DNA of 64,000 nucleotides, taken from an uncultured Flavobacteriaceae bacterium (GTDB lineage: Bacteria; Bacteroidota; Bacteroidia; Flavobacteriales; Flavobacteriaceae). Position numbers and translations under genes: made by a program. Under the pieces are notes generated by a model. It searched no databases, was not told where the DNA came from, and worked only from the letters and a program-made list of their open reading frames with translations. The stretch lies in the NCBI GenBank assembly GCA_947486785.1, contig CANKUU010000011.1:1-64000 (forward strand), read 5' to 3'. Every line of letters starts with the position of its first letter. Position 1 is the stretch's first letter. Shown here piece by piece: positions 1-64,000 of this stretch.

Positions 1-77
1 AAAAAGACGTAAAAAAAACTCAAAAGAGCAAAATCAGCAACCAAGTCAAAATCATGAGTCCTTTTGCAACGGTCTTA
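1..77. repeat. 76-bp imperfect direct repeat, copy 1
   Basis: This stretch is almost identical to 170-245, with only a few substitutions and single-base indels. It may extend left of the window. Read on the minus strand, both copies contain a very short open stretch of 11 codons beginning ATG ATT TTG ACT TGG. The copies lie downstream of the IS3-type orfA remnant, so they may be leftovers of a mobile element or a local duplication. I cannot assign an element name. Confidence 0.8.
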
Positions 78-169
78 ATTTATAAAGAAGTCCAGAAATA
101 ATTGCGTCTAATTCTAAAAATTAAGAGAAATAACCCATGTAAAAGAGGTGAATACACTATAAAAACAAT

Positions 170-245
170 AAAAAGACGTAAAAAAACTCAAAAGAGCAAA
201 ATCAGAAACCAAGTCAAAATCATGCACCCTTTTGCAATGGTCTTA
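170..245. repeat. 76-bp imperfect direct repeat, copy 2
   Basis: Second copy of the unit at 1-77, offset by 169 bp. The unique spacer (78-169) holds no recognisable gene. The copy ends 29 bp from the stop of the orfA remnant, which ties the repeat to the old insertion, although no terminal inverted repeats are visible. Confidence 0.8.
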
Positions 246-274
246 CTTTGTTCGAACTTTCTTGTCGGAAGGCC

Positions 275-538
275 TTAAAACATTTTTGATAGTACGTCCT
301 TTAGCATCTTATTATCTAAACTAACAGCTGCGCACATCTGTTTTAACCTATTGTTCTCATCTTCTAATTCCTTGAATCGCTTAAGTTGCTGTTGCTTAAA
401 CCCTTACTTCTTGAGCCAGTAGTACAAGGTACTTTTGTCAATACCAAGTTCCTTAGATAATTCACCATCGGTTCTTCTTTATTCGTATTCTTTTAGCACC
501 TTGATGGTCTGGCTCTCGCTAAACTTGCTTCTTTTCAT
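275..538 (-). pseudogene. Decayed IS3-family transposase OrfA
   Basis: Reading the minus strand from the ATG at 538 gives MKRSKFSESQTIKVLKEYE, a stop, RRTDGELSKELGIDKSTLYY followed by WLKK, another stop, then a leucine-zipper-like stretch ending in LKDVLSKMF and a terminal TAA. This is the helix-turn-helix plus coiled-coil layout of IS3-family OrfA (about 88 codons). In-frame TAA codons at 479-481 and 404-406 break it. No OrfB with a DDE domain follows within the window. The element is therefore a dead fragment. Identification as IS3-type OrfA is by recognition of the family pattern; the subgroup is not determined. Confidence 0.8.
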
Positions 539-641
539 TGTAGCAGTTTAAATTTTAGGATAATAACTTTGGATTTTATATTGTCCTATTCTTTGGGAAA
601 CCTACAATATTTTAGAACAAGACACATTTTATTGATAAGAA

Positions 642-675
642 TTTTTGAGTATAAAACTCATTTTTGTTACTTTTA
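642..675 (+). promoter_or_regulatory. Bacteroidetes-type promoter for the S10 peptidase gene
   Basis: TTTTTG at 642-647, a 20-bp spacer, and TACTTTTA at 668-675 resemble the TTTG / TAnnTTTG promoter of this phylum, with one mismatch in the -7 box. The ATG at 700 follows about 25 bp later. A TTG at 664 that would extend the gene overlaps this element, so it is unlikely to be the start codon. Confidence 0.4.
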
Positions 676-699
676 GACGTACCACATAAAAAACAAAAT

Positions 700-2187
700 A
701 TGAGACATTTTACAATACTATTTTTTCTTATTATTCTAAATTTGCAGCTTAGTATTGCTCAAAACAGAACACTTCCTATTGACACCGCTATCACCACACA
801 ACATAGTGTTACCATTAAGGGTAAACCTATAACGTATACAGCAAAAACAGGTACACAACCTGTTTGGGATGAAATGGGAAAGCCGATTGCTTCTTTGTAC
901 TATACGTATTACACAAGAAATAATGTAAAAGATAGAGCCTCTCGCCCACTTCTAATTTCCTTTAATGGTGGTCCTGGTTCTGCCTCAGTTTGGATGCATT
1001 TGGCGTATACAGGTCCTAGAATATTAAAAATTGATGACGAAGGCTACCCGGTGCAACCATATGGAGTAAAACACAATCCACATTCAGTTTTAGATGTTAC
1101 CGATATCGTGTATGTAAACCCAGCTAATACTGGATATAGCCGAACCATACCAGAATCAGGAAAAGAAGTTGATCGAGAAAAATTTTTTGGTATTAATGCA
1201 GATATCAAATATCTCGCAGAATGGCTTAATACTTTTGTAACAAGAAATAATCGTTGGCGCTCACCCAAATATATTATTGGAGAAAGTTATGGAGGTACTC
1301 GGGTTATGGGCCTTTCTTTAGAGCTTCAAAACAAACAATGGATGTATCTGAACGGGGTAATTATGGTTTCTCCAGCAGATTACAAATTGTATAACACTGG
1401 GGGTGCGGTAGAAAACGCAATTAGTTTACCTTATTTTGCGGCTGCAGCATGGCATCATAAAGCTTTAAGGCCAGAACTTCAAAATAAAGATCTTTTAGAT
1501 ATTTTACCAGAAGTGGAAGATTATGCAGTAAATTCAGTAATTCCAGCCCTAGCAAAAGGTGGATTTATTAATGCAACTGAAAAAGATGCGGTAGCTGAAA
1601 AAATGGCTTATTACTCTGGACTCTCAAAAAAGGAAATATTAGATCACAATCTAGCTGTTCCTGTACAATATTTTTGGAAAAACTTATTAAAAGACAGGGG
1701 ATATACCACAGGTCGTTTAGATAGTCGCTACTTAGGTATAGACCGTCAACTATCAGGAATTAAACCAGATTATAGTGCAGAGCTTACCTCATGGCTACAT
1801 AGTTTTACACCGGCTATTAATTACTATTTGCAAGAAGAGCTTAAGTTTAAAACAGATATTAAATATAATATGTTTGGCCCTGTTCATCCTTGGAACAATG
1901 ATGATGATAACACCCGCGATAACCTAAGACAAGCTATGGCCCAAAATCCATACTTAAATGTCTTAGTTCAATCAGGGTACTACGATGGAGCAACTACTTA
2001 TTTTCAAGCAAAATATACCATGAGGCAAGTTGATCCTAGCGGACGCATGAAGGATCGCTTTAATTTTAAAGGCTACCGCTCTGGCCACATGATGTATCTT
2101 AGAAAAGAAGATTTAGAAAACGCTAATAATGACATACGTGATTTTATAATGCGTACCATGTCTAACGGTAAAAGTGCTAAATATTAG
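700..2187 (+). CDS. S10 family serine carboxypeptidase-like protein, secreted
   Basis: The protein is 495 aa from the ATG at 700. It opens with a signal peptide (MRHFTILFFLIILNLQLSIA, then Q). SFNGGPGSASVWMH near residues 87-100 is the oxyanion-hole block typical of peptidase family S10, and GESYGGTR near 194-201 carries the nucleophile Ser. VQSGYYDGATTYFQAKYT supplies the Asp, and GYRSGHMMYLRKEDL near the C-terminus supplies the His. All catalytic elements look intact. It probably trims C-terminal residues from peptides in the periplasm or outside the cell. I preferred the ATG over an upstream TTG because the TTG falls inside a promoter-like element and would place 12 extra residues ahead of the signal peptide. 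A terminator hairpin follows. Confidence 0.9.
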   Translation: MRHFTILFFLIILNLQLSIAQNRTLPIDTAITTQHSVTIKGKPITYTAKTGTQPVWDEMGKPIASLYYTYYTRNNVKDRASRPLLISFNGGPGSASVWMHLAYTGPRILKIDDEGYPVQPYGVKHNPHSVLDVTDIVYVNPANTGYSRTIPESGKEVDREKFFGINADIKYLAEWLNTFVTRNNRWRSPKYIIGESYGGTRVMGLSLELQNKQWMYLNGVIMVSPADYKLYNTGGAVENAISLPYFAAAAWHHKALRPELQNKDLLDILPEVEDYAVNSVIPALAKGGFINATEKDAVAEKMAYYSGLSKKEILDHNLAVPVQYFWKNLLKDRGYTTGRLDSRYLGIDRQLSGIKPDYSAELTSWLHSFTPAINYYLQEELKFKTDIKYNMFGPVHPWNNDDDNTRDNLRQAMAQNPYLNVLVQSGYYDGATTYFQAKYTMRQVDPSGRMKDRFNFKGYRSGHMMYLRKEDLENANNDIRDFIMRTMSNGKSAKY

Positions 2188-2226
2188 TACTTCTGCATAG
2201 TTAGATAGAACCTAACGCTATATACC

Positions 2227-2263
2227 AGCAAAGGCGGTTAAAATCGTCTTTGCTATTTTTTTT
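2227..2263 (+). terminator. Intrinsic terminator after the S10 peptidase gene
   Basis: The stem AGCAAAGGCG (2227-2236) pairs with CGTCTTTGCT (2245-2254), with one G-T pair and an 8-nt loop. A run of T follows (ATTTTTTTTT). It lies 40 bp after the stop codon at 2187. Confidence 0.85.
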
Positions 2264-2341
2264 TGCGTTTAAATTCCTTTTAAATTTACTTTTAGCTTAG
2301 TTTTTTTTTAAGAGCTAACTTTATTTTTGTACTTTGAACTA

Positions 2342-3158
2342 ATGGCTGCAAAAGTTGTTGTTATTCCAGAAATTCCTATTTTTTTTAAGAACAAACATGA
2401 GCAAAAATTAAAAAATTGGTAATTAAAAACACCAAAAAAAGCCTACCAAATTCTTGTGTTTTTTCCGAATCATTTGTGCAAGGTTTTCCAAAAGGTTTTA
2501 GTTTTAGTTCAAAAGTAGGCAAGAAAGTAAGCTTTACGCGGCACAATAATCGAATAGGATCAACTTAGATAGTGATGATCGTGCGGTATAAAAGTCATCA
2601 AAAAAAATACAAGGTATATCTCGTTATAGGCCTCAGAGAAAGGCAGAGCTAAAGTGGTAGTTTATACTATGCTATGGTATATATTTCTCCTACAAATAAG
2701 TTTTAGGTGTGCATAAAAAAATAAAACCTACATAAACCAATCGTTTAAAATAGACAGAAGTTGCTGAAGTATCTAAAAGGCGTTTAAATCTGGATTGCCC
2801 GAATTGCAACTGTAAGATAAGAATAGACAGCTACAATGAAGTATATCGCATTAGAAGGAAAATGTTTTGTTTTAGGTTTTCATCAATATATGACAAAAAC
2901 CTTGTGCCAAAATAAATATCAGCATCCGCTAAAAAATGAGCCAGAAAATTGCACGCGTAGGAGTAGTATCATCGTCTCCCCTTTGGGTAAAATTATTGTA
3001 GGTGTTGTAGGATGAAACCGGTGTTTTAATCGCAGAACTAAACTTTAATTATATTTATGAAAAAGAAGCTAGATTTTGATGTAATTATACATTAAGATAG
3101 AAATGATATTTTTGAGTTTAATGTGAAACAACAACCGGCAATTAAAAAGGTTAAGTAG
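2342..3158 (+). pseudogene. Decayed nitrilase-family (carbon-nitrogen hydrolase) gene
   Basis: No frame is open, but successive frames spell a nitrilase in the right order. AAKVVVIPEIPIFF comes near 2345. Then come ESFVQGFPKGFSFSSKVGKK (2467-2526), KYKVYLVIGLRERQS, LYYAMVYISPTNKF, and KKIKPT-like residues. These are followed by ATMKYIALEGKCFVLGFHQY, SSIIVSPLGKIIVGVVG, DETGVLIAELNFN, and KLDFDVIIH-stop-DRNDIFEFN up to the TAG at 3156-3158. Many stops and frameshifts break it. At 817 bp it is shorter than an intact nitrilase gene (about 950 bp). The segment that should carry the catalytic Cys (normally around CWEN) is missing between about 2720 and 2785. The family call rests on the order and spacing of these blocks. 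Confidence 0.8.
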
Positions 3159-3189
3159 CAAAAAAACTCTTAGCAATTATTAGCTTTTA

Positions 3190-4293
3190 CTATAAAAACT
3201 CTAAACAGACAGGTCTTGGCAATTGAACCTCATGCATAAATTTTAAAAATCCTGTTTCGATATTTCTAGAGAATACGGTAATATTATTACTTTTTTGATT
3301 TGCAACTAAAACAAATTTTCCTGAAGGATCAATGCTGAAATTTCGTGGCCAATCTCCTTTAACGTCTGTACTTTGCAAATATTTAATTCCTCCTGTATTC
3401 TGGTTCACCTCAAAAACTACTATCGTATTTTCACCTCTATTAGAACCGTACAAAAACTTTCCGTCTGAAGAAAGGTGAACATCTGCACAAAAACTTTCTC
3501 CTTTAAAATTAGGTCTTAAAGTACTTTTTGAAGCTGTTTTTACAAATATACCAGACTCATCTTTGTGAAATACACTAATGGTTGAGCTGTGCTCGTTAAT
3601 CACATATAAAAAATCACCCTTTCTACTAAATGTAAAATGTCTTGGTCCATCTCCTGAATTTAAGTCTATACTGCCTTTCTCGAAAGAGATATAGCTATTA
3701 TTATCATTTTTATACATTCGTATTTGGTCTAGCCCTAAATCGGCAATAAACAGTAATGAATCGTTAAATACAGCAGAATGCACATGTGATGTTTTGGTAG
3801 TATCTAGTTTTTTATGGCTAATAAGTTGACCTGAATCCACAAGGCTTCCGTTTGCTGCAATAGAAAATACAGTAAAATTTCCTCCGGAATAATTTGAAAC
3901 AGCCAGGGTTCTACCATCCGAAGAAATACCTATATGACAAGGGTGAGCCCCTCTCGAAGCTTTGGTATTTATTAAATCTAAGCCTTTTTCTTTAATTCTA
4001 AAGGCACTTACACCACCGCTTAAACTATCATAAGTATCAGACTCTTGAACGGCATATAAATAATTCTTGTCCGGTGATATTTTAACAAAGGACGGACTCG
4101 TTAATGCTGCCACCATTCTTCTAGAGCTTAATGCTCCTGTATTTAAATCAAATTGATAACTATAAATACCCTCGCTCGAGGTATCAGTATAGGTACCCAC
4201 AAATAAAGTTGTTGATTTCATTGGTTCTTTATTTTTACAATTAAGACAAAGAAGACTAACTAGAAAACAAATAATACTGAAGCTATTTTTCAT
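3190..4293 (-). CDS. Lactonase-family beta-propeller lipoprotein
   Basis: The protein is 367 aa and starts with a lipoprotein signal (FLVSLLCLNCKNKE). It then shows the repeated blades of the 3-carboxymuconate cyclase / 6-phosphogluconolactonase propeller fold (Pfam Lactonase). Examples are FVGTYTDTSSEGIYSYQFD, GAHPCHIGISSDGRTLAVSN, GDGPRHFTFSRKGDFLYVIN and DWPRNFSIDPSGKFVLVAN. The HPC and GPRH motifs are those of the YbhE-type family. The lipid anchor places it outside the cytoplasm, so a role in the pentose phosphate pathway is unlikely; it probably opens a lactone or binds a sugar acid in the envelope. It stands alone, with decayed genes on both sides. Confidence 0.85.
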   Translation of the reverse strand: MKNSFSIICFLVSLLCLNCKNKEPMKSTTLFVGTYTDTSSEGIYSYQFDLNTGALSSRRMVAALTSPSFVKISPDKNYLYAVQESDTYDSLSGGVSAFRIKEKGLDLINTKASRGAHPCHIGISSDGRTLAVSNYSGGNFTVFSIAANGSLVDSGQLISHKKLDTTKTSHVHSAVFNDSLLFIADLGLDQIRMYKNDNNSYISFEKGSIDLNSGDGPRHFTFSRKGDFLYVINEHSSTISVFHKDESGIFVKTASKSTLRPNFKGESFCADVHLSSDGKFLYGSNRGENTIVVFEVNQNTGGIKYLQSTDVKGDWPRNFSIDPSGKFVLVANQKSNNITVFSRNIETGFLKFMHEVQLPRPVCLEFL

Positions 4294-4501
4294 ACCTTAA
4301 AAGTAACTCCAAATTTTTTAAAAAAATAGGTGCGAAAGAAAATTATAGCTAACAAAAATTTGCACATGTATTAAATAACGCCTCTTTTCATAAACCAATT
4401 TTAACTGGGTTTTGTTACAAATACAAAAAACGACTACCAATCGGATAGAAATATAATAGTATGACACAGTAAACACTCAACCCAAAAGATACAACAGACC
4501 T

Positions 4502-5116
4502 ATGATGAGCAAAACAAAATATAGAAAAAATAGGATGGGCAATGAAAGGTTTAAATCGGTTAAGTAGCATAGTAACGCTAGGTATTGATAAATAATCAGA
4601 AAAACATCAGAAGCGCCTTTAAGAGCTTGTTAATAATTTACTATGTAAGATGTTGTAAGCAAATTTAAAGACCATTAAAAACAAAAATCAGTATTCATCA
4701 AACAATACATACAAAGCCATAGTAGCTTCTGCTAAAATTATTGGAGGAAGTTTTGGCATATGTGTTTTAGCGTTTGATTTATCTATTTTAACCAAATTTA
4801 TAATCCGATCAGTTTTGGCTATTGCGCGAAGTGAAGGTGAAGACCTCAGCAACCTAGATTCTTAATTAGCATGCATTCAAGTTTTAGTCTTAGCAGTTAA
4901 ACCTAAACAATCTGATCATTTAAATACCGGAATTAATGCCATCAAAAAGTAATTATACTGATATTACAAAATATATGATTTAACTTGTCTTTAATTGATG
5001 TAACATCACATAAAGTCAACAAATTATCGACTTAACTTCTAAAAAGTATGCCTATTTTATTGGTTCTCATGTATTCGAAAAGGTATATTTACAAAGATGA
5101 AGTCTTAAAAGTATTA
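4502..5116 (+). pseudogene. Decayed EcsC-family gene
   Basis: The clearest part, about 4728-4862, reads AIVASAKIIGGSFGICVLAF, DLSILTKFIIRSVLAIARSE and GEDLSNLDS, then a stop, then LACIQVLVLAVK. This matches the EcsC core, in which a glycine-rich helix is followed by TLMLRSIADIARSEGEDL and RLACLEVFALG. Upstream, KIEKIGWAMKGLNRLSSIV and downstream AYFIGSHVFEKVYL fit the ends of the family but sit in other frames with stops. Boundaries are approximate. EcsC proteins are linked to ABC transporter and protease regulation, but this copy is dead. Confidence 0.6.
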
Positions 5117-5215
5117 AGCTTAGGTTTTCTTTAATTTTGGAATATGAAAAAGAATTGAATAAATTTAGAGTTAAACCAAATCGTAATATAATCTCCTTTG
5201 AAAAAATAATAGAAT

Positions 5216-5905
5216 ATGATTAAAACAAAAATTTTTATGCTAACAACGCTCTTAGCCTTAGGGTCAACTACTTCAATAAAAGCTCAAGATTGGCCTAATC
5301 TGACTAAATTTAAAGAAGCAAATTCGTCACTTGAGACTACCAAAGCTAACGAAGATAGAGTGGTCTTTATGGGTAACTCTATAACTGAAGGTTGGTTAAC
5401 GTCTCGACCAGAATTTTTTGCAGATAAACCTTGGGTTAATCGTGGAATTAGTGGACAAACTACACCTCAAATGTTGATTCGTTTTCGTCAAGATGTGATT
5501 GATCTAAAACCAAAAGTTGTTGTAATTCTTGCCGGAACAAATGATATAGCGGGTAATACTGGTCCGTCTAGCTTACAAATGATAATGAATAACATAAAAG
5601 GAATGGCAGAAATGGCAAGTGCCAACAATATTAGGGTAATCCTTTCCTCCACCTTACCTGTTTACGACTACCCTTGGAAACCAGGCTTAAAACCAGCCGA
5701 AAAAATCATTAAACTAAATAAAATGATTAAGACCTACTGTGTAGATATGGGGCATATTTATTTAGATTATTTTTCTGCAATGGTAGACGACCGTAATGGT
5801 TTACAAAAACAATATGCTACCGATGAAGTACACCCTACCAAAGAAGGATATGCGGTAATGGAGCCACTTGTAGAAAACGCAATTGCAAAAGCATTGACAG
5901 AATAG
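5216..5905 (+). CDS. Secreted SGNH/GDSL hydrolase (esterase/acetylhydrolase type)
   Basis: The protein is 229 aa with a signal peptide ending near IKAQ (residue 24). The four SGNH blocks are all present. GNSITEGW carries nucleophile Ser55, RGISGQTT supplies the block II Gly, AGTNDIAG supplies Asn109, and TDEVHPTKEGY supplies Asp203 and His206. The layout matches lysophospholipase L1-like enzymes and the platelet-activating-factor acetylhydrolase-like esterases common in Bacteroidetes, which often remove acetyl groups from glycans. The true substrate cannot be read from sequence. No partner gene is adjacent, and it converges on the hydroxyproline operon. The start is the first ATG and gives a normal signal peptide. 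Confidence 0.9.
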   Translation: MIKTKIFMLTTLLALGSTTSIKAQDWPNLTKFKEANSSLETTKANEDRVVFMGNSITEGWLTSRPEFFADKPWVNRGISGQTTPQMLIRFRQDVIDLKPKVVVILAGTNDIAGNTGPSSLQMIMNNIKGMAEMASANNIRVILSSTLPVYDYPWKPGLKPAEKIIKLNKMIKTYCVDMGHIYLDYFSAMVDDRNGLQKQYATDEVHPTKEGYAVMEPLVENAIAKALTE

Positions 5906-6068
5906 AAGCAAACCGGCGTAAAACACCTCTGTTTGTTGAACAATTTTGCGTACCTGCGTTAACTTTACATAATGCGCTGCAGCGCTACTAGCGAAACCAC
6001 TTTTTTTTTACAACTTGAAACTAAAAAAAACCTTTAATGATATGCCTAATAACAATTGACACGAACTT

Positions 6069-7319
6069 TTAAAAATTTCGTTCAGGATTAAAATCAGTAA
6101 TATCCATTGAGGTTTTTTTATTATCGATGATTTCAGACACTAATTTTCCTGTCGCAGGGCCCAAACTCCAACCCATCATAGCATGACCAGTTGCAATGGT
6201 AAGATTGGTAATTTTAGATGATCTACCTATATAAGGCAGTCCATCTGGAGAAACTGGTCGCATTCCTGTTTTGGCATTATTCATTTCTTCCTCGGTTATA
6301 GCTAAATCTGGATAAAATCTTTTAGCCCCTGCGGCAATGGCTGCAACGCGCTCTTTTCTAATAAAAGTATTGATTCCTGAAAATTCCATGGTACCTGCAA
6401 AACGGGTAAATCCTTTCATTGGGCTTACCGCCATGCTTGCCTCCATTAATATCGCTGGCATAGAAATACCAGTTGGACGAGAAACATTAATACGATAACC
6501 TTTGCCGGGCTGCAAGGGAAGCTTAATATTTATCTTTTTTAATAATTCACCGCTCCAAGAGCCTGCGGCTAAAACAAATTCTTCCGCTTTATAAGTAGCT
6601 TTTGAGGTTCTCACCTCATAGATTTTTGATTTTTTGATAATAAGTTGTTCTACTGCTTCATTTGTTCTAACCTTTACCCCTGTTCTTTTTAAAAACTTTA
6701 ATAACTTAGGCATGAGCTCGGTGGGTGTGGTTTGAGCATCACATTCGTAGTGAATAGCTCCTTTTGCTTCGATTTTAATATTTGGCTCTAAAGTGTATAA
6801 CTGTGACTGACTTAATTCACGAACTTCAAGTCCCAATTTTACCGCTTTTTGAGCTACTTGTATTTCATGATCATAAGATCCTTTTGTTTGATAAAGCATA
6901 AGCAAACCTTTACGCTCTAATTGAAAATCACCAAGGTCTCCCGAGGCCTTAATTTCTTCATACAGATTTCTACTCAAAAGGTTTATATCCTTTATCAGCG
7001 GAATTGCTTTTTTTACCTTCGCTTTGCTAGAAGACTTTTTAAAATACCATGCCCATTTTATAAAATCCATATCGAAACGAGGTTTCATGTAAAAAGGACT
7101 TGCAGAATTAAACATCATTTTTAAACCTTTAGTAATCATTCCAGGCGATGCTAATGGTATGATATGGCTTGGAGTAATATACCCTGCATTTACAAAAGAT
7201 GCTCCTGAGGTAAGATCTGATTTATCGATTATGGTAACCTGATGCCCCGATTTTTGTAAGTAATAAGCAGCACTTAAGCCTACAATTCCTCCTCCGATAA
7301 TCACAACTTCTTTAGTCAT
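6069..7319 (-). CDS. FAD-dependent D-amino acid oxidoreductase, probable D-hydroxyproline dehydrogenase
   Basis: The protein is 416 aa. The N-terminal dinucleotide motif VVIIGGGIVGLSAAYYLQKS marks a DAO-fold flavoprotein, and the C-terminal TGMRPVSPDGLPYIGRS and TGHAMMGWSLGPATGKLV blocks are those of DadA-type dehydrogenases. It follows the epimerase gene by one base in the same direction and is the last gene of the operon. In 4-hydroxyproline catabolism, cis-4-hydroxy-D-proline made by the epimerase is oxidised to 1-pyrroline-4-hydroxy-2-carboxylate, and this protein fits that step. The single-subunit form resembles DadA or HypO rather than the three-subunit dehydrogenases of some pseudomonads. 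Family is certain; substrate comes from context. Confidence 0.85.
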   Translation of the reverse strand: MTKEVVIIGGGIVGLSAAYYLQKSGHQVTIIDKSDLTSGASFVNAGYITPSHIIPLASPGMITKGLKMMFNSASPFYMKPRFDMDFIKWAWYFKKSSSKAKVKKAIPLIKDINLLSRNLYEEIKASGDLGDFQLERKGLLMLYQTKGSYDHEIQVAQKAVKLGLEVRELSQSQLYTLEPNIKIEAKGAIHYECDAQTTPTELMPKLLKFLKRTGVKVRTNEAVEQLIIKKSKIYEVRTSKATYKAEEFVLAAGSWSGELLKKINIKLPLQPGKGYRINVSRPTGISMPAILMEASMAVSPMKGFTRFAGTMEFSGINTFIRKERVAAIAAGAKRFYPDLAITEEEMNNAKTGMRPVSPDGLPYIGRSSKITNLTIATGHAMMGWSLGPATGKLVSEIIDNKKTSMDITDFNPERNF

Positions 7320-7320
7320 A

Positions 7321-8328
7321 TTAAATCACTTGAAAACCATTTGCATACGGGTCGTCATCGTCAATACTAATGGTGTTATGTCCGAAAATTTTTGCCCACC
7401 CTTGTATACTTGGTACAATTGCATTAAAATCACCTAATTGAGTCTCCTCTTCTATTCTACCAACAAATTTTGATCCTATAAAACTTTCATGAATAAATTC
7501 TTCTCCAATTTTCAATTTTCCTTGAGCATACCATTGCGCCATTCGGGCAGAAGTACCTGTACCACATGGTGAACGATCAATAGCCTTATCACCATAAAAT
7601 ACAGCGTTTCTTGCTGTAGCATCGGATGAAATTGTGTCGCCTGTCCATAGTATATGACTAACGTCTTTTATTGTTTCATCTTCTGGATGAACAAATTTAG
7701 AAGGATATTTTAAATTAATCTTTTCTCTTATTTCTTGACTATAAGCTATAAGCTTACTTGCTGTAAAATTTTGAATACCACTAAAATTCTTTTGAGGGTC
7801 TATAATCGCATAATAATTACCGCCATAAGAAACATCAAAAGTTAATTCTCCTAAGGCTTCACAATTAATGGTTAAATTAGTTGCGGCAACATATGATTTA
7901 ACATTTTTTAATTTTACCCAATCCACTTTATTGCCTGTTTGCTGATAATTTATATGAACCAAACCAGCGGGGGTTTCCATACGAATTTTTCCTTTCTCTT
8001 TTGGCGTAATAAGCCCCTCTTCAATTCCAATGGTAATCGCACCAATGGTACCATGACCACACATAGGTAAACAACCACTAGTCTCAATAAAAAGAATTCC
8101 GAAATCATTTTTAGAATCTGCTGCAGGATAAAAAATACTTCCGCTCATCATATCATGTCCCCTGGGCTCAAACATTAAACCTTTACGAATCCAATCATAT
8201 TCTGCTAAAAAATGCTGGCGCTTTTCACTCATAGTTACTCCAATTAATGGAGGACCACCTGTTTTTATCACACGAACAGGATTGCCACAAGTATGTGCAT
8301 CGATACATGTAAATATGCTACTAGCCAT
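7321..8328 (-). CDS. 4-hydroxyproline 2-epimerase (proline racemase family)
   Basis: The protein is 335 aa. The N-terminus FTCIDAHTCGNPVRVI and two catalytic Cys residues (Cys90 in SGCLPMCGHGTIG, Cys255 in DRSPCGTGTSARMA) identify the proline racemase family. The Cys/Cys pair points to an epimerase or racemase, not the Cys/Thr dehydratase type. MCGHGTIG and the DAHTCGNPVRV start are typical of 4-hydroxyproline epimerases. It converts trans-4-hydroxy-L-proline to cis-4-hydroxy-D-proline in the cytoplasm. The next gene, one base downstream, supplies the oxidation step. A 145-bp gap separates it from the dehydrogenase gene upstream, so an internal promoter is possible. Confidence 0.92.
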   Translation of the reverse strand: MASSIFTCIDAHTCGNPVRVIKTGGPPLIGVTMSEKRQHFLAEYDWIRKGLMFEPRGHDMMSGSIFYPAADSKNDFGILFIETSGCLPMCGHGTIGAITIGIEEGLITPKEKGKIRMETPAGLVHINYQQTGNKVDWVKLKNVKSYVAATNLTINCEALGELTFDVSYGGNYYAIIDPQKNFSGIQNFTASKLIAYSQEIREKINLKYPSKFVHPEDETIKDVSHILWTGDTISSDATARNAVFYGDKAIDRSPCGTGTSARMAQWYAQGKLKIGEEFIHESFIGSKFVGRIEEETQLGDFNAIVPSIQGWAKIFGHNTISIDDDDPYANGFQVI

Positions 8329-8473
8329 TCTATGCTTTTAAAATCTATGAATTTATTATTTCTTCTTGATATATCACAATTCAATGATCTGGTATTTAAC
8401 AAAATTTGGTCTTAACTTATGCTATTTAGTGGGTTCTGAATAAAAGCCTTCATACAATTTATATATGGCATAC

Positions 8474-10057
8474 TTACACTGCTTTTTTGGTTAAAATAGT
8501 ATTAACAGACCTTGATATATTTAAGGGGTTTTCATTCTTCAATTCATTGGGTAACAAATGATTTGGCCAGTCTTGAAAACTAAATGGGCGCACCCATCTT
8601 TTTATCGAATGTATACCTACTGCAGTAAAACGGCTATCCGTTGAAGCAGGATATGGACCCCCGTGTTGCATTGATGGACAAACTTCTACACCAGTAGGTA
8701 CTCCATTAAAAATAATTCTACCGACTCTCATTTGCAAGGCAGCAACAACAGGAGCATAATTCAAAATCTCATTATCATCAGCTATAATTGTGCCCGTAAG
8801 TTGCCCTTCTAAATTAGAAATAATAGTATATAATTGTTCTTCATTCTCACATTCAACAACCATAGAAAATGGACCAAAAACCTCGTGGTGTAATTTAGTA
8901 TTCTGTAAAAATGTTTCTCCTTTAACGGTTACAAGGGTTTGACGAGCATAATTAACTCCAATTTCTGATTCAAAATCTACGGCAACAACTAAACCTTTTT
9001 GATTAATGGCTGTTTGCTTATTTTTTTCATAAGCTTGGATAATATTAGGATGAAGCATACAGGTCGGTTCTATTTTTACAATTTCTTCGGATAGTTTCTG
9101 AATAAAATCAGAAAAATCAGCTCCTCGTATCCCTAATAATAGACCTGGGTTAGTACAAAATTGACCTGATCCAACTGTTATTGATTGGGCGTAGGTTTTA
9201 GCCAATTCAGTACTTCTATTTTTAATTGCTTTCGGAAGCATAATAACTGGGTTAATACTACCCATTTCTGCAAATACAGGAATAGGCTCTTCTCGTTTTG
9301 CTGCTAGGTCTAACAAAGCACGCCCACCTTTTATGCTACCTGTAAAACCAACTGCTTTTACCTGCGGATGTTGCACTAAAGCCTCACCCACCTTGTTACC
9401 ACTACTATTTAAATTTGAAAAAACCCCATCAGGCATACCTGTTTTTATAGCGGCCTTAATTACCGCAGAGGAAACTAGCTCTCCTGTACCTGCATGCATT
9501 GGATGCGATTTAACAATAACAGGGCATCCCGCAGCTAAGGCCGCAGCAGTATCACCACCAGCAGTAGAAAAGGCTAAAGGAAAATTACTAGCGCCAAAGA
9601 CTACCACAGGCCCAAGGGGTACCAACATTTTTCTTAAATCAGGTTTTGGCGTAGGTTTACGATCGGGTATAGCCGTATCAATAGTTGCATTAACCCAAGA
9701 ACCTTCTGCTACTAAATTGGCAAATGCGCGCAGCTGACCAATAGTTCTGCCACGTTCACCCTCTGCTCTACCTTGAGGCAAGCCCGATTCTGAACAATAG
9801 GTTTCAATCAAAAGCGTATCTAAAGCTAGAATTTCATCTGCGATTGCATTTAAAAAAGCTGCTTTTTCGAGTCCAGTTTTTTTATTATAACTAATGTAAG
9901 CGGCTTTTGCTAAAGATACAGCGCTATTTATTTCCTCTGCATTTGCGACTACAAAGTCAGTCTCATTTTCTGTGTTTGTTAGCGGATTAATAGTTTTATA
10001 GGTTTTATTTCCTTTAGCTGATAGCGTACAACCGATATAATTCTTGCCTGTAATCAT
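8474..10057 (-). CDS. Alpha-ketoglutarate semialdehyde dehydrogenase
   Basis: The protein is 527 aa, the usual length for 2,5-dioxovalerate dehydrogenases. Aldehyde dehydrogenase landmarks are present: FGASNFPLAFSTAGGDTAAA (Asn158), IVKSHPMH (Lys183), GFTGSIKGGRAL, the general base Glu264 in FAEMGSINPV, and catalytic Cys301 in GSGQFCTNPGLLLG. The FAEMGSINPV and GQFCTNPG signatures are those of the group that also serves sugar acid and hydroxyproline routes. It oxidises 2,5-dioxopentanoate to 2-oxoglutarate with NAD(P)+, the final step of the pathway. It starts 3 bp after the DUF1272 gene and is clearly in the same transcript. Confidence 0.92.
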   Translation of the reverse strand: MITGKNYIGCTLSAKGNKTYKTINPLTNTENETDFVVANAEEINSAVSLAKAAYISYNKKTGLEKAAFLNAIADEILALDTLLIETYCSESGLPQGRAEGERGRTIGQLRAFANLVAEGSWVNATIDTAIPDRKPTPKPDLRKMLVPLGPVVVFGASNFPLAFSTAGGDTAAALAAGCPVIVKSHPMHAGTGELVSSAVIKAAIKTGMPDGVFSNLNSSGNKVGEALVQHPQVKAVGFTGSIKGGRALLDLAAKREEPIPVFAEMGSINPVIMLPKAIKNRSTELAKTYAQSITVGSGQFCTNPGLLLGIRGADFSDFIQKLSEEIVKIEPTCMLHPNIIQAYEKNKQTAINQKGLVVAVDFESEIGVNYARQTLVTVKGETFLQNTKLHHEVFGPFSMVVECENEEQLYTIISNLEGQLTGTIIADDNEILNYAPVVAALQMRVGRIIFNGVPTGVEVCPSMQHGGPYPASTDSRFTAVGIHSIKRWVRPFSFQDWPNHLLPNELKNENPLNISRSVNTILTKKAV

Positions 10058-10060
10058 ATT

Positions 10061-10315
10061 TTATCTTTTTAAATGTGTGTCAATTGAAACGGGTTGATGC
10101 ACAACCTTTGTAGAAACCGGATATTTCAGTAATAATTCTTTTGGTCGCTGAGGACGTTTTGTAAAATTACCTCCACAATTTGGACATATTTTATGCAATA
10201 GCACTGTTGCACAGGTTTCGCAAAAAGTACATTCAAAGGTACAAATCATCGCATCTTTAGCATCAAATGGCAATTGTTTATTACAATGTTCGCAACTAGG
10301 GCGCATTTCTAACAT
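10061..10315 (-). CDS. DUF1272 small zinc-ribbon protein
   Basis: The protein is 84 aa. It opens with MLEMRPSCEHCNKQLPFDAK and carries paired cysteines (CEHC, CTFEC, CETC, CPNCGG) that would bind one or two zinc ions. This matches the DUF1272 family, whose function is unknown. It overlaps the end of the deaminase gene by 7 bp and ends 3 bp before the dehydrogenase gene, so it is translated as part of the hydroxyproline operon. The C-terminal 30 residues are basic and proline-rich and extend past the core domain. A role in metal delivery or in regulating the pathway is possible but unproven. Confidence 0.85.
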   Translation of the reverse strand: MLEMRPSCEHCNKQLPFDAKDAMICTFECTFCETCATVLLHKICPNCGGNFTKRPQRPKELLLKYPVSTKVVHQPVSIDTHLKR

Positions 10316-11235
10316 TTTACAAGTCCTTTATATTCTGGTAAGGTTGGCCTCGTCTTTAAACCAGTATCAATAATTTGTTGTACTCTTAGTCGCTCATCAC
10401 CATGTAAAGGCAACCTCGGCGCTCGTACATACTCCGTGCCTAAACCTGTGCCTACTTCTGCTAGTTTGATATTCTGAACCAATTGTGGACTAATATCCAA
10501 TTCTAGTAAAGGCATAAACCAACGGTAAATTTTTAAAGCTTCTTCGAGCCTTCCTACCTTAATTAGATTACAAATGGCTACCGTTTCTTGTGGAAAAGCA
10601 CAAACTAAACCCGCAACCCATCCATCTGCACCTGCTACCATACTTTCTAAGGCAAGTGTATCTACCCCACATAAAATACGTAAACGATTTCCAAACCTGT
10701 TTCGCATTCTCGTTACATTAGATATATCTCGGGTTGATTCTTTTACTGCCTCAATGTTACTATTTTTCGACAATAATTCCTCGAACATATCTAAGGTAAC
10801 CTCTATTTTATAATCTACCGGATTATTATAAATCATAATTGGTAGATCGGTACTGTTTGCAATACTATTAAAATACTGCACTGTTTCCTTGTCGGTTGAT
10901 TTGTATCGCATAGGCGGCAACATCATTAAACCATTCGCGCCATATTTTTTTGCCTTAGCCGCTGCATCAACGCCACCCTTTGTCGATTGTTCAGCTATAT
11001 TAATAATTACTGGTACTTTTCCATTTACAATGCGAACGGTCTCCTCTACTAATATTCTTTTTTCATCATCGGTAAGGGTACTCGCTTCACCCAGTGTTCC
11101 TCCCAGAATAATACCAGTTACACCCGCTTTTAACTGGGCGTTTATGTTCACTTTAAACATTTGTAAATCTAATTCGTCCTGTGCGGTAAACTTTGTTGTA
11201 ACCGCTGGCATAACACCTGCCCAATTTACTTTCAT
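10309..11235 (-). CDS. 1-pyrroline-4-hydroxy-2-carboxylate deaminase (DHDPS family)
   Basis: The protein is 308 aa of the class I aldolase DapA/NAL superfamily. GGTLGEASTLTDDEK is the substrate carboxylate loop, IMIYNNPVDY holds the catalytic Tyr136, and AVKESTRDI holds the Schiff-base Lys165. Many family members make dihydrodipicolinate or cleave sialic acid. Here the neighbours (hydroxyproline epimerase, D-amino acid oxidoreductase, ketoglutarate semialdehyde dehydrogenase) point to the deaminase that turns 1-pyrroline-4-hydroxy-2-carboxylate into 2,5-dioxopentanoate and ammonia. It is the first gene of the operon. The divergent AraC gene begins 140 bp away. Confidence 0.88.
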   Translation of the reverse strand: MKVNWAGVMPAVTTKFTAQDELDLQMFKVNINAQLKAGVTGIILGGTLGEASTLTDDEKRILVEETVRIVNGKVPVIINIAEQSTKGGVDAAAKAKKYGANGLMMLPPMRYKSTDKETVQYFNSIANSTDLPIMIYNNPVDYKIEVTLDMFEELLSKNSNIEAVKESTRDISNVTRMRNRFGNRLRILCGVDTLALESMVAGADGWVAGLVCAFPQETVAICNLIKVGRLEEALKIYRWFMPLLELDISPQLVQNIKLAEVGTGLGTEYVRAPRLPLHGDERLRVQQIIDTGLKTRPTLPEYKGLVKC

Positions 11236-11298
11236 TTGTCTTAACTTAAAATTATGAAAAACAAAAATACCAGTAAATACGAGTATCTTGTTACTTTA

Positions 11299-11330
11299 AT
11301 TTTATCCAATTATTATACTATTTTATCCAA
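11299..11330. promoter_or_regulatory. Two 11-bp direct repeats, likely AraC-type operator
   Basis: ATTTTATCCAA occurs at 11299-11309 and again, identically, at 11320-11330. The copies are offset by exactly 21 bp, two turns of the helix. Tandem direct half-sites on one face of DNA are how dimeric AraC-family activators bind. They lie in the divergent region between the hydroxyproline operon (first ATG at 11235) and the AraC gene (ATG at 11375). Binding is inferred. Confidence 0.5.
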
Positions 11331-11374
11331 AAACACATTATATTTAATGCTAAAAGCATAATATTCGCATACTA

Positions 11375-12238
11375 ATGAAAGTTCAACCTTTTCAAGTACC
11401 AAAACCTCTTCATAAAAATTTAATAGTTCAGGTTGATAAATCAAAAACGTTTTACAAAACCTTACATCGGCATAATGAATTGCAATTAAGTTTAATTGTA
11501 AAAGGTACGGGCAAATTAATAATTGGTGATAGTGTTCATCCATTTAATGATGGTGAATTCTATGCCATTGGAGCTAACATTCCTCATGTTTTTAAAACCG
11601 AAACAACCCAAAAGGAGGTACATATGATTTCACTTTTTTTTACCGAGCACACCTTCGGGGCTAATTTTTTTCAATTGTCAGATCTTCAAGAAATAGCTCC
11701 ATTTTTTAAAACAACCAAAGATGGATTTCAACTTCTGTCTCATACCAAACAGGTTGGTTCTATAATGAATGAAATTACGGTAGTTTCAAAATTATCTCGA
11801 ATTATTTTATTTTTAAAACTACTAAGTATACTTTGTAACGCGGAGAAGAGGCATTTAACCAATTTTAAATACCCAAAAGAATCAGGGCACTTGGTTGGAG
11901 AAAGAATGCAGGTAATATTTGATTACGTACTTCATAATTTTCACCAACAAATTAAACTTCAAAATGTATCAAGTCTCATTTACATGACACCTAATGCATT
12001 TTGCAAATTTTTTAAGCAGCATACAAATAAATCTTTTTTTCAATTCTTAATAGAGCTACGAATTGAGCATGCCTGTCAATTACTTTTAAAAAACAATACG
12101 CTATCAATTGCCGAAATTGCAGAACTTTCGGGTTTTAAATCTATATCTAATTTTAATAGAAAATTTAAAGCGCATAAAGGGATAATACCTTCAAGCTATC
12201 ACCAAAAAATAATGCATATAATTGCGGCTAATGGGTGA
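11375..12238 (+). CDS. AraC family transcriptional regulator of the hydroxyproline operon
   Basis: The protein is 287 aa. The N-terminal half is a cupin-like sensor: LHRHNELQLSLIVKGTGKLI and FYAIGANIPHVFK hold the His residues typical of the beta-barrel. The C-terminal 100 residues form the double helix-turn-helix of AraC proteins (SSLIYMTPNAFCKFFKQHTN, then SIAEIAELSGFKSISNFNRK and FKAHKG). It is divergent from the five-gene hydroxyproline operon and shares a 139-bp intergenic region with it that contains a pair of direct repeats. It likely senses hydroxyproline or a pathway intermediate and activates the operon. The ligand is inferred. Confidence 0.88.
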   Translation: MKVQPFQVPKPLHKNLIVQVDKSKTFYKTLHRHNELQLSLIVKGTGKLIIGDSVHPFNDGEFYAIGANIPHVFKTETTQKEVHMISLFFTEHTFGANFFQLSDLQEIAPFFKTTKDGFQLLSHTKQVGSIMNEITVVSKLSRIILFLKLLSILCNAEKRHLTNFKYPKESGHLVGERMQVIFDYVLHNFHQQIKLQNVSSLIYMTPNAFCKFFKQHTNKSFFQFLIELRIEHACQLLLKNNTLSIAEIAELSGFKSISNFNRKFKAHKGIIPSSYHQKIMHIIAANG

Positions 12239-12798
12239 TTAATACTTTTAAGACTAGTTTTAACTACCAACTTCTTATTTACCTAAAATCTATGAAAATT
12301 ATAGGTTATTACATGCTTCAAACATTTGAAGCTAAAAGTAACTATAATACTTAAATTTTAACTTTAAATAATATCTTTAATTAATTTATTTAAAGTATTT
12401 TAAACATAAATAAACACTCTATTAAATTACATAAGGCTCAACTAAACTCCTAAACTAAAAATAGGAGATTGAGTCTAAAACAGAAGTACATTCTATGAAA
12501 TAGAATACTTTAAACAAAGTATTAATTAAGTTAAATTGGCACATAAAATAAGTTAAAATCGGATAAATTGAGTTTTAAAAACAAGCAATAGAAAATACCA
12601 TAATAGCGATTAGTTATTGCTCATTTTTAAACCGATTACAGCAATTTATTTAGAAATTAAATATGCCTTTTCAAGGGACAGTTCTAACTCCTCAAACCAT
12701 CAGTTTGAGACGAAAGTCTTGTGTAAACTTATTCATTTTTAAACGCTTGTCTGTTTGAATTAAGATTTAGTATTTTTGAGAAAATCAAAACAACATAA
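12239..12798. other. 560-bp AT-rich intergenic region
   Basis: No convincing gene or decayed gene was found. Two perfect small hairpins are visible: ATTCTAT/ATAGAAT at 12490-12506 with a GAA loop, and CTCAAAC/GTTTGAG at 12691-12709. Neither has a following T-run. The 3' end contains the promoter of the M28 peptidase gene. Confidence 0.5.
12747..12778 (+). promoter_or_regulatory. Bacteroidetes-type promoter for the M28 peptidase gene
   Basis: TTG at 12747-12749, a 21-bp spacer, then TATTTTTG at 12771-12778, an exact match to the TAnnTTTG -7 box. The ATG lies 20 bp downstream at 12799. Confidence 0.5.
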
Positions 12799-14343
12799 AT
12801 GAAAAAAGTAACATTCGCAGCTCTAGTCCTATTAATGTCTTGCAATACCACACAAAAATCGATGGACTCTGTAAAACAAAAAGTAGTGACAAGCCCAAGT
12901 ACTTACGCAGAAACGATCACCGAAGAAGAGTTAAAAACACATCTTTACACCTATGCTTCTGACGAATTTGAAGGACGTGAAACAGGAAAAATAGGCCAAA
13001 AAAAGGCTGTAGCTTACATAAAAGCCCATTATGAGAAACTTGGTATAGCAGCCGCAAAAAGTGATGGAGATTATTTTCAAAAAGTACCTTTAGTGATTAA
13101 CAAAGGAATTATTGGGTCTTTAACTATTAATGATCAGCGCTTTACGATAGGAGAAGATTTCATATGTTTATCTGGCGTTCAGAATAATGTTGATCAAATT
13201 GTGTATTTGGGCTATGGTATTGAAGATGGTGAATACTCTGATTATAAAGGACTTGACGTTACAGAAAAAATAGTTTTAATAAAAGAAGGAGAACCGAAGA
13301 ATGAGGACGGCACCTTTAAACTTTCTGGTAATTCTACGGCTTCAGATTGGAGTAATCGTTCAGAAGAAATTGGATTAAAACGAAGATTAGCTTTAGAAAA
13401 AGGAGTTAAGGGCATTCTTTTTTATAACAAAGATTCGTACACGATGATTCAAAGTTTTTATAATCGTATGAAGGACAGCAATAGCAGACAAATTAGTATT
13501 AAGACTGATGAAATTAAAAATTTTGAAATATTTTTAAATACTTCTCTAGCGAAGGCCCTTTATAAAAATATCGATACCGATAATACACCCAAATTAATTG
13601 ATGTTAAGCTTAGTGCTAACCTAGAAATGATGACCGATAATATTGATTCTGAAAATGTAGCCGCTATAATTAAAGGTGCAGAAAAACCCGATGAATATCT
13701 TGTTATTTCATCTCATCTCGACCATATAGGCATTAATGAAGACGGACAAATAAATAACGGAGCTGACGATGACGGATCTGGTACTGTTGCTCTTTTAGAA
13801 ATTGCTGAAGCATTTAAAAAAGCAACCCAGGAAGGAAATAGACCTAAACGATCGATACTATTTTTACATGTGACAGGAGAAGAAAAAGGCTTACTTGGAT
13901 CGCAATATTATACCGATTATGAACCCATAGTACCTTTAGAAAACACGGTAGCAAACTTAAATATAGATATGATTGGTAGAATTGATCCAGATCGAAAGGG
14001 TGAAAGAAATTATATCTACCTAATAGGGTCTGACAAGCTTAGTACAGAATTGCATAATCTTTCTGAAGAAGTGAATAAGAAATATACAAATATTGAATTT
14101 GATTATACGTTTAACGATGAAAATGATCCAAACAGATTTTACTATCGCAGTGATCACTATAATTTTGCAAAAAATAATATACCAATTATATTCTATTTTA
14201 ACGGAACTCATGCCGACTATCACAAACCAAGTGATACTCCAGACAAAATTAACTATGATTTATTACGAAACAGATCGCAGCTAATTTTTTACACGGCATG
14301 GGAAGTTGCAAATAGAGATTTGCGTATTTCAGTTGATAAATAA
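12799..14343 (+). CDS. M28 family zinc peptidase lipoprotein with PA domain
   Basis: The protein is 514 aa. The lipoprotein signal MKKVTFAALVLLMSC predicts lipidation at Cys15. A protease-associated domain spans about residues 110-250. The M28 catalytic domain follows: SSHLDHIG (first zinc His), NNGADDDGSGT (bridging Asp), TGEEKGLLGS (general base Glu and zinc Glu), NLNIDMIGRID and, near the end, FNGTHADYHKPSDT with the last His. All metal ligands appear present. The enzyme is probably an aminopeptidase acting on peptides at the outer membrane or in the periplasm. It is a single-gene unit with its own promoter. Confidence 0.92.
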   Translation: MKKVTFAALVLLMSCNTTQKSMDSVKQKVVTSPSTYAETITEEELKTHLYTYASDEFEGRETGKIGQKKAVAYIKAHYEKLGIAAAKSDGDYFQKVPLVINKGIIGSLTINDQRFTIGEDFICLSGVQNNVDQIVYLGYGIEDGEYSDYKGLDVTEKIVLIKEGEPKNEDGTFKLSGNSTASDWSNRSEEIGLKRRLALEKGVKGILFYNKDSYTMIQSFYNRMKDSNSRQISIKTDEIKNFEIFLNTSLAKALYKNIDTDNTPKLIDVKLSANLEMMTDNIDSENVAAIIKGAEKPDEYLVISSHLDHIGINEDGQINNGADDDGSGTVALLEIAEAFKKATQEGNRPKRSILFLHVTGEEKGLLGSQYYTDYEPIVPLENTVANLNIDMIGRIDPDRKGERNYIYLIGSDKLSTELHNLSEEVNKKYTNIEFDYTFNDENDPNRFYYRSDHYNFAKNNIPIIFYFNGTHADYHKPSDTPDKINYDLLRNRSQLIFYTAWEVANRDLRISVDK

Positions 14344-14372
14344 AAAAAATTAACGATCTTTTTTAGCAGTAC

Positions 14373-14400
14373 AAAAAAGCCCCGATAGTGATATCGGGGC
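14373..14400 (-). terminator. Strong intrinsic terminator for tRNA-His
   Basis: The perfect 9-bp stem GCCCCGATA (14379-14387) / TATCGGGGC (14392-14400) has a 4-nt loop. On the minus strand it is followed by TTTTTT, so it ends the tRNA transcript. It also sits 35 bp after the M28 gene on the plus strand, where the trailing sequence is less T-rich. Confidence 0.85.
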
Positions 14401-14410
14401 TTACATTTTG

Positions 14411-14485
14411 GGTGGAAGACCGGGTTCGAACCGGCGACTTCTGGTACCACAAACCAGCGCTCTAACCAGCTGAGCTACAACCACC
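14411..14485 (-). tRNA. tRNA-His (anticodon GTG)
   Basis: The minus strand folds as a cloverleaf: D-stem GCTC/GAGC, anticodon stem CTGGT/ACCAG around loop TTGTGGT (anticodon GTG), and T-arm GCCGG-TTCGAAC-CCGGT. The extra 5' G at 14485 opposite a C discriminator is the tRNA-His identity feature. The full CCA tail is not encoded. The acceptor stem as I pair it (GTGGTTG with CTTCCAC) has two T-T oppositions at pairs 5-68 and 6-67. Confidence 0.95.
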
Positions 14486-14739
14486 ATTTATTAGCGTTGG
14501 CAAAGGTACTTTTTTTTAATTAATCTTTCAAAATAAAGTGATGATATTTTTATTAAACCACGATTAGTTAAATGTTGTATTTTCTGATAAAAAAGTAATA
14601 TTTTAGCAACAACACAGAACGTATTATCGATGAACAACACATTATGTCTACAAAACACACAGTTTTGAGCATTTCACAACATTAATTAGAGTGAGTTTTA
14701 CCTACTTGTTACTTTTACAAGACGTCTTATAACGCATAA

Positions 14740-16824
14740 ATGCTTCAGAATATTAAAGCATATTTTAAAATTTGGAAAATAACGAGAAAGTGTGTGTTAC
14801 TTTGTTCGTTGGTTTTCTGTGTTTTTTATTCTTCATACGGTCAAAAAGAAAAATTAGATCGTTTAAAAACAGTAATTACTAATATAAAATCAGAACCAAA
14901 TTTTAAAGTTCAAAGCCCTGAATACATTAACAAATTAAATGAACTTGCAAAGGAGTTGAGGTTTTATAAATCAGATAGTCTTCTCTTATTATCAAAACAA
15001 GCCCTACTAAATAGCGAAAGTTCGGATTATGATATCGGAAAAATAAAAGCTTTGATGAATATTGGCATGTATTATTCTGATAAAGGAAATCAAAAAGAGG
15101 CAATTCCATATTTTAAAAAGGCAAAATCTATTGCTAAAAACGCAAAACTTATAGATGACATTCTAGACGCCTACAATTCTTTAGCAGGTGAATATGAATA
15201 TACTGGTGAATACGCACTTGCCTTGAAAGAGTACCTTGAGTCTATGGAAATTGCAAAAAAACATGATAAAATTAAAACTTTATCAATTTTAAATGAAAAT
15301 ATTGCTTTGTTGTACGCTTCTCAAAAAGACTATGATCAAGCGATTGTATACTTTAATCAAGTTCAGAAGCTGAATAAAAAGATTAATGATAAGGTTCATA
15401 TCGCGAAAAGCAATGCGAATATTGCTTCAATTTATGTTGATACTAAAAACTTAGATTATGCCATGTTCAATATAAACAGAAGTATTGCTGTTTTTGAAGA
15501 ACATCAACTATGGTTTTGGCTTGCATATGCTTACGGGGTAAAAGGTAATGTTTATCTTAAAGAACGTAAATATGATTGGGCTTTGTTTTGGTACAAGCAA
15601 AGTATGTCAATTCACGATAAGAAAATTGAAGATCATAGAGCAAAAGTTGAAGTATTACTTGGTCTTTCAGAAGCAAATTTAGGTGTTGGAAATGTAGCTG
15701 AATCTGAAAAATGGGCTTTAGAGGGATATAAATTAGCGCTAGAACTCAATAATCTAGAAGGGCTAAAAACGCATGCAGATATGCTATATGAAGTAAATAA
15801 AGAAAAAGAAAAATATCTAGAGGCTTTAGCTTTTCATGAACTTCATCAAGAACTGTCTGATACAATTGCTAAAAACGAAACTAAAAAAAGTTTGGTTATG
15901 CTAAAGACCCAGTTGAAACATGAAGCTCAAAAAAAAGCTTTAGTACTTGAAAATAAAAAAGCGCTCAATAGACAAAAAAACTATATATACATGTCTTTAG
16001 CAGTTTTATTTGTTTTACTTGGAATTACAATTTTGGTTAGAAAAAGTGAAAATATTCAAAAACAACTCAATAAAGAGTTAAGTGTTAAAAAGAATGGTTT
16101 AGAGAAACAAGAAATTGAATTACGGCAAATTAATCAGGCAAAAGATAAATTATTTTCTATTATAGGTCATGACCTAAGAGGTCCTATTGGAGCTTTGCAA
16201 GGTATTCTTACTTTATTTGAAAATGAAGAAATAGACAAAAATGAATTTTACAAGCTAATGCCCAAACTACGAAGTGATATAGACAATTTATCTTTTACCC
16301 TAAACAATTTATTATCTTGGGGCAGAACACAAATGAATGGCACGGTTACTACTCCGTCTAAAATTTCACTTCGATCATTGGTTACTGAAAATGTGAATTT
16401 ACTTTCAGAAATTGCCTCTAAAAAATCTATTATACTGCTAAATAAAATTCCTGAAACTGCTTTTGCCTGGTCTGATGCAGATCAAACGAGTGTTATTATC
16501 CGAAATTTAATCAGTAACTCCTTAAAATTTACAGCGGAAAATGGCAAGGTTGTTATCGGTATTAGAGATAGTAATGATTTTTGGGAGGTTTCTGTCACTG
16601 ATACGGGAATTGGCATGGAACAAGAAGCCATGGATAAAGTATTTGATTCAAACTCAAATCTTACTACTTATGGAACTAATAATGAAAAAGGAACCGGCCT
16701 AGGGCTTTCACTTTGTAAAGAAATGGTAGAAAACAATAACGGTTCAATTTGGGTTGAAAGCACCCTTAATAAGGGAACAACCTTTTATTTTACCGTTCCT
16801 AAATTTAAAGATAAGATCGACTAA
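14740..16824 (+). CDS. TPR-containing membrane sensor histidine kinase
   Basis: The protein is 694 aa. A hydrophobic N-terminal segment near residues 20-34 (LLCSLVFCVFYSSYG) exports the sensor part. Several tetratricopeptide repeats fill about residues 95-390, then one membrane span lies near 415-433 (YMSLAVLFVLLGITILV). The kinase core has an H-box SIIGHDLRGPIGALQGI, an N-box IIRNLISNSLKFTAENGK, DTGIGM, and a G2 box GTGLGLSLCKEMVE. The phosphoacceptor His and ATP-binding motifs are intact. No response regulator is encoded next to it, so its partner is elsewhere. The ligand is unknown. This architecture is common in Bacteroidetes. Confidence 0.9.
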   Translation: MLQNIKAYFKIWKITRKCVLLCSLVFCVFYSSYGQKEKLDRLKTVITNIKSEPNFKVQSPEYINKLNELAKELRFYKSDSLLLLSKQALLNSESSDYDIGKIKALMNIGMYYSDKGNQKEAIPYFKKAKSIAKNAKLIDDILDAYNSLAGEYEYTGEYALALKEYLESMEIAKKHDKIKTLSILNENIALLYASQKDYDQAIVYFNQVQKLNKKINDKVHIAKSNANIASIYVDTKNLDYAMFNINRSIAVFEEHQLWFWLAYAYGVKGNVYLKERKYDWALFWYKQSMSIHDKKIEDHRAKVEVLLGLSEANLGVGNVAESEKWALEGYKLALELNNLEGLKTHADMLYEVNKEKEKYLEALAFHELHQELSDTIAKNETKKSLVMLKTQLKHEAQKKALVLENKKALNRQKNYIYMSLAVLFVLLGITILVRKSENIQKQLNKELSVKKNGLEKQEIELRQINQAKDKLFSIIGHDLRGPIGALQGILTLFENEEIDKNEFYKLMPKLRSDIDNLSFTLNNLLSWGRTQMNGTVTTPSKISLRSLVTENVNLLSEIASKKSIILLNKIPETAFAWSDADQTSVIIRNLISNSLKFTAENGKVVIGIRDSNDFWEVSVTDTGIGMEQEAMDKVFDSNSNLTTYGTNNEKGTGLGLSLCKEMVENNNGSIWVESTLNKGTTFYFTVPKFKDKID

Positions 16825-16830
16825 ATTTAG

Positions 16831-17547
16831 TTAAATTAAATCATCAAATCCGTTTACTGCCACATAGCGTTCAACATTGAAACCTTCGGCATAATCTACA
16901 CCAATATAACGCCCTAGATCTCTTGCGCGATACGTTACACTATCAATAAAATTTCTATTACTAATTGGTGTTTCTGGTTCATTACTTTCAGGATCATAAA
17001 ACTGTGAACTATACGCCAAAATAGCTTCTATCTTTTTTTCCATAAATCCAGTAACATCCACAACAAAATCTGGCTCTAAATTCTTCCATTGGATATAATG
17101 ATATACTTTTTTGGGACGCCACGGTTTTTGATCTACGTTGTTAAGTACTGTTTTATATTTTAACAATCCACTTAAAAAGCAAGCCTCACTTACTAGTTTA
17201 CTTCCTTTGGGGTGATCTATGTGCCTATCATCAATGGCATTACATATAATTACTTCTGGGCGATATTTTCTTATCATTTCAATAACCTTGGTTTGATGGG
17301 TTTTGTCATTTACAAAAAATCCATCTGCGAAGCCTAAATTTTCTCTTACCACAAAACCTAATATTTCGGCAGCTTTAGCTGCTTCTTTATCTCGTATCTC
17401 AGCCGATCCGCGAGTACCAAGCTCTCCTCTAGTCAAATCAATTACACCTACATTTTTACCTTTATATATTTCTTTAGCAAGGGTTGCTCCTGCTCCCAAC
17501 TCAATATCGTCAGGGTGTGCCCCAAAAGCTAATATGTCTAATTTCAT
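16831..17547 (-). CDS. bshB1: Bacillithiol biosynthesis deacetylase BshB1
   Basis: The protein is 238 aa of the LmbE/PIG-L zinc deacetylase family. AFGAHPDDIELGAGATLAKE near the start gives the zinc-binding HPDD motif, and DDRHIDHPKGSKLVSEACFL gives the second zinc His and the motif shared by BshB1 proteins. The short, single-domain form and the TRGELGTRG and SNRNFIDSVTYRARDLGRYI blocks match BshB1. That enzyme removes the acetyl group from GlcNAc-malate in bacillithiol synthesis, a thiol used by many Bacteroidetes. It precedes a Cys/Met PLP enzyme gene oriented the same way, 61 bp apart, consistent with sulfur metabolism. It converges with the kinase gene, 6 bp apart. Confidence 0.9.
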   Translation of the reverse strand: MKLDILAFGAHPDDIELGAGATLAKEIYKGKNVGVIDLTRGELGTRGSAEIRDKEAAKAAEILGFVVRENLGFADGFFVNDKTHQTKVIEMIRKYRPEVIICNAIDDRHIDHPKGSKLVSEACFLSGLLKYKTVLNNVDQKPWRPKKVYHYIQWKNLEPDFVVDVTGFMEKKIEAILAYSSQFYDPESNEPETPISNRNFIDSVTYRARDLGRYIGVDYAEGFNVERYVAVNGFDDLI

Positions 17548-17607
17548 AAATGATATTTCTAATTAAATTTAAAATTCTATATAAAGTATTGCGCCTTCTT
17601 GGTTTCC

Positions 17608-18765
17608 TTATTGCTTTATTGCCCGCATAAGTGCTTGCTCGATATCGGCAATTAAATCTTCTGGTTCTTCAATACCAACTGAAAAGCGTATTAATCCATC
17701 TTTAATACCTTGTTTTGCTCTCACTTCTTCCCCTAATAGTGCATGAGAAGTTTGCGCAGGAGAAAGAACGGTGCTTTCTACACCAGCAAGACTCATAGAA
17801 GATTTAATTAATTGCAATGATTGCTGAAATGCTGAAGGGCATAAATTTTCTTTGAGTTCAAATGACAACATTCCTCCAAAACCTCGCATTTGAGATTTTG
17901 CCAAGTCATGATCTGGATGTGTAGCCAATCCTGGGTAATACACTTTTTCAACCGCCTTGTTCTGGTGTAAATAAGTCGCCATAGTTTGCGCATTGTTATT
18001 TTGTGTTTTTACACGAATACCCATAGTCTTCATACTCCGCTCTAAAAGCCAAACCGTATAGTCACTAAGACTACCTCCTAAATTTTTAGCTAAATTAAAA
18101 ATACGATCAATACTTACTTGGCTAGCAGCTACTGCCCCGGCACATATATCAGAATGTCCTCCCATATATTTTGTAGCACTATGTATTACCACATCAATAC
18201 CAAAATCTATCGGGTTTTGGTTTACTGGACTCGCAAAGGTATTATCAATCATAGAAATAATACCATATTTCTTTGCAAGCGCCGAAATTTCGGCTAAATC
18301 TGTAATAGTCAACAATGGATTTGATGGGGTTTCTATGTAAATTAGCTTAGTGTTTGCTTTAATTTTATCTTCAAAGTCTTTTGTTTGCCAACCTGTTGTA
18401 AAAGAATACTCAATTCCATATTTATCAAATTCCTCGGTCGCCAAGTTATAGGTACCTCCATAGAGTGTCTGTTGAAAAACTACATGCTCTCCCGCCTTTA
18501 AAAAAGCGAGTAGCGAAGTACTTACTGCTGCCATGCCACTGCTAAAAATTAAACCTGCCTCTGCATGTTCTAGTGCAGCTATTTTTTTACACAAAGCTTC
18601 TTGATTAGGTGTATTAAAGTACCGTGGATATCTTTTAATAGCTACATTTTCAAAAGCGTATGAAGTACTCATAAACAAAGGAGAAACTGCACCTTTGAAT
18701 TGTTCATCTTTCAGTTCTCCTGAATGGGTGCATAATGTATTTAACCCTTTTTTTTGATTGCTCAT
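17608..18765 (-). CDS. Cys/Met metabolism PLP-dependent enzyme (gamma-lyase/gamma-synthase type)
   Basis: The protein is 385 aa. The pyridoxal phosphate Lys lies in IHSATKYMGGHSDICAGAVA. SSGMAAVSTSLLAF, the TLYGGTYNL active-site Tyr, YIETPSNPLLTITDL and the C-terminal SLAGVESTVLSPAQTSHALL with IRFSVGIEEPEDLIADIEQA are the standard family blocks. It belongs to the trans-sulfuration group. Sequence alone does not decide between methionine gamma-lyase, cystathionine gamma-lyase and gamma-synthase, although the SLAGVEST segment is seen in lyase and synthase members alike. It lies just upstream of bshB1 and may be co-transcribed, linking cysteine supply to bacillithiol. Confidence 0.85.
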   Translation of the reverse strand: MSNQKKGLNTLCTHSGELKDEQFKGAVSPLFMSTSYAFENVAIKRYPRYFNTPNQEALCKKIAALEHAEAGLIFSSGMAAVSTSLLAFLKAGEHVVFQQTLYGGTYNLATEEFDKYGIEYSFTTGWQTKDFEDKIKANTKLIYIETPSNPLLTITDLAEISALAKKYGIISMIDNTFASPVNQNPIDFGIDVVIHSATKYMGGHSDICAGAVAASQVSIDRIFNLAKNLGGSLSDYTVWLLERSMKTMGIRVKTQNNNAQTMATYLHQNKAVEKVYYPGLATHPDHDLAKSQMRGFGGMLSFELKENLCPSAFQQSLQLIKSSMSLAGVESTVLSPAQTSHALLGEEVRAKQGIKDGLIRFSVGIEEPEDLIADIEQALMRAIKQ

Positions 18766-19093
18766 AAGTACTTATTTTGTAAAGTTAAAGTTACTAAAAT
18801 CAATTATAATGAAACCTTTTTCGGTTTTCCTTTTTTTAACCTAACCAAAGTAATCAATATTAAAAAATAATTAAGATTGAAGAAGTTGATGAGTAAAGTC
18901 CTTTGTAGGTGTACTAGAATTACTAAACCCTTGGACACAATCACGTTTAAACCTCTTAGAAAATTTAATGCGGATTTCTCTTAAAATGCTACAAATATTT
19001 CAGAAAATAAAGGTAAAGCTTATAATTTGCTAACTTTTTTTTAAATACTAAAAATATAGGTATTTCGTTTTAGAGTATAATCGATATTTATTT
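18766..19093. other. 328-bp divergent intergenic region
   Basis: This separates the PLP enzyme gene (minus) from the metalloprotease gene (plus). It is AT-rich. A 35-codon open stretch on the minus strand (about 19000 to 18871) has no start and no recognised similarity. I see no riboswitch or operator. Confidence 0.5.
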
Positions 19094-19885
19094 ATGGCTA
19101 AATCAGTTAAAATTTTCAGTATTTTGTTTCTTTCTTTCTGTATCCAAAATTGTTCAAAAGATAAGAGCGAAGAAACAGCAGTAAACAACGAAGATCAAAC
19201 AACAGATATTTCAGAAAATAAGAAAAACGTTGGAGCTTCTGCCAATGATATGCTCTCTAATGAGAATTTTAACTCCATTGAATTTGAACTAGTTTATGTA
19301 TCGGGTATGAAGCCTTCTACCACTACTATTTCCAATTTTGAAACTTTTTTAAATGAACGATTAAACAAATCTGGTGGCATTAATATTGAACTTAAAGAAA
19401 TAGAAATTACAAATAAAGAAACCTATTCAATAACAGAGGTACGGACTTTAGAAGATGAAATAAGAACAAAATACAACGATGGAAATAAGCTAAGTGTTTT
19501 TGGTATTTTTTTAGATGGGGCTTATGATGAAAATACAGATAACGGCTCTGTGCTAGGGGTTGCCTATCGCAATACATCTTTCGTTATTTTTGAAGAAACC
19601 ATTAAACAATTTAGTGGTCGCGCTTTGGCCCCTAGTACATCAGTATTAGAAACAACAGTACTTAATCACGAATTTGGCCACTTATTAGGCTTGGTTAATG
19701 CAGGTACAACACCGCAATCAGATCATCAAGATGAAGTACATGGTAGACATTGTACTACCGAAGATTGTTTAATGTATTGGACCGCCGAAACAGGTGAAGG
19801 TCTTCTAAACTCTATTAGCGGTGGTACTATACCTAGCCTAGATGAACTATGCATACAAGATTTAAGATCAAATGGCGGCAAATAA
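19094..19885 (+). CDS. Metzincin-like metalloprotease lipoprotein
   Basis: The protein is 263 aa with a lipoprotein signal (LFLSFCIQNCSKDKS). A low-complexity acidic linker follows. The C-terminal part has LNHEFGHLLGLVNAG, an HExxH zinc motif with the metzincin Gly. Further His residues (SDHQDEVHGRHC), paired cysteines and a Met-turn-like CLMYW follow. The usual third ligand position of HExxHxxGxxH is Asn here, so a later His may complete the site. The arrangement matches a group of Bacteroidetes membrane metalloproteases. It ends 9 bp from the convergent CcsBA gene. Likely an outer membrane or periplasmic protease of unknown substrate. Confidence 0.8.
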   Translation: MAKSVKIFSILFLSFCIQNCSKDKSEETAVNNEDQTTDISENKKNVGASANDMLSNENFNSIEFELVYVSGMKPSTTTISNFETFLNERLNKSGGINIELKEIEITNKETYSITEVRTLEDEIRTKYNDGNKLSVFGIFLDGAYDENTDNGSVLGVAYRNTSFVIFEETIKQFSGRALAPSTSVLETTVLNHEFGHLLGLVNAGTTPQSDHQDEVHGRHCTTEDCLMYWTAETGEGLLNSISGGTIPSLDELCIQDLRSNGGK

Positions 19886-19894
19886 AAATATAGC

Positions 19895-22800
19895 CTATTT
19901 TACATCATAATTAGCTTTGTAACGCCATAAACTTATTGCCCCCAATATAAAGGCACTAAATACAATATACCAAACGTAATCTGGGGTAATTGCTGCACCA
20001 CCACTTTGGCCGTAGCTATGCAAACCCACAAGGTAATAATTGACACCGAAATACGTCATCATAATACTAAAATAGGCAATCACGCTTAAAAAGTTGAACG
20101 TCCATTTACCACGTAAACCAGGTACTAAACGAGTATGAATCACAAAAGCATAAACCATAATCGAAATTAGAGCCCATGTTTCCTTAGGATCCCAGCCCCA
20201 GTAACGTCCCCAGCTTTCATTTGCCCATTGCCCCCCCAAGAAATTACCAATAGTAAGCATTACAAGGCCAACCGTTAATACAATTTCATTAATAATAGTA
20301 AGTTCTTTTATGTTGAGCGTCATACGATCTTTATTCTTAGATGTAGTTATAATCATTAGCAATAGACATACAAGTCCTAAAATCATACTTACCGTTAATG
20401 GACCATAACTACCCACAATTACAGAAGTATGTATCATTAGCCAATAACTATCTAAGACAGGTACCAAATTAGCTACCGCAGGATCTACCCAATTTTGATG
20501 TGCAAAAAACAATAACATAGAACAAACAAAGGCAGCTGCAGCAAGAGTCATCGTACTTTTTCTAATAAAAAGCATACCCATTCCTATGGTAGCCCAAGCA
20601 ACATACAGCATACTCTCATAAGCATCACTCCACGGCGCATGGCCCGAGATGTACCACCTTAATATTAAACCGGCGGTATGCCAAATAAAGAGAATAATGA
20701 TGATTCCTCTTAGCGCATAGGCCATAGCCTTCCAAATCTCACGGTTTTTAAAAATTTGAAAAATTAAAACAAAAAACAAAAGAGCACCAGCTAAGGTGTA
20801 AAGAGGATAAATTCGATTAAAAATATTCAATTTATTGTAAATAACTTCTGTATTTATTTTTGTTTTTGATGGTAGCACTTCGCTTCCATTGTTTTCTTGG
20901 TTTTGTTTAAAAGCTTTAAGAAGCTTATCTGCATCTTTATAATCACCAGTTTTAATTGCTTTTTGAAGCGTGATTATGTAATACGGAATTGCATTTTTCA
21001 TGAAATTGCCATATAAAGAATCACTTACTTGATATTGACCTGACCGGTAATCAAGGGCAGAAATCCACTTATTATTTTCATCCTGCAATAGGGGAAAAAT
21101 CTTTAAAAAGCTACCTTGCAACGCTTGGTCTAGCAAGCTCAGACGCATATGCATGTCTTTAAAATCGCGTTGAAATTTATTTGGGATATTAGTAGCAGTT
21201 GCTTCTCTTATAAATGGCTCTAGTTTATATCTTCCTTTTTCATCAAAAAAATCGATACCCTTTATATACCTTTGATTCTCTGGCACCCCAATTATTTTTC
21301 GGATACTATCGTTTTTACCTTGTTTGTCGATAGCAATAAATTCAGTGTTGTACCAAATTGCTTTGTTTAACATCATTGACAAGAATACTTGATCAGCATT
21401 CATGTCTTTAAACCTATCTTTAAGGCTTAACTTGCGTAAAAGCTCTGATGAAAATGTATTGATAGGCTTCATACGCCCCCCTTCATCTTGAATTACGAGT
21501 TTTCCAAATTCCTCAGCATGTTCCTTTGAGACAATAGTGGATTTTAAAACAGAATCAATCTGGGCTTGCGATGGCACTAAATTATGATCATGCCCATCAT
21601 CATCGGTATGTTCTTGGGCTGTGGCAAATGCAAATCCTAAGAATAGAAAAATTGTTAATACCGCCTTTTTCTTCTGAATTTTATTCAATGATTGCGTAAG
21701 GTCTTTAAACCGTGTTTTTCCAAAAAACATAATCCCCATTAGTCCTAAATACAATAAAAAGTAGCCTATATAAGTGATCCAAGTCCCCCACTGATCATGG
21801 TTTACTGAAAGTGTAGTTCCTTTCTCATCAGGATCAAATCCAGATTGAAAAAAGCGATACCCTTTATGGTCTAAAATATTGTTCATGTAGATGTCATAAT
21901 CAAAACTACGATCATCTTCTACGGTTACTTTACTCATAAAAGAAGCGTATCCAGAATCGGTACCAGGGTATTTTTCTGCTATAAAATCGTTAAGTTTTAC
22001 ACTAAAAGGCAATTCATAAATTTTAGAGCCATAAGCAATAGAAAATTCTAGGCCACCAACCTTTATTTTATCTGTAAACCTTGAAAAGCCTTTTCCTCCC
22101 AAAACTTTTACACGAGCAGTTTCTCCATTTGAGCTAATATCGAGAACTAAGGCGGATTGACTTCGCTGATCAATCTCTTTATTTGGTATTTCGACCACTC
22201 CGTAAGAACCTTTAATTAATGGTTCAGGAATTACAAATTGCATTCCGGCCAAGTTATATAAAGATCTTAACTGAAACTCTTGCAAACTATCTTTTAAGAC
22301 TTGCCCTCTTAATTGGTCTGCCATTCGCATGAAATCTCCTGCAAACGGAGATTTAATTTGGTAAGTAGTATCTGTGGTAAATATATTTATTGCTCCGTCG
22401 GTAGGTTTATTAAGCGCAAATAGAACGTTGTGAACATTATTCACTTTGTTATTCTCAAGATAATGCTCTTCGCGTTGACCTGAACCAGCCTCTACTATCT
22501 TTAAGAATTCTTTGCCATTTTCATCTGCTATTAAACCCTCTTTTGCTCCCTTTAAAAAATCGACATAGGTAATTGTAAAATCTTGCCCATTAAAATCATA
22601 ATTCCATGGAAGAGATGATTTTAGAGCTTCTGGCGTTACAATTATTTCATCTTGTAAGGGCTTTCTTTTCAACTCATCTCCTATTTTTCCGTCTACATTA
22701 ACGGTTAGATAAGTTTTATCTGAATAAAATACTTTTTCTGATGCTCCTTCGCGTATCGGCATCATTCCCTCGAAACTAATATAACGAGTTACACCTGCCC

Positions 22801-23086
22801 CAATAATGATTAAAATCCACGATAGATGAAGCATTAGTACTGGCCATTTTTTTACACTAAAAAGGCGGTACCGAAACATATTACCGATAAAATTGATCAC
22901 AAAAAATACCATAATAGCCTCAAACCATGTGGTATTGTAAATCCATATTCTTGCGGTCTCGGTGCTGTATTTACTTTCAATAAAAGTACCGAAGGCCATG
23001 GCAGTACCAAAAGCAATAAATAAAAAGGCCATAAGCCGTGTAGAGAAGAGAAATTTCTTGAGTAATTCTATCATCTGAGGATGCAT
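19895..23086 (-). CDS. ccsBA: Cytochrome c biogenesis fusion protein CcsBA (ResB-CcsA)
   Basis: The protein is 1063 aa and joins two system II components. The N-terminal part has three early membrane spans and a ResB/Ccs1 periplasmic domain, with a fourth span near residues 450-470. A long periplasmic section (about 480-760) follows, then the multi-span CcsA part with the heme-handling WWD motif WGRYWGWDPKETWALI and flanking His residues. It carries heme across the membrane and attaches it to apocytochrome c. Fused forms of this length are normal in Bacteroidetes. The first ATG is used; one four codons later is also possible. It is convergent with the metalloprotease gene. Confidence 0.92.
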   Translation of the reverse strand: MHPQMIELLKKFLFSTRLMAFLFIAFGTAMAFGTFIESKYSTETARIWIYNTTWFEAIMVFFVINFIGNMFRYRLFSVKKWPVLMLHLSWILIIIGAGVTRYISFEGMMPIREGASEKVFYSDKTYLTVNVDGKIGDELKRKPLQDEIIVTPEALKSSLPWNYDFNGQDFTITYVDFLKGAKEGLIADENGKEFLKIVEAGSGQREEHYLENNKVNNVHNVLFALNKPTDGAINIFTTDTTYQIKSPFAGDFMRMADQLRGQVLKDSLQEFQLRSLYNLAGMQFVIPEPLIKGSYGVVEIPNKEIDQRSQSALVLDISSNGETARVKVLGGKGFSRFTDKIKVGGLEFSIAYGSKIYELPFSVKLNDFIAEKYPGTDSGYASFMSKVTVEDDRSFDYDIYMNNILDHKGYRFFQSGFDPDEKGTTLSVNHDQWGTWITYIGYFLLYLGLMGIMFFGKTRFKDLTQSLNKIQKKKAVLTIFLFLGFAFATAQEHTDDDGHDHNLVPSQAQIDSVLKSTIVSKEHAEEFGKLVIQDEGGRMKPINTFSSELLRKLSLKDRFKDMNADQVFLSMMLNKAIWYNTEFIAIDKQGKNDSIRKIIGVPENQRYIKGIDFFDEKGRYKLEPFIREATATNIPNKFQRDFKDMHMRLSLLDQALQGSFLKIFPLLQDENNKWISALDYRSGQYQVSDSLYGNFMKNAIPYYIITLQKAIKTGDYKDADKLLKAFKQNQENNGSEVLPSKTKINTEVIYNKLNIFNRIYPLYTLAGALLFFVLIFQIFKNREIWKAMAYALRGIIIILFIWHTAGLILRWYISGHAPWSDAYESMLYVAWATIGMGMLFIRKSTMTLAAAAFVCSMLLFFAHQNWVDPAVANLVPVLDSYWLMIHTSVIVGSYGPLTVSMILGLVCLLLMIITTSKNKDRMTLNIKELTIINEIVLTVGLVMLTIGNFLGGQWANESWGRYWGWDPKETWALISIMVYAFVIHTRLVPGLRGKWTFNFLSVIAYFSIMMTYFGVNYYLVGLHSYGQSGGAAITPDYVWYIVFSAFILGAISLWRYKANYDVK

Positions 23087-23347
23087 TGTGATTCTAAGTA
23101 CAAAAATACCAACTTTTTATGGTTTTCATTCAGATATTTACACATAACCCCTTTTGAATTACTTTTAAAATTTGAAATTTAATGTTATGGTTTACTTTCG
23201 TACTTTTTTTTAATTTTGAACAAAATTATTACAAACCCATGTGATTTTTAAAGAACTTTCTAAAGACGGTTAAAATCCCTGATGGATAATTGAAAAAATC
23301 ACTAGATCAAAAAGCCAAGATTACCTTCTAATGCCTAAATTAGCATT

Positions 23348-24094
23348 ATGTTAAAGATTACGCTTATTGGAACAGGCAATCTTGCTTCTCATTTACAAAC
23401 TGTCTTTACAACAACTGAGGGTGTAGAAGTCGATGAAGTACTATCGAGTAGAGACAATTTAAGATTAAAAATACATGAACAAAAATCAATTAAACAGCAA
23501 TCTGATATTTATATAATTGCTGTAAGTGATGATGCCATAAGCCTTGTATCACAGAAACTTAATTCAGAAAATTTATTGCTAGTTCACACCTCAGGAAGTA
23601 TAGCAATAGATGCAATTTCTGATGGAAATAGAAAAGGCGTTTTTTATCCTTTACAAACTTTTTCAAAAGGACAAGAAGTTAATTTTGAGCAAATACCCAT
23701 TTGCATTGAATCTGAAAACAAACAAGATTTAGCACTACTTGAAACACTAGCTCAAACGATTTCAAAATCAGTATATTCTATTAATTCTGAACAACGAAAA
23801 TCTCTTCATCTTGCTGCCGTATTTGTTAATAATTTCACGAATCATTTGTATCATATTGGAAATGAGATATGTAAAAAACAAAAGCTGCCGTTTGATATTT
23901 TAAAACCTCTAATTGCAGAAACGGCTAAGAAAATAACGTATCTATCACCTTCAGCTGCCCAAACTGGCCCAGCAAAGCGGTTTGATGAAAAAGTTATTCT
24001 TTCGCAGTTAGCACAATTACAAGATGAAAATCATCACAAAATATACAAAACACTTACAGATTCAATTTTAAAAACCTATGAAAAAAAGTTATAA
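23348..24094 (+). CDS. DUF2520 Rossmann-fold oxidoreductase-like protein
   Basis: The protein is 248 aa. ITLIGTGNLASHLQTVF is the nucleotide-binding loop, and LVHTSGSIAIDAIS and FYPLQTFSKGQEVNFEQIPI are typical of the Rossmann-like plus DUF2520 pair found in many Bacteroidetes. The C-terminal helical domain begins near residue 145 (LHLAAVFVNNFTNHLYHI). The fold is that of ProC-like or ketopantoate-reductase-like enzymes, but the substrate is unknown. It overlaps the next gene (kdsC-like) by 17 bp and is the first of a run of co-directional genes reaching 31.2 kb. The conserved adjacency to kdsC and maf suggests co-transcription, not a shared pathway. Confidence 0.85.
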   Translation: MLKITLIGTGNLASHLQTVFTTTEGVEVDEVLSSRDNLRLKIHEQKSIKQQSDIYIIAVSDDAISLVSQKLNSENLLLVHTSGSIAIDAISDGNRKGVFYPLQTFSKGQEVNFEQIPICIESENKQDLALLETLAQTISKSVYSINSEQRKSLHLAAVFVNNFTNHLYHIGNEICKKQKLPFDILKPLIAETAKKITYLSPSAAQTGPAKRFDEKVILSQLAQLQDENHHKIYKTLTDSILKTYEKKL

Positions 24095-24605
24095 AGAGCA
24101 CCTAAAAGATATTAATACCTTTGTTTTTGATATTGATGGTGTATTTACAGATGGTAGCATTATCGTTAACTCTAAAGGTGAATTACTACGAAAGATGAAC
24201 GTTAAGGATGGTTACGCCCTAAAAACAGCATTACAGAAAAATTATAATGTTTGTATAATTACAGGAGGTAATAATGAAGGTGTACGTATACGATTAGAAA
24301 ATTTGGGTGTTACTGATATTTATATGAGCGCACACCATAAAGAGGAGCCTCTAAATCAGTTCTTAAATAAGTATCAAATAAACCCCAAACATGTACTTTA
24401 TATGGGAGACGATCTTCCAGACATTCCACCCATGAAACTTGTAGGTTTGGCAACTTGCCCACAAGATGCCGCGCAAGAAGTAAAGGAGATTGCTAACTAT
24501 ATATCACATAAAAACGGAGGCGATACCTGTGTACGAGATGTAATTGAACAAGTGTTAAAAGTTCGTGGTGATTGGAATACTAACTCTAGCGCCACAAATG
24601 ATTAA
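24078..24605 (+). CDS. kdsC: KdsC-like HAD phosphatase (Kdo-8-phosphate phosphatase type)
   Basis: The protein is 175 aa, the length of the capless KdsC group. The HAD motifs are complete: VFDIDGVFTDG (motif I, two Asp), IITGGNN (motif II), the Lys in HHKEEPLN (motif III), and YMGDDLPDIPPM (motif IV). KdsC releases phosphate from Kdo-8-phosphate for lipopolysaccharide core synthesis. Related enzymes act on KDN-9-phosphate, so the exact substrate is inferred. It overlaps the DUF2520 gene and ends 3 bp before maf, so translation is probably coupled. Confidence 0.87.
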   Translation: MKKSYKEHLKDINTFVFDIDGVFTDGSIIVNSKGELLRKMNVKDGYALKTALQKNYNVCIITGGNNEGVRIRLENLGVTDIYMSAHHKEEPLNQFLNKYQINPKHVLYMGDDLPDIPPMKLVGLATCPQDAAQEVKEIANYISHKNGGDTCVRDVIEQVLKVRGDWNTNSSATND

Positions 24606-24608
24606 CAG

Positions 24609-25196
24609 ATGCTAAAGAACAAATTAAATGCTTACAAAATTATTCTTGCTTCGGGTTCTCCAAGAAGGCAACAATTTTTTAAAGAATTACAAATACCTGT
24701 AGAGCTAAGGATAAAACAAATTGAAGAAACGAATCCACCCCATCTACAGGGAAGTGAAATATCTGACTACCTTGCAAAGCTCAAAGCTTCTGCCTTTAAA
24801 GGTCAACTAAAATCTGATGAAATATTAATCACCTCAGACACGGTCGTTTGGCATAAAGGAAAGTCACTAGCGAAAGCCGCTAACTCAAACGAAGCCTTTA
24901 AGATGTTAAAAACCTTATCCGGGGATTGGCATGAAGTAATTACTTCAGTTGCCTTTACAACATCAAAAGACCAGAAAACTGTGAATCATACCACAGAGGT
25001 TAAATTTTCTACTTTAACTAATGAAGAAATTGAATTTTACGTAAACCAATTTAAACCCTTTGACAAAGCTGGAGCTTATGGTATTCAAGAATGGATTGGA
25101 CTGATCGCTATTGAAGAAATAAAGGGTTCTTACACCAATGTTGTAGGTTTACCTACACAGTTGGTATACAAAACTTTAAGTAGTATAGTATGCTAA
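24609..25196 (+). CDS. maf: Maf-family nucleoside triphosphate pyrophosphatase
   Basis: The protein is 195 aa. The Maf signatures are clear: ILASGSPRRQQFFKEL at the N-terminus, ITSDTVVWHKGKSLAKA with the catalytic Asp region, and DKAGAYGIQEWIGL, the substrate block, toward the C-terminus. Maf enzymes hydrolyse non-canonical or canonical NTPs such as dTTP and UTP and are thought to clear modified nucleotides; the old link to septum formation is indirect. It follows the kdsC-like gene by 3 bp. Confidence 0.92.
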   Translation: MLKNKLNAYKIILASGSPRRQQFFKELQIPVELRIKQIEETNPPHLQGSEISDYLAKLKASAFKGQLKSDEILITSDTVVWHKGKSLAKAANSNEAFKMLKTLSGDWHEVITSVAFTTSKDQKTVNHTTEVKFSTLTNEEIEFYVNQFKPFDKAGAYGIQEWIGLIAIEEIKGSYTNVVGLPTQLVYKTLSSIVC

Positions 25197-25234
25197 ATAA
25201 GTTTAAGTGTATATATTTTAAAAAATAGGTTTAA

Positions 25235-26185
25235 ATGAAAAATTATTTTAATTGTGTTTTAAAATTATTAGGCGGAATTGTAGCGTTTTTAGTAGCATCA
25301 TCTTGTACCGAAAAAACGACTTTAAAAGATAAAGAAACAGTACAACAAATTAACCTTACTAAGCCATCTAATAAAAATAATCAGATTTCAGATGAATTTA
25401 AAAAATATTGGTACTCGGGAGAAGCTGAAATAAGTTCATACCATTTAAAACAAGCTAGATACGGAGAGATACGAGAAGGTAAGGCGGTATTGATTTTTGT
25501 TTCAGAGCCTTTTCATAAACAAAAACAAGTAAAAACAAGTGGTGACAACCCTTACAGCATTCCAATTTTAAAATTAAACAGCACCAAAGAATATTTTACT
25601 GGAATTTACCCTTATTCGATAATGACGAGCTGTTTTTACCCGGTATATGATAATCAACATGCGTTAAAAGTTTCATTTTCTGCACAAGAATGGTGTGGGC
25701 AAGTTTATGCTCAATTGAACAACCAAAATTCATTTGAAATTAAGTCGCACTCATATTTTGAATCTGAAGCCGATGAGCAGATTAGTTTAAAGAAAACATT
25801 TTTAGAGAATGAACTTTGGAATAAAATACGAATTAATCCTAAGTTACTACCCACCGGAACTTTTGATCTCATACCTGCAATGGAGTATATTCGCTTATCG
25901 CACAAAGAGTTTAAAGCTTTCAAAGTTAAAGCAACCTTAAAAAAAAGTAATGATATGTACACCTATGAGGTAAATTATCAAGAACTAGAACGAATACTTA
26001 AAATTAATTTCACCTCAACATTCCCCTATTCAATTGAAAGCTGGAGCGAACATTTTAGGAGTGGATTTGGCACAAAAGCAAAGATGATGACTTCTTCTGC
26101 TACTAAAATTAAGACATTAAAAACGCCATATTGGCAAAAAAACAGTAATCAATATTTACCTTTACGCGATACCCTAGGATTATAA
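25235..26185 (+). CDS. Lipoprotein of unknown function downstream of maf
   Basis: The protein is 316 aa. A lipoprotein signal (IVAFLVASSCTEK) precedes a mature domain with YWYSGEAEISSYHLKQARYG near residue 55 and IMTSCFYPVYDNQHALKVSF near 130. I do not recognise a characterised domain. Similar Bacteroidetes proteins often sit beside maf and are sometimes labelled septum formation inhibitor Maf, but the sequence has none of the Maf motifs, so that label would be an error carried over from the neighbour. It lies 38 bp after maf and 8 bp before the MscS gene, so it is in the same operon. Confidence 0.8.
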   Translation: MKNYFNCVLKLLGGIVAFLVASSCTEKTTLKDKETVQQINLTKPSNKNNQISDEFKKYWYSGEAEISSYHLKQARYGEIREGKAVLIFVSEPFHKQKQVKTSGDNPYSIPILKLNSTKEYFTGIYPYSIMTSCFYPVYDNQHALKVSFSAQEWCGQVYAQLNNQNSFEIKSHSYFESEADEQISLKKTFLENELWNKIRINPKLLPTGTFDLIPAMEYIRLSHKEFKAFKVKATLKKSNDMYTYEVNYQELERILKINFTSTFPYSIESWSEHFRSGFGTKAKMMTSSATKIKTLKTPYWQKNSNQYLPLRDTLGL

Positions 26186-26193
26186 CACTACTT

Positions 26194-26736
26194 ATGAAAG
26201 AAATTTTCACCCTACATCAAACCGAATTATTTTGGACATTTTTTGTCTTCATAATAGTTATCTTATTGAGGTTCATTACACATAAAACCATAAAGCGTGT
26301 TGGTGGTGTAAGCAATTTTGTTGAGGCAAGAACCCTTTTAATTGTTAAATACGCCTCTATCCTTTATACCTTCTTAGGAATAAGTGTATTGGCTTTAATA
26401 TGGGGCGTAAACTATAAAGACATTGCTTTACTTTTTTCATCTGTATTTGCTATTGTTGGTGTTGCTTTATTTGCGCAATGGTCAATCATCAGTAATATAA
26501 CCTCAGGAGTCATATTATTTTTCTCATTTCCTTTTAAAATAGGAGACAAAATTAAAATTTTTGATAAAGATATTCTTGACGACAAAATTGAAGAAAATAA
26601 TAATTTTATTATTGAAGATATCAGAGCTTTTCACATTCACTTGAGACATAAAAATGGAAAACTTATCACCTATCCAAATAACCTCATGTTGCAAAAAGCA
26701 GTAGGGGTTATAGACGAAAAAGAAGTAGTAGAATAA
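26194..26736 (+). CDS. Small MscS-family mechanosensitive channel protein
   Basis: The protein is 180 aa. Three membrane spans (about residues 9-28, 52-75 and 78-105) lead into the MscS pore helix and beta domain: VALFAQWSIISNITSGVILF, then FPFKIGDKIKI and ITYPNNLMLQKAVGV. The family's large C-terminal vestibule is missing, so this is a short MscS-type protein. It likely gates ion flow when membrane tension rises, or responds to a ligand. It starts 8 bp after the lipoprotein gene. Confidence 0.85.
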   Translation: MKEIFTLHQTELFWTFFVFIIVILLRFITHKTIKRVGGVSNFVEARTLLIVKYASILYTFLGISVLALIWGVNYKDIALLFSSVFAIVGVALFAQWSIISNITSGVILFFSFPFKIGDKIKIFDKDILDDKIEENNNFIIEDIRAFHIHLRHKNGKLITYPNNLMLQKAVGVIDEKEVVE

Positions 26737-26780
26737 AACGTAACAAAAATTAGGTCTGTTAAAGAAAATTTAAAAGAAAA

Positions 26781-26809
26781 TTTGTTTGCTTTAAATCTTT
26801 CTATATTTG
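26781..26809 (+). promoter_or_regulatory. Promoter for the PIG-L gene
   Basis: TTTG at 26781-26784, a 17-bp spacer, then TATATTTG at 26802-26809, an exact TAnnTTTG -7 box. A possible TTG start at 26807 lies inside the box, so translation more likely begins at the ATG at 26831. Confidence 0.5.
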
Positions 26810-26830
26810 AGTAAAACTAAACTATTTTTA

Positions 26831-29365
26831 ATGGATAAAATCGTACATATTTTTATTGTTCTAGTCCTTTCTTCCATAAGTTTGAGGTCGCAAACAGTAA
26901 ACAAAAAGACTTCTGCGAATATTTATCACTCTATTCAAAAATTAAACTTTTTAGGTAAAGCGTTATACATAGCCGCACACCCAGATGATGAAAATACGCG
27001 ACTCATTTCTTATCTATCTAACCATACCAAAGCTACAACGGCTTACCTTTCTCTCACCAGAGGGGATGGCGGGCAAAATTTAATAGGTACAGAGTTACGA
27101 GAATTGTTGGGTGTTTTGCGCACCCAAGAACTTTTAGCAGCTAGGCGTGTTGATGGCGGACAGCAATTTTTCAGTAGAGCTAATGATTTTGGATATTCTA
27201 AACACCCGGACGAAACCTTGAAAATTTGGAATAAGAGAGAGGTTTTGGGTGATGTAGTGAGAATAATTCGAAACTTTAAACCCGATGTTATCATCAATCG
27301 TTTCGACCATAGGTCTCCAGGTAAAACTCACGGCCATCATACTTCTTCCGCTATGTTAAGTGTGGAAGCTTTTGATTTAGTAAACGACCCCAAAGCCTAC
27401 CCCGATCAATTAACTTCTCTCGATCTTTGGCAACCAAAAAGATTATTTTTCAACACTTCTTGGTGGTTTTATGGCAGTAAAGAGAACTTTGATAAAGCTG
27501 ATAAATCAAAAATGATGGGTATGGATGTGGGTACCTACTACCCGCTCTTAGGAATTTCAAATAACGAAATTGCATCTGTTGCAAGCAGTCAGCATCTTTG
27601 TCAAGGTTTTGGTAGATTAAACACACGTGGAAGTCAAAACGAATATATAGAGCTTTTAAAAGGTGATTTACCCGTTAATAAAAATAACATATTTGATGGA
27701 ATCGACACCAGCTGGTCTCGTGTCGAAGGAGGCAAAGAAATTGGTGCTATCCTCTATAAAGTAGAAAACAATTTTGATTTTACTAATCCGGCTAAACATT
27801 TAACCGAATTACTAAAGGCGCATAGTCTTATAAGAAATCTTAAAGACGAACATTGGAAAACAAATAAATTAGAAGAGATAGAATCTATAATCTTAGCGGT
27901 TACTGGTTTATATCTAGAGGCTTCTGCAGAATCTGCCAATACAAACCCAGGAAATAGCTCAAAAATTAGTATTGAAGCTGTAAACAGAAGCACCTCAAAT
28001 ATTACATTGAAGTCGGTTATGATTGCAAACACGAACTTAAAAGTGATTACCGACAAAGTATTAAAAAACAATCAAAAACAAAATTTTGAAATAAATCTAA
28101 AAGTACCTGAGAACACAAAATATACAACTCCGTATTGGCTAAATGAAAAAGGAACCCTAGGAACCTATAAAGTTTCAGACGCTACGCTTATTGGAAAAGC
28201 TGAAACCCCAAGAGCTTTTTTTACCGATTTTTTATTAGATTTTGAAGGGTATCAAATCAACTTTAGAAAACCTATTATTTATCGTTACGCTAAAAGAGAT
28301 AAAGGTGAATTATATAAGCCCTTTGAAATACTACCAGAAGTAACGGCAAGATTTAGCAATAAGGTTTTAATTTTTGCTGATGAAAAATCGAAACAAATTC
28401 CGATTACTATCAAAGCGCATAAAGACCAACTAAAGGGTGAAGTTGAATTTGTTTGCGCTAACGGATGGACTGTTGATAAAAAAACAAAATCTTTTTCGAT
28501 AGAAAACAAAGGAGATGAGCAAATAGTAATTTTTAGCCTTACACCGCCAACTAACGAAGACGAGAGCTATATATCATTAAAAGTTAGAGTAAATGGCAAA
28601 GTAATTACAAAAGAATTAGCAACTATTGCCTATGATCACATACCAGAACAATCGGTTCTTTTGCCTGCTGAAGCAAAAGTTGTCCGCCTAAATATTCAAC
28701 GATTAGGCAAAAGTATTGGTTATATTAATGGAGCAGGTGACGCTATTCCTACCAGCCTAAATCAAATTGGATATCAAGTAGAAACCATTGACCCAGCAAC
28801 CATTCAAGAGGGAGGTCTTACCCAGTATGATGCTATTGTTTTAGGTATTAGGGCGTATAATGTAGTTAAGGACTTAAAATTTAAACAGAAATACCTTTTT
28901 GATTTTGTTAAAGATGGAGGCAACTTAATTGTTCAATATAATACAGCCAGTAGTAGAAATAAGCAACTTTCTAATATCGCCCCGTATGATTTAAAACTTT
29001 CACGAGACAGGGTTACCGACGAAAATTCAGAAGTACGTATTTTAGCAAAAGATCATGATATCGTTAATTTTCCAAATAAAATAGGTGAAGAAGACTTTAA
29101 CGGCTGGGTGCAAGAAAGAGGCCTTTATTTTCCAAATGAGTGGAGTAATGACTTCACCCCTATTCTCTCAATGAAAGACAAAGGAGAGTCAGAAAAAAAG
29201 GGTAGTTTATTAATAGCACCTTACGGCAAAGGAAATTATATTTACACAGGGTTAAGCTTTTTTAGAGAGTTACCTGCAGGAGTTTCAGGCGCCTATAAAT
29301 TGTTTGCAAACATGCTTTCTTTAGGCAAAGAAAAAGTAAGTAGTACAGCAAAAGTTAAAGGCTAA
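26831..29365 (+). CDS. Large secreted PIG-L family deacetylase
   Basis: The protein is 844 aa. After a signal peptide (MDKIVHIFIVLVLSSISLRS) comes the zinc deacetylase domain, with LYIAAHPDDENTRLISYLSN giving the HPDD motif, RGDGGQNLIG, and the second zinc His region FDHRSPGKTHGHHTSS. The middle is a beta-sandwich-like region. The C-terminal third resembles a class I glutamine amidotransferase-like or ThuA-like fold (YDAIVLGIRAYNVV, FVKDGGNLIVQYNTAS). Large PIG-L proteins of this form in Bacteroidetes usually lie beside a sodium:solute symporter, as here. It probably deacetylates an N-acetylated sugar or similar ligand in the periplasm; the exact substrate is unknown. Confidence 0.88.
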   Translation: MDKIVHIFIVLVLSSISLRSQTVNKKTSANIYHSIQKLNFLGKALYIAAHPDDENTRLISYLSNHTKATTAYLSLTRGDGGQNLIGTELRELLGVLRTQELLAARRVDGGQQFFSRANDFGYSKHPDETLKIWNKREVLGDVVRIIRNFKPDVIINRFDHRSPGKTHGHHTSSAMLSVEAFDLVNDPKAYPDQLTSLDLWQPKRLFFNTSWWFYGSKENFDKADKSKMMGMDVGTYYPLLGISNNEIASVASSQHLCQGFGRLNTRGSQNEYIELLKGDLPVNKNNIFDGIDTSWSRVEGGKEIGAILYKVENNFDFTNPAKHLTELLKAHSLIRNLKDEHWKTNKLEEIESIILAVTGLYLEASAESANTNPGNSSKISIEAVNRSTSNITLKSVMIANTNLKVITDKVLKNNQKQNFEINLKVPENTKYTTPYWLNEKGTLGTYKVSDATLIGKAETPRAFFTDFLLDFEGYQINFRKPIIYRYAKRDKGELYKPFEILPEVTARFSNKVLIFADEKSKQIPITIKAHKDQLKGEVEFVCANGWTVDKKTKSFSIENKGDEQIVIFSLTPPTNEDESYISLKVRVNGKVITKELATIAYDHIPEQSVLLPAEAKVVRLNIQRLGKSIGYINGAGDAIPTSLNQIGYQVETIDPATIQEGGLTQYDAIVLGIRAYNVVKDLKFKQKYLFDFVKDGGNLIVQYNTASSRNKQLSNIAPYDLKLSRDRVTDENSEVRILAKDHDIVNFPNKIGEEDFNGWVQERGLYFPNEWSNDFTPILSMKDKGESEKKGSLLIAPYGKGNYIYTGLSFFRELPAGVSGAYKLFANMLSLGKEKVSSTAKVKG

Positions 29366-29371
29366 ACAACT

Positions 29372-29473
29372 ATGAACGATAAATTTATTTGGAAAAAACA
29401 ATATACCGTAGTTATCATATTGAACTTCATCTATATTTTAATATTCTCTTCTTTAATGTCATCCTTCAATTGA
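29372..29473 (+). CDS. 33-aa single-span membrane peptide
   Basis: The ATG at 29372 opens 33 codons: MNDKFIWKKQYTVVIILNFI followed by YILIFSSLMSSFN, ending in TGA at 29471-29473. A basic N-terminal segment is followed by one hydrophobic span of about 20 residues. It sits 6 bp after the PIG-L gene and 1 bp before the symporter ATG, with no room for another use of the space, so it is probably translated in the same transcript. I recall similar tiny proteins between these two genes in other Bacteroidetes. A role as a small subunit of the transporter is an inference from position. Confidence 0.7.
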   Translation: MNDKFIWKKQYTVVIILNFIYILIFSSLMSSFN

Positions 29474-29474
29474 T

Positions 29475-31211
29475 ATGGAACTAATTGATTGGCTTGTATT
29501 GGCCTTTACCTTAACTTTTATTGTTGCTTATGGCGTATGGAAAACCCGTCTCAACAAAAATAATGTTAAAGATTATATCGGCGGAGGGCGAGATTCGAAA
29601 TGGTGGACTATTGGCTTATCAGTAATGGCCACACAGGCTAGTGCGATTACTTTTTTATCTACACCAGGTCAGGCATTTCATGGAGGCATGGGCTTTGTTC
29701 AATTTTATTTTGGAGTTCCCATAGCCATGGTAATAATTTGCTTAGTTTTTATACCCATTTACCACAAACTCAAAGTATACACAGCCTATGAATTTTTAGA
29801 AAATAGGTTTGATCTTAAAACAAGAACATTGGCTGCTATTCTTTTTTTAATTCAAAGAGGCCTAGCCGCGGGTATAACTATTTTTGCCCCATCCATCATT
29901 TTGTCAGCTATTTTAGGTTGGGATTTAAAAATATTGAATGTTATTTTAGGGATGTTAGTAATTATTTATACCGTTTCTGGTGGCACTAAGGCAGTTAGTG
30001 TAACCCAAAAACAACAGATGTTTATAATAATGACTGGTATGTTTGTTGCCTTTTTCTTCATTTTAGGGCATTTGCCACAAGAAATCTCCTTAAATAAAGC
30101 TTTAAAAATAGCCGGGGCTAGTAATAAACTTGACATATTAGATTTTAGTTTCAGCACAGAAAAGAGATATACTTTTTGGAGCGGTATCACAGGAGGATTA
30201 TTCTTAGCCTTATCCTACTTTGGAACGGACCAAAGTCAAGTGCAGCGCTATTTATCAGGTAAATCTGTTCGAGAAAGTCAAATGGGATTAATTTTCAATG
30301 GTATTCTTAAAATTCCTATGCAGTTTTTTATTCTATTAGTTGGTGTAATGGTTTTTGTTTTTTATCAATATAATGCATCTCCATTAAATTTTAATCCTGC
30401 TGCTACAAAAACGGTTTTAGAGTCGAGCCATGCAGATGATTATATGCTTTTACAAAAAGCTCAAAATAAACTTGAAATTGAAAAGAAAATTGCACAAAAT
30501 AAGTTTTCTGCGGCCATTGAACTAAAAGAATATAAAGCAATAGCTATTGCCAAACAGCATATCATAAACCTAAACAAAAAAGATAGCATAAATAGAGTCG
30601 CAGCAAAAGCATTAATAACCAAAGCAGATATTAATGCAGAAACAAATGATAAAGACTATGTCTTTATTCATTTTATACTAAATAATTTACCAAACGGTCT
30701 TATTGGTTTACTTTTAGCAGTTATTTTATCTGCTGCTATGTCATCAACCGCATCAGAACTTAATGCCTTAGGCACGATTACAGCGCTTGACATTTATAAA
30801 AGAAATAAAACAAGCCCATCTTCCGAAGAAAAAGATGTTAATGCTTCAAAAATTTTCACTCTTATTTGGGGTATCATTGCAATTATAATAGCATGTATCG
30901 CTAATTTATTCGATAATTTAATACAGCTGGTTAATATTATTGGTAGTATTTTCTATGGTAACGTTCTTGGAATATTTCTCCTTGCTTTTTTCTTTAAATT
31001 TATTAGAGGAAACGCTGTTTTCTTCTCTGCAATTGTCACTCAAATTATTGTAATCTTAATATATTATAATCTGATATATATATATGAATCGGGAGAAGAA
31101 AAGCTTGGGTATTTATGGTTAAATTTTATAGGGTGTGCTTTAGTTATTACTATTGCTATACTCTTTGAAGGTCTAGAACGTGTTCTAAAAAACCCACCAT
31201 TAAAAACCTAA
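29475..31211 (+). CDS. Sodium:solute symporter (SSS family)
   Basis: The protein is 578 aa with about 13 to 14 membrane spans. GGGRDSKWWTIGLSVMATQA and SAITFLSTPGQAFHGGMGFV near the N-terminus are typical SSS motifs for the first unwound helix. IIYTVSGGTKAVSVTQKQQM and SYFGTDQSQVQRYLSGKS are further family landmarks. A charged insertion of about 80 residues (near 310-395) lies between spans. It takes up a sugar, sialic-acid-like or other polar solute driven by sodium. It is the last gene of the run from 23.3 kb, next to a deacetylase that may prepare the transported solute. Substrate not determinable from sequence. Confidence 0.9.
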   Translation: MELIDWLVLAFTLTFIVAYGVWKTRLNKNNVKDYIGGGRDSKWWTIGLSVMATQASAITFLSTPGQAFHGGMGFVQFYFGVPIAMVIICLVFIPIYHKLKVYTAYEFLENRFDLKTRTLAAILFLIQRGLAAGITIFAPSIILSAILGWDLKILNVILGMLVIIYTVSGGTKAVSVTQKQQMFIIMTGMFVAFFFILGHLPQEISLNKALKIAGASNKLDILDFSFSTEKRYTFWSGITGGLFLALSYFGTDQSQVQRYLSGKSVRESQMGLIFNGILKIPMQFFILLVGVMVFVFYQYNASPLNFNPAATKTVLESSHADDYMLLQKAQNKLEIEKKIAQNKFSAAIELKEYKAIAIAKQHIINLNKKDSINRVAAKALITKADINAETNDKDYVFIHFILNNLPNGLIGLLLAVILSAAMSSTASELNALGTITALDIYKRNKTSPSSEEKDVNASKIFTLIWGIIAIIIACIANLFDNLIQLVNIIGSIFYGNVLGIFLLAFFFKFIRGNAVFFSAIVTQIIVILIYYNLIYIYESGEEKLGYLWLNFIGCALVITIAILFEGLERVLKNPPLKT

Positions 31212-31337
31212 AAATAAGTTTTAAGCTATGTAAAATTTTATGACTCTATTTTAAGTACAAATAATTCCGCCATATTTTTTTTTTAGAAATTGGTTTTTCA
31301 ACTTGGTTAAGTTTTCCACATGATGTCATTTTAAAAA

Positions 31338-32369
31338 ATGGATAAAAAATATACAATAAAAGACATAGCAGAACTATCGGGCGTTTCAAAAGGGACAGTA
31401 GATAGAGTTTTACACCGAAGGGGAAAAGTATCAAAAAAAGCACGGGAAAGTGTTGAAAAAGTATTAGAAAAAATTGATTATGAGCCAAATCCAATGGCAC
31501 GAAATCTAAAGATTAATAAGATGTACAATATTAGTGTTATTGTACCAGACCCAAAGTTCGACCGCTATTGGTCACCAGCGGTAAAAGGAATTAAAGAGGC
31601 CGCCAAAGAATTTAAAGCTTTTGGTGTACTTGTAAAAAGATATTACTACAATCCTCTAGACAGCAAAACATTTCTAGAAAAATCACATGAAGCCATCCAA
31701 ACAAAACCCGATGTTCTTCTTATCGCTCCTCTTTTTAAGGAAGAAGCCATTAAAATTTTTACAAAATGTCAAGAAGGAAATATATCGATAGCATTATTTA
31801 ATAATTACCTAGACGCTCTTAGTAAAAAGAATTTTATTGGTCAAGATTTATTTCAAAGTGGTAGAGTAGCCGCTAGTTTAATAGATAAAATAGTCAGCAA
31901 TACTTCAAAAATAGGCATTATTCATATTGATAAGGAAAGTCATATGCAACTTAAAGAAGATGGATTTAAGGCTTATTTTAAAGAAAAAGAACCTTTTCAA
32001 AAACTACAAACATTTAATCTATCTACTTTTAACAAAAATAGTTTTATAAATAATAGTAAAAAGATTTTATCAGAGCATAAAGATATGGCTGCTTACTTTA
32101 TCACCAATTCTAAAACCTATTTATTTTCGAATGCAATTGGCAATTTATCAAAAGAAATAGTATTAGTTGGCTATGACCTTTTAGAAGAAAATATTAAGCT
32201 ATTAAAAACGGGTCAAATTGATTATTTAATTCATCAGAAACCAAGACAGCAAGCCTATTTAGCATTAGAATATTTAGCTGAACACTTTGTATTTGGCAAA
32301 GAAATACCCACGCATAACCTCTTACCAATAGATATTATTACATCAGAAAATGTGCAGTATTATATTTGA
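31338..32369 (+). CDS. LacI family transcriptional regulator
   Basis: The protein is 343 aa. The N-terminal DNA-binding domain YTIKDIAELSGVSKGTVDRV and the hinge helix region YEPNPMARNLKI are standard LacI features. A periplasmic-binding-protein-like sensor domain follows (SVIVPDPKFDRYWSPAVKGI through VLVGYDLLEENIKLLKTGQI and PRQQAYLALEYLAEHF), close to the sugar-binding group found in Bacteroidetes. It lies directly upstream of a SusC/SusD pair in the same direction and is the likely regulator of that locus. Two direct repeats in the region before susC are candidate sites. Confidence 0.9.
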   Translation: MDKKYTIKDIAELSGVSKGTVDRVLHRRGKVSKKARESVEKVLEKIDYEPNPMARNLKINKMYNISVIVPDPKFDRYWSPAVKGIKEAAKEFKAFGVLVKRYYYNPLDSKTFLEKSHEAIQTKPDVLLIAPLFKEEAIKIFTKCQEGNISIALFNNYLDALSKKNFIGQDLFQSGRVAASLIDKIVSNTSKIGIIHIDKESHMQLKEDGFKAYFKEKEPFQKLQTFNLSTFNKNSFINNSKKILSEHKDMAAYFITNSKTYLFSNAIGNLSKEIVLVGYDLLEENIKLLKTGQIDYLIHQKPRQQAYLALEYLAEHFVFGKEIPTHNLLPIDIITSENVQYYI

Positions 32370-32400
32370 TAGCACATCAATTTTACGGGTTGAATTAAAA

Positions 32401-32478
32401 ATAAGTCGCAAAATAGAATACCAAATGTAGGTTTTTTCTTATTTTTTTATTTTATTTTTGAAGCATAAGTCGCAAGAT
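32401..32478 (+). promoter_or_regulatory. susC promoter region with two direct repeats
   Basis: ATAAGTCGCAAAAT at 32401-32414 and ATAAGTCGCAAGAT at 32465-32478 differ at one base and are offset by 64 bp, about six helical turns. Between them, TATTTTTG at 32453-32460 is an exact -7 box. One copy lies upstream of the promoter and one spans the expected transcription start, a layout suited to repression by looping. The start codon follows at 32621 after a leader of about 150 nt. Confidence 0.5.
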
Positions 32479-32620
32479 ATCAGTCATTTTCAATTAAACC
32501 TTGATAAATAGATGTGTTCGAACACATTTTAAACAATATCTAAGGTTTTTAAAAAAAAATGGTTTAAATTCGACCAATGTTAATTTAATGTTAAACACTT
32601 TACAACTCAAAAATTACAAC

Positions 32621-35600
32621 ATGATGATTAAAAAACTGCTTTTTTGTATTGTACTAATACTTGGGGTTACTCCTCTATTAGCACAAAGTAAAACCGTTAC
32701 TGGTACGGTTACCTCAGCCTCGGACGGTGGTCCTTTACCTGGGGTGAATGTTTTGGTACAGGGAACTACAAATGGAACCCAAACCGATTTTGATGGTAAT
32801 TATTCTATTGAGGCGGAAGAAGGAAATGTTCTTATATTTTCGTACATCGGAACAGCATCTCAGTCGATCAAAGTAGGATCAGCCAATACTATTGATGTTA
32901 CTCTCCAAGAAGATGCCAGCCAATTAGACGAAGTTGTTGTAACCGCTTTAGGTATTAAAAAGACAAGAAAATCTTTAACCTACGCGGCGCAAGACATCAA
33001 TTCAGATGAACTAAACAAGGTAAAACAAACGAACCCTGTTAATAGTCTTTCTGGAAAAGTATCAGGTGTAGCCATAAGCCGAAGTGCTTCTGGTGTTGGT
33101 GGATCTGTTAAAGTTACCTTAAGAGGTAATAACTCATTTGGCAACAATCAACCTCTTTATGTTGTTGATGGTGTTCCTTTATCCAACCCTACGGCCCGAC
33201 AGCCAAATTCTACCTTTGGTGATATTGGTGGTGGAAACCAAGATGGTGGTGATGCTTTATCTTTAATTAATCCTGACGATGTAGAATCACTAACCGTTTT
33301 AAAAGGTGCGTCTGCATCAGCTTTATATGGCAACGCTGGTTTAAATGGTGTTATCTTAATAACCACAAAAAAAGGAAAAGCCGGTAGTTTTAAAGTGAAT
33401 GTATCCTCAAATGTTACTGTTGATGATGCAGCTTATTTTTTAGAGTTTAATGATACCGCACAAAAAAATATAGATGATTTTTTAAATTCCGGCGTTACTA
33501 ACATTAACTCTATTTCACTCTCAGGCGGTACAGAAAATGCACAAACCTATTTTTCGTATTCTAACAGCTTTGCGTCTGGTATATCTCCTGAAAATAAACT
33601 AAAGCAACATACGCTTAATTTTAGAGAAACTGCTCAATTCTTTGACGGTAAAGTTACTGCCAACGCTAGTGTTCTTATGTCTTCTCAAAATATAACCAAT
33701 AGAGCGACATCAGGTTTGTATTACAACCCTTTAGTTGGCGTATATGGATTTGAATCTGCTACAGAGCAACTATCTGATTATTCAAATTTTGAAGAATTTG
33801 ATAGCAACAGAAGAATTCAATCGCAAAGATGGTTTAGAGGAACATCTGATATTGAACAAAACCCTTATTGGATAACGTACAGAAATCCTAGCGAAAATGA
33901 TAGTAGAAAATTAGTAGCATCGTTAAACTTAAATTTTAAAATTACAGATTGGTTATCTTTACAAACTAGAGGAACATATGATCAAAGTTTACTTGATTTT
34001 GAAAGACGTATTTATGCTACTACTGAGGCTACTTTAGCACCATCTAGCGGAAGATACATACTAAATAAACAAGAAATCGTTCAACTTTATGGCGATATTA
34101 TTGCAAACATCAACACAAATATTTCTGAAGATGTAACCTTAACTGCTAACGTAGGTGCCAGCACAACTAGATCTACAAAAGATGTATTTAATGCTGATTC
34201 GGGCACTAATGGAGGTTTACAATTTCCAAATGTATTTTCTATTCAAAATTTCAACGCAAGCCCAGGAGCCTCAATTTCGCAAAACTCTCCAACTCAAAAC
34301 CCGTTTGATAAAAAAGTAAATTCGGTTTTTGCAAGCACAACAATTGGCTTTAATAATAAAATTTTTGTAGATCTTACTGCGCGTAATGATTGGTCATCTA
34401 CCTTACCTGCAGAAAATAATTCTTTCTTTTATCCATCCGCTGGTGTTACAGCTGTTTTAAACGAATTATTCAGTTTAGGTGATAAAGTTTCGTTTGCAAA
34501 AGTTCGTGCATCTTATGCAGAAGTAGGTAATGATTTTGGATTTGATTTACTAGATCCGAATAGAGAAATTTTATTTGGTGGAGGATTAAGCTCACAAGAT
34601 CCAATAAGACCTTTTCCAGGAACTATTCCTATACCCGAAACACAACGTTCTTTTGAAATTGGTACGGAATGGAAATTTTTTGAGAATCGATTAGGTTTTG
34701 ATATTGGTTATTACCGCACTAGTACTATAAATCAATATTTTCCATTTCCAACATCAAGTGCCATTATTGGTGCATCTAGTGCCGGTTTAAATTCTGGCGA
34801 TATTGTAAATAGTGGTATTGAAAGTACGCTATTTGCGATACCTGTAAGAAATGATAATTTTAAATGGACTACTACCTTCAACTTTGCTGCCAACAAAAAT
34901 GAAATTGTAAGCATTTACAATGGTATTGAAGCAGAAGGTTTAATTGAGCCCTCGTTCTTTGTTATTACAGCTAAAGGTGCAAATACTTTTGGATCATATT
35001 TAGTTGAAGGAGGTTCCTTTGGCGATATTTATGCACAAGTCGTTAGAAGAGACGCCAACGGACTGCCCATTGTTGAAGACGATGCAATTTTACAAGATGA
35101 AGATGATCTTGTTGACGGTTTGAAAAAAGTAGGTAACGCAAATCCTGATTTCACTTTAGGATGGAACAACTCTTTTGAATTTGGTAGTTTTTCAGTTGAT
35201 TTTTTAATTGATGGTAAATTTGGAGGAGAAACAGTTAGTTTAACCGAAGCTATAGTTGAAGGATTCAGTAATAATTCTGCTAGAGAAACAGCCAATGAAG
35301 CGGTAAATGTTGTAGATCTTGCAGGAAATGTTTCTACATTAACAGCACAAGAATATTATGGTGCTGCTGGAGGTAGAAATGGATTTACGGGTGAGTATGT
35401 ATATAGTGCTACAAATGTTCGATTAGCAGAATTGGCATTAGGATACCGTTTTAACTTAGGTGAAGATTCATTTTTCTCTAGTATAAGAGCCTCTTTAGTT
35501 GGTAGTAATTTACTATTTTTCTATAAAGACGCACCACATGACCCAAATATAGCTCTAAGTACTGGTAACGCATTACAAGGAGTTGATGTTCTAGCTTTAC

Positions 35601-35644
35601 CATCTACCAGAAGTACAGGACTAAATATTAAAATAACTTTCTAA
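32621..35644 (+). CDS. SusC/RagA family TonB-dependent outer membrane transporter
   Basis: The protein is 1007 aa from the ATG at 32621. The signal peptide MMIKKLLFCIVLILGVTPLL (then AQS) is followed by a carboxypeptidase-regulatory-like domain (VTGTVTSASDGGPLPGVNVL), a TonB-box-like DEVVVTALG and the plug (GVAISRSASGVGGSVKVTLR, QPLYVVDGVPLSNP). A 22-strand-type barrel ends in the aromatic-rich C-terminus. It imports large or complex ligands captured by the SusD partner, powered by TonB. An upstream TTG would add 40 residues before the signal peptide and is not credible. The SusD gene begins 8 bp after its stop. Confidence 0.93.
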   Translation: MMIKKLLFCIVLILGVTPLLAQSKTVTGTVTSASDGGPLPGVNVLVQGTTNGTQTDFDGNYSIEAEEGNVLIFSYIGTASQSIKVGSANTIDVTLQEDASQLDEVVVTALGIKKTRKSLTYAAQDINSDELNKVKQTNPVNSLSGKVSGVAISRSASGVGGSVKVTLRGNNSFGNNQPLYVVDGVPLSNPTARQPNSTFGDIGGGNQDGGDALSLINPDDVESLTVLKGASASALYGNAGLNGVILITTKKGKAGSFKVNVSSNVTVDDAAYFLEFNDTAQKNIDDFLNSGVTNINSISLSGGTENAQTYFSYSNSFASGISPENKLKQHTLNFRETAQFFDGKVTANASVLMSSQNITNRATSGLYYNPLVGVYGFESATEQLSDYSNFEEFDSNRRIQSQRWFRGTSDIEQNPYWITYRNPSENDSRKLVASLNLNFKITDWLSLQTRGTYDQSLLDFERRIYATTEATLAPSSGRYILNKQEIVQLYGDIIANINTNISEDVTLTANVGASTTRSTKDVFNADSGTNGGLQFPNVFSIQNFNASPGASISQNSPTQNPFDKKVNSVFASTTIGFNNKIFVDLTARNDWSSTLPAENNSFFYPSAGVTAVLNELFSLGDKVSFAKVRASYAEVGNDFGFDLLDPNREILFGGGLSSQDPIRPFPGTIPIPETQRSFEIGTEWKFFENRLGFDIGYYRTSTINQYFPFPTSSAIIGASSAGLNSGDIVNSGIESTLFAIPVRNDNFKWTTTFNFAANKNEIVSIYNGIEAEGLIEPSFFVITAKGANTFGSYLVEGGSFGDIYAQVVRRDANGLPIVEDDAILQDEDDLVDGLKKVGNANPDFTLGWNNSFEFGSFSVDFLIDGKFGGETVSLTEAIVEGFSNNSARETANEAVNVVDLAGNVSTLTAQEYYGAAGGRNGFTGEYVYSATNVRLAELALGYRFNLGEDSFFSSIRASLVGSNLLFFYKDAPHDPNIALSTGNALQGVDVLALPSTRSTGLNIKITF

Positions 35645-35652
35645 AATACTCG

Positions 35653-37245
35653 ATGATGATAAATATTAGTAAAACAGGTATATTATTGAGTCTCATACTA
35701 GGCTTAGTAGCTAGTTCTTGTAGTAAAGGATTAGAAGATTTTAACCAAAATGAACGTGGTATTACTGATGAACAGTTATTACCAGATTTTCAAAATATAG
35801 GTGCTTTTTATAAGCCAATATTTGAAAATATATATAAGTATAAAGAACCTTGGGAGTATCAGTTACAACAAAATTTAAATGCAGATATTTTTTCAGGATA
35901 TATGACTAGTCCCCGGCCATTTATTGCCGGTGCAAACAACACTACTTATAATTTAGTAGGTGGATGGAATGACTATATTTGGACAGTACCTTACGGTAAT
36001 GTTATGAATAATGTTAAGAGCATAGAAGAACTTACCATTACAGAAAGTCCAGCTTTATATGCTGTTTCCTTAATTCTAAAGGTAGAAGCTATGCATAGAG
36101 TAGCAGATGTTTTTGGACCAATTGTTTATTCCAATTTTGGAGATCTATCAAACGCGGGGGTTTATGACTCACAAGAAGAAGCTTATACAGCATTCTTTAA
36201 TGACTTAGATACTGCTGTTGAAAATCTAATGGCTGACATCGATAATAAGCAATTTACACCTTTTGATTTGTCGTATGGCGGAGATTATAAAAAATGGGTA
36301 GTATTTGCAAATTCATTACGTTTACGTTTAGCGATGCGCATCTCGAAAGTTGACCCAGCGAAAGCTAAAATTGAAGGAGAAAAGGCACTAGCACAACCTT
36401 TAGGAGTTATGCAATCTAATGCAGATGGTTTTTTTGTAAATGGTACATTAGATCATCCTTTAGCCACTATTGATAACTCTTGGGGAGATATTAGAATGAA
36501 TGCCTCTATGGAATCTATTCTTATTGGCTATAATGATGGTAGAGCAAATGCATATTTTGATGCTTCTGAGGCAACAGGCGATATCAAGGGAGCTCGAAGC
36601 GGTGTACCCTTATTACCAGGTTATGATGATGAATTAGCCCAAAAAGCAGATTACATACAGTATTCGAAAATAAATGATAACATACATACTCCTAAGGTGC
36701 AATTAATGACTACTGCAGAAGTGTATTTTCTACGAGCGGAAGCAGCTCTTAGAGGATGGGCTGGTAGTGGAGACGCTCAAGCAAACTATGAGCAAGGTAT
36801 CGTAAGTTCATTTTCACAGCATGGTGTGGGTGGTTCTGCAGCTTATATCGCTGATAACACTTCAACGCCTCAAGATTATATAGACACATTTAATCCATCA
36901 AATAACATCGCTGCCGTTAGCGATATTACAATAGCATGGGATAATGCCGCGTCAAACGAAGAAAAATTAGAACGTATTATCACTCAAAAATGGATCGCAA
37001 TGTTTCCTGAGGGGCAAGAAGCGTGGAGCGAATATCGACGAACTGGTTATCCAAAAATTTTCCCAGTAGTAAGTAATCAAAGTGCTGGTGCAATAGATAC
37101 AGATATACAAATAAGAAGAATTCCTTTTGTGGATAGTGAACTATCTACAAACGCTGCAGGTGTTACAGGAGCTATATCTAAACTAGGTGGTCCAGATCAT
37201 GGAGGCACACGTTTATGGTGGGATGTTGGCGGCCCAAATTTTTAA
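35653..37245 (+). CDS. SusD/RagB family outer membrane lipoprotein
   Basis: The protein is 530 aa with a lipoprotein signal (ILGLVASSCSKGLEDFN). The helical SusD fold is recognisable from the N-terminal PWEYQLQQNLNADIFSGYM, the TPR-like ADVFGPIVYSNFG region, and the C-terminal EEKLERIITQKWIAMFPEGQ and EAWSEYRRTGYPKIFP. It resembles the SusD-like_2 subgroup. It caps the SusC barrel and binds the nutrient at the cell surface. It is coupled to susC (8 bp) and followed by a terminator. The ligand is unknown; no glycoside hydrolase gene is present to suggest a polysaccharide. Confidence 0.92.
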   Translation: MMINISKTGILLSLILGLVASSCSKGLEDFNQNERGITDEQLLPDFQNIGAFYKPIFENIYKYKEPWEYQLQQNLNADIFSGYMTSPRPFIAGANNTTYNLVGGWNDYIWTVPYGNVMNNVKSIEELTITESPALYAVSLILKVEAMHRVADVFGPIVYSNFGDLSNAGVYDSQEEAYTAFFNDLDTAVENLMADIDNKQFTPFDLSYGGDYKKWVVFANSLRLRLAMRISKVDPAKAKIEGEKALAQPLGVMQSNADGFFVNGTLDHPLATIDNSWGDIRMNASMESILIGYNDGRANAYFDASEATGDIKGARSGVPLLPGYDDELAQKADYIQYSKINDNIHTPKVQLMTTAEVYFLRAEAALRGWAGSGDAQANYEQGIVSSFSQHGVGGSAAYIADNTSTPQDYIDTFNPSNNIAAVSDITIAWDNAASNEEKLERIITQKWIAMFPEGQEAWSEYRRTGYPKIFPVVSNQSAGAIDTDIQIRRIPFVDSELSTNAAGVTGAISKLGGPDHGGTRLWWDVGGPNF

Positions 37246-37300
37246 TTAAATTTTATATTATTTAATGGTACTTCATAAATAATAATGCTTATAAATTCAT

Positions 37301-37331
37301 AAAACGGGAAAATAATTTTTCCCGTTTTATT
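37301..37331 (+). terminator. Intrinsic terminator after susD
   Basis: The perfect 12-bp stem AAAACGGGAAAA (37301-37312) / TTTTCCCGTTTT (37317-37328) has a 4-nt loop and is followed by ATTTTTT. It lies 55 bp after the SusD stop. Confidence 0.85.
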
Positions 37332-37538
37332 TTTTACTATAGTTATAGGTACGTAAATATAAAATCACCATAAACATTTTTAAAACCTCAATTGTATCAA
37401 ACCTAGGTGTAGTAAATTTGAGTAGAATATGCTTCCATGTTTAATGATTTTTTTTAAATTACTCAAAGTAATTTTGCTTCACTTTACTAATATTGTTAAG
37501 TATAATACTAATTGCCTATTTAATAAGAATTTAGCTTT

Positions 37539-40500
37539 ATGAAATGGTCACAATTTTTACCTCTCTTTGTATTATCATTTTTGTTTTTTTCTTGTAAACA
37601 ACAAGAAAATGTTGTCTTGGATGAAAAAGAAACAACATTATTTACATTAGTAGATAATGATCACACCCAGATTAATTTTGAAAATAAGGTAACCGAAAAT
37701 GTATATTTTAATTTTTTAAACTACTCGTATATCTATAATGGTGGTGGAGTCGCCGTTGGTGACATTAATAATGATGGTCTTGAAGATATTTACTTTACTT
37801 CTAATCAAGGAAAAAATAAACTATATCTAAATCAAGGTAATTTAAAATTTAAAGATATTACCGCTGAAGCCAAAGTTGAAGACGAAGAAGGATGGACAAC
37901 AGGTGTTACATTTGTTGATATAAATGCAGATGGATGGCTAGACATTTATGTATCTAAATCGGGTTCATTAAACAATCATGAACATCGGAAAAATAAACTA
38001 TTTATAAATCAAAAAGACAACACATTTATCGAAAAAGCGGCCAAGTATGGTATTGACCACTATGGTTTTACGACACAAGCTTACTTTTTTGACTATGACC
38101 TCGATGGTGATATTGATCTATACCTAGTAAATCATCGACAAGATTTTGAAAATAATACCAATATAAATCCCCAGATTCAACAGAACATACAGCCGTATAG
38201 CTCTGATCAACTATTTAGAAACGATAAGGGGTATTTCACAAACGTTACCCAAGAAGCTGGGGTAGCAAATAATGCATGGGGATTAAGCGCAGCTATTGGC
38301 GATTTTAATGGCGATACCCTACCCGATATTTATGTAGCAAATGATTTTTTGCAACCAGATTATTTGTATATCAATCAGGCAGATGGCACTTTTAAAGATA
38401 ATACGCTAAAGCATTTTAACCATATCTCATCGAATAGTATGGGCTCGGATTATGCAGATATTAACAATGATTTTCAGCCAGATTTAATTGTTCTAGATAT
38501 GCTTGCAGAAGACTATGGTAGAGCAAAGCAAAACATGGCTACCATGAGTACAGACAATTTTAATAAATTGGTTCAAATGGGCTATCATTACCAATACATG
38601 TCTAATATGCTTCAACTCAATAATAGTAATGGCACTTTCAGTGAAATAGGCCAATTAGCCGGTATCTCTAAAACAGATTGGAGCTGGGCACCGCTTGTTG
38701 CCGATTTTAATAATGATGGTTTCAATGACATTTTTATTACTAATGGTATTGAACACGATCTCTCGAACCAAGATTTTAGAAATCAAATGAGAGACAATAT
38801 TATGAAACGTAAAAAAGTAACACTAGAAAAGGCAATCTCAATGATGCCTTCTACTAAACTGAGTAACTATATTTTTAAAAATAATAGAGACCTTACTTTC
38901 TCAAATACAACCAAAAAATGGGGTTTAGATCATAAAGTTAACTCAAATGGCGCTGTTTATTCCGATTTAGATAATGATGGCGATTTAGATCTAATAATAA
39001 ATAACCAAGCCGAACAAGCAAGCATTTATAGAAATAATTCGAAAAACAATAGTTGTACAATTATCCTAAACGGACCTAAGCTAAATACAAAGGGTATAGG
39101 TAGTAAAATTTATGTTTTCACAGATAGTTTAAAGCAGTTTAAAGAACTACAAGTGAGCAGAGGTTTTCAGTCATCAGTAAGTCACCGTGTTCATTTTGGT
39201 TTAGGAAAAAGCACTAAAATTGATAGTATAAAAATTATTTGGCCAGATGGTAGAATTCAACTTAAACGCAATAGCAAAATAAATACCGAAATTGTATTGT
39301 CTTACAATAATGCAACTAAGAGTGCAAAAAAAATAAAAGCAGAAAAACAGCTATTTAAAAATGTAAACGCAAAAAAATTAGGAATTAACTATCTGCAAAA
39401 AGAAAATCTTTTTGACGATTTTAAACTGCAGCTACTTCTACCTCAAAAACTATCAGAAAACAGTAATCCTTTAGCGATAGCAGATGTTAATGGAGATGGT
39501 TTAGACGATCTTTTTATAGGTAATGCCAAGGGAGCAAGAGCGTCTTTATTTTATCAAAAACCTGATGGCACATTTAAAGAAAGTAATATAAGCCTTTTTG
39601 AATTGGATAAAGAATACGAAGATACAGATGCATTGTTTGTAGATGTTGATAATGACAAGGACTTAGACCTCTTTGTAAGTTCTGGAGGTTATGACGTTAC
39701 AAGTAACAACAAACTTTTACAAGATCGACTCTATCTTAATGATGGCAAAGGAAACTATTCTAAAACAAATAGCTTACCCGAAATGCTTTCCCATACAAAG
39801 CGTATTAGCGCGGCTGATTATGACAATGATGGAGATATTGATTTATTTTTGAGCGGAGGGGTTACCGCTGGTAAATACCCTTTAGCTGACAGATCGTATT
39901 TAATTCAAAATGAGGGCGGTAACTTTACTGATGTTACTAAACAGAAAATTGGAGAAATAAAAAATTATCATCTTATTAATGATGTGGTTTTTTCAGACTT
40001 CGATACTGATGGCGACTTTGATCTGATAATGGTTGGTGAATGGATGCCCATCACTATTTTTAAAAATGACAATAATAAATTCGTCCATTTAGATATTCCT
40101 GAGCTAAAAAATTCAAGTGGATGGTATCAATCTATTCGTGAATCTGATATTGATCAGGATGGTAAGCCGGACTATCTCATTGGAAATTGGGGAGAAAACA
40201 ATAAATTTCATCCTACCAAAGAAAAACCTTTACATATTTATGCAAACTATTTTGACAACAATAATAGTTTTGATATGATATTAAGTAAAGTTTCTAAAGA
40301 TGGTAGTCTATTACCTGTAAGAGGCAAACAATGTTCCTCAGAACAAAATCCATTTTTAGCAAATAAATTAAAAACATTTAAACAGTTTGCGACCGCTACC
40401 CTACCCGAAATTTATGGTCAAAAAAATCTAGACAAAGCCGTACATTTTAAAGCTTCAAATTTTAAATCGCTTATTTTAAAAAACATGGGGAAAGGTAGGT

Positions 40501-40826
40501 TTAGCATAAAAAATATGCCAATACAAGCTCAATTTGGGCCCACACTTGATCTGTTAACCCACGATTTTAATGGTGATGGATATATGGATATTTTTGGAGT
40601 AGGTAATAGATATGATGCAGAGGTGGAAACCGTACGCTATGATGCATCAAAAGGATATATTCTATTAGGAGATAGAAAAGGAAATTTCAAGTTCACCAAT
40701 GATACCAGCTACTTCAACAATAGCGAAGCTAAAGCAATACGCAAAATAACAATTAAAGGATTGGTACATTTTATTATTCTAAATAAAAACGGACCACTAA
40801 AGATTTTGAAATTAAATCAAAATTAA
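37539..40826 (+). CDS. CRTAC1-like FG-GAP/VCBS repeat lipoprotein with ASPIC/UnbV domain
   Basis: The protein is 1095 aa with a lipoprotein signal (FVLSFLFFSCKQQE). About twelve calcium-binding repeat motifs are spaced along it, among them DINNDGLEDIYF, DINADGWLDIYV, DYDLDGDIDLYL, DLDNDGDLDLII, DVNGDGLDDLFIG and DFNGDGYMDIFG. They form integrin-like propeller blades. An ASPIC/UnbV domain lies near residues 505-590 (GIGSKIYVFTDS, HFGLGKSTKIDSIKIIWPDG). Such surface lipoproteins often accompany SusC/SusD pairs and may bind ligand or contact other proteins. It has its own upstream region after the susD terminator and ends at a bidirectional terminator. Confidence 0.9.
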   Translation: MKWSQFLPLFVLSFLFFSCKQQENVVLDEKETTLFTLVDNDHTQINFENKVTENVYFNFLNYSYIYNGGGVAVGDINNDGLEDIYFTSNQGKNKLYLNQGNLKFKDITAEAKVEDEEGWTTGVTFVDINADGWLDIYVSKSGSLNNHEHRKNKLFINQKDNTFIEKAAKYGIDHYGFTTQAYFFDYDLDGDIDLYLVNHRQDFENNTNINPQIQQNIQPYSSDQLFRNDKGYFTNVTQEAGVANNAWGLSAAIGDFNGDTLPDIYVANDFLQPDYLYINQADGTFKDNTLKHFNHISSNSMGSDYADINNDFQPDLIVLDMLAEDYGRAKQNMATMSTDNFNKLVQMGYHYQYMSNMLQLNNSNGTFSEIGQLAGISKTDWSWAPLVADFNNDGFNDIFITNGIEHDLSNQDFRNQMRDNIMKRKKVTLEKAISMMPSTKLSNYIFKNNRDLTFSNTTKKWGLDHKVNSNGAVYSDLDNDGDLDLIINNQAEQASIYRNNSKNNSCTIILNGPKLNTKGIGSKIYVFTDSLKQFKELQVSRGFQSSVSHRVHFGLGKSTKIDSIKIIWPDGRIQLKRNSKINTEIVLSYNNATKSAKKIKAEKQLFKNVNAKKLGINYLQKENLFDDFKLQLLLPQKLSENSNPLAIADVNGDGLDDLFIGNAKGARASLFYQKPDGTFKESNISLFELDKEYEDTDALFVDVDNDKDLDLFVSSGGYDVTSNNKLLQDRLYLNDGKGNYSKTNSLPEMLSHTKRISAADYDNDGDIDLFLSGGVTAGKYPLADRSYLIQNEGGNFTDVTKQKIGEIKNYHLINDVVFSDFDTDGDFDLIMVGEWMPITIFKNDNNKFVHLDIPELKNSSGWYQSIRESDIDQDGKPDYLIGNWGENNKFHPTKEKPLHIYANYFDNNNSFDMILSKVSKDGSLLPVRGKQCSSEQNPFLANKLKTFKQFATATLPEIYGQKNLDKAVHFKASNFKSLILKNMGKGRFSIKNMPIQAQFGPTLDLLTHDFNGDGYMDIFGVGNRYDAEVETVRYDASKGYILLGDRKGNFKFTNDTSYFNNSEAKAIRKITIKGLVHFIILNKNGPLKILKLNQN

Positions 40827-40835
40827 TACAAAAAA

Positions 40836-40866
40836 AACCCAGATTATGCGATCCACAATCTGGGTT
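40836..40866. terminator. Bidirectional terminator between convergent genes
   Basis: The stem AACCCAGATT (40836-40845) / AATCTGGGTT (40857-40866) is flanked by a run of A upstream and CTTTT downstream, so it works best on the minus strand (T-run of 7-8) and moderately on the plus strand. It separates the CRTAC1 gene from the DUF2911 gene. Confidence 0.85.
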
Positions 40867-40886
40867 CTTTTAGGGTTTCAATTAAT

Positions 40887-41738
40887 TTACATCGCTCCCC
40901 ACTCTTTCAGCGAGTCCATATTCATTTTAACGTAATCGTTATTTTTAGCCATTTTTGCACCTTCCAAAGATTTTTTTGCTGCTGCAATAGCTCCCTTTTT
41001 ATCCCCTGATTTTGCAAGGATAAGTGATTGTTGACGTAATTGCCAAAACTTAGGCTCTTTAGTCATAGACATTGCCTTATCCATCCACATTTTTGCTTTA
41101 TTAATGTCTTTACCTTCTGCAGAATAGTAGGTTGCTGCAGCATAGTAATCATCTGCACTAGGACCATTTAAAGCTCGTTTAATATCGGCTTCAACCATAT
41201 TATCGGTAGGAACCTCAAAATTAACTGCTACATATTGGTTTTCCCACATGAAGCCTAAATTAGCAGATCCGCTCTTTAAATCATCTATTGAAATTGTAAA
41301 TGTTTCTACTGCAATTTCTTTTGGCATTTTAATAACTTTAGCAGAAGTTTTAGCAACTACCTTGTTTTCTTCCCACTTCGCTGGAGTACCGCCGCCTTGA
41401 GTATCTTTATAAAAGTAAACTTCCCAAGCTTCTTCTCCTGGCTTAGTAAAAATAGAATAAGTGCCAGCTTTAACGTCATTACCAGCAATTTTTACATCTG
41501 AACTAAATGTTACTAAAGTGTAACCGTTTGCACCAGTTCTCCATAATTTACCATAAGGCACCAAATCACCAAAAATTGTTCTTCCTCGCATTGAAGGTCT
41601 TGAATAATCAACAGTAACTTGAGTAAGACCTACAGTTTGCATTAATTTTGCTGACGGACTAGGAGCTGGGGTTTTTATTTGGGCCTCAAGTGAAACTGAA
41701 GCTAAAACCACGAACAAGAGTAATGTAATTTTTTTCAT
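40887..41738 (-). CDS. DUF2911 domain secreted protein
   Basis: The protein is 283 aa from the ATG at 41738. The signal peptide MKKITLLLFVVLASVSLEAQ precedes the DUF2911 core: VDYSRPSMRGRTIFGDLVPY, GKLWRTGANGYTLVTFSSDV, GTYSIFTKPGEEAWEVYFYK. A C-terminal TPR-like part (about residues 200-280) follows. The function of DUF2911 is unknown; it is frequent in the periplasm of Bacteroidetes. An upstream ATG at 41774 overlaps a promoter -7 box and would add residues ahead of the signal peptide, so I rejected it. Single-gene unit. Confidence 0.88.
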   Translation of the reverse strand: MKKITLLLFVVLASVSLEAQIKTPAPSPSAKLMQTVGLTQVTVDYSRPSMRGRTIFGDLVPYGKLWRTGANGYTLVTFSSDVKIAGNDVKAGTYSIFTKPGEEAWEVYFYKDTQGGGTPAKWEENKVVAKTSAKVIKMPKEIAVETFTISIDDLKSGSANLGFMWENQYVAVNFEVPTDNMVEADIKRALNGPSADDYYAAATYYSAEGKDINKAKMWMDKAMSMTKEPKFWQLRQQSLILAKSGDKKGAIAAAKKSLEGAKMAKNNDYVKMNMDSLKEWGAM

Positions 41739-41761
41739 TGTAATTATATATTTGTGAACTA

Positions 41762-41769
41762 CAAAACTA
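41762..41769 (-). promoter_or_regulatory. -7 box of the DUF2911 gene promoter
   Basis: On the minus strand the sequence reads TAGTTTTG, an exact TAnnTTTG box, 23 bp before the ATG at 41738. No clear TTTG -33 box was found at the usual distance. Confidence 0.4.
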
Positions 41770-41828
41770 TACATAAACCAGCAGCGTAATTGTTAAGAAA
41801 AGCCTAAAAATAAGTCATATAAACGTCA

Positions 41829-42995
41829 TCAAAACTTTATAAAAGGTATTGACTCTGTGCGGTTTTCAAAATAAAATGTTAGATAATATATTGCATTATG
41901 AAACGTAGATATATCTATTATGTTTTCGACCATTTCATCCTTTAATAAATATCTTAATTGTTTTCCAGTGGCATCGTGTATGGCACGGGCTATTAAAACA
42001 TCAACGGTATTTAATTCATATACTAACTGGTTAACATTTGGTTGATATAATCGTATTTCAGTTATATTTTGTTCTACTCCACCTCCATTTTCCGTTCCAT
42101 TTTCCTCCATTTCACCTGTACCTTTTTGTGGAACCTTAAATTTAAATAGTTGTGCATTTAATTGAATACCCAAATTTGTTCTTTCAAAATATTCTGAGCT
42201 CAAATAATAGGTGTCCTTATCGGTATATGTTATACCCTCTATCTGAGCTGAACCTATATTTAAACTATACTTAGTTTGCATATCGGTAAAAATTGAAGTA
42301 TTCCTACTGTTTTCAATTTCAATCAAAAAGGGTCTCAATATCGTTGAATAACCGATAATAAATAGAGATTTGGTTTCGATATTATAACTGGCACCTGTTA
42401 TCAAACCATTTACTTGATAATCATCAATTTTCTGGGCAACTTGTTCTCCCCCATTCTTTGATAAAACATATGCCGAGGTGCCAAAACTTTTCCATTGTTT
42501 GGTTAAAATAACAAGCTCATCGTTTAAAACAAAAAAAGCTTCAGCATCCCAATCGCTATTACCATTATTTGTAAAATCTGTTTGATCTTTATACCTAAAA
42601 TTAATCTTCTCTGCACTAACGGTATCTGAGTTTATAAAGGCTACTTTTGAGACTTTGTAAACGCTTAAATCTGTTCTTGTTCCTAAATTGTTTCCAAAAT
42701 CACCGATATAAATAAACTGTTCATCTTGAGTCAAATCTTCCCAATCAATATTTTCGATATTAGATATTCTAACTCTTCTTGTAATTTCAAAAGTAGTTGT
42801 ATCAATTTCATAAAGAACAGGTAAATTACCCGAATCATTATGAGTAATAAGCTTTCCGTTAAAAAAAATTAAACCTGAACTTTCAGATAATTCATCTGGT
42901 AATTCTGAAAGAAAAGAAACATTTTCTTGAGCATATGAACAAAATATACCAAAGCTAAAGCCAAAAAAAAGAAATTGTTTTAATAGAACTTGCAT
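41829..42995 (-). CDS. Secreted propeller-like protein with possible type IX sorting tail
   Basis: The protein is 388 aa from the ATG at 42995. A signal peptide (LLKQFLFFGFSFGIFCSYAQ) is followed by repeats suggesting a beta-propeller: LPDELSESSGLIFFNGKLIT, NIDWEDLTQDEQFIYIGDFG and GNSDWDAEAFFVLNDELVIL. I recognise no enzyme motif. After a Gly/Glu-rich linker (NGTENGGGVEQ), the last 80 residues resemble a type A type IX secretion C-terminal domain: IRLYQPNVNQLVYELN, IHDATGKQL, and IDISTFHNAIYYLTFY near the end. If so, the protein is exported to the surface. The match is weak, because the usual YPNP is replaced by YQPN. Confidence 0.7.
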   Translation of the reverse strand: MQVLLKQFLFFGFSFGIFCSYAQENVSFLSELPDELSESSGLIFFNGKLITHNDSGNLPVLYEIDTTTFEITRRVRISNIENIDWEDLTQDEQFIYIGDFGNNLGTRTDLSVYKVSKVAFINSDTVSAEKINFRYKDQTDFTNNGNSDWDAEAFFVLNDELVILTKQWKSFGTSAYVLSKNGGEQVAQKIDDYQVNGLITGASYNIETKSLFIIGYSTILRPFLIEIENSRNTSIFTDMQTKYSLNIGSAQIEGITYTDKDTYYLSSEYFERTNLGIQLNAQLFKFKVPQKGTGEMEENGTENGGGVEQNITEIRLYQPNVNQLVYELNTVDVLIARAIHDATGKQLRYLLKDEMVENIIDISTFHNAIYYLTFYFENRTESIPFIKF

Positions 42996-43010
42996 AAAGG
43001 CAAAATACAA

Positions 43011-43808
43011 ACTTTAACTCATTTATAGCATCTAATAATAGCGGTTTTTAAAAATAAAATCAATGGACTATTACCTGTTGTGCACTTATAAAAAAGATAG
43101 TTCAAGCGATTCATAATTCGCATATTTATTTAAATATCAGTAACAATCTTATCAAAAATTGCGAAATTATCTTGACTACCTATAAGTAACTTGTGAAGAC
43201 ATACATAGTTTTAAGCAAGTTAAACCACTTATGCTTAGTACTGTAGCGCTTGTATGTCTTTATTTTACTGCTGAGATATGTCCATAAATACTGATTATCA
43301 GATATATTGGTTTACCAATTCAAAAATTAACCAGTCGGTTACATTGCGAAAAAAACAAACAGGTTATGTGCCTTTTTCAAAGATAAAAAGGGAAAATAAT
43401 AAAGAGCGTTAAAACTAATTTCTTTCAATTATAAGATCAGCTCTCATGAAAAACCCATCATGCTAAATCATTCTTAAGTTTGGCTACAAGATTACGGCCT
43501 AAAACAAATGCTTTCATCAAGATTCGCTACTTAAATTTCTTCGCATTTAATAAACCAATGAACAAAATTAAAACAGGTTTAATAAAATTTTCTATTTCAA
43601 AAAGATTTTATTGACAAAATTGTAGGCTTGGTGCTAAGATCAAGCTTATGGACTTTCATAGAACAATAACATCTAAACTTAAATAGTAGCTAAAACCATT
43701 AAAATCAGAACATAACAACAATTAAAAAAATAATACCGTATTTTCTCAATAAAAAAATTTGATTTAATGCAACATCATTCTTACCTTTTAACAAAAATCT
43801 AATTATTT
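43011..43808. other. 800-bp AT-rich intergenic region
   Basis: It separates the minus-strand propeller gene from the plus-strand hibernation factor gene. I found no open or decayed gene I could name. The one clear structure is the hairpin at 43196-43260. It may contain remnants of old genes too eroded to identify. Confidence 0.5.
43196..43260 (+). other. Large stem-loop in intergenic DNA, possible small RNA
   Basis: AAGACATACA (43196-43205) pairs perfectly with TGTATGTCTT (43251-43260). Inside, TAAGCA-AGT pairs with ACT-TA-TGCTTA, giving a nested hairpin. TTATTTT follows, so it could end a transcript on the plus strand. No plus-strand gene lies just upstream, so it could be the 3' end of a small RNA. 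Evidence is structural only. Confidence 0.3.
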
Positions 43809-44111
43809 ATGAATATAAACTTTGAATATCACGGTGTAAAGGCGAGTAATAGATTAGAAATTATGGCCGCAGAAAAGTTAGATAAACTGCTTTTAAAATT
43901 TGATTTTGTAGTTCGGGCAGATGTGTTTTTTAAGAAAGAAAACACAAGCGAATCTGAAACAGGTATGAAATGTAGTATACGTTTAAGTTCACCAGGACCA
44001 CGTCTTTTCGCAGAATCTAGTAAATCTAGTTTTGAGGCTTCAATAGCAGATACTGTTATAGATTTAGAACGTCAGCTCATCAAACGAAAAGCTAAAATGA
44101 AAACACATTAA
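43809..44111 (+). CDS. hpf: Ribosome hibernation promoting factor (short HPF/RaiA)
   Basis: The protein is 100 aa. The beta-alpha-beta-beta-beta-alpha pattern of the family is seen: MNINFEYHGVKASNRLEIMA, AEKLDKLLLKFDFVVRADVF, MKCSIRLSSPGPRLFAESSK, then SSFEASIADTVIDLERQLIK. The basic C-terminus (RKAKMKTH) fits contact with 16S rRNA. It binds the decoding region of the 30S subunit in stationary phase. It lacks the long-form dimerisation domain, as usual in Bacteroidetes. It converges with a minus-strand gene 5 bp away. Confidence 0.92.
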   Translation: MNINFEYHGVKASNRLEIMAAEKLDKLLLKFDFVVRADVFFKKENTSESETGMKCSIRLSSPGPRLFAESSKSSFEASIADTVIDLERQLIKRKAKMKTH

Positions 44112-44116
44112 ACTTA

Positions 44117-44479
44117 TTAGTCAATAACTTCAGCGTCAACATCAAATTGAGTATTAGCAAGAATAACATCATCTGCTTTTTTAGAAAAGGGTTTATATTT
44201 TAATTCAAACAAAAGCTTTCTTTTTTTACGATCAGAAATGTTAAGAGTATCTAAGATATATGCTTTTCGAACTATATCTTCTCGAACTTCTGTTTTCAAA
44301 GCTTTTCTATCATCGGCAGAAAGTACCATATCTGGCTCAAACCGCTCCATTAGAGTTAGACGCTGAACTTTTATCTCACTTTTTTTAACATTGAAAAGAG
44401 GCGCTTGCCCAAAAGTTACATTTATTCCACTAAAAAATAAGCAACTAGTTATAACGATAGGTAGTAGTAGATTTTTCAT
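44117..44479 (-). CDS. Small secreted protein, paralogue A of a tandem pair
   Basis: The protein is 120 aa from the ATG at 44479. The signal peptide MKNLLLPIVITSCLFFSGIN (cleavage after TFGQ) is followed by a charged, probably helical mature part: LMERFEPDMV, REDIVRKAYILDTLNISDRK, KRKLLFELKYKPFSKKADDV, NTQFDVDAE. These blocks line up with the neighbour at 44692-45027. No known domain is recognised. I chose the ATG at 44479 because it begins the signal peptide; the longer form adds 14 charged residues in front of it. The conserved Asp-Thr-Leu and Arg/Lys-rich region may bind a partner or ligand in the periplasm; function unknown. Confidence 0.75.
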   Translation of the reverse strand: MKNLLLPIVITSCLFFSGINVTFGQAPLFNVKKSEIKVQRLTLMERFEPDMVLSADDRKALKTEVREDIVRKAYILDTLNISDRKKRKLLFELKYKPFSKKADDVILANTQFDVDAEVID

Positions 44480-44691
44480 ATAGTTCAGGTTTAATTTTTT
44501 ATTCTTTATAAATTTATACAAAAATACCGGACCTTGTACTTTTTATCTTATTCCAGTCGTTTTATCGAGAATTTTCGGTCTTTAATCTATTCAAAACAAT
44601 AAGAAAATTAATAAAGATCTTTAACTAAGGGTGATAAAGATCACTTTAAAATAGCTAGGGAAACTTTTAAATAGTCATTACTCAACCAACT

Positions 44692-45027
44692 TTACTGATC
44701 AATATCTTCAAATTTAGTAGTTGCAAAAAGTACTTTTTTTAACCGATTTGTTGGTTCCTTCTTATACAAATCTTTTAAAAGTTTCGTTCGCATTCGTTCA
44801 GATAAATCTAAAGTGTCTATTATTTTACGATGAAGCGCAATTTCTTCTTTTCTTTCTTGATTTATTTTTAAATAATTAGGCTCAAACTTTTGCATAAGGG
44901 GCTTATCTTCCTCCTTAATTGATGCGTTCTGATTTTGAATACTATTATTTTGTTGCGCACTCATACTAACCGTATGTATAGTAAACAAAAAAATAAGGAT
45001 TACTAATAAGGATCTTTTGTTGTTCAT
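44692..45027 (-). CDS. Small secreted protein, paralogue B of a tandem pair
   Basis: The protein is 111 aa. The signal peptide (MNNKRSLLVILIFLFTIHTV, cleavage near SAQQ) is followed by LMQKFEPNYLKINQERKEEI, ALHRKIIDTLDLSERMRTKL, LKDLYKKEPTNRLKKVLFAT and TKFEDID. The pattern MxxFEP, then IxDTLxxSxRxxxKLLxxL, then TxFxDxD is shared with the gene 212 bp downstream on the same strand, so the two arose by duplication and have since diverged. No characterised domain is recognised. A repeated, highly charged helical protein in the periplasm is the most that can be said. Confidence 0.78.
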   Translation of the reverse strand: MNNKRSLLVILIFLFTIHTVSMSAQQNNSIQNQNASIKEEDKPLMQKFEPNYLKINQERKEEIALHRKIIDTLDLSERMRTKLLKDLYKKEPTNRLKKVLFATTKFEDIDQ

Positions 45028-45340
45028 AAACTCAATTTTGTATTTTCTACACTAAGTACAATTACTTAAAATTAATTTAAACCAAAAGTTTAAGGTGATG
45101 CCAGCATAAATCTTTAAAAGTAAATAAGTTAGACTTAAAGTTACAAAAAAATACCTGTAATTAGATAATTTGCAATTAGGTTTTAGTGTAAAAAAAATAA
45201 GATTTCCTCGGTATTTTAAATTATACAATACTTTGATTGTACCCCGATGAAATTAAAAAGCTGAACATTACAACTTTTGTAGAGTAACAGCTTAAAACTG
45301 CACAAAGGTTAATTACCTTTGTCAATTTTAAATTTGAGAC
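45028..45340. other. 313-bp divergent intergenic region
   Basis: It lies between paralogue B (minus) and the TerC gene (plus). No gene is seen. The only element I can support is the -7 box just before terC. Confidence 0.5.
45314..45321 (+). promoter_or_regulatory. -7 box of the TerC gene promoter
   Basis: TACCTTTG matches TAnnTTTG exactly, 19 bp before the ATG at 45341. No clear -33 box at the expected distance. No yybP-ykoY-type manganese riboswitch was recognised. Confidence 0.4.
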
Positions 45341-46294
45341 ATGTTAATTTGGATACTATTTATTGCATTTATACTTATTTTTCTGCTTTTAGATTTAGGT
45401 GTATTTCATAAAGAAAATCATATTATTAAAACCAAAGAGGCTGCTATTTGGACAGTTATTTGGGTAAGCATAGCCTTAGGTTTTAGTGTAGTTATCTACC
45501 TGCTATTTTATAACGGCCTGGTAGATAATCCTACTGGTTTATCACCTATAAATGCAGCCGTAAAGTATGTTACAGGCTATTTAATAGAACTTACTTTAAG
45601 TGTGGATAATATTTTTGTAATTGCAGTAATTTTTTCATCATTTAAAATTCCTTTGGTTTATCAGCATAGCGTTTTATTTTGGGGAATTTTAGGAGCCGTT
45701 GTTTTTAGGGCGATAATGATTTTCTTTGGTGTAGCGTTAATTACTCGGTTTGAATGGGTAATCTATATATTCGGCATCTTTCTAATAGTCACAGCGTTTA
45801 AAATGTTGAAGGAAGAGGAAGAAAATTTTAATCCAAAAAAATCTTTTGTTTTTAAGCAGATAAGGAAAATTTATCCTATTACAGCTAGCGTTCAAGGAAA
45901 TGAATTTTTCATAAATAGAATGGGTATAAAGGCTGCTACTCCCTTGTTTGTTGCCTTAGTTGTTATCGAGTTAACCGATATATTATTTGCATTAGACAGT
46001 ATTCCTGCTATTCTCGCTATTACTGCAAATCCATTCATCGTCTTTAGCTCTAACATTTTAGCAATAATGGGCTTACGGTCTATGTACTTTTTAATTTCAA
46101 GAATGCTTGAAAAATTTAAATATATAAACTATAGTCTTGCAATCATTCTTGCATTTGTAGGTTTAAAAATGCTTTTTACACACCAGTTACATATCCCAGA
46201 ATGGATTTCATTAGTTGTCATATTCGGTGCACTTCTAAGTGGTATAGTAGCCTCATTGACGATAAAAGAAAATAATAGTGTAGATAATTCTTAA
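45341..46294 (+). CDS. TerC family integral membrane protein
   Basis: The protein is 317 aa with about eight or nine membrane spans. The TerC core motif ELTLSVDNIFVIAVIFSSF and the matching second-half motif VIELTDILFALDSIPAILAI supply the buried acidic residues of this family. FEWVIYIFGIFLIVTAFKML is also typical of the Alx/TerC branch. Members export manganese or other metals and can support metalation of secreted enzymes. Here the gene stands alone with its own -7 box. The first ATG gives a membrane-inserted N-terminus directly. Confidence 0.92.
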   Translation: MLIWILFIAFILIFLLLDLGVFHKENHIIKTKEAAIWTVIWVSIALGFSVVIYLLFYNGLVDNPTGLSPINAAVKYVTGYLIELTLSVDNIFVIAVIFSSFKIPLVYQHSVLFWGILGAVVFRAIMIFFGVALITRFEWVIYIFGIFLIVTAFKMLKEEEENFNPKKSFVFKQIRKIYPITASVQGNEFFINRMGIKAATPLFVALVVIELTDILFALDSIPAILAITANPFIVFSSNILAIMGLRSMYFLISRMLEKFKYINYSLAIILAFVGLKMLFTHQLHIPEWISLVVIFGALLSGIVASLTIKENNSVDNS

Positions 46295-46630
46295 CCGAAT
46301 TACCTTTTCATTGGTTGTTTAGTACTTTTCATTTTTACCACCTACTACAAGATTTCAAAGTTTGATTACTTTTCCATTTAATTACTGTTTATAGCTAAAA
46401 TACAGCGGAAAGTTATACCTAAAAACTTGTTCTATTCTGAATAATAATCTTACCTATTTATCCATAATAGTTGTACATGAAATAACTATATGGGTACATC
46501 AGAAGTGGTTCTAACTATTTTAGATGTAAGATTTAACATTTATTTTTTCATAAAAGCCTTGTTAATAATTATGTGAAAATTATGTCTCATTAATGCACAG
46601 GTTTCATAGATTTTTACTTTTTTTGTAGTT
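46295..46630. other. 336-bp AT-rich intergenic region
   Basis: No gene, decayed gene or strong hairpin was seen between terC and the PorP/SprF gene. TACTTTTTTTG just before the ATG at 46631 loosely resembles a -7 box but is not an exact match. Confidence 0.5.
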
Positions 46631-48193
46631 ATGAATAAAAAGCTACTTTTAACAATCCTACTTATTACGTGTTTAAATGGGTTTAGTCAAGAACCTGCCC
46701 TGCCAACTGGTTTTCAACAGCATACGCTTACACATTTTAATAGCAGCCTTTTGAATCCGGCGTTTTCTTTAGATAGAAACAACCCGCAATCTTTATCACT
46801 TTGGACAAGATGGCAATGGCAAAAAATAGATGGTGAGCCAACATCGTTGTTTGCTAATTACACTAGAAAGATTGGTGAAAAATCTGCAATTGGAGTAGGC
46901 TTTTTTCAACATACGACAGCCAGTTATTTTAACACAGGAGGGTCATTGAATTATGCATATAAATTTGAATTTAATGAAAAAATGAGTTTAGCGTTAGGGG
47001 TTAACCTATTTGCTTTCTCGCAAAAATTAGGCACTCCTATTACATTGCCTGACGGAACTGAGGCAGGAGATGATTTTATACTTCAAGTAGCGCCAGGTAT
47101 AAACTTTAAATATGATAGGTTCTCATTAGGTCTTGCTTCTGAAAACGTTTATGAAAACAACTTTAGTAACGATGCAGCCAATAATGTTGATAAAGATATT
47201 GCCTTTGCAGGAACATTATCTTACGATCTACCTGTTATAGGTCAAGATCCAACGGCATTTCTTCGCCCTACAGTATATTATAAGACAATTCCAGAGCAAG
47301 ATGGGCAATATGGTATTAGCGCATTACTTAGTACGCAGAAATATTGGGGACAGGCAGGTTACAATAGCTTTTACGGTATCTCTTTAGGTGTTGGAGGAAC
47401 TTTTTTTAAACGTTTTTCACTCGGAGCATTAGTTGAATACGGAAGCATTGAAGAGGGAAGTACAAAAGAATATTCTTATGAACTGTTAGCTTCTATCTTT
47501 TTAGGAAAATCAGAAAATCGTAGAGAAGAAATCGCTGAAATGGTGAATCCCCTTGAAGACCAAGATGAAGAAACGGTAGCTGAAGATCAGGAAACGGAAG
47601 AAGCTAAAAATGAAAAAATTAAAGAGGAGTTAGAAGCTGCTCAGCAAATTGACAAAGAAGAGCAAGAAAATAAAATGGCAGCTGAAGAGATGCTCAAGGA
47701 CAAAATAGAATCAGATAAGGAACTTGAAAACGCAAAGAAAGAAATTGAAACGGAACAAGTGTTGATAGAAAATGTTGAAAAACCAACAAGCAGACAAGTT
47801 CAAGATTCTATCAATCAGGTTGAAAAGGCCATGAGAGCTCAAAGAGAAATAGAACGTAGACAACAAGCACAAGCAGAGCGTGCGGAAAGTAAAGCTAAAA
47901 AGCAAGATATAAAAGAAGAGAAATATGAAGAAGTAGCAAATACTGAAGGGTTACAACCAGGTTATTATTTAATTGCTAATGTTTTTGCAACTAAAAAATA
48001 CTTAAATCTTTTTCGAAGAGATTTAAAAGCTATCGGATTAGAATCGTTTACTTTCTACCGAAGTAGTACTAATTATAACTACGTTTACTTGGAGCGATAC
48101 AATACGCTTGAAGAAGCAAGAAACGCCCGAGAAAACAACTTTAATGGGCGATACAAAGGAGACACATGGATCTTTAATGTGGTAAAAGATTAA
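46631..48193 (+). CDS. PorP/SprF-type outer membrane protein with coiled coil and SPOR-like tail
   Basis: The protein is 520 aa. The signal peptide (MNKKLLLTILLITCLNGFSQ) precedes a barrel domain of the PorP/SprF family up to about residue 295 (LNPAFSLDRNNPQSLSLWTR, GVGFFQHTTASYFNTGGSLN, VAPGINFKYDRFSLGLASEN). Residues 300-435 are a Glu/Lys/Gln-rich coiled coil. The last 80 residues (GYYLIANVFATKKYLNLFRR and YVYLERYNTLEEARNARENN) resemble a SPOR domain, which binds denuded peptidoglycan. The combination suggests an outer membrane anchor spanning to the cell wall, related to type IX secretion or gliding. No large adhesin gene is adjacent. A strong terminator follows. Confidence 0.85.
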   Translation: MNKKLLLTILLITCLNGFSQEPALPTGFQQHTLTHFNSSLLNPAFSLDRNNPQSLSLWTRWQWQKIDGEPTSLFANYTRKIGEKSAIGVGFFQHTTASYFNTGGSLNYAYKFEFNEKMSLALGVNLFAFSQKLGTPITLPDGTEAGDDFILQVAPGINFKYDRFSLGLASENVYENNFSNDAANNVDKDIAFAGTLSYDLPVIGQDPTAFLRPTVYYKTIPEQDGQYGISALLSTQKYWGQAGYNSFYGISLGVGGTFFKRFSLGALVEYGSIEEGSTKEYSYELLASIFLGKSENRREEIAEMVNPLEDQDEETVAEDQETEEAKNEKIKEELEAAQQIDKEEQENKMAAEEMLKDKIESDKELENAKKEIETEQVLIENVEKPTSRQVQDSINQVEKAMRAQREIERRQQAQAERAESKAKKQDIKEEKYEEVANTEGLQPGYYLIANVFATKKYLNLFRRDLKAIGLESFTFYRSSTNYNYVYLERYNTLEEARNARENNFNGRYKGDTWIFNVVKD

Positions 48194-48200
48194 CACTATA

Positions 48201-48247
48201 GTAAACACGAAGTATTCTTAAAAAAATACTTCGTGTTTACCTTTATT
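48201..48247 (+). terminator. Strong intrinsic terminator after the PorP/SprF gene
   Basis: A perfect 16-bp stem, GTAAACACGAAGTATT (48201-48216) with its complement at 48225-48240, has an 8-nt loop and is followed by CTTTATTTT. It lies 8 bp after the stop codon. Confidence 0.9.
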
Positions 48248-48768
48248 TTCTCAAAGTTTTAATTCATAAGTTTTTATGTGACATTTTTAAAACCCTTAGT
48301 AATGGAAAATCTTATAATGATTACTTTTGTGTTTATGATACTTATGAAGCAGTTTTTGCAAATTCGAAAACCATTTCTAAAAAATTTTAGATAAATTTCG
48401 TTGCAAATATTTCTATTTTCACTCTTAAAATAGAACCTATTGATTAAATCATTGGAGATAAATAAAAAATGGGTTTAAGATAAATGCTGTTTTTCATTTA
48501 TCCTTTACCGTTTTGTAATTGCCTAAGATTGCGGCTAAAACATAACATATGTAGGTAAAAATAAATACGCGCATTTTATTAATATAAAGCTATTTAAATT
48601 GATTTATATTAATTAATTATTTAGCCCAATGCGATATATAATTAATTACTAACAAGTAAATTTAACCAATTCCAATTTCATTTTAAAGGGTTTTTGAACT
48701 TTGAAAGTAAGCACCATACTATTAAGATTATTATTAATTTAAAAGCCTAAAACAACTACTACAAAATC
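48248..48768. other. 520-bp AT-rich intergenic region
   Basis: No intact gene. An open stretch at about 48295-48390 reads SNGKSYNDYFCVYDTYEAVF and then ANSKTISKKF before a stop; it has no start and I do not recognise it, so it may be the tail of a lost gene or chance. Confidence 0.4.
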
Positions 48769-49632
48769 ATGAAAATTAGATTTGCACAATTAACAACAAT
48801 ATTATTTTTATTAACCTCTTTAAATATGTTTGCGCAACAGCGTTACGGTGGATTAGCACTTTATACAGTTCGTGACGCCATGAAAACAGATGCGAAAGCA
48901 ACTCTTAAAGCCATAGCAGATTCAGGCTACAAGTATATTGAAGCTGCCGGATACAAAGATGGCAAATACTATAACATGACGCCAGAGGAGTTTAAATCAT
49001 TTTTAAAGACCTTAAAACTAAAACCAATAAGTACACACCAAGGAGATATTACCTATGAAAATGCTGATCGCATGTTTAGTGATGCTAAAAAAGCTGGCTT
49101 TAAATACTTCGTTATACCTGTTCCTCCAATGGGATTGTTCACCCATGATAATCAATCGAAAAAAATGGGCATGACAGGCGGCGCCCAAAACCTTGCGGAA
49201 ATTTTGAATAAGATGGGAAAAATGGCTCAAAAACATAAGCTAAAACTACTCTACCATAACCATGATTTTGAATTTATGAAAGATGCAAATGGTATAGTTA
49301 CTATCGATTATTTATTAGAAAATTGTAGTTCAAAATATGTTAACTTTCAGATGGATTTATTTTGGGTAACCAAAGCAGGCGCAGACCCCATTGCTTATTT
49401 TAAAAAATACCCAAAACGCTTTAAAATTTGGCATGTAAAAGATATGGATGATCAAGGACGCTTTGCACCTGTGGGCAAAGGAGTTATACACTTTGGTAAA
49501 ATTCTTAAGCAACAAAAACTTTCTGGAATGAATTACTATATGGTAGAACAAGACAACACCTATGATAATTTAGACCCGCTAAAGGCAATAAAAATTAGCC
49601 ATAAAGGCTTAAAAACTTTTGGCTTTAACTAA
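48769..49632 (+). CDS. Secreted sugar phosphate isomerase/epimerase-like TIM barrel
   Basis: The protein is 287 aa. A signal peptide (LTTILFLLTSLNMFAQ) is followed by an AP endonuclease 2-type / xylose isomerase-like barrel: YGGLALYTVRDAMKTDAKAT, GYKYIEAAGYKDGKYYNMTP, LLYHNHDFEFMKDANGI, FQMDLFWVTKAGADPIAYF, IWHVKDMDDQGRFAPVGKGV and MVEQDNTYDNLDPLKAIKIS. The His, Asp and Glu residues at strand ends would bind a divalent metal, as in the family. Secreted members are common in Bacteroidetes. Substrate unknown; sugars or inositol-like compounds are typical. Confidence 0.88.
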   Translation: MKIRFAQLTTILFLLTSLNMFAQQRYGGLALYTVRDAMKTDAKATLKAIADSGYKYIEAAGYKDGKYYNMTPEEFKSFLKTLKLKPISTHQGDITYENADRMFSDAKKAGFKYFVIPVPPMGLFTHDNQSKKMGMTGGAQNLAEILNKMGKMAQKHKLKLLYHNHDFEFMKDANGIVTIDYLLENCSSKYVNFQMDLFWVTKAGADPIAYFKKYPKRFKIWHVKDMDDQGRFAPVGKGVIHFGKILKQQKLSGMNYYMVEQDNTYDNLDPLKAIKISHKGLKTFGFN

Positions 49633-49942
49633 AGTAATGTAAACAATAATATGTTCTCCTTTTTTTTAAATAAAGTGTGCTTTAGTAATAAAATCTATAG
49701 GTGTAGGTAGCTTTTTACGCTAGCCAAAATATGATCACATTAGAAAAAATGATGTATTTATTTGGCAGCTTATACTAAAAAGGTCAAATGTGTATTAGAA
49801 GAAAAAAAACTTAGCACAGTTTCATTTTAGAAATCTGGTGCACACCTGGGGTATTCGTAAAATTTTGCGGCTAGTTTAAAATTTGATATTGAACAAAAGG
49901 GCATTAAACTGAATAATTTTTATTGAACGCGTAAGATAAGGT
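49633..49942. other. 310-bp intergenic region
   Basis: No gene is seen between the TIM barrel gene and the pseudouridine synthase gene. A broken reading near 49786-49912 gives short peptide-like stretches (CVLEEKKLSTVSF, NFAASLKFDIEQKGIKLNNF) that may be a protein remnant I cannot name. Confidence 0.4.
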
Positions 49943-50530
49943 ATGACCATTAAAAATAAAATGCAAACGCACTTTAAGGTCTATAAACCTTATGGAATGC
50001 TTAGTCAATTAAGCTCAAATAATAAAAAGCAAAATTCTAAAAAACGCTTTTTAAGAGAGCTTTATCAATTTCCTACGGGAATTATGCCCGTGGGTCGTCT
50101 CGATGAAAAATCAGAGGGTTTAATCTTGATGACCACAGACGGTAAACTTAGCGACACTATAAATAGATCAGGAATTGAAAAAGAATACTTCGCCCAATTA
50201 GATGGGCAGATTACCGAAGAAGCTATTAAAAGATTACAAAGTGGCGTTGAAATAGGTTTTGAAAAAACAAAATATACAACTAAAGCCTGTGTCGCAAAAG
50301 TTATAGAATCGCCCTGTTTACCCTCTCCAAATACAAATATTAGATTAAATCGCCATCGCCCCAATTCTTGGGTAAGCATTGTATTAACGGAAGGAAAAAA
50401 TAGACAGGTTAGAAAAATGACCGCTGCAGTTGGCTACCCTACCCTAAGACTTGTACGAGTGCGAATAGGAAATATTGGTTTAGATGATTTAAAGCCAGGC
50501 GATGTTCTTATGTTAACAGCTCTAGATTAA
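49943..50530 (+). CDS. Pseudouridine synthase, RsuA/RluE type
   Basis: The protein is 195 aa. HFKVYKPYGMLSQLSS and GIMPVGRLDEKSEGLILMTT carry the catalytic Asp (in GRLD) and the surrounding RsuA/RluB/E/F signature. KEYFAQLDGQITEEAIKRLQ and EGKNRQVRKMTAAVGYPTLR are the downstream family motifs, including the basic loop that places RNA. It has no N-terminal S4 domain and is short, so it most resembles RluE, which modifies 23S rRNA at U2457. The exact target base is inferred. An internal ATG six codons in (49961) could also be the start. Confidence 0.88.
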   Translation: MTIKNKMQTHFKVYKPYGMLSQLSSNNKKQNSKKRFLRELYQFPTGIMPVGRLDEKSEGLILMTTDGKLSDTINRSGIEKEYFAQLDGQITEEAIKRLQSGVEIGFEKTKYTTKACVAKVIESPCLPSPNTNIRLNRHRPNSWVSIVLTEGKNRQVRKMTAAVGYPTLRLVRVRIGNIGLDDLKPGDVLMLTALD

Positions 50531-50697
50531 AGAATAATTAGATTAAGGTTTAATTTAGTAATTGTTTTCTGTAAAGACGTGTAACATCATATATTTTGAT
50601 ACACATCATACTTACCGAACAAATTGCTCTTAGATAATTAATGTAAAAATAGCGTGGCAAATGTACTTTTTTTAATTAAATAGTTTTAACTTCTCTT

Positions 50698-51099
50698 ATG
50701 ATTTATTTGGAACAAAACATTGAAAAAGCAGCACAGTACATTCTGGAAAATTGTACTTCAAAAACCATTTGCCTTTATGGAGAAATGGGGGCTGGAAAAA
50801 CCACATTGGTAAAAGCGATTATTAGAGAATTAGGAGGAACTGATGATGTTAGCAGCCCAACCTTCGGAATTGTAAATGAATATCACCATAAAGACGGATC
50901 AGTTCTTGCCTATCATTTTGATTTTTATCGCCTAAATAATGAAAATGAAGCCTATGACTTAGGTTTTGAAGATTATTTAGATCACGAGACTTGGTCTTTT
51001 ATTGAATGGCCTGAGAAAATAGCATCAATCTTACCGCAAAATGCTTGTAACATACATATTCAAGTATTAAACCCCACGACTAGAAATATTTTAATTTAA
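50698..51099 (+). CDS. tsaE: TsaE, tRNA t6A modification ATPase
   Basis: The protein is 133 aa. The Walker A motif GEMGAGKTTLVKAIIRELGG is followed by VSSPTFGIVNEYHH, then FDFYRLNNENEAYDLGFEDY and SFIEWPEKIASILPQ, the Walker B-like and family-specific blocks. TsaE supports the TsaB/TsaD complex that makes threonylcarbamoyladenosine at position 37 of ANN-decoding tRNAs. Length and motifs are normal. Its usual partners are not nearby. Confidence 0.95.
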   Translation: MIYLEQNIEKAAQYILENCTSKTICLYGEMGAGKTTLVKAIIRELGGTDDVSSPTFGIVNEYHHKDGSVLAYHFDFYRLNNENEAYDLGFEDYLDHETWSFIEWPEKIASILPQNACNIHIQVLNPTTRNILI

Positions 51100-51156
51100 T
51101 TATAGCAATAAGAGCACAGTATCACATCTAGAAACTTAAAAAAATTCGATTAATGT

Positions 51157-51164
51157 TATTTTTG
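51157..51164 (+). promoter_or_regulatory. -7 box before the 44-aa lipoprotein gene
   Basis: TATTTTTG is an exact TAnnTTTG match. The ATG at 51271 follows after about 105 bp, so the leader would be long. No good -33 box was found. Confidence 0.35.
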
Positions 51165-51270
51165 TAAGATAAAACCTACAATTTTAACAATATTAAACCG
51201 ATTTAATCGTTCTTATAGAGCTATTTTTAATTTTATATAATTAATTTACTACACCTAAAACTTATAGTTG

Positions 51271-51405
51271 ATGATGACAAAAAGAATTATTTTCGGATTA
51301 TTGGCCTGTACTACACTTTTAGCCGTTTCCTGTGAACCAAGCAACACTAGTGAAGAAGATGAATTGTACGAACTTAGTGTTGAAAAAAGCGATATCAGCA
51401 TTTAG
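51271..51405 (+). CDS. 44-aa small lipoprotein
   Basis: The ATG at 51271 opens 44 codons with a lipoprotein signal (MMTKRIIFGLLACTTLLAVS, then CEPS) and an acidic tail (NTSEEDELYELSVEKSDISI), ending in TAG at 51403-51405. The lipobox LAVSC is good. Very small acidic lipoproteins of this kind, ending in a DELYE...SVEK-like tail, occur in other Flavobacteria as I recall, often before a membrane protein gene. It precedes the membrane protein gene at 51496 by 90 bp. Function unknown. Confidence 0.75.
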   Translation: MMTKRIIFGLLACTTLLAVSCEPSNTSEEDELYELSVEKSDISI

Positions 51406-51430
51406 ATTTTGTATTATATCGAATATTAAA

Positions 51431-51454
51431 AAGGGCAACCAATATATTGCCCTT
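51431..51454. terminator. Hairpin between the small lipoprotein and membrane protein genes
   Basis: The perfect stem AAGGGCAA (51431-51438) / TTGCCCTT (51447-51454) has an 8-nt loop. The plus-strand tail (GTTGGCGTTAAT) is not T-rich, so it may only attenuate or stabilise the upstream mRNA. The T-run is on the minus strand. Confidence 0.4.
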
Positions 51455-51495
51455 GTTGGCGTTAATATCAAATATTAACAAGATTTTACTTACAA

Positions 51496-52182
51496 ATGAA
51501 GAATGAGGAATCAAATACTACCACTGATCAAAAATGGCGAAGTAGGCCAAATAAAGCACGAATTAGACTTATAATTGAAACCATAGCGATAGCCTTAATT
51601 ATTATTACGCCATTTATTTTTATGTTACATGGTTACCTATCTAGAGATCCAGAAGCTACTCTGAATATTTTTGGGTATGTAATGGATAAAAATGGTTTTC
51701 CGAACATACGTACCTATATATGGTTTCTTTTAAGTAAAATTATTCCGCTTTATTTATTATCTATTTGGTTTTTTAGTTCAAAGCAATGGTGGTATCATAC
51801 CATATTAATTCCTATGCTAATGTATGCATTTCAAACTTTTGAAGTTATATTTTCAACCGATGATACGGTAGACACCAAAAATATTTTATGGCTTTTACCT
51901 GTTTGTATGGTGGTAATACCCTTTGTCTATTTCATTAGAATCAAACTATATGATCGTTACGTTAATGGTATCGATTTAGAAGCAATGGAGGCCGAACTTG
52001 CTTCGCTTAAAAGAAAAAATAGATTAAATGCTTTAAAAAATGACCTTGAGCAATCCGCTCAAAATCAAGAATACAGCTCATTTTTTGATTGGTTAGATCA
52101 CAAATTATCCACTAGAAACTTAGAGATTACTTTTCGTCAGTTTCAAAATTACTTAAGAGAGCGCTTTGGTGTTTCTATTTAG
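51496..52182 (+). CDS. Multi-span membrane protein of unknown function
   Basis: The protein is 228 aa. About four membrane spans are visible: IRLIIETIAIALIIITPFIF, YIWFLLSKIIPLYLLSIWFF, WYHTILIPMLMYAFQTFEVI and ILWLLPVCMVVIPFVYFIRI. A coiled-coil segment (LEAMEAELASLKRKNRLNAL) and a cytoplasmic tail follow (FFDWLDHKLSTRNLEITFRQ). No known domain is recognised. The layout resembles conserved flavobacterial membrane proteins of unknown role. It follows the 44-aa lipoprotein and may be co-transcribed with it. Confidence 0.75.
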   Translation: MKNEESNTTTDQKWRSRPNKARIRLIIETIAIALIIITPFIFMLHGYLSRDPEATLNIFGYVMDKNGFPNIRTYIWFLLSKIIPLYLLSIWFFSSKQWWYHTILIPMLMYAFQTFEVIFSTDDTVDTKNILWLLPVCMVVIPFVYFIRIKLYDRYVNGIDLEAMEAELASLKRKNRLNALKNDLEQSAQNQEYSSFFDWLDHKLSTRNLEITFRQFQNYLRERFGVSI

Positions 52183-52719
52183 GGCTTCCCAAAAATTATA
52201 GAAGAACGCTGAAAATCTTGAAAAGAGTAAACAGTCAATAGCATCATCCTAAATAAAAAAATATTTTAGAGCTTTGGATTCTTACCATCATCTCAATTAA
52301 GCCTCAAAGCCAAGTAAAAAAACACACATTTGTAGGTTCGGTTGTAGGCTTCCCCTTATTAGGGTACCTCGATATTCAATAAATAATTATTATTTATGCC
52401 AGATTTGTTGAAGAATTTAAATCCCTTAACGAAAAGTAAATGAATTTAATCTTGTAGCAGCCGAAAATAGATTTACTGCTAATTTGTCTAAATAAGGTTG
52501 GGTTTATTATTTTGATTATTTTAACGACTTAACTAAAACAAAGATAATTTCTCTATAATACTTGGAAATTACAAAAGACGTTAACAAACTATTTACAATT
52601 TACCTAACTTATAAATTTCATTCATAGCACTCCTATTATTGTACTTTTGTGATAAAACTACTGCAAAACCGTGCACAATAGAACCCGTAATTTCTTTAAT
52701 TTTTAAAACCAAAAATAAA
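52183..52719. other. 537-bp intergenic region
   Basis: No gene was seen. A reading near 52330-52380 gives FVGSVVGFPLLGYLDIQ, which is too short and unfamiliar to call. The 3' end holds an exact -7 box for the next gene. Confidence 0.45.
52642..52649 (+). promoter_or_regulatory. -7 box of the promoter for the 52.7-kb membrane protein gene
   Basis: TACTTTTG is an exact TAnnTTTG match. The gene starts at the ATG at 52720. A longer reading frame that would begin at 52639 overlaps this box and is not the gene start. Confidence 0.45.
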
Positions 52720-53433
52720 ATGAGACGTCTTTTACAAATAATCGGAAAAGTTGTTTTAATCTTTTTAGCCCTACTACTAACCGTAGCAGTAACATTTTAT
52801 GTAATTAAAAATGAGAAATTACCTAACGGCATAACGGGTAAGAAGGCCGACCAAATAGCACAAAAGATGTTAGACGCTCTAAATAACGAGGCTTTTAAAA
52901 AAACAAAATATTTTGAATGGTCATTTAACAACGGTAAACATCACTATAAATGGGATAAAGAGAATGGAAAAGTACTCGTGCGCTGGGATGCATATGCGGT
53001 ACGTTTAAATTTAAATCATCGGGCAAAAAGTATTGTTTTAAAAAACAATAAAGAAATAAATGATGACTCGAAAAACGATATAATTACCGAAGCAACAAAT
53101 TTATTTAACAACGATTCGTTTTGGCTCGTCGCACCTTTTAAAGTATTTGATAAGGGTACTCGCCGAAGCTTAGTGAGTTTACCTGATGGCTCAACCAGGT
53201 TATTGGTTAGTTATTTAGAGGGTGGTACTACACCCGGCGACTCTTATTTATGGAATATACAAGAAAATGGCTTTCCAAAAAGTTATAAGATGTGGACTAA
53301 AATAATTCCAATCGGAGGAATAGAAGCCACTTGGGATGATTGGCAAATCATGGAAAGTGGTGTTTTTTTGCCAGCCTCTCATCAGCTTGGGCCCATACGC
53401 TTAAAAATGGGTTTAGTTAAAGCTTATAATTAG
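52720..53433 (+). CDS. Membrane-anchored protein of unknown function
   Basis: The protein is 237 aa from the ATG at 52720. One N-terminal membrane span (LLQIIGKVVLIFLALLLTVA) anchors a soluble domain outside the cytoplasm, with ADQIAQKMLDALNNEAFKKT, KYFEWSFNNGKHHYKWDKEN, VRWDAYAVRLNLNHRAKSIV and a long C-terminal part (GSTRLLVSYLEGGTTPGDSY, MWTKIIPIGGIEATWDDWQI). The repeated W and D/E-K residues suggest a beta-rich lipid- or carbohydrate-binding fold, but I recognise no family. It is convergent with the ion channel gene. Confidence 0.75.
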   Translation: MRRLLQIIGKVVLIFLALLLTVAVTFYVIKNEKLPNGITGKKADQIAQKMLDALNNEAFKKTKYFEWSFNNGKHHYKWDKENGKVLVRWDAYAVRLNLNHRAKSIVLKNNKEINDDSKNDIITEATNLFNNDSFWLVAPFKVFDKGTRRSLVSLPDGSTRLLVSYLEGGTTPGDSYLWNIQENGFPKSYKMWTKIIPIGGIEATWDDWQIMESGVFLPASHQLGPIRLKMGLVKAYN

Positions 53434-53541
53434 TATAATTAAGACTAAAAAATTTAATCATAAAGTTAACTCCTAAAATATTGATACCAGAAAGATTGAT
53501 TTTACTTTTAAAATTGAATAAATAGTAAAGCAAAAACGCGT

Positions 53542-54624
53542 TTAAAGTTCTGTTAGTCCATATTCATTTAATAGTACCTGCCATTCTCTCGTTTCCATAA
53601 TTTCGAGAATACGCTGCGATATCTTTTGTTCAAGAACGACCCTCTTTTTTGCTAAACCAAAGGCGTAAAACTGAACATCAAACTTAAGAGGCAATACCCG
53701 TAGACTAGTTAAACTAGAATCTTCTTGAATACGATATTTCAATATGGGCTCATCATAAACAAAGGCCTCTATTTCTCTGTCTTTAAGTCCGTTCAAACCT
53801 GCTATCACCCCATCATATAATTCTATATCTTTAAAAAAATGATCTTTTAAAAACTGAGCGGTGCTTGAGTTTGTAATGCTACCCACAGGTTTATCTTTAA
53901 ACTCATTAAACCCATCTGGATTACTATTAAGTTGTTCTAAGGTAAGGCTTGAAGCTATACTTGCCGTTAAACCAGAAATAAATAATAGCCCACCAAACAT
54001 TAGAACTAATGCTGTAATTTTACCACTTCGCGTTATAGGAGCTTTATCACCATAGCCAACTGTGGTTAATGTAACAGCCGACCACCAAATACCATCCCAA
54101 ATACCGCGATACCCTTTTCTAAAGTGTTCGCGATTCGCTTTACGTTCAAAATACCAAGCAAACAGACCAAATAAAAAAATAATGAGTAATAATAGCATTA
54201 AACCTTTAAGAAAATTTAGATTAAAAAAACTCTTTATGAACTGCAAAAGCTTCTGAATTGAAGAAATTTCTGCAACTGCAATAGTTGCATTTGATGCATA
54301 AAAAGAATCTGTAAAAAGCATTTTACGGTTACGTTCACTAGTAATTGTTAATGGGTTAATACAAATGTCAATGCTACCAGCTTCTAAAGAATCAAGCATA
54401 GGAGTAAAACCCATTGGCACCATTTTAAATTCCAAATTTAAATCATTGGCTATTCGCTGCCAAAGCCATATGTTAATGCCTTGCAGTTGCTCATTATCTT
54501 GAATAATGAATGGGGGCGCTAAATCGTAACCTACGGTTAATGTGTCAATTGTTGCATCTGGTTTTTGTGCAAAAGCAAAAAAGGTAAATACACTTAAAAA
54601 AATAACTAACAAACGTTTAACCAT
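53542..54624 (-). CDS. Glutamate-receptor-like potassium channel (substrate-binding domain with pore)
   Basis: The protein is 360 aa from the ATG at 54624. The signal peptide (RLLVIFLSVFTFFAFAQ) is followed by the first half of a type 2 periplasmic binding domain (VGYDLAPPFIIQDNEQLQGI and ICINPLTITSERNRKMLFTD). A first membrane span (KGLMLLLLIIFLFGLFAWYF), a pore loop with the potassium filter TTVGYGDKAPITRSGK, and a second span ending in SGLTASIASSLTLEQLNS come next. The binding domain then resumes (KPVGSITNSSTAQFLKDHFF through EWQVLLNEYGLTEL). This S1-pore-S2 order is that of bacterial glutamate receptor GluR0. The Arg in SERNRK is placed to bind an amino acid carboxylate. Confidence 0.9.
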   Translation of the reverse strand: MVKRLLVIFLSVFTFFAFAQKPDATIDTLTVGYDLAPPFIIQDNEQLQGINIWLWQRIANDLNLEFKMVPMGFTPMLDSLEAGSIDICINPLTITSERNRKMLFTDSFYASNATIAVAEISSIQKLLQFIKSFFNLNFLKGLMLLLLIIFLFGLFAWYFERKANREHFRKGYRGIWDGIWWSAVTLTTVGYGDKAPITRSGKITALVLMFGGLLFISGLTASIASSLTLEQLNSNPDGFNEFKDKPVGSITNSSTAQFLKDHFFKDIELYDGVIAGLNGLKDREIEAFVYDEPILKYRIQEDSSLTSLRVLPLKFDVQFYAFGLAKKRVVLEQKISQRILEIMETREWQVLLNEYGLTEL

Positions 54625-54716
54625 AACCAAAGCTGTTAAAAAATTAAATATACAACAAAACCATTAGTACAATTTACAAACAGTTTAGTAACTTTATTTC
54701 GTACCAATACTCGTTT

Positions 54717-55145
54717 ATGATTATTAACATTTTAAGTCTAGAAACGTTAACCAGTAAAACTCAAGATCAAATCACCAAATTGTATCGGCAGTTAAATGCT
54801 GATAACAAGCAACGTAGTTTATTTGAAATTTTACAAGCTAGCAATAATGTTTCCGTTTTTGCAGCTATTGCCGACGATTGTGTAGTAGGAATTGCAATCT
54901 TATCTACTTACAAAGTAATTTCAGGATACCGAGGCATGGTAGATGATGTAGTTGTTGATGTCTCGCAACGTGGTAATGGTATTGGCAAAAAATTAATGCA
55001 AAGATTGTTGAAAGAAGCAAAACTCATGGGTTTAGATGAAGTTTTTCTTTTTACTGGTCATCATCGTAAACCGGCTATCTCTTTATACACCAGTCTAGGT
55101 TTCACATTACGAAAAAGTGGACTGTATAACCTTACTATTAATTAA
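54717..55145 (+). CDS. GNAT family N-acetyltransferase
   Basis: The protein is 142 aa. The acetyl-CoA binding motif QRGNGIGKKLMQRLLKEAKL follows DDVVVDV, and GLDEVFLFTGHHRKPAISLY with TSLGFTLRKSGLYNL gives motif B. It is the size of a single-domain GNAT. The substrate is unknown. Its 3' end overlaps the end of the S24 repressor gene by 4 bp on the opposite strand, so the two mRNAs overlap tail to tail. It diverges from the channel gene. Confidence 0.88.
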   Translation: MIINILSLETLTSKTQDQITKLYRQLNADNKQRSLFEILQASNNVSVFAAIADDCVVGIAILSTYKVISGYRGMVDDVVVDVSQRGNGIGKKLMQRLLKEAKLMGLDEVFLFTGHHRKPAISLYTSLGFTLRKSGLYNLTIN

Positions 55146-55906
55146 CTTGCCTGTTGTTTATTAAACTGACGCTTTAAGTCTTCCATTGATTCTTGAAGCT
55201 GTTTTAAAAGACCTGTTTCTGTAGTCGCATCAACACCAAAAGTAATTTTACTACTTACCTCCCATATCTCTTGAATTTGAAATGGTTTAATCTCGTAAGG
55301 TGGATAGGTTTCATTTAAGGATATTAAAGTGACATTATTTGAGTTCGGTTTACGAATTACTTTTTTAACAAGAACCGAGTCTTCAAGTACAACTACATAC
55401 ATTTTATTCGGGTTTACTTGATCGATATGTTCAGTAGCTTTTGCTAATACCCACTCCCCTGGTTTTAAATTAGGCAACATACTATCGCCTTCTACTTGAA
55501 AACCTCTGTATGTAGCATTTCTAAATTCTGGTAAAGGCAAATCAAAGGCGGGCAACTCTTTATACCAAGAAGAATCTTGAATATTCTGTGGATATCCTGC
55601 CGCAGCTTTAGCGTTTACTAAAACCATATTCTCCTTATCCGCTGAATCTACCGTAACTACTTTAGGAATAACGCTTGTGTTTGAAGTGGAAAGCGTTTTA
55701 TTCTCATCCTCATTAAAAAGCCACAAAGGATTAATTTTAAACTGTTTTAAAAGTTCTGCAACTACTTTACCCGAAAGCTTAGTTCGTCCACGCTCAATAT
55801 CTGCGGTAGTGCTAGCTACACCCAAACGCTTTGCAAACTCGGCCTGTGTAAAACCAAATTCTCGTCTTATTTCGATAAAGCGTTTTAAAGTTATTTCATT
55901 TTCCAT
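55142..55906 (-). CDS. XRE/S24 LexA/CI-like self-cleaving repressor
   Basis: The protein is 254 aa. An N-terminal Cro/CI helix-turn-helix (FTQAEFAKRLGVASTTADIE, about residues 19-38) is followed by a linker and an S24 peptidase domain. The parts of LexA/CI self-cleavage are all present: an Ala-Gly bond at 103-104 (KAAAGYP), the nucleophile Ser142 in VEGDSMLPNLKPGEW, and a catalytic Lys near 181-182 in LEDSVLVKKVIRKP. It therefore probably loses DNA binding on RecA activation. The divergent region upstream holds five 17-bp palindromes that overlap its own promoter and that of the DUF4130 gene, so it likely represses both. Confidence 0.9.
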   Translation of the reverse strand: MENEITLKRFIEIRREFGFTQAEFAKRLGVASTTADIERGRTKLSGKVVAELLKQFKINPLWLFNEDENKTLSTSNTSVIPKVVTVDSADKENMVLVNAKAAAGYPQNIQDSSWYKELPAFDLPLPEFRNATYRGFQVEGDSMLPNLKPGEWVLAKATEHIDQVNPNKMYVVVLEDSVLVKKVIRKPNSNNVTLISLNETYPPYEIKPFQIQEIWEVSSKITFGVDATTETGLLKQLQESMEDLKRQFNKQQAS

Positions 55907-55981
55907 AAAATTGTGTTCTTCTTTTGCGCAAAGCCAAAATTGAATAGCAAATAAAACAATAAAATTTTATACTCTACTTTT

Positions 55982-56011
55982 CAAATATACATATTTTGGA
56001 TTATTTCCAAA
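55982..56011 (-). promoter_or_regulatory. Promoter of the S24 repressor gene, overlapped by operator 1
   Basis: On the minus strand, TTTG (56011-56008), an 18-bp spacer, then TATATTTG (55989-55982), an exact -7 box. Operator 1 covers the -33 box and most of the spacer, the arrangement expected for autorepression. The ATG is at 55906, about 75 bp downstream. Confidence 0.6.
55995..56011. promoter_or_regulatory. Operator 1 palindrome
   Basis: TTTGGA-TTATT-TCCAAA, a perfect 6-bp inverted repeat with a 5-bp spacer. It overlaps the -33 box of the S24 repressor gene. Confidence 0.7.
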
Positions 56012-56017
56012 TATTTA

Positions 56018-56034
56018 TTAGGATATATTCCATA
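56018..56034. promoter_or_regulatory. Operator 2 palindrome
   Basis: TTAGGA-TATAT-TCCATA, with arms of the TNNGGA/TCCNNA type. Its centre is 23 bp from operator 1, about two helical turns. Confidence 0.65.
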
Positions 56035-56230
56035 AATAATATTTTCGACTACATCAGAAAGACTTCAATCAAGAGTCTTTAAGAAGAAACAGAGCTTAAA
56101 AGGGTGTTATATTTAGATATGAACAGTATTACTAAAACGTAATTTCTAATTTCTAGCCCATTTAAAATACTTCAAAGCTCCACTTTATGATACCTCTCTA
56201 TTGTTTACAAACCTATTAAATTTCATTTTA

Positions 56231-56247
56231 TTTGGAAAATTTCCAAA
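56231..56247. promoter_or_regulatory. Operator 3 palindrome
   Basis: TTTGGA-AAATT-TCCAAA, perfect arms. First of a close cluster of sites before the DUF4130 gene. Confidence 0.7.
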
Positions 56248-56252
56248 TAAAA

Positions 56253-56269
56253 TTAGGAATATTTCCATA
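56253..56269. promoter_or_regulatory. Operator 4 palindrome
   Basis: TTAGGA-ATATT-TCCATA. Its centre is 22 bp from operator 3. Confidence 0.65.
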
Positions 56270-56270
56270 T

Positions 56271-56287
56271 TTAGGAATTTTTCCATA
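56271..56287. promoter_or_regulatory. Operator 5 palindrome
   Basis: TTAGGA-ATTTT-TCCATA. Its centre is 18 bp from operator 4. It ends 3 bp before the -33-like TTTG of the DUF4130 promoter. Confidence 0.65.
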
Positions 56288-56289
56288 TT

Positions 56290-56319
56290 TTTGGAATATT
56301 AACAGATATATATAAATTG
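56290..56319 (+). promoter_or_regulatory. Promoter of the DUF4130 gene with a half operator
   Basis: TTTG at 56290-56293 begins a half site (TTTGGA-ATATT, second arm AACAGA). After a 19-bp spacer, TAAATTG at 56313-56319 serves as a degenerate -7 box. The ATG is at 56342. Repressor bound at operators 5 and the half site would block the -33 region. Confidence 0.45.
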
Positions 56320-56341
56320 TAATCATTTAATAGCAGACACT

Positions 56342-57061
56342 ATGAAAAATGCAAAAATTTTAATGTATGATGGAAGTTTCAACGGTTTCTTATGTTGCAT
56401 TTACAAAGCCTTTGACGAAAAAATACAAGTCGCTGACATTCAGAAAAAAGCAGTTGTTCAAAATGGATTGTTCTCAGATTCTGAAACTATATTCACTACT
56501 ATGAACCATGCTAAATCGGTTTGGAATGGTATTCAAACAAAAAGTCATATCGCTATTCGTAATATCTATTTTGCGTTTCTAAGTGAGCAAAAAGGAATTG
56601 AATTTATTCTTTATAAGCATATTAAGAAGCTATTCTCTCCGTCATACCTACTTTCCTTAAATTTTACGGATGATTTAGAATCAAGAATAGTAAAATTGGC
56701 TAAAAATGTAGGCAAAGAAAAACAGCATTTAGAATGGTCTATCCAATTTAAGAAAACAGCTGATGCCATTAATTTTGAAATAATTAAACCAGCCTATGAT
56801 GTTCTACCTTTGATTTCAAGACATTTTAGGTTTCAAATGTCGAATACGCCCTGGGTCATTTATGATTGCAAACGCAACTATGGTTTGTATTATAATTTAA
56901 ATTCGGTAGAATTTATTTCTTTAAAAGCCGACGAAGTTCATAAAAATATGAACTGCACCAATTTAAATCTTAGAGCATTAATGATGAGAAAGCTACCTAC
57001 ACCTAAACTATCAAAGCCTACATTAAGATCAGAGTATTCGTATAGTCAGGCTGCAGTTTAA
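56342..57061 (+). CDS. Lone DUF4130 (TIGR03915-like) DNA metabolism protein
   Basis: The protein is 239 aa. MYDGSFNGFLCCIYKAFDEK at the N-terminus, a central AKSVWNGIQTKSHIAIRNIY, VGKEKQHLEWSIQFKKTADA, NFEIIKPAYDVLPLISRHFR and WVIYDCKRNYGLYYNLNSVE match the family normally paired with a radical-SAM protein and thought to act in DNA repair. Here no radical-SAM gene is adjacent. The usual C-terminal end (IKxRxNxxLxxxxxPKRYWKYL) is absent; instead the last 40 residues are basic and Ser/Pro-rich. It may therefore be a specialised or decaying paralogue. Palindromic operators upstream place it under the divergent S24 repressor. Confidence 0.8.
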   Translation: MKNAKILMYDGSFNGFLCCIYKAFDEKIQVADIQKKAVVQNGLFSDSETIFTTMNHAKSVWNGIQTKSHIAIRNIYFAFLSEQKGIEFILYKHIKKLFSPSYLLSLNFTDDLESRIVKLAKNVGKEKQHLEWSIQFKKTADAINFEIIKPAYDVLPLISRHFRFQMSNTPWVIYDCKRNYGLYYNLNSVEFISLKADEVHKNMNCTNLNLRALMMRKLPTPKLSKPTLRSEYSYSQAAV

Positions 57062-57589
57062 CTACTTTGCTCTTTCTCCAATAAAATGATCTCCTTTACT
57101 TTTAAAAAGCACATTAAAAGTAGTTAAGCTACCGTAAATTCTGGTAATGTATTGTTGTAGATCTACTTTTTCTTGATCATCAAGATTTTTGCTTGAGTTT
57201 ATTTTCTGTTCCATTACTCTAATTCTATCACGAACCATTACAATTTTATGAAAAAAAGTATCAATAGGTATTTCTTTAGAAGATAAAGATGCCTCTTTTG
57301 GCTGTAAAACTAAGGTTCCTCCTTTCCATTTATCAGCTATGGGGACTATTGATGATGCATCACTCCAACGTTTTAAAATACTTATTAATGATTGTTCTAC
57401 CTCATAGAAGCTAACCGCATCCACCTCATCTACTACTTGCTCAATAATTTCAAAATCGTCATTTATGTCAATGGTCTCTAATCCTTTTTGTATAAAAGTA
57501 ACCCAATAGTGCTTTGAAGTTACGTTGGTTACCACTCCTTTTCCAAATTCTTTATGGTCAATACGAGAACCAATACCTAGTAATTGCAT
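57062..57589 (-). CDS. Conserved protein with UvrD-C-like (tudor) N-terminus
   Basis: The protein is 175 aa. Residues 5-45 (GIGSRIDHKEFGKGVVTNVT, YWVTFIQKGLETIDI) look like the small beta-barrel found at the C-terminus of PcrA/UvrD helicases, where GxxVxHxxFGxGxV is typical and contacts RNA polymerase. The remainder is helical (SLISILKRWSDASSIVPIAD, FFHKIVMVRDRIRVMEQKIN, QQYITRIYGSLTTFNVLFKS) and unfamiliar. The stop codon abuts that of the DUF4130 gene on the other strand. It is divergent from uvrA. A link to nucleic acid or RNA polymerase is an inference from the N-terminus. Confidence 0.75.
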   Translation of the reverse strand: MQLLGIGSRIDHKEFGKGVVTNVTSKHYWVTFIQKGLETIDINDDFEIIEQVVDEVDAVSFYEVEQSLISILKRWSDASSIVPIADKWKGGTLVLQPKEASLSSKEIPIDTFFHKIVMVRDRIRVMEQKINSSKNLDDQEKVDLQQYITRIYGSLTTFNVLFKSKGDHFIGERAK

Positions 57590-57685
57590 CTGCTAATTTT
57601 TAAAATTGGTTTAAAGTTAATTGCTTTGTTTTAAAAAACAAAAAAACCAGTACTAGCTTGTTTAAGTATTTAGAAGTCAAAATCG

Positions 57686-57693
57686 TACTTTTG
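57686..57693 (+). promoter_or_regulatory. -7 box of the uvrA promoter
   Basis: TACTTTTG is an exact TAnnTTTG match only 12 bp before the ATG at 57705. The mRNA would then have almost no leader. A TTG lies 25 bp upstream, longer than the usual spacer. Confidence 0.4.
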
Positions 57694-57704
57694 TCACTTT
57701 GCAA

Positions 57705-60545
57705 ATGCCAATGATAAAATACGAAGAAAATATTGAGGTTAAAGGTGCACGTGTTCATAACCTAAAGAACATCGACGTAACTATACCAAGAGAAAAATTG
57801 GTAGTGATTACTGGATTATCTGGAAGCGGAAAATCTTCACTTGCTTTTGACACCGTTTATGCCGAAGGCCAGCGCCGATATATTGAGACATTCTCTGCCT
57901 ACGCACGTCAGTTTTTAGGAGGTTTAGAACGACCTGATGTTGACAAAATTGATGGCCTATCTCCGGTAATAGCAATAGAACAGAAAACTACTTCAAAATC
58001 ACCACGTTCTACCGTTGGCACCATTACTGAAATTTATGACTTTTTGCGACTACTTTATGCAAGGGCTGGTGACGCTTACAGTTATAATACTAACGAAAAA
58101 ATGGTTAGTTATACCGATGAGCAAATAAAACAGCTTATTAAGAAAGATTACGACGGAAAAAAAGTAAATGTGCTTGCGCCAATTATTAAATCGCGAAAAG
58201 GACATTACAGAGAGTTGTTTGAGCAAATTGCAAAACAAGGTTTTGTAAAGGTGCGTGTAGATGGCAAAGTATTAGATATTGTTAAAGGAATGAAAGTGGA
58301 CCGCTATAAGGTTCATGATATTGAAATTGTTATCGATCGCCTGAAGGTGATCGATACCGACGATATGGACAAGCGCCTATCTGAATCTATCAATACCGCA
58401 ATGTATAGTGGTAATAATATACTTATGATTTTAGAAGAAGGCAGTTCAACAGCTCGTTATTTTAGTCGTGATTTAATGTGCCCCAGTACAGGCATCTCCT
58501 ACCCTAACCCCGAACCAAATACATTTTCGTTTAATTCACCAAAGGGGATGTGTAACTACTGCAATGGGTTGGGGCACGTATTTGAAGTGAATGAACTAAA
58601 GATATTTCCTGATAAAAAATTATCAATTAAAGCAGGTGGTATAGCTCCATTAGGGGCCTACAAGAATTCTTGGGCATTTAAACAAATAGAAGTAATTGCG
58701 CAACGTTATGATTTTCAACTTACAGATCCTATAAACAAGTTACCAAAAGATGCCTTAAATGTAATTTTGAACGGAGGCGTCGAGAATTTCGAAATTGATT
58801 CTAAAACCTTAGGAGTAAAAAGAACCTACAAAATAGACTATGAAGGTATTTCAAATTTTATAAAAAATCAGTTTGATGATGCCGCTTCTACTTCAATTAA
58901 AAGGTGGGCTAAAGAATATATGGATCGTGTTGTTTGCCCTACCTGCAATGGATCTAGGCTACGTAAAGAATCTTTAAACTTTAAAATTGATGAAAAAAAT
59001 ATTGCAGAGCTCGCGCATTTAGATATCGCTGAGCTGTCTATTTTCTTTAAAAATCTCAATAAAAAGTTAAAGGGAAATCAGCTTAAAATTGCAACTGAAA
59101 TAATTAAAGAGATTAACACCCGAATTCAGTTTTTACTCGACGTTGGCCTAGATTATTTATCCTTAAATCGTAGTTCTAAATCATTATCTGGTGGTGAAGC
59201 TCAACGGATACGCCTTGCAACGCAAATAGGATCACAATTGGTTGGGGTTCTTTATATTTTAGATGAACCAAGCATTGGTTTACACCAACGAGATAACGAC
59301 CGTTTAATAAAATCACTTGAATCACTGCGCGATTTAGGTAATTCGGTTATAGTGGTTGAACATGACCGCGATATGATTGAAAGGGCAGATCATGTAATTG
59401 ATATAGGGCCAAAAGCAGGTCGCCATGGTGGTGAGATTATCTCTCAAGGCTCATTTAAAGATTTAAAAAATGAGCATACGTTAACCGCAGATTTTATAAC
59501 AGGCAAAAAAAAGATTACTGTTCCAAAAGAGCGAAGAAAAGGCAACGGAAAAAAAATTAAATTAACAGGCTGTACAGGTAATAATCTTAAAAATGTTTCT
59601 ATTGAATTACCATTAGGTAAAATGATTGGGGTTACAGGGGTATCAGGTAGCGGAAAATCTACCTTAATAAATGAAACATTATACCCAATAATGAACGCCC
59701 ATTATTTTAATGGTGTTAAAATACCTATGCCCTATAAGAAGATTACAGGCCTAGAACATATTGATAAAGTAATCGATATCAACCAAAGTCCTATTGGTAG
59801 AACCCCCAGATCAAACCCAGCAACCTATACTGGTGTTTTTAGTGAAATTCGTTCATTATTTACCAAAACACCCGAAGCTGCCATTCGTGGATATAAACCA
59901 GGAAGATTTAGTTTTAATGTTAAGGGTGGGCGTTGCGAAACCTGCCAAGGCGGCGGCCTTCGTGTAATTGAAATGAATTTTTTACCAGATGTGTTTGTAG
60001 AGTGTGAAACCTGCAATGGTAAAAGATTTAATCGCGAAACGCTAGAGATACGATATAAAGGCAAATCAATTTCAGATGTGTTAGAAATGACGATTGATGA
60101 AGCAGTTAGTTTTTTTGAGTTAATACCAAAAATTCATCGCAAGTTAAAAACTATAAAAGATGTAGGTTTGGGCTATATCTCTCTAGGCCAACAATCGACT
60201 ACCTTATCTGGTGGAGAAGCACAACGAATAAAGCTTGCCACCGAATTATCAAAACGTGATACTGGTAATACCTTTTATATTTTAGATGAGCCAACAACAG
60301 GTTTACATTTTGAAGACATACGGGTATTAATGGAAGTTTTAAATCGTTTGGTAGATAAAGGCAACACTATTTTAGTTATTGAACATAATATGGATGTTAT
60401 TAAAATGGCAGATTATATTATTGACATTGGTTATGAAGGTGGCAAAGGAGGTGGCTCAGTAGTTGCAAAGGGTACACCAGAGACCCTTGTGAAAGATAAA
60501 AAAAGTTATACTGCAAAGTTTTTAAAAAAAGAACTTAGTTTGTAA
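57705..60545 (+). CDS. uvrA: Excinuclease ABC subunit A
   Basis: The protein is 946 aa from the ATG at 57705 (a second ATG at 57711 would also fit). Two ABC ATPase modules are present. The first has [20 protein letters not shown], the signature [20 protein letters not shown] and [16 protein letters not shown]. The second has [40 protein letters not shown] and [16 protein letters not shown]. The zinc modules are seen in CPTCNGSRL and [20 protein letters not shown]. It detects bulky lesions and loads UvrB in nucleotide excision repair. It forms a likely unit with the LOG-family gene that follows after 17 bp. Confidence 0.97.
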
Positions 60546-60562
60546 GTTAAAAACCAAATTTT

Positions 60563-61249
60563 ATGAGAAAAGAACAAAATCCAAAAGGATGGAACCAGAT
60601 AAAAACCAATGATTCTTGGGCTTTATTTAAAATCATGGGCGAGTTTGTCAATGGTTTTGAACGAATGAGTCTTATTGGTCCGTGTGTATCTATTTTTGGC
60701 TCGGCCAGAACAAAAGTTGATACGCCTTATTATGATTTAACCGTATCCATTGCTAAAAGTATTGCTGATGCAGGATATGGAGTTATTACAGGCGGTGGCC
60801 CTGGTATAATGGAAGCTGGTAATAAAGGTGCCAATTTAGCTGGAGGAACATCTGTAGGATTAAACATAGACTTACCTTTTGAACAACATGACAACCCGTA
60901 TATAGATCATGACAAAAGTCTCGATTTTGATTACTTTTTTGTTCGTAAAGTGATGTTTGTTAAGTATTCTCAAGGATTTGTTGTTATGCCTGGTGGATTT
61001 GGTACCTTAGACGAACTTTTTGAAGCAATAACGCTTATTCAAACCAATAAAATTGAAAAATTTCCCATTATACTTGTAGGATCAGCATTCTGGAATGGTT
61101 TATTGTCTTGGGTTAAAGAAACCATGTTAAAAGAAGGTAATATTAGCGCTAGTGATTTAGAGTTAATTCATCTTGTTGATACCGCAGATGAAGTAGTTGA
61201 AATTATTGATGCTTTTTATAAAGGACGATCATTAAGCCCTAATTTTTAA
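60563..61249 (+). CDS. LOG family protein (TIGR00730 Rossmann fold)
   Basis: The protein is 228 aa. GPCVSIFGSARTKVDTPYYD, the nucleotide-binding GYGVITGGGPGIMEAGNKGA and the PGGFGTLDELFEAITLIQTN motif identify the LOG/YvdD family, once mislabelled lysine decarboxylase. Members cleave the N-glycosidic bond of nucleoside monophosphates such as AMP and can release cytokinin-type bases. It is slightly longer than the short YvdD form, with an N-terminal extension of about 35 residues. It follows uvrA by 17 bp on the same strand. Confidence 0.92.
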   Translation: MRKEQNPKGWNQIKTNDSWALFKIMGEFVNGFERMSLIGPCVSIFGSARTKVDTPYYDLTVSIAKSIADAGYGVITGGGPGIMEAGNKGANLAGGTSVGLNIDLPFEQHDNPYIDHDKSLDFDYFFVRKVMFVKYSQGFVVMPGGFGTLDELFEAITLIQTNKIEKFPIILVGSAFWNGLLSWVKETMLKEGNISASDLELIHLVDTADEVVEIIDAFYKGRSLSPNF

Positions 61250-61265
61250 ATTTAATTTCTTAAAA

Positions 61266-64000
61266 TTGAAGGTAACAGCTATTAAAATTATTACTTTTCT
61301 AGTGCTTTTTCTTTTCTTTGGAAAAGCTCAGAGTCAACACATTAATTATTTAACTGCTGTTTTAGATATTGAGAGTAAACAACTTAAAATTCAACAAGAG
61401 TTTACCTATAAAAATACCTCGAACAATGATCTAGAAGTACTCTATTTTAATGATTGGGCCAACGCTTATGCTAATAAGAATACCGAACTAGCCAAGAGTT
61501 TTGCACAACAGTTTAAAAAAAGTCTTCATTTAGCCTCAAATTCAGAAAGAGGTTTTACAAAAATTTCTACCATTGTTGATTCTAATTATCATGGTATAAA
61601 ATGGGAGCGATTAAAAAGTGTAGATATTATTAAGTTAGTTCTTAACAAACAATTAGCCCCAAATGATTCTATCAAAATTTTTATAAGCTATTCTGTTAAA
61701 TTACCCCCTAACAAATTTACACCCTTTGGATACAGTACTTCAAATGAATTTTATTTAAAAGATTGGTATCTAACACCCGCAGTTTATGATGGCAAATGGC
61801 ATTTGTATTCAAACAAAAACCTTGAAGATCTTTATACTGACATTACGAATACTACCATAAAGCTGAGCTACCCAATTACAACTAAGTTAATTTCAAATTT
61901 TGATGTTATAGAGCGCTCCGAAAAAAACCAAAGTCAATCAGCTATACTTGAAGGTAAAAAGCGTAAGAGTTGTGAAATTATTCTATCTCCGCAAAATAAC
62001 TTTACAACGCACGTTACCCCTCATATGACCGTGCAGACAGATATTTCTTCATCAAAATATCCTGAAATACTACAAGGGGTTTCTGTTAATAAAGTGGTTG
62101 ATTTTATACATGAAAAATTAGGTGACTTTCCGCATAAAAAGCTTTTGATTAGCAGTATTGATTACAACAAAAACCCGCTATATGGCATTAATCAATTGCC
62201 AAAATTTATTAGACCCTATGAAGAGCAGTTTCAATTTGAGATGAAACTCTTAAAAACCACCTTAATAAACATGCTTGAAGAAAGTATGTACTTAAATCCT
62301 AGAAAAGAACAATGGGTAAATGATGCGATTGCTAATTATTTAATGATAGCTTATGTAGATGAGTATTATCCAAATCAAAAACTAATTGGTAAACTTTCTA
62401 AACTTTGGGGTATTCGTAGTTACAATATTGCGAAGATGAATTTTAATGAGCAATACCCCTTTCTTTATATGCTTTTAGCACGTAAAAATTTAGATCAGCC
62501 CCTAACAACTTCGAATGACTCGCTAATTAAATTTAATCAAAAAATAGCCAATAAGTATAAAGCTGGCTTAGGACTGTCTTATTTAGCCAGCTATATTGGT
62601 AAAGAAAAAATTGACCAAAGCATTAAAACATTTTATCAATTTTATAAGCTAAACAAGGTTAGTGTTTTAGATTTTAAATCTATTCTCAAAAGGTCATCTG
62701 AACAAAAGATAGATTGGTTTTTTAACAACTATGTAGAGACCGATAGAAAAATTGATTTTAAGATTAAAAAAGTTAAAAAAACTGAAGATTCATTAATAGT
62801 TACTATAAAAAATAAAAAAGGAACTGTTGTTCCAATTTCACTTTTTGGACTTAATAACGATACCGTAGTTTCAAAATATTGGTTTTCTAATATTGAAAAT
62901 GAAAAAACATTCACTATTCCTAAAAAAAATGAAGAGCGTTTAGTGCTAAATTATGATCAAAAAATTCCAGAATTTAATCAACGTGATAATTGGAAGTCTC
63001 TCGGAAACTTTCTTTCGGGTAACAAAAAATTAAAATTTACTTTTTTTAGAGATTCAGAGAACCCATATTTTAATCAGGTTTTTTATGTACCCATAATCAC
63101 GTTTAACGTTTATGATGGTTGGTCACCTGGTTTACGACTTTATAATAAAACATTTCTTAACCGACCCTTTGTTTATGATTTTACACCCACGTATTCATTT
63201 AAGGAAAAGACCTTTGTTGGCTCAGGTTCTTTGTTGTATCGAAAATATTTGAGTAAAAGCGGATTGTACGTTGCCAATTATTCGCTTCGAGGATCACAAA
63301 GGCATTTTAATGTAAATTCAAGATATACAACAATTACACCATCGGTAAGTTTTGGATGGCGACCTGCAGATCTTATTTCAAACAAAAGGCAATTTTTAAC
63401 CTTTAGGTACTTAAATATATTCAGAAAAATTGATGCTCGTCTTGCCAATCTTAAAAACGATTCTAGCAACCCTGACTATAGTGTATTTAATATTAGGTAT
63501 GTAGATGTAGACAACACCATATTAAACTATAAGTCGTGGTATTTAGATTTTCAACAGGCCGGAAATTTTACCAAATTTGCTGCTGAATATGAATATCGCA
63601 AACTATTTGATAGCAATCGCCAATTTAATTTGAGATTGTATGCAGGTAAATTTCTTTGGAATAATACCAATTCTAACTACTTTAGTTTTGCCTTAGATCG
63701 ACCAAGTGATTACCTTTTTGAATATGGATATCTAGGACGCTCCGAGAATTCTGGAATTTATAGCCAACAAATTATTATTGCTGAAGGAGGGTTTAAGTCT
63801 TTTCTCGATAACCAATATCGTTTTGCTAATAACTGGCTGGCTACAGCAAATGCAAGTGTAAATATTTGGAAATGGGTTGAACTATATGGAGATATAGGCG
63901 TTGTTAAAAACAATGGACAAAAAGAAAAATTAGTATACGATTCTGGTATTCGCCTCAACTTAGTAACTGATTATTTTGAATTATATTTTCCCTTATACTC
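61266..64000 (+). CDS. M1-peptidase-like protein with barrel-like C-terminus, non-canonical site, partial
   Basis: The frame is open from the TTG at 61266 to the window edge (over 911 codons), with no ATG near the start. A signal peptide (KVTAIKIITFLVLFLFFGKA, then QSQ) follows the start. The first 500 residues follow the M1 aminopeptidase layout, with an N-terminal beta-domain and a helical catalytic-like part. Where M1 enzymes have HExxH and the WLNEG block, this one reads LINMLEESMYLNPRKEQWVN then DAIANYL, so the zinc site is gone. From about residue 580 the sequence turns into aromatic, alternating strands (FRDSENPYFNQVFYVPIITF, YDGWSPGLRLYNKTFLNRPF, GWRPADLISNKRQFLTFRYL) like an outer membrane barrel. 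It follows the LOG gene by 16 bp. Confidence 0.8.
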   Translation, partial: MKVTAIKIITFLVLFLFFGKAQSQHINYLTAVLDIESKQLKIQQEFTYKNTSNNDLEVLYFNDWANAYANKNTELAKSFAQQFKKSLHLASNSERGFTKISTIVDSNYHGIKWERLKSVDIIKLVLNKQLAPNDSIKIFISYSVKLPPNKFTPFGYSTSNEFYLKDWYLTPAVYDGKWHLYSNKNLEDLYTDITNTTIKLSYPITTKLISNFDVIERSEKNQSQSAILEGKKRKSCEIILSPQNNFTTHVTPHMTVQTDISSSKYPEILQGVSVNKVVDFIHEKLGDFPHKKLLISSIDYNKNPLYGINQLPKFIRPYEEQFQFEMKLLKTTLINMLEESMYLNPRKEQWVNDAIANYLMIAYVDEYYPNQKLIGKLSKLWGIRSYNIAKMNFNEQYPFLYMLLARKNLDQPLTTSNDSLIKFNQKIANKYKAGLGLSYLASYIGKEKIDQSIKTFYQFYKLNKVSVLDFKSILKRSSEQKIDWFFNNYVETDRKIDFKIKKVKKTEDSLIVTIKNKKGTVVPISLFGLNNDTVVSKYWFSNIENEKTFTIPKKNEERLVLNYDQKIPEFNQRDNWKSLGNFLSGNKKLKFTFFRDSENPYFNQVFYVPIITFNVYDGWSPGLRLYNKTFLNRPFVYDFTPTYSFKEKTFVGSGSLLYRKYLSKSGLYVANYSLRGSQRHFNVNSRYTTITPSVSFGWRPADLISNKRQFLTFRYLNIFRKIDARLANLKNDSSNPDYSVFNIRYVDVDNTILNYKSWYLDFQQAGNFTKFAAEYEYRKLFDSNRQFNLRLYAGKFLWNNTNSNYFSFALDRPSDYLFEYGYLGRSENSGIYSQQIIIAEGGFKSFLDNQYRFANNWLATANASVNIWKWVELYGDIGVVKNNGQKEKLVYDSGIRLNLVTDYFELYFPLY

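Follow-up and report, generated by a model that had tools for sequence, protein, structure and literature searches.

A putative LexA-type SOS switch facing a DUF4130 gene without its radical-SAM partner in an uncultured Flavobacteriaceae bacterium

The window, a stretch of 64,000 nucleotides (64 kb) from the genome of an uncultured Flavobacteriaceae bacterium (GCA_947486785.1), carries a non-canonical LexA-type repressor gene that diverges from a gene for a stand-alone DUF4130 protein. This arrangement is probably an SOS-type LexA switch acting on a DUF4130 gene that was left alone after the loss of its radical-SAM partner. The unusual part is the target and not the switch. Judged from sequence, the switch is an already known one, as both the repressor and its GGA-N5-TCC operators match the published non-canonical LexA.

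Repressor, operators and further targets

The features of the locus are as follows.

55142..55906, minus strand: non-canonical LexA-type repressor with HTH_3 and Peptidase_S24 domains, 254 aa (Pfam, 51.7 and 34.4 bits)
55995..56011, no strand: operator O1, TTTGGATTATTTCCAAA, repressor side; its core is the published GGA-N5-TCC box
56018..56034, no strand: operator O2, TTAGGATATATTCCATA, repressor side; exact pattern match
56035..56230, no strand: spacer of ~200 bp that divides the operator array in the window genome
56231..56247, no strand: operator O3, TTTGGAAAATTTCCAAA, first site of the canonical array; exact pattern match
56253..56269, no strand: operator O4, TTAGGAATATTTCCATA; exact pattern match
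56271..56287, no strand: operator O5, TTAGGAATTTTTCCATA; exact pattern match
56290..56295, plus strand: half site TTTGGA, 19 bp past the start of O5, with equal spacing in most scanned relatives
56342..57061, plus strand: stand-alone DUF4130 / TIGR03915-type protein, 239 aa, over both curated cut-offs

The gap between the divergent genes, from the gene end at 55906 to the gene start at 56342, spans 435 bp. The initial annotation had placed five palindromes and a half site in it, and a pattern scan recovers them at the same positions, with exact TNNGGA-N5-TCCNNA sites starting at 55995, 56018, 56231, 56253 and 56271. The 64-kb window contains six exact matches, five of them in the gap, against an expectation of 0.55 (100 dinucleotide shuffles; sd 0.82, maximum 4). 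When one mismatch is allowed, the window gives 12 matches for 17.8 expected, and the loose pattern across the genome gives 23 forward matches for 31 of the reversed control. As neither shows an enrichment, it is the clustering of exact sites that constitutes the signal.

The right-hand group of sites is the canonical array of three sites and a half site. Its spacing, 22-18-19 from O3 through the half site, is the same as in relatives, and exactly three sites, usually with the half site next, are present at 27 of the 36 lone loci of the survey presented below. The O1/O2 pair looks like a partial second copy of the array, ~200 bp away. The array of the four nearest lone relatives (L154-L157) is compact, with three sites and no spacer, so that the window differs from them by one extra site pair and the ~200-bp spacer. 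The spacer at 56035-56230 resembles a partial array duplication with an insert. A visual check of the listed ORFs around the repressor and DUF4130 genes revealed no phage-like gene.

The canonical LexA winged HTH (PF01726) is absent from the Pfam matches of the repressor up to an E-value of 1. A103-G104, S142 and K181 are kept in 67 of 67 aligned repressors, which bears out the earlier remark that the Ala-Gly bond and the Ser/Lys dyad are retained. The nearest relatives of the repressor are 75-85% identical, and most of them adjoin DUF4130 or a TIGR03916-DUF4130 pair; relatives of its neighbour gene, DUF4130 (among the best 80 of 417), are labelled Flavobacteriaceae, Maribacter, Cellulophaga and Zobellia. 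The same repressor type also occurs without DUF4130 in the fetched stretch at nine loci (L101-L103, L105-L110), where it faces other genes or none obvious. For at least two of those nine, the radical-SAM-DUF4130 pair is found elsewhere in the genome (G100, G087).

Bacteroidetes S24 repressors with an HTH_3 domain have been described, including a group that binds GGA-N5-TCC and belongs mainly to Flavobacteriaceae (Sanchez-Osuna et al. 2021, PMC8565304). For the member from S. agarivorans, that study reports binding by gel shift (EMSA) and mutagenesis, and induction by mitomycin C. Among the targets predicted there for the group are dinB-dnaE operons, splB and SRAP, as well as an operon of two genes, COG1573-COG4277, which is presumably equivalent to the TIGR03915/TIGR03916 pair. 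The SOS-like switch proposed from the sequence of the window was of the right kind, in repressor family, in operator and in the binding and induction known from S. agarivorans, but it was not new, since the switch had already been published (PMC8565304).

In the genome of the window, a Y-family polymerase gene, one of two PF00817 genes, is preceded by two sites, TATGGAATAAATCCATT and TTAGGAAATATTCCAAT, 19 bp apart, the nearer one ~30 bp before the start codon. It is followed by a PHP-domain ORF, as expected for a dnaE-type gene, and in this it resembles the published dinB-dnaE target (PMC8565304). A SRAP gene was not found in this genome. Two relatives have this repressor type opposite a polymerase gene (L104) or a SRAP gene (L117). 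The loose pattern marks 27 distinct places genome-wide, 11 of which were inspected. One perfect-looking site (C2:118633) was rejected, as it forms, by eye, the stem of a terminator-like hairpin; five other inspected pattern sites (L112-L116) all lie inside ORFs.

The lone DUF4130 gene and its missing partner

DUF4130 has been predicted to be a mutagenesis-related enzyme and has been linked to SplB-like radical-SAM proteins and uracil-DNA glycosylases (PMC3765255). The protein of the window scores above both cut-offs of its family models (135.3 for 112.25 bits and 67.2 for 27 bits). The family-model match is limited to positions 1-196 of 243: the C-terminal part is rewritten, with the terminal dipeptide AV kept (57053-57058). 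PKRYWKYL and two further motifs of the partnered type, KHRMEAF and RYADQ, are absent. The altered C-terminus noted in the initial annotation is real, and the lack of the partner is borne out as well: TIGR03916 was not found in the window genome (draft, 136 contigs, 99.8% complete), a state which recurs in the 36 lone genes of the survey.

This survey covered 396 Flavobacteriaceae genomes, with TIGR03916 in 101 and TIGR03915 in 137. Wherever TIGR03916 was found, in all 101 genomes, the DUF4130 match scores 249 bits or higher. In the 36 genomes where DUF4130 was matched but TIGR03916 was not, an absence judged on draft genomes, the scores reach at most 218 bits, and the matches mostly end near position 195. 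G132, with a fragment only, is counted as one of these 36 genomes but contributes no lone gene; the number of lone genes is also 36, as G256, a genome with partnered and lone copies, adds its second copy. The complete radical-SAM-DUF4130 pair of G256 has no repressor in the fetched stretch, and its separate lone DUF4130 faces the repressor (L134/L153). All 36 lone genes are divergent to this repressor type; for partnered pairs, the repressor is not adjacent at five of the 23 fetched survey loci (L104, L117-L120). G050, the one other searched genome of the genus of the window, carries a complete unit whose repressor shares 85% identity with that of the window. Further relatives were obtained with an alignment query against genome contigs, the best 80 of 417 being kept; a single-protein query found none. 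Alignment A2 holds 36 of 37 DUF4130 proteins (L087 out), and alignment A4 holds 18 of 23 radical-SAM proteins.

Partnered and lone proteins are separated by three motifs. KHRM[ED]AF, RYADQ and PKRYW[KQ]YL are present in 66, 65 and 64 of 68 partnered proteins, respectively, and in 21, 20 and 23 of a second partnered set of 23, but in none of the 36 lone proteins. Going by this pattern, the three lost motifs are candidates for the enzyme-facing surface of DUF4130. A YDGSF-type motif is kept in 34 of the 36 lone proteins. The C-terminal AV is found in 20 of 36 lone proteins, 49 of 68 partnered ones and five of the 23 of the broader partnered set; this terminal dipeptide could be a degradation tag or a docking end.

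The DUF4130 gene of the window is under purifying selection, with a pN/pS of 0.27-0.29 relative to its four nearest relatives (64-67% identity, synonymous sites near saturation), all of which are also lone. Eight pairs of lone survey genes gave values of 0.12-0.45, with synonymous sites near saturation in most, and all 36 lone frames are open and at least 205 aa long. The window protein is 32-57% identical to 13 lone proteins, compared with 55-82% for the repressor in the same comparison. The loss of three motifs and the fast divergence of DUF4130 would also fit a relaxed function.

Between sister loci, the missing enzyme gene appears as a clean gap. L172 and its sister L171 are 82-84% identical in DNA on both sides of a segment of ~1.2 kb with the enzyme gene, which is missing from L172, and L172 retains the last enzyme codons, QQLSLF, just before DUF4130. 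Similar gaps of ~1.3-1.4 kb are found in L195/L231 and L200/L220, giving three sister pairs with 82-89% DNA identity flanking the missing gene. For ten loci without the radical-SAM gene, nine genomes (that of L195 not included; completeness not stated) were searched, and TIGR03916 was found in none of the nine. A repressor tree of 76 rows requires at least 15 switches between presence and absence of the enzyme, six of them forced by strongly supported branches. This tree took 20 of the 80 loci of the relatives set, and 11 repressors with no DUF4130 next to them were not included; the count is rough because the search was quick, many branches are weak and gains are indistinguishable from losses. 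In related bacteria, absence of the partner is a recurrent state. Four loci without the radical-SAM gene, all outside the 396-genome set (L172, L193, L195, L200), still have a high-scoring DUF4130, so the change in DUF4130 would follow the loss of the enzyme and not always accompany it.

A structure of the window DUF4130 was predicted by AlphaFold2 with a pLDDT of 88, low after about residue 218. In the PDB, Foldseek ranks the PAP phosphatase 8a8k first (E 4.7e-4, TM 0.44); RecJ, family II pyrophosphatase and Cdc45 are among the weaker matches. PAP phosphatase, RecJ, family II pyrophosphatase and Cdc45 share the DHH fold. The likeness to DHH phosphoesterases is a lead and not a classification, the TM-score by query length being at most 0.44, for a fold-similarity threshold of >0.5, and a PDB sequence search with the same protein giving nothing credible. 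Literature searches, covering titles and abstract openings of open-licence papers, turned up a single paper that names DUF4130, but no functional study of the TIGR03915/TIGR03916 pair and no description of lone DUF4130 genes or of the mini-protein presented below.

A mini-ORF in the place of the enzyme

At 18 of the 36 lone loci, and additionally at L178, a mini-ORF of 53-75 aa occupies the position of the radical-SAM gene. It starts 37-50 nt (median 45) past the first position of the last operator, and its end falls anywhere from 6 nt short of the DUF4130 start codon to 4 nt inside it (18 of 19 with a readable gap). In complete loci, the distance of the enzyme ATG to the last operator is 41-46 nt in 27 of 52, 18-21 nt in 24 and 62 nt in one. 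Seventeen of the 18 survey mini-ORFs were chosen by their C-terminal motif; L139 (IQPSLF) and L178 were added by eye, and the short ORF of L172 ending in QQLSLF was left out of the set. Among the 18 lone loci without a mini-ORF, three have an ORF of at least 30 aa in the gap, and none has the motif. The window is without a mini-gene, the mini profile giving no match in its genome up to an E-value of 1.

Both ends of the mini-proteins resemble the ends of the enzyme. The N-terminal pattern I-x2-KL-x2-LA-x2-G-x2-D follows the register of the enzyme's RIKEKLNILADAAKYD, and the match was not used for selection. Scored in fixed register with a profile of radical-SAM proteins (the 75 of 91 matching a regular expression), the mini N-termini reach a mean of 15.3, compared with -7.1 (sd 7.8) for 568 control N-termini, and 14 of 19 lie above the 99th percentile of the controls. 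This control is conservative, because the control set includes one or more sequences with a very high score, perhaps from an unmasked enzyme. The C-terminus carries Q[LFP]xLF in all 19 mini-proteins, which is not independent evidence, as 17 of the 18 survey members were chosen by this motif. In the enzyme, QLxLF lies among the last 16 residues of all 68 proteins in one set and close to the C-terminus of all 23 in the survey set.

QL[S/D]LF, or more generally QxxLF, is a common clamp-binding consensus, as in PolC (PMC12309361). The QLxLF present in 68 of 68 flavobacterial TIGR03916 proteins (L083 and others) is of the sliding-clamp type, and such an end would place the TIGR03916 enzyme at the replication fork. 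All 19 mini-proteins have a positive net charge, and the four that were scanned have no match in Pfam or NCBIfam. In six mini pairs, pN/pS is 0.10-0.49 for the N-terminal 22 codons and 0.27-1.15 for the linker, the latter being rough as the alignments have 10-83% identity; the two regions hardly differ in L136/L138 and L048/L141. The AlphaFold2 model of the radical-SAM protein has a pLDDT of 59.6, too poor to judge N-terminal docking.

Among 149 genomes, the mini profile, made only from mini-proteins, gave seven strong matches (E 6.6e-13 or better), all at the repressor-DUF4130 locus, and 60 weak ones. Twenty-two of the weak matches fall on the ends of enzyme genes, 18 on the N-terminus and four on the C-terminus. 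The other 38 lie elsewhere. Among them are ten matches to a different kind of ORF, 929-962 aa long, and also the two top-scoring weak ones (G135, E 0.007; G045, 0.044). An intact radical-SAM operon together with a separate mini homologue was not found as a strong match in these 149 genomes. From these resemblances, the mini-ORF is apparently the radical-SAM enzyme reduced to its two docking ends.

Interpretation and comparison with known systems

In the proposed mechanism, DNA damage would lead to RecA filaments that trigger the cleavage of the repressor at A103-G104. This would induce DUF4130 together with the remaining regulon, including the translesion polymerase gene elsewhere in the genome. 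The ancestral target would have been an operon of radical-SAM (TIGR03916) and DUF4130 genes, and the radical-SAM gene would have been lost from between the promoter and DUF4130. Afterwards, DUF4130 would have lost residues kept in partnered proteins, its core staying under purifying selection. Since the enzyme is lost and the core is under such selection, DUF4130 probably works alone, as a DNA-metabolism factor induced by the SOS response. The deleted enzyme would live on in many relatives as a co-directional mini-protein, with an N-terminal helix predicted to dock on DUF4130 and a C-terminal QLxLF predicted to dock on the sliding clamp.

The same locus could be read in other ways. The initial annotation saw a private switch controlling DUF4130 only, and the strict pattern indeed gives only four sites in the genome, two of them in the gap between repressor and DUF4130. 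The third, however, forms a pair with another site just before the polymerase gene, and the fourth lies inside a coding ORF. The private regulon is rejected because of the two sites before the polymerase gene, and it would be very surprising if it were correct after all. More plausible than this, although still unlikely, is a decaying relic, in which DUF4130 became jobless after the loss of the enzyme, is drifting and is kept only because the deletion is recent. The loss of the three motifs in all 36 lone proteins, a divergence faster than that of the repressor and the fragment in G132 are as such a relic would have them. The selection values speak against drift, both for the window gene (0.27-0.29) and for the eight lone pairs (0.12-0.45), synonymous sites being mostly near saturation, and so do the 36 open frames of at least 205 aa, the kept operator arrays, the YDGSF-type motif in 34 of 36 lone genes and the terminal AV in 20 of 36.

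Horizontal transfer of the lone form, replacing a complete operon, would account for the way lone and complete forms are interspersed among the repressors of the tree (15 or more changes, six forced) and for G256, which has both copies. The three sister pairs with 82-89% DNA identity flanking the missing enzyme gene argue against it, as do the mini-ORFs, which resemble the enzyme's own two ends where the enzyme would stand, and we give transfer little credence. An equally improbable reading takes the mini-ORF as an unrelated small gene or a leader peptide and not as a remnant of the radical-SAM gene. The match covers only ~20 N-terminal and five C-terminal residues, five of 19 N-termini score no higher than the 99th percentile, and 38 of the 60 weak profile matches, among them those of G135, G045 and the ten long ORFs, lie elsewhere. 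Chance resemblance sits poorly with a distance to the last operator similar to that of the enzyme, with an identical register from the Met and with the 22 weak matches at either end of the enzyme gene. The SOS-type switch on a DUF4130 gene left by deletion of its partner is the preferred explanation.

Lone, mini-plus and complete forms occur under one repressor type and one operator type, side by side in several survey genera (e.g., g1, g19 and g148), and represent a natural subtraction. By comparing them, one can test which half of the pair is responsible for damage repair or tolerance, which residues are turned towards the enzyme and whether a clamp tether can be all that is left of an enzyme. 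A wider and more tentative idea, to which we give somewhat less than even chances, is that an SOS-controlled radical-SAM repair enzyme of flavobacteria has repeatedly been stripped to a DUF4130-binding helix and a clamp-binding peptide, or lost, with DUF4130 as the true effector at replication forks without radical chemistry. The mini-proteins would then form a previously undescribed family of clamp tethers that are induced by damage. The tether model is not directly applicable to the window, as the window has no mini-ORF; the window would be the end point where even the clamp tether is gone.

Compared with the published non-canonical LexA (PMC8565304), the system of the window shares the HTH_3 and S24 domains, the Ala-Gly and Ser/Lys residues, the occurrence in Flavobacteriaceae, the GGA-N5-TCC operators at its own promoter and a site-bearing polymerase gene. 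The divergent target reported there is the COG1573-COG4277 operon, whereas in the window it is a lone DUF4130 gene; binding and induction were shown for S. agarivorans, and the switch of the window is known from sequence. With the repair-linked TIGR03916-TIGR03915 operon (rSAM_link_UDG / SAM_7_link_chp), the locus has in common the DUF4130 domain over both cut-offs, and partnered relatives, including G050, have the same repressor type and operators. It differs in that the radical-SAM gene was not found in its genome and its DUF4130 lacks PKRYWKYL and the two further motifs. Clamp-binding proteins such as PolC (PMC12309361) resemble the radical-SAM enzyme in the QLxLF near its C-terminus and the mini-proteins in their terminal Q[LFP]xLF, a likeness of motif only.
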